A DNA stretch of 11,607 bases from Spirochaetia bacterium (GTDB lineage: Bacteria; Spirochaetota; Spirochaetia; Treponematales; Breznakiellaceae): positions 1-11,607 of the forward strand of contig BOAU01000067.1 in assembly GCA_026002025.1 (NCBI GenBank), read 5' to 3'. Each line of letters starts with the position of its first letter. The stretch's first letter is position 1. The notes beneath the pieces are model-generated. The model saw only the letters and a program-made list of their open reading frames with translations, was not told the origin of the DNA and did no database searches. Positions 1 through 11,607 of the stretch are shown in pieces. The position numbers and the translations under genes were made by a program.

Positions 1-441
1 TCCCCCTGTCCCCACGCTAACGCCTGCCCCCTTCCCGGCGGGCTCCACGCAAAATGGTGCCACTTTAATTTTGATACGCTTGACGCCCCCGCCGCATTAC
101 AGAGACTTTCCTCCGCAGCGGGTATCCCCAAGGAGCGGGCGGTCTTGAGTTTTCTGTTTGCGGGTACATCCGGGCCAGGCGGTCATCCTGCAGAAAAGGC
201 AGTTGATGCGAAACCGGTGACGCCATCCGCCGGGCTGCCCGTGCGAATCATCTCCGATGCCTTCCCGGTGCCGCCGGGCCGGTATGGGCGTTACGGCTGT
301 TCCGCGAAAGGCTTGATTTTGGCGGCGGGCACTCAGCAGACGGTGGAAAAACTACCCTCCGGGGCGCTGGTCAACATGGTCATGAAGGGAAAGGAAAAGC
401 CGGACCCCAAGAGCGGGGCGATAGTAGCGGCGGTGGAATAG
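1..441 (+). CDS. Rsm22-family ribosomal small-subunit protein/methyltransferase-like, C-terminal part (5' truncated by window edge)
   Basis: The frame is open from base 1 to the TAG at 439-441 (146 residues), so the gene begins outside the window; a TTG at 145 is internal, not the start. The visible part begins with a cysteine pattern C3-P-H5-x3-C9-P followed by W19-C20-H21-F. This is the signature of the C-terminal region of Rsm22/METTL17-like proteins. A fourth cysteine, C100, lies in a GRYGRYGC segment. In mitochondrial relatives four cysteines hold a 4Fe-4S cluster; that this copy binds one is inference. Family members are methyltransferase-like proteins associated with the small ribosomal subunit. 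The N-terminal SAM-binding half is missing here, so activity cannot be judged. The gene converges on the ORF6N gene with a 10-base gap and no convincing terminator between them. Confidence 0.78.
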   Translation, partial: SPCPHANACPLPGGLHAKWCHFNFDTLDAPAALQRLSSAAGIPKERAVLSFLFAGTSGPGGHPAEKAVDAKPVTPSAGLPVRIISDAFPVPPGRYGRYGCSAKGLILAAGTQQTVEKLPSGALVNMVMKGKEKPDPKSGAIVAAVE

Positions 442-451
442 CCGAAAAAAG

Positions 452-964
452 TTAAGGCCTAAAGCCGATTGGTTTTGTCGGGGGCGGCGGACTGGCGATA
501 AAGCCGTTCAGCGCCCTGATAATGTCATCCACCCGTTTGTCGTTGCGTTCGATGTATAAGAGCAGCAGTTTGCGCAATTCCAGAATTTGTTCGTTTGTGC
601 CGGTCTGCGCGAGCGCATACTGACGCATTTGCACAAAAACGCGCATGATTTTGATGTTTACATCAATTGCAATCTCGCTTTTCAAAACGCTGGACAGCAT
701 CAGAATGCCGTGTTCGGTAAAAGCGTAAGGTTTATACTTTCGTGAATCCCGGCTAAAGGTCACAAATTGTGACCTTAAAGATTCCCATTCTTCCGTATTC
801 AATTGAAACATGAAATCCTGCGGAAACCGCTCCATATTGCGTTTTACCGCCTGATTTAAGACTTTGGTTCCAACCTGATACAGCTGCGCCAGGTCGCTGT
901 CAAGCATCACTTTACACCCGCGAATTTCGTGGATCATACTGGGGATGGGTAGTGCTTCGTCCAT
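452..964 (-). CDS. ORF6N-domain DNA-binding protein
   Basis: A 170-residue protein. The start ATG at 964-962 is chosen because GGAGG lies 5 bases upstream of it; a longer frame reaches 1009 but its start has no such site. Residues about 9-95 match the ORF6N domain (IHEIRGCKVMLDSDLAQLY, then VLNQAVKRNMERFP and the PYAFTEHGILMLSSVLKS block). This domain is found in phage antirepressor-like and stand-alone bacterial proteins. The C-terminal third is helical and charged (LELRKLLLLYIERNDKRVDDI), ending in a proline-rich tail. The codons for L63-T69 (LRSQFVT) form a perfect DNA palindrome that recurs twice in the gene's own upstream region. Autoregulation through those sites is plausible but unproven. 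The exact role of ORF6N proteins is poorly known. No phage genes are nearby, so this is a stand-alone accessory gene. Confidence 0.88.
   Translation of the reverse strand: MDEALPIPSMIHEIRGCKVMLDSDLAQLYQVGTKVLNQAVKRNMERFPQDFMFQLNTEEWESLRSQFVTFSRDSRKYKPYAFTEHGILMLSSVLKSEIAIDVNIKIMRVFVQMRQYALAQTGTNEQILELRKLLLLYIERNDKRVDDIIRALNGFIASPPPPTKPIGFRP
741..780. repeat. 40-bp direct repeat, copy inside the ORF6N gene
   Basis: About 34 of 40 bases match 1081-1120, exactly 340 bases away. It contains the perfect palindrome 756-776 (10-bp arms around one base, core GGTCACAAATTGTGACC). On the minus strand it encodes LRSQFVTFSRDSR of the ORF6N protein, in the middle of the domain. Confidence 0.85.
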
Positions 965-1026
965 AATTTCCTCCACTGCATATGATACACTCTTGGTAAA
1001 AAAATACACTAAAAAGCGCTAAAAAC

Positions 1027-1040
1027 ATGACATTTGTCAT
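1027..1040. repeat. Short palindrome ATGACA-TT-TGTCAT
   Basis: Perfect 6-base arms separated by two bases, next to the larger palindrome at 1045-1071 in the ORF6N upstream region. It could be a half-related operator or chance in AT-rich DNA. Confidence 0.35.
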
Positions 1041-1044
1041 ATTT

Positions 1045-1071
1045 TTTGAGGTCACAATTTGTGACCTCAAA
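1045..1071. promoter_or_regulatory. Perfect 27-bp palindrome, putative operator between ORF6N gene and ogt
   Basis: Two 13-base arms surround a single central base, with core GGTCACAATTTGTGACC. The core is the same as in the palindrome inside the ORF6N gene (756-776). Centre-to-centre distance to the imperfect copy at 1092-1120 is 48 bases. It lies in the divergent intergenic region, upstream of both genes. The single-base loop and the lack of a directly following T-run make a transcription terminator unlikely; a binding site for a dimeric regulator is more likely. Its binding protein is unknown. Confidence 0.6.
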
Positions 1072-1080
1072 GTTTTTCCC

Positions 1081-1120
1081 CGTGAGTCCCGGTTAAAGAT
1101 CACAAATCGTGACCTTTAAC
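1081..1120. repeat. 40-bp direct repeat, intergenic copy
   Basis: About 34 of 40 bases match 741-780. Its minus-strand translation in the matching frame is RSRFVIFNRDSRG, clearly related to the ORF6N internal segment. It includes the imperfect palindrome 1092-1120 (14-base arms around one base, two mismatches). It could be a relic of a duplicated ORF6N fragment, a dispersed palindromic element or an operator. Confidence 0.82.
1092..1120. promoter_or_regulatory. Imperfect 29-bp palindrome, putative operator upstream of ogt
   Basis: Arms 1092-1105 and 1107-1120 match at 12 of 14 positions around one central base. It is a degenerate version of the 27-bp palindrome at 1045-1071. It ends 18 bases before a perfect TATAAT hexamer (1138-1143). 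A protein bound here would cover the -35 position of that candidate ogt promoter. Confidence 0.5.
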
Positions 1121-1137
1121 TTTGTTTTCTTCTTATC

Positions 1138-1143
1138 TATAAT
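1138..1143 (+). promoter_or_regulatory. ogt: Candidate -10 hexamer (TATAAT) for ogt
   Basis: Perfect -10 consensus. The -35 equivalent (TTTAAC at 1115-1120, 17-base spacing) is weak and sits in the palindrome 1092-1120. The expected transcription start near 1150 would leave only a 13-base leader with GGAGG at its very beginning. This is unusual and lowers confidence. Confidence 0.35.
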
Positions 1144-1162
1144 GACCAGAGGAGGCCCTCTT

Positions 1163-1660
1163 ATGTTCACCTATACCTGTTCCCTTGATACCCCTTTGGG
1201 GCCAATGACCGCCGCGGCTGAGGGCGAGGCCCTTACCGGGCTCTGGTTCGTGGGACAGAAGTATTATCCGGCCAAGACGGATGCCTGGAGCAACAAGCCC
1301 GATTACCCGGTTTTTGCGGCGCTGCGGGCCTGGCTGGGAGCCTACTTCGAGGGTAAGCAGCCCCCTATTGATTTTCCCGTTAATCCGCAGGGGACCGCCT
1401 TTCAAAATGCGGTATGGGAAATTCTTTTGCAGATTCCTTACGGAAAAGTTAGTACCTATGGTGAGATTGCAAAACAGCTTGCCCATAAGCAGAACACAGC
1501 TTCAATGTCGGCGCAGGCGGTTGGCGGCGCGGTTGGGCATAATCCCATTTCCCTGGTGATTCCCTGCCACCGGGTGGTGGGGGCCGATAAAAGTTTGACC
1601 GGCTACGCAGGGGGCCTCGATAAGAAGGAATATTTGCTGAAGCTTGAGGGGTACAGGTGA
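1163..1660 (+). CDS. ogt: Methylated-DNA-[protein]-cysteine S-methyltransferase
   Basis: A 165-residue protein of normal family length. ATG at 1163 is chosen because GGAGG at 1151-1155 lies 7 bases upstream and the protein then begins directly with the MFTYTCSLDTPLG strand; in-frame starts at 1109 and 1142 are poorer. The suicide enzyme moves the alkyl group from O6-alkylguanine (and O4-alkylthymine) in DNA to its own cysteine. The active site PCHRV is complete, with nucleophile C135. It is preceded by the helix-turn-helix region (FQNAVWEILLQIPYGKVSTYGEIA) and the VGGAVGHNPISLVI block, and followed by the GYAGGLDKKEYLLKLEG tail. The N-terminal domain is short, as in Ogt rather than Ada. The stop overlaps the next gene by 4 bases (GTGA), indicating translational coupling. 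Confidence 0.95.
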   Translation: MFTYTCSLDTPLGPMTAAAEGEALTGLWFVGQKYYPAKTDAWSNKPDYPVFAALRAWLGAYFEGKQPPIDFPVNPQGTAFQNAVWEILLQIPYGKVSTYGEIAKQLAHKQNTASMSAQAVGGAVGHNPISLVIPCHRVVGADKSLTGYAGGLDKKEYLLKLEGYR

Positions 1661-2565
1661 AATTTTCAAAACGATTTTTTCCTGTATTGCTGATCATTGC
1701 GGCGGCGGTAATTCTTGCCGGCTGTTCCAAGCTCCCCCTGCTCAAAAACCTTCTGCAGACTCCCCGGGCGCAGCCTGAGCTTGCGGATGTCATTGCCGAA
1801 TTAAGTACGGACCCTGATTTGCCGGGCGGCGGTGGGAATGACGCCGGTGAATTTAAAAAAATTGTGGCGGATGTTCTTATCGCCGCGGGAATCCCGCCTG
1901 GGCTTTCACAGAAACTGGAAAATGCCGCAGCGGAAAGTCCCGCCTTTATCCTGGACCTTTGGGCCTGCCTTGAGGGGGACCCTTTTTTACGGATACTGGT
2001 GGATAAACAGCACACCCTTCCCGAAGGCTACGAACCGGATGACCTTGTTGAACTAAAAGGCGGCGGTTCCTTTCAGATTGGGAGGCGGGGGCTCATGCTC
2101 CGCAGCGCCGCTGCAACTGCCCTTGAGGAAATGGCCGCCGCTGCAAAGGCCGATGGGGTCACCTTGATTGCCTCTTCCAGTTACCGGTCCTACGATTACC
2201 AGGTGGAGGTGTACGGCCGCGTTGTTAAGGAAATGGGGCAGGAAGCGGCGGATCGGGAATCGGCGCGGCCGGGCCACAGTCAGCACCAGACCGGGCTCGT
2301 GGTGGACTTCGGTTCCATCGACGACAGCTTTGCGGAAACAAAAGCGGGCCGCTGGATGGCAGCCAACGGGAGCCGCTTCGGTTGGTCCATTTCATTCCCC
2401 GACGGCTACGAGGATGTCACCGGTTACCGCTGGGAAAGCTGGCACTACCGTTACGTGGGCCTTGACCTTGCCGCCTTCATCGACACCTGGTTTGAGGGTA
2501 TTCAGCAGTACGCCTTACAGTTTATCCACGAATGGGAAAAGGCCCACGCCGATCTTCCGCAGTAA
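1657..2565 (+). CDS. VanY-type D-alanyl-D-alanine carboxypeptidase, lipoprotein (peptidase M15B)
   Basis: A 302-residue protein starting at GTG 1657, overlapping the ogt stop. A lipoprotein signal peptide is clear: KRF near the start, a hydrophobic core, then lipobox LAGC at residues 20-23 with C23 as the lipidated residue. Residues about 30-125 are an unassigned linker region. The M15B catalytic domain follows (about 135-285). SYRSYDYQ is the substrate-side motif; SQHQTGLVVDF gives zinc ligands H210 and D217; ESWHYRYVG gives the general base E260 and zinc ligand H263. All key residues are present, so an active Zn peptidase trimming the terminal D-Ala of peptidoglycan stem peptides outside the cytoplasmic membrane is expected. 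Vancomycin resistance is not implied, because no vanHAX genes are present. The gene ends two bases from the converging kinase gene. Confidence 0.9.
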   Translation: MKFSKRFFPVLLIIAAAVILAGCSKLPLLKNLLQTPRAQPELADVIAELSTDPDLPGGGGNDAGEFKKIVADVLIAAGIPPGLSQKLENAAAESPAFILDLWACLEGDPFLRILVDKQHTLPEGYEPDDLVELKGGGSFQIGRRGLMLRSAAATALEEMAAAAKADGVTLIASSSYRSYDYQVEVYGRVVKEMGQEAADRESARPGHSQHQTGLVVDFGSIDDSFAETKAGRWMAANGSRFGWSISFPDGYEDVTGYRWESWHYRYVGLDLAAFIDTWFEGIQQYALQFIHEWEKAHADLPQ

Positions 2566-2567
2566 TA

Positions 2568-3125
2568 CTACAGCGACTTTAAGTAGCCCAACAGTATTGC
2601 TAAACCCCTGTTGTCGGGGTTGTCGAAAAGGCCGTTCAGCACAATGTCCGCGTGCCAGCGGGTTGGTTCCACCAGTTCATCGTGGCGGTAGCGCACCGTA
2701 TCCAGATAGCGGTTTACTACTTCGTCAAAGCTTTGGCCCCGCTGGGTGTGACGGCGGATACGGCGGACCAGCCGTTCATCGCTTTTAAGATCCACGAAAA
2801 CTTTAAGGTCCAGCCGTTTGCGGATCTTCTCAAGATGAAAGGCAAAGAGCCCGTCGATGATAACAAAGTCAGGCTTTGCGTTTATCGCCTCTTCAAAGGC
2901 GGCGTAGAGTTCCTCCAGCCGCATGCCGTCTGGGTGGTTGTGTTCAACGTATTCGATCCCCGTTATGGGGGCGATGGTCCTGGCCGGGGGATTCATGAAG
3001 TAGGTGTCCATGTTTATCACCGTTACCGTGCGGGGCGCGAGGGCGGCCTTCAGTTTTTCTGCGGCAAAGGATTTTCCGCTGCAGGTGCCCCCCGCAAAAC
3101 CGATGATGTAAGGTTTCTTGTCCAT
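2568..3125 (-). CDS. Uridine kinase-like P-loop kinase (phosphoribulokinase/uridine kinase family)
   Basis: A 185-residue protein. The P-loop GGTCSGKS is at residues 12-19. The NMDTYF segment with D40 and Y42 corresponds to the substrate-side D-x-Y motif of uridine kinases. A Walker-B-like strand VIIDGLFAF is followed by the arginine-rich lid RRIRRHTQRGQSF and the EPTRWHADIVLNG end block typical of the family. It is a little shorter than classic Udk (about 210 residues). The sequence supports an NTP-dependent small-molecule kinase, probably acting on a nucleoside; the true substrate cannot be read off. GAGGAG lies 10 bases before the ATG, a slightly long spacing. It lies 41 bases downstream of the MATE gene on the same strand, so the two are probably co-transcribed. 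Confidence 0.85.
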   Translation of the reverse strand: MDKKPYIIGFAGGTCSGKSFAAEKLKAALAPRTVTVINMDTYFMNPPARTIAPITGIEYVEHNHPDGMRLEELYAAFEEAINAKPDFVIIDGLFAFHLEKIRKRLDLKVFVDLKSDERLVRRIRRHTQRGQSFDEVVNRYLDTVRYRHDELVEPTRWHADIVLNGLFDNPDNRGLAILLGYLKSL

Positions 3126-3166
3126 AATAATATAACTCCTCTGTATTTATGCGGTTTCCACTTTAC

Positions 3167-4585
3167 TTAGGCATCTACTGATGCCATGGCCCGTAGTCTT
3201 TTCAGTTCAAAGAAGATCATAATCCCGGTAAGCAAAATTGCAAAGCCGTCCGCCACCGGCGCGGCTGCAATTACCCCGTGGAGCCCCCAGATTTTTCCGA
3301 AGATCAGTATACAGGGGATCAGCACTATAAACTGCCTGAGCATTGACAGAAAGATTGAAACTTTGGGCCGCCCGGTAACCACATACATATTGGTGGACAC
3401 GATCTGGAAGCCGTTCAGGGGCAGCATGATCATCATCACCCGCATGGCCCATGGCGCAAACTTAAGGAGGGCCTCGCTGCCATCGGGGGCGAAGATGCTG
3501 ATCAGGAAATCGGGGAAGAGTTCTCCGATTGCGAAGCCCAGGGTGCAGATCGCGGTGGCCGCCGTGATGGCCCCCAGGTAGGCCTTGAGTACTCGGTGAT
3601 ATTTTTTCGCCCCGTAGTTGTAACCCAGGATCGGCTGGGCTCCCTGGTTGATGCCGAAGACCGGCATCAGGATCAGCATAGAGATGGAGCCCACGATGTT
3701 CATCCCCGACAGGGCGATGTCCCCGCCGTTGGCAACCCCCAGGGCATCCGCGCCGTACCAGCCCATGCTGGTGTTGTAGAGGAGCTGCACCCCGGACATG
3801 ATGAATTGCAGAATGAACTGCGCCGAGCCAAAGGCTATGATTTGTCCGATGATCCCCAGGGAAGGCTTGAAGGTCTTGAGCCGCAGCTTGATCACCGGCT
3901 GTTTCCCAAAACTGAAAGCCAGTATCCAGATTAACGAGGCGAGCTGGGAAATGATCGTTGCCCAGGCGGCCCCTTCGACACCCCAGTCAAACACAAAGAT
4001 GAACAGGGGGTCCAGGAGCATGTTCAGCCCCGCGCCGATGAACATGCTGATCATGGTGATGTTGGGAAAGCCCTGGGCGCGGGTGCAGTGGGAAAAACCG
4101 AAGCCCACCATGGAAAAAATCGATCCGTAAAGGATGATCCGAAAATAATCCCGTGAATAGCTGAGGGCCTCGCTCCCTTCCTGGGCGCCCAGCACGGAAA
4201 GGAGGGGCTCCATAAAGACAAGCCCTGCCGCCATAAAGATAATTCCCATGAGCAGCAGCAGGCAGAAGCAGTGGTTCAGGGCGTTTTCCGCTTCTTCCTG
4301 GCGGCCCTGGCCGAGCCGCATGGAGATCATGTTTGCCGACCCGATCCCAAAGAGCATGGCAAAGGCCATGCTGATGGTCATCAGGGGCAGTACCAGGGAA
4401 AGGCCCCCCAGGGCCACCTCGTTTACCCCCCGGCCCACGAAGATCCGGTCCACCACGTTGTAGAGGGCGTTGACCAGCATCCCGGATATGGCCGGAATGG
4501 AAAAGCGGAGCAGCAGCTTTCCGACGGGCTCAGTGCCCAGGCGGCTGGCGGCATCGGTTTGTTTTGCAGAAACGGAATCAGACAA
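3167..4585 (-). CDS. MATE family efflux transporter (MepA/DinF-like)
   Basis: A 472-residue membrane protein with about 12 predicted transmembrane helices and no signal peptide, the standard size for the multidrug and toxic compound extrusion family. The segment around residues 22-70 (LLLRFSIPAISGM, ALYNVVDRIFVG, GLSLVLPLM) is the hallmark of the MepA-like branch. The second half repeats the pattern, including FGINQGAQPILGYNYGAKK. Such pumps export cationic drugs, dyes or metabolites by Na+ or H+ antiport; the substrate here is unknown. The start is TTG at 4585-4583, with AAGGAG 6 bases upstream (4592-4597). A sigma70-like promoter lies at 4618-4646. The gene is transcribed away from the metal-sensor operon and followed by the kinase gene. 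Confidence 0.93.
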   Translation of the reverse strand: MSDSVSAKQTDAASRLGTEPVGKLLLRFSIPAISGMLVNALYNVVDRIFVGRGVNEVALGGLSLVLPLMTISMAFAMLFGIGSANMISMRLGQGRQEEAENALNHCFCLLLLMGIIFMAAGLVFMEPLLSVLGAQEGSEALSYSRDYFRIILYGSIFSMVGFGFSHCTRAQGFPNITMISMFIGAGLNMLLDPLFIFVFDWGVEGAAWATIISQLASLIWILAFSFGKQPVIKLRLKTFKPSLGIIGQIIAFGSAQFILQFIMSGVQLLYNTSMGWYGADALGVANGGDIALSGMNIVGSISMLILMPVFGINQGAQPILGYNYGAKKYHRVLKAYLGAITAATAICTLGFAIGELFPDFLISIFAPDGSEALLKFAPWAMRVMMIMLPLNGFQIVSTNMYVVTGRPKVSIFLSMLRQFIVLIPCILIFGKIWGLHGVIAAAPVADGFAILLTGIMIFFELKRLRAMASVDA

Positions 4586-4617
4586 TGTTATCTCCTTGAA
4601 ACTTTTTTAACTTGCCT

Positions 4618-4646
4618 ATCATATGCCGTATATTTTAAAGGATCAA
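4618..4646 (-). promoter_or_regulatory. Sigma70-like promoter of the MATE-kinase unit
   Basis: On the minus strand the -35 box TTGATC (4646-4641) and the -10 box TATGAT (4623-4618) are separated by 17 bases. The -10 ends 32 bases before the TTG start of the MATE gene. The outer ArsR-type operator (4674-4693) lies 28 bases upstream of the -35 box, too far to block it directly. Confidence 0.6.
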
Positions 4647-4673
4647 CTGGTCCAGTGGCAGGGTAAAAAAATC

Positions 4674-4693
4674 ATCATTTGAATGCTTGTTCA
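4674..4693 (+). promoter_or_regulatory. Outer ArsR-type operator (putative)
   Basis: ATCATTTGAATG-C-TTGTTCA repeats the sequence at 4741-4760 with a single difference (C for A). It contains the TGAA...TTCA half-site pattern typical of ArsR/SmtB operators. It lies upstream of the -35 box of the sensor promoter, between the two divergent promoters. Confidence 0.6.
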
Positions 4694-4705
4694 TCCATTC
4701 AACTA

Positions 4706-4734
4706 TTGACAAAAAATTTATTCGAGGTTATATT
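4706..4734 (+). promoter_or_regulatory. Sigma70-like promoter of the metal-sensor/ATPase operon
   Basis: A perfect -35 TTGACA (4706-4711), a 17-base spacer and the -10 TATATT (4729-4734). The expected transcription start near 4741 coincides with the beginning of the inner operator, an ideal arrangement for repression by the sensor. Confidence 0.8.
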
Positions 4735-4746
4735 TACCTTATCATT

Positions 4747-4776
4747 TGAATGATTGTTCAATTATTCAATCATTCA
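4747..4776 (+). promoter_or_regulatory. Inner ArsR-type operator with perfect 10-bp inverted repeat
   Basis: TGAATGATTG (4747-4756) and its exact reverse complement CAATCATTCA (4767-4776) are separated by 10 bases. The site overlaps the expected transcription start and ends 6 bases before the ribosome-binding GGAGG of the sensor gene. It is the probable main operator of the sensor. Together with 4674-4693 it brackets the core promoter. Confidence 0.75.
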
Positions 4777-4792
4777 GGTAATGGAGGATGAT

Positions 4793-5158
4793 ATGGGTAA
4801 ATCGAATGCCATTTTGGTTTTTCATCAGGATGATGTTGACCATGCTATGGAAAGCCTTCCACCCCAGGAGGAGCTCAACGATCTGGGTGAATTCTTCAAG
4901 GTCCTGACCGACCCCACCCGGCTCAAGATACTTTACGCCCTGGGCATGGGGGAACTCTGCGTTTTTGACCTTTCGGTGACCATCGGGGCCAGCGTGTCCT
5001 CGGTCAGCCATCACCTTGCGGGGCTTAAACGGGTACGCCTGGTCAAGGCCCGGCGGGACGGCCGGATTATCTACTATTCATTGGATGACGATCATGTCAA
5101 TTCAATCGTCAAATATGCCCGTGAACATTTAGGAGAACACGAACATGGAAATGCTTAA
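4793..5158 (+). CDS. ArsR/SmtB-family metal-sensing repressor (CadC/SmtB-like)
   Basis: A 121-residue winged-helix regulator. ATG 4793 is preferred because GGAGG lies 5 bases upstream (4783-4787); in-frame starts at TTG 4754 and ATG 4781 would overlap the operator or the ribosome site. The core LTDPTRLKILYAL, the recognition helix SVSSVSHHLAGLKR and the wing ARRDGRIIYYSLDD are all clear. The C-terminal helix carries D99-x-H101 and H112-x2-E115, the same spacing as the Zn(II) site of SmtB and CadC. The ELC56VF58DL segment resembles CadC's ELCVCDL, but the second cysteine is phenylalanine, so the CadC-type thiolate Cd/Pb site looks incomplete. Expected role: it represses its own operon and releases DNA when Zn, Cd or a similar ion binds. 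Its 3' end overlaps the ATPase start by 14 bases. Confidence 0.93.
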   Translation: MGKSNAILVFHQDDVDHAMESLPPQEELNDLGEFFKVLTDPTRLKILYALGMGELCVFDLSVTIGASVSSVSHHLAGLKRVRLVKARRDGRIIYYSLDDDHVNSIVKYAREHLGEHEHGNA

Positions 5159-5966
5159 GGAACGCCCCTCGGCGGTTGAAGAAGATTGCTGCCCGGCCTG
5201 CGCCGCGGCCCACGGTCATAGGGCCGCCGCTCAGAGCCATGCGCCTGCTGCCGGCTGCGGCTGCTGCGATGATGACGACGATTGCTGCGGTACAAATGAC
5301 CATGACAACGAAGGCCGCATTATTCACATAGGCTCCTACAGTCTGCCCGTAAAACGGATCGTTGTTTTCGGCGCGGCCCTGGGGCTCTGGATAATAGGCT
5401 TCCTGTTGATGGAATTTGGCCCGGCGGCGGGTTATTGGCGATTTTTCCCGCTTATTCCGCTGGCCGCGTCCTACGCACTGGCGGGGCTGCCCGTTCTGCG
5501 CCGCGCCTTCCGCAATATCAGACGAGGGCGGGCGCTGGATGAAAATTTCCTCATGTCCATCGCCACCATCGGGGCCTTTGCCATCGGTGAATGGGAGGAG
5601 GCCGTGGGGGTCATGATCTTCTATATGATTGGGGAGATGATTCAGGAGGCTGCGGTTGACCGTTCCCGTTCCTCCATCAATGCGCTTCTGGCGCTCAAGC
5701 CTGATACCGCGCGGGTGCAAACCGGGGGCGAATGGGTGGAGAGCCCCGCCGCCGAAGTAAGCCCCGGTACATTGGTGCTGGTCCGCCCCGGTGAACGGAT
5801 ACCCCTGGACGGCGTCGTGGTTGAAGGCTCAGGCTCGGTGGACGCATCCATGCTCACCGGGGAATCCCGGCCGGTCCCGGTCGCCCCCGATACGGAAGTG
5901 CGATCCGGTACCCTGTCGGTGGACGGCGTCCTCGTGATACGGACCACGGCGACCGCAGCCTCCTGA
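5145..5966 (+). pseudogene. P1B-type heavy-metal-transporting ATPase, N-terminal part, truncated by the fold-back
   Basis: Start ATG 5145 has AGGAG 9 bases upstream and lies inside the end of the sensor gene. Genuine sequence runs to 5951 (about 269 residues); the last codons to the TGA at 5964-5966 come from the inverted copy. Residues 1-54 form a Cys/His/Asp-rich tail (C15, C16, C19, H23, H25, H32, C38, C40, C41, five Asp at 42-46, C47, C48, H53) where relatives usually carry a ferredoxin-like GMxCxxC domain. Membrane segments lie at about 70-92, 98-118 and 134-165. The actuator domain follows with TGES at 238-241. The ion-binding CPC helix, the DKTGT phosphorylation site and the ATP-binding domain are all missing. 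Intact relatives are about 650-750 residues long and export Zn, Cd or Pb. Truncation is most likely by artefact, so the native gene may be whole. Confidence 0.88.
5657..5951 (+). other. Unique central spacer (loop) of the palindrome
   Basis: This is the only 295 bases present once. On the plus strand it continues the metal-ATPase frame without a break (from Asp172 through the actuator domain with TGES at residues 238-241). It is therefore contiguous with the left arm. Read on the minus strand it gives a nonsense tail to the right-arm copy of the ATPase. The fold-back joint is its right edge at 5951/5952. Confidence 0.93.
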
Positions 5967-6463
5967 ATCATCTCCCCAATCATATAGAAGATCATGACCC
6001 CCACGGCCTCCTCCCATTCACCGATGGCAAAGGCCCCGATGGTGGCGATGGACATGAGGAAATTTTCATCCAGCGCCCGCCCTCGTCTGATATTGCGGAA
6101 GGCGCGGCGCAGAACGGGCAGCCCCGCCAGTGCGTAGGACGCGGCCAGCGGAATAAGCGGGAAAAATCGCCAATAACCCGCCGCCGGGCCAAATTCCATC
6201 AACAGGAAGCCTATTATCCAGAGCCCCAGGGCCGCGCCGAAAACAACGATCCGTTTTACGGGCAGACTGTAGGAGCCTATGTGAATAATGCGGCCTTCGT
6301 TGTCATGGTCATTTGTACCGCAGCAATCGTCGTCATCATCGCAGCAGCCGCAGCCGGCAGCAGGCGCATGGCTCTGAGCGGCGGCCCTATGACCGTGGGC
6401 CGCGGCGCAGGCCGGGCAGCAATCTTCTTCAACCGCCGAGGGGCGTTCCTTAAGCATTTCCAT
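5952..6463 (-). pseudogene. Inverted copy of the metal ATPase N-terminus, cut after residue 170-171
   Basis: Mirror of 5145-5656. It carries the same Cys/His tail and three to four membrane segments but ends at the spacer. The open frame runs on to 5642, yet everything after V171 is the antisense of the ATPase actuator region and is not a real protein end. No actuator, phosphorylation or ATP-binding domain is left. Confidence 0.88.
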
Positions 6464-6815
6464 GTTCGTGTTCTCCTAAATGTTCACGGGCATATTTGAC
6501 GATTGAATTGACATGATCGTCATCCAATGAATAGTAGATAATCCGGCCGTCCCGCCGGGCCTTGACCAGGCGTACCCGTTTAAGCCCCGCAAGGTGATGG
6601 CTGACCGAGGACACGCTGGCCCCGATGGTCACCGAAAGGTCAAAAACGCAGAGTTCCCCCATGCCCAGGGCGTAAAGTATCTTGAGCCGGGTGGGGTCGG
6701 TCAGGACCTTGAAGAATTCACCCAGATCGTTGAGCTCCTCCTGGGGTGGAAGGCTTTCCATAGCATGGTCAACATCATCCTGATGAAAAACCAAAATGGC
6801 ATTCGATTTACCCAT
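6450..6815 (-). CDS. ArsR/SmtB-family repressor (inverted copy)
   Basis: Identical mirror of the sensor gene at 4793-5158, with the same ribosome site, operators and promoter. It should not be counted as a second locus unless the duplication is proven in native DNA. Confidence 0.9.
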   Translation of the reverse strand: MGKSNAILVFHQDDVDHAMESLPPQEELNDLGEFFKVLTDPTRLKILYALGMGELCVFDLSVTIGASVSSVSHHLAGLKRVRLVKARRDGRIIYYSLDDDHVNSIVKYAREHLGEHEHGNA

Positions 6816-6831
6816 ATCATCCTCCATTACC

Positions 6832-6861
6832 TGAATGATTGAATAATTGAACAATCATTCA
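6832..6861 (-). promoter_or_regulatory. Inner ArsR-type operator (inverted copy)
   Basis: Mirror of 4747-4776, with the same perfect 10-bp inverted repeat. Confidence 0.7.
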
Positions 6862-6873
6862 AATGATAAGGTA

Positions 6874-6902
6874 AATATAACCTCGAATAAATTTTTTGTC
6901 AA
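6874..6902 (-). promoter_or_regulatory. Promoter of the sensor operon (inverted copy)
   Basis: Mirror of 4706-4734: TTGACA, 17 bases, TATATT on the minus strand. Confidence 0.75.
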
Positions 6903-6914
6903 TAGTTGAATGGA

Positions 6915-6934
6915 TGAACAAGCATTCAAATGAT
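6915..6934 (-). promoter_or_regulatory. Outer ArsR-type operator (inverted copy)
   Basis: Mirror of 4674-4693. Confidence 0.55.
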
Positions 6935-6961
6935 GATTTTTTTACCCTGCCACTGGACCAG

Positions 6962-6990
6962 TTGATCCTTTAAAATATACGGCATATGAT
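6962..6990 (+). promoter_or_regulatory. Promoter of the MATE-kinase unit (inverted copy)
   Basis: TTGATC at 6962-6967, 17 bases, TATGAT at 6985-6990; mirror of 4618-4646. Confidence 0.58.
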
Positions 6991-7022
6991 AGGCAAGTTA
7001 AAAAAGTTTCAAGGAGATAACA

Positions 7023-8441
7023 TTGTCTGATTCCGTTTCTGCAAAACAAACCGATGCCGCCAGCCGCCTGGGCACTGAGCCCGTCGGAAAGCTGCTGCTC
7101 CGCTTTTCCATTCCGGCCATATCCGGGATGCTGGTCAACGCCCTCTACAACGTGGTGGACCGGATCTTCGTGGGCCGGGGGGTAAACGAGGTGGCCCTGG
7201 GGGGCCTTTCCCTGGTACTGCCCCTGATGACCATCAGCATGGCCTTTGCCATGCTCTTTGGGATCGGGTCGGCAAACATGATCTCCATGCGGCTCGGCCA
7301 GGGCCGCCAGGAAGAAGCGGAAAACGCCCTGAACCACTGCTTCTGCCTGCTGCTGCTCATGGGAATTATCTTTATGGCGGCAGGGCTTGTCTTTATGGAG
7401 CCCCTCCTTTCCGTGCTGGGCGCCCAGGAAGGGAGCGAGGCCCTCAGCTATTCACGGGATTATTTTCGGATCATCCTTTACGGATCGATTTTTTCCATGG
7501 TGGGCTTCGGTTTTTCCCACTGCACCCGCGCCCAGGGCTTTCCCAACATCACCATGATCAGCATGTTCATCGGCGCGGGGCTGAACATGCTCCTGGACCC
7601 CCTGTTCATCTTTGTGTTTGACTGGGGTGTCGAAGGGGCCGCCTGGGCAACGATCATTTCCCAGCTCGCCTCGTTAATCTGGATACTGGCTTTCAGTTTT
7701 GGGAAACAGCCGGTGATCAAGCTGCGGCTCAAGACCTTCAAGCCTTCCCTGGGGATCATCGGACAAATCATAGCCTTTGGCTCGGCGCAGTTCATTCTGC
7801 AATTCATCATGTCCGGGGTGCAGCTCCTCTACAACACCAGCATGGGCTGGTACGGCGCGGATGCCCTGGGGGTTGCCAACGGCGGGGACATCGCCCTGTC
7901 GGGGATGAACATCGTGGGCTCCATCTCTATGCTGATCCTGATGCCGGTCTTCGGCATCAACCAGGGAGCCCAGCCGATCCTGGGTTACAACTACGGGGCG
8001 AAAAAATATCACCGAGTACTCAAGGCCTACCTGGGGGCCATCACGGCGGCCACCGCGATCTGCACCCTGGGCTTCGCAATCGGAGAACTCTTCCCCGATT
8101 TCCTGATCAGCATCTTCGCCCCCGATGGCAGCGAGGCCCTCCTTAAGTTTGCGCCATGGGCCATGCGGGTGATGATGATCATGCTGCCCCTGAACGGCTT
8201 CCAGATCGTGTCCACCAATATGTATGTGGTTACCGGGCGGCCCAAAGTTTCAATCTTTCTGTCAATGCTCAGGCAGTTTATAGTGCTGATCCCCTGTATA
8301 CTGATCTTCGGAAAAATCTGGGGGCTCCACGGGGTAATTGCAGCCGCGCCGGTGGCGGACGGCTTTGCAATTTTGCTTACCGGGATTATGATCTTCTTTG
8401 AACTGAAAAGACTACGGGCCATGGCATCAGTAGATGCCTAA
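7023..8441 (+). CDS. MATE family efflux transporter (inverted copy)
   Basis: Identical mirror of 3167-4585 and complete. The TTG start at 7023 is preceded by AAGGAG at 7011-7016. Followed after 41 bases by the kinase copy. Confidence 0.91.
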   Translation: MSDSVSAKQTDAASRLGTEPVGKLLLRFSIPAISGMLVNALYNVVDRIFVGRGVNEVALGGLSLVLPLMTISMAFAMLFGIGSANMISMRLGQGRQEEAENALNHCFCLLLLMGIIFMAAGLVFMEPLLSVLGAQEGSEALSYSRDYFRIILYGSIFSMVGFGFSHCTRAQGFPNITMISMFIGAGLNMLLDPLFIFVFDWGVEGAAWATIISQLASLIWILAFSFGKQPVIKLRLKTFKPSLGIIGQIIAFGSAQFILQFIMSGVQLLYNTSMGWYGADALGVANGGDIALSGMNIVGSISMLILMPVFGINQGAQPILGYNYGAKKYHRVLKAYLGAITAATAICTLGFAIGELFPDFLISIFAPDGSEALLKFAPWAMRVMMIMLPLNGFQIVSTNMYVVTGRPKVSIFLSMLRQFIVLIPCILIFGKIWGLHGVIAAAPVADGFAILLTGIMIFFELKRLRAMASVDA

Positions 8442-8482
8442 GTAAAGTGGAAACCGCATAAATACAGAGGAGTTATATTATT

Positions 8483-9040
8483 ATGGACAAGAAACCTTAC
8501 ATCATCGGTTTTGCGGGGGGCACCTGCAGCGGAAAATCCTTTGCCGCAGAAAAACTGAAGGCCGCCCTCGCGCCCCGCACGGTAACGGTGATAAACATGG
8601 ACACCTACTTCATGAATCCCCCGGCCAGGACCATCGCCCCCATAACGGGGATCGAATACGTTGAACACAACCACCCAGACGGCATGCGGCTGGAGGAACT
8701 CTACGCCGCCTTTGAAGAGGCGATAAACGCAAAGCCTGACTTTGTTATCATCGACGGGCTCTTTGCCTTTCATCTTGAGAAGATCCGCAAACGGCTGGAC
8801 CTTAAAGTTTTCGTGGATCTTAAAAGCGATGAACGGCTGGTCCGCCGTATCCGCCGTCACACCCAGCGGGGCCAAAGCTTTGACGAAGTAGTAAACCGCT
8901 ATCTGGATACGGTGCGCTACCGCCACGATGAACTGGTGGAACCAACCCGCTGGCACGCGGACATTGTGCTGAACGGCCTTTTCGACAACCCCGACAACAG
9001 GGGTTTAGCAATACTGTTGGGCTACTTAAAGTCGCTGTAG
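8483..9040 (+). CDS. Uridine kinase-like P-loop kinase (inverted copy)
   Basis: Identical mirror of 2568-3125 and complete. GAGGAG at 8467-8472 lies 10 bases before the ATG. Confidence 0.83.
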   Translation: MDKKPYIIGFAGGTCSGKSFAAEKLKAALAPRTVTVINMDTYFMNPPARTIAPITGIEYVEHNHPDGMRLEELYAAFEEAINAKPDFVIIDGLFAFHLEKIRKRLDLKVFVDLKSDERLVRRIRRHTQRGQSFDEVVNRYLDTVRYRHDELVEPTRWHADIVLNGLFDNPDNRGLAILLGYLKSL

Positions 9041-9042
9041 TA

Positions 9043-9951
9043 TTACTGCGGAAGATCGGCGTGGGCCTTTTCCCATTCGTGGATAAACTGTAAGGCGTAC
9101 TGCTGAATACCCTCAAACCAGGTGTCGATGAAGGCGGCAAGGTCAAGGCCCACGTAACGGTAGTGCCAGCTTTCCCAGCGGTAACCGGTGACATCCTCGT
9201 AGCCGTCGGGGAATGAAATGGACCAACCGAAGCGGCTCCCGTTGGCTGCCATCCAGCGGCCCGCTTTTGTTTCCGCAAAGCTGTCGTCGATGGAACCGAA
9301 GTCCACCACGAGCCCGGTCTGGTGCTGACTGTGGCCCGGCCGCGCCGATTCCCGATCCGCCGCTTCCTGCCCCATTTCCTTAACAACGCGGCCGTACACC
9401 TCCACCTGGTAATCGTAGGACCGGTAACTGGAAGAGGCAATCAAGGTGACCCCATCGGCCTTTGCAGCGGCGGCCATTTCCTCAAGGGCAGTTGCAGCGG
9501 CGCTGCGGAGCATGAGCCCCCGCCTCCCAATCTGAAAGGAACCGCCGCCTTTTAGTTCAACAAGGTCATCCGGTTCGTAGCCTTCGGGAAGGGTGTGCTG
9601 TTTATCCACCAGTATCCGTAAAAAAGGGTCCCCCTCAAGGCAGGCCCAAAGGTCCAGGATAAAGGCGGGACTTTCCGCTGCGGCATTTTCCAGTTTCTGT
9701 GAAAGCCCAGGCGGGATTCCCGCGGCGATAAGAACATCCGCCACAATTTTTTTAAATTCACCGGCGTCATTCCCACCGCCGCCCGGCAAATCAGGGTCCG
9801 TACTTAATTCGGCAATGACATCCGCAAGCTCAGGCTGCGCCCGGGGAGTCTGCAGAAGGTTTTTGAGCAGGGGGAGCTTGGAACAGCCGGCAAGAATTAC
9901 CGCCGCCGCAATGATCAGCAATACAGGAAAAAATCGTTTTGAAAATTTCAC
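9043..9951 (-). CDS. VanY-type D,D-carboxypeptidase lipoprotein (inverted copy)
   Basis: Identical mirror of 1657-2565 and complete, with the lipobox and all zinc ligands unchanged. Overlaps the ogt copy by 4 bases. Confidence 0.88.
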   Translation of the reverse strand: MKFSKRFFPVLLIIAAAVILAGCSKLPLLKNLLQTPRAQPELADVIAELSTDPDLPGGGGNDAGEFKKIVADVLIAAGIPPGLSQKLENAAAESPAFILDLWACLEGDPFLRILVDKQHTLPEGYEPDDLVELKGGGSFQIGRRGLMLRSAAATALEEMAAAAKADGVTLIASSSYRSYDYQVEVYGRVVKEMGQEAADRESARPGHSQHQTGLVVDFGSIDDSFAETKAGRWMAANGSRFGWSISFPDGYEDVTGYRWESWHYRYVGLDLAAFIDTWFEGIQQYALQFIHEWEKAHADLPQ

Positions 9952-10445
9952 CTGTACCCCTCAAGCTTCAGCAAATATTCCTTCTTATCGAGGCCCCCTG
10001 CGTAGCCGGTCAAACTTTTATCGGCCCCCACCACCCGGTGGCAGGGAATCACCAGGGAAATGGGATTATGCCCAACCGCGCCGCCAACCGCCTGCGCCGA
10101 CATTGAAGCTGTGTTCTGCTTATGGGCAAGCTGTTTTGCAATCTCACCATAGGTACTAACTTTTCCGTAAGGAATCTGCAAAAGAATTTCCCATACCGCA
10201 TTTTGAAAGGCGGTCCCCTGCGGATTAACGGGAAAATCAATAGGGGGCTGCTTACCCTCGAAGTAGGCTCCCAGCCAGGCCCGCAGCGCCGCAAAAACCG
10301 GGTAATCGGGCTTGTTGCTCCAGGCATCCGTCTTGGCCGGATAATACTTCTGTCCCACGAACCAGAGCCCGGTAAGGGCCTCGCCCTCAGCCGCGGCGGT
10401 CATTGGCCCCAAAGGGGTATCAAGGGAACAGGTATAGGTGAACAT
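9948..10445 (-). CDS. ogt: Methylated-DNA-[protein]-cysteine S-methyltransferase (inverted copy)
   Basis: Identical mirror of 1163-1660 and complete, with the PCHRV active site intact. Confidence 0.93.
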   Translation of the reverse strand: MFTYTCSLDTPLGPMTAAAEGEALTGLWFVGQKYYPAKTDAWSNKPDYPVFAALRAWLGAYFEGKQPPIDFPVNPQGTAFQNAVWEILLQIPYGKVSTYGEIAKQLAHKQNTASMSAQAVGGAVGHNPISLVIPCHRVVGADKSLTGYAGGLDKKEYLLKLEGYR

Positions 10446-10487
10446 AAGAGGGCCTCCTCTGGTCATTATAGATAAGAAGAAAACAAA

Positions 10488-10516
10488 GTTAAAGGTCACG
10501 ATTTGTGATCTTTAAC
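10488..10516. promoter_or_regulatory. Imperfect 29-bp palindrome (inverted copy)
   Basis: Mirror of 1092-1120. Confidence 0.48.
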
Positions 10517-10536
10517 CGGGACTCACGGGGAAAAAC

Positions 10537-10563
10537 TTTGAGGTCACAAATTGTGACCTCAAA
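10537..10563. promoter_or_regulatory. Perfect 27-bp palindrome (inverted copy)
   Basis: Mirror of 1045-1071. In this orientation its minus-frame partner is easy to read: the codons spell T-L-R-S-Q-I-V-T-S-K, echoing the ORF6N internal motif. Confidence 0.58.
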
Positions 10564-10643
10564 AAATATGACAAATGTCATGTTTTTAGCGCTTTTTAGT
10601 GTATTTTTTTACCAAGAGTGTATCATATGCAGTGGAGGAAATT

Positions 10644-11156
10644 ATGGACGAAGCACTACCCATCCCCAGTATGATCCACGAAATTCGCGGGTGTAAAGTG
10701 ATGCTTGACAGCGACCTGGCGCAGCTGTATCAGGTTGGAACCAAAGTCTTAAATCAGGCGGTAAAACGCAATATGGAGCGGTTTCCGCAGGATTTCATGT
10801 TTCAATTGAATACGGAAGAATGGGAATCTTTAAGGTCACAATTTGTGACCTTTAGCCGGGATTCACGAAAGTATAAACCTTACGCTTTTACCGAACACGG
10901 CATTCTGATGCTGTCCAGCGTTTTGAAAAGCGAGATTGCAATTGATGTAAACATCAAAATCATGCGCGTTTTTGTGCAAATGCGTCAGTATGCGCTCGCG
11001 CAGACCGGCACAAACGAACAAATTCTGGAATTGCGCAAACTGCTGCTCTTATACATCGAACGCAACGACAAACGGGTGGATGACATTATCAGGGCGCTGA
11101 ACGGCTTTATCGCCAGTCCGCCGCCCCCGACAAAACCAATCGGCTTTAGGCCTTAA
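10644..11156 (+). CDS. ORF6N-domain protein (inverted copy)
   Basis: Identical mirror of 452-964 and complete. GGAGG at 10634-10638 lies 5 bases before the ATG at 10644. The coding palindrome is at 10832-10852. Confidence 0.86.
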   Translation: MDEALPIPSMIHEIRGCKVMLDSDLAQLYQVGTKVLNQAVKRNMERFPQDFMFQLNTEEWESLRSQFVTFSRDSRKYKPYAFTEHGILMLSSVLKSEIAIDVNIKIMRVFVQMRQYALAQTGTNEQILELRKLLLLYIERNDKRVDDIIRALNGFIASPPPPTKPIGFRP

Positions 11157-11166
11157 CTTTTTTCGG

Positions 11167-11607
11167 CTATTCCACCGCCGCTACTATCGCCCCGCTCTTG
11201 GGGTCCGGCTTTTCCTTTCCCTTCATGACCATGTTGACCAGCGCCCCGGAGGGTAGTTTTTCCACCGTCTGCTGAGTGCCCGCCGCCAAAATCAAGCCTT
11301 TCGCGGAACAGCCGTAACGCCCATACCGGCCCGGCGGCACCGGGAAGGCATCGGAGATGATTCGCACGGGCAGCCCGGCGGATGGCGTCACCGGTTTCGC
11401 ATCAACTGCCTTTTCTGCAGGATGACCGCCTGGCCCGGATGTACCCGCAAACAGAAAACTCAAGACCGCCCGCTCCTTGGGGATACCCGCTGCGGAGGAA
11501 AGTCTCTGTAATGCGGCGGGGGCGTCAAGCGTATCAAAATTAAAGTGGCACCATTTTGCGTGGAGCCCGCCGGGAAGGGGGCAGGCGTTAGCGTGGGGAC
11601 AGGGGGA
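11167..11607 (-). CDS. Rsm22-family protein, C-terminal part (inverted copy, 5' truncated by window edge)
   Basis: Identical mirror of 1-441. It is cut at the very same base as the left copy, as expected when both window ends are the same genomic point. Confidence 0.76.
   Translation of the reverse strand, partial: SPCPHANACPLPGGLHAKWCHFNFDTLDAPAALQRLSSAAGIPKERAVLSFLFAGTSGPGGHPAEKAVDAKPVTPSAGLPVRIISDAFPVPPGRYGRYGCSAKGLILAAGTQQTVEKLPSGALVNMVMKGKEKPDPKSGAIVAAVE

Follow-up and report, generated by a model that had tools for sequence, protein, structure and literature searches.

An 11.6-kb palindromic contig is almost certainly a 5.9-kb chromosomal stretch copied back on itself, not a real chromosome structure

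Introduction

The DNA considered here, called the window throughout (the whole analysed stretch of 11,607 bases), reads as one long inverted repeat around a short unpaired centre. Does such an 11.6-kb repeat exist in the chromosome of a living bacterium, or was it made on the way from the cell to the assembly? We conclude that the repeat has almost certainly no counterpart in the chromosome and that, in all likelihood, a stretch of 5.9 kb was copied back on itself during DNA amplification.

Products of this kind are well documented for multiple displacement amplification (MDA). Lasken and Stockwell 2007 (PMC1855051) counted 406 inversions among 475 MDA chimeras; in 337 of the 406 the joined segments lay less than 10 kb apart, and over 70% of the chimeras, not all of them, had complementarity of 2-21 nt at the priming place. 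Tu et al. 2015 (PMC4595205) report a peak of 250-300 nt for the distance between chimeric segments and a peak of 6 nt for their overlap, most overlaps being 5-8 nt long.

Results

The earlier note on this DNA described a near-perfect palindrome with a 295-base loop. Palindrome and loop are indeed present (Table 1), and "near-perfect" proved too weak a term, since a self-comparison of the whole window revealed arms that pair without any exception. BLAST reports the self-match as 5,663 bases at 99.965% identity because it extends 7 bases into the loop. Perfect inverted arms of 5,656 bases cannot have arisen by chance. The outer ends are just as symmetric: as the same note had stated, the left and the right arm stop at the same base of the same ORF, namely that of the Rsm22-like gene and its copy.

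In the protein database, the 273-residue ATPase fragment of the window is found on one listed contig, 11,607 bases at its longest. The window therefore appears to be the complete contig, which leaves no flanks to extend into. Neither a unique flank nor a second inversion joint lies within this contig, and it is too short to speak for the genome.

Table 1. Features of the palindromic contig and of its central joint
Feature	Position	Strand	Remarks
Left arm	1..5656	+	Ordinary chromosomal segment, judged from Pfam matches of 8 proteins and collinearity with L001
Loop	5657..5951	+	Unpaired centre, 295 bases; next native bases of the P-type ATPase gene, single copy; within the L035 and L001 alignments
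Right arm, probable fold-back copy	5952..11607	-	Exact reverse complement of 1-5656, zero mismatches
Rsm22-like gene, 3' part	1-441, copy 11167-11607		Weak Pfam match, 20.4 bits (cut-off 23)
Truncated P-type ATPase ORF	5145..5966	+	273 aa, chimeric tail; 673-706 aa in P0121-P0124, its nearest relatives
Mirror ORF of the truncated ATPase	5642..6463	-	On the other arm; reads the loop backwards; not taken as a gene
CTGCGGT	5650..5656	+	Proposed annealing place of the freed 3' end; annealing presumed
Joint overlap ACCGCAG	5952..5958	+	Start of the inverted arm equals the native continuation in L001 (7/7); in L035 2 contiguous bases, 5/7

Next, we examined the corresponding locus in related bacteria. 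When genome_contigs was scanned for the window's MATE protein, 203 relatives were confirmed, of which the best 80 loci were kept. The first among these best 80 of 203, L001 (Spirochaetia bacterium MS502-68, BNVE01000032.1), has a MATE protein of 86% identity; the highest MATE identity in the same set, 98% over the 328 residues present, belongs to L035 (Spirochaetia bacterium PG1894_85, BOBW01000076.1), whose contig ends in the MATE gene. L001 is collinear with the window, in a single orientation and at 78-84% nucleotide identity, over positions 1-1657, 1770-3130 and 3191-5947, positions 1658-1769 and 3131-3190 staying unaligned. L035 aligns to window 3603-5951 in 2350 columns at 92% identity. 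Only the forward order of arm and loop is seen in L001 and L035, and relative to both of them the second segment of the window is inverted. At the place of window base 1, the homologous sequence of L001 runs straight on through the same gene with no boundary, and in L001 the same genes adjoin two ORFs which, by their translations, we take to be der- and ptsI-like. Judged from these alignments, one arm together with the loop is ordinary chromosome.

Related genomes were also searched with window 3167-5951. The MATE region was matched in all five, the ATPase strongly in one (G004) and by short, weak matches in two (G003 and G005), and none of the five displayed matches on both strands of one contig. 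This search contributes little, since in three of the five genomes it was the best 40 candidates that were scored.

The gene cut by the joint encodes a P-type ATPase, and no intact copy of it is present on the contig. This ATPase, of the cadmium/zinc type, is present in four of the 80 fetched loci (L035, L001, L013 and L030; best 80 of 203), and in all four it continues unbroken through the joint, up to residue 698-699 of the 699-residue query. L035 is itself the source of this query, and the 76 other loci are without the ATPase at the E-value limit used. Past the position of window base 5951, the protein runs on to a total of 706 residues in L001 and 699 in L035. The nearest other ATPases among the matches listed, P0121 (the protein of L035 itself) to P0124, are all of comparable full size (Table 1).

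A broader sample of ATPase relatives came from two protein searches, one of them length-limited, with the best 120 matches listed for each (240 in total). Residue 262 of the window fragment is reached by 231 of the 240 listed relatives; beyond it, 202 of the 231 extend by over 60 residues and the remaining 29 end within 0 to 60. These 29 short-running proteins all stem from the length-limited search, the window's own protein being one of them. The chimeric tail occurs in a single protein out of the 240 listed, P0001, which is again the window's own. The cluster to which the window's ATPase belongs comprises two member sequences on one listed contig, and the second member might share the truncation of P0001.

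The break falls at residue 269-271 and removes the motifs CPC (338), DKTGT (382) and GDGIND (596, all in P0121 numbering), which a working pump presumably needs. Because the break precedes all three, we infer that a functional pump could be encoded by neither of the window's two ORFs. Comparison of the fragment with L035 gave dN 0.064 and dS 0.357, a dN/dS of about 0.18 that indicates constraint; the ATPase gene was thus intact until recently. Taken as sequence evidence, this constraint would fit a fresh event of either kind, artefact or biological.

Comparison of the joint with its native counterparts shows where the order changes. After base 5951 the window continues into the inverted arm with ACCGCAGCCTCC. 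L001 natively continues at this place with ACCGCAGAAGAT, which has 7 of 7 bases in common with the inverted arm and diverges thereafter. In L035 the continuation is ACTGCGGAAAAT, where 2 contiguous bases match and 5 of 7 overall, both differences within the 7-base overlap lying at third codon positions. From these two continuations it follows that, by comparison with relatives, the switch occurred over a short match of 2 to 7 bases; the true overlap in the genome of the window itself could be as short as 2 bases. Copying was resumed in reverse 295 bases from the switch point. The 22-base joint sequence had no match in the 80 fetched loci (best 80 of 203) and none in viral_contigs, and a search of viral_contigs with the ATPase found no relative.

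As a control, inverted repeats of at least 100 bases at 95% identity were sought by BLAST in the same 80 related loci (best 80 of 203; 1,094,537 bases). None was found, and the same method recovers the window's own repeat. No control locus reaches further than 10 kb to either side of the MATE gene, the ATPase is missing from 76 of 80, and three only (L001, L035 and L064) resemble single-cell records by title and accession. For these reasons, the control says little on the frequency of such repeats in amplified assemblies.

Gene content was assessed with Pfam on 8 proteins from one arm plus loop. Read from the left end, the order is the end of the Rsm22-like gene, an ORF6N-domain gene, an ogt-type O6-methylguanine methyltransferase, a VanY-type carboxypeptidase, a uridine-kinase-like gene, a MATE pump, an arsR-family regulator and the start of the P-type ATPase. 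The absence of transposases and recombinases, pointed out in the earlier note, is borne out for these 8 proteins, none of which has such a domain, and on this ground insertion of a mobile element was ruled out as an explanation. No tRNA was found, and Rfam gave no match at the gathering score.

Discussion

At a probability of about 0.92, we regard the contig as an inverted MDA chimera of a termite-gut spirochete of the treponeme type, closed into a palindrome by the assembly. The following course of events, reconstructed from the finished contig, would produce it. Moving rightward along the chromosome, the phi29 polymerase would have passed into the ATPase gene and copied as far as about base 5951-5958. 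Once freed, the 3' end, with approximately ACCGCAG as its last bases, would then have annealed about 295 bases upstream at CTGCGGT; the strand bearing this site would have had the same polarity. Extension from there would write the reverse complement of everything copied so far. Branch-migration re-priming, hairpin self-priming or template switching would each yield the upstream geometry seen; PMC1855051 argues that the latter two are not major routes to MDA chimeras. An assembler given such molecules would presumably walk along the arm, the loop and then the same arm in reverse. Both arms would be the same graph path, so both contig ends would stop at one base.

A fold-back artefact was also the preference of the earlier note, and several lines of evidence gathered here strengthen it. 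The ATPase is unbroken through the joint and of full length in all four loci that hold it (of the 80), as well as in the nearest proteins. The spacing at the joint and the short overlap are such as are reported for inverted chimeras of phi29 MDA: like those described in PMC1855051 and PMC4595205, the window has its second segment inverted and its joined segments within 10 kb, its 295 nt lie at the peak of 250-300 nt, and its overlap of up to 7 nt compares with a peak of 6 (PMC4595205). In these studies, however, the inverted chimeras are known as reads, whereas the window is a finished 11.6-kb contig whose amplification is presumed. Artificial inverted duplications carried into contigs, there of amplified DNA, are described in the Pacasus paper (PMC6218980); that work dealt with long reads of plants and gorilla, while the window is a bacterial contig.

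The probable source of the sample points in the same direction. According to PMC9579161, genomes of single bacterial cells from the gut of Reticulitermes speratus, amplified by MDA and including 15 + 35 Spirochaetia, were deposited as BNTM01-BOCE01, and that study's own method yielded 6.28% chimeric reads on E. coli and 8.22% on a mock community. By alphabetical order, the prefixes BNVE01 (L001) and BOBW01 (L035) fall inside this range, which places the two closest named relatives of the window within the accession range of an MDA single-cell data set. The accession range of these relatives suggests that the window comes from the R. speratus data set or from a similar amplified one.

A fold-back could also arise without MDA, if a hairpin adapter went unnoticed in long reads or a short-read graph was joined wrongly. 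Its geometry would be the same as that of the window, and missed SMRTbell adapters are one named cause of palindromic reads (0.5% of reads in an unamplified control, according to PMC6218980). With a missed adapter, the sequence would nevertheless fold at the molecule's end, and one would expect practically no native loop or overlap. Polymerase re-priming agrees better with a native loop of 295 nt and up to 7 nt of overlap, and we hold an origin without MDA to be improbable.

The most substantial biological alternative is a real, very recent head-to-head duplication of the chromosome, of the tandem-inversion-duplication or ODIRA type, formed in one cell or subpopulation through a template switch where a short inverted match exists. 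In living cells, too, such switches can leave short overlaps, and identical arms together with a short overlap at the joint are equally expected of a fresh event in the cell; these two traits are therefore not decisive alone. Like the window, duplications of this type consist of inverted copies joined at a short match. Unlike them, the contig has neither a second joint nor a unique flank on either side, and its arrangement is not seen in the relatives examined, being absent from all four loci with the ATPase, with a comparable inverted repeat in none of the 80 loci (best 80 of 203). Further evidence against a real duplication is that the contig is without an intact ATPase, that both its ends lie at one base in mid-gene, where the gene of L001 runs on with no boundary, and that the spacing of 295 nt falls on the mode for MDA. 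Moreover, long perfect palindromes are poorly maintained in bacteria when the loop is short. It is very improbable that a subpopulation of a termite-gut spirochete bears a genuine head-to-head duplication of 5.7 kb, or a palindromic amplicon, with metal-regulator and multidrug pump genes, formed at a match of at most 7 bases. Read depth would hardly separate this possibility from an MDA chimera. The earlier note proposed an arm-to-loop depth of about 2:1 as a sign of real duplication, a flawed test in our view, because an early MDA chimera, once amplified, would also have two arms per loop.

A linear replicon that is palindromic or ends in hairpins, of the kind known from the spirochete Borrelia, deserves mention since the relatives of the window are spirochetes and hairpin telomeres, when read through, give palindromes. 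Against it, the palindrome is centred well inside a conserved ATPase gene, which in relatives runs on past this point, and in L001 the same genes adjoin the presumed der- and ptsI-like ORFs. Known replicons provided no counterpart either: 80% coverage of window 1-5951 was reached by none of 72,556 plasmid records and none of 50,697 phage records. A plasmid was rejected as a candidate, the 42 plasmid records matched being of 60-80% identity, none with 80% cover and at least five covering 2-3%. The three phage records matched cover 3-5% of window 1-5951, all within the ORF6N region. This is the least credible of the explanations considered, and we give it next to no weight.

The palindromic contig is, in our assessment, an ordinary artefact, and an MDA chimera by the preferred reading. 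As such it illustrates cleanly how a chimera formed during amplification can become an entire contig in which each gene appears twice and which contains false truncated ATPase ORFs, one of them (P0001) already present in the protein database. Symmetry of the ends, combined with a loop of roughly 250-300 nt and a native overlap of 5-8 nt, suggests itself as a candidate flag by which such contigs could be recognised without reads. The advice of the earlier note to halve the gene counts was right: the arms are almost certainly one stretch copied twice, and its genes are to be counted once. As a separate observation on one of these genes, a protein 95% identical to the MATE of the window (cluster of P0241, 5 members) is found on a contig of 38,481 bases that bears the label Spirochaetia bacterium.

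A palindromic repeat around the ORF6N-domain gene

A 17-base palindrome close to GGTCACAAATTGTGACC occurs in three copies in the left arm of the window, and again in the mirror copies.

Copies of the 17-base palindrome in the left arm
Copy	Position	Location
1	758-774	within the ORF6N-domain gene (452-1009, minus strand)
2	1050-1066	upstream of the ORF6N-domain gene
3	1098-1114	upstream of the ORF6N-domain gene

Between the copies at 758 and 1098, similarity spans 34 bases with 4 mismatches. The related locus L001 (Spirochaetia bacterium MS502-68) has two copies as well. Its ORF6N gene spans 13922-14446 and contains one of them, at 14112; the other lies upstream of that gene, at 13829. Among the other 79 related loci, only two (L020 and L062) carry the palindrome, in one copy each. 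Judged from sequence, the upstream copy at 1098 looks as if it were a remnant of the coding copy at 758 or, alternatively, an operator through which the gene would regulate itself.

Another repeated stretch, at 11464-11655 of L001, precedes the uridine-kinase-like gene. Its translation gives RNFVALRFTC three times, as a short tandem repeat would; the core of this motif is absent from every reading frame of the window.

ATPase fragments in the protein database

The chimeric 273-aa ATPase fragment of the window stands as a protein-database entry (P0001; two member sequences, one contig listed). P0002, a 301-aa ATPase fragment (72% identical), comes from a 1,519-base contig. Past the position of the window's break it keeps the native sequence for about 16 residues; the rest, up to its end, is unrelated and may mark a second break or chimera in this region.
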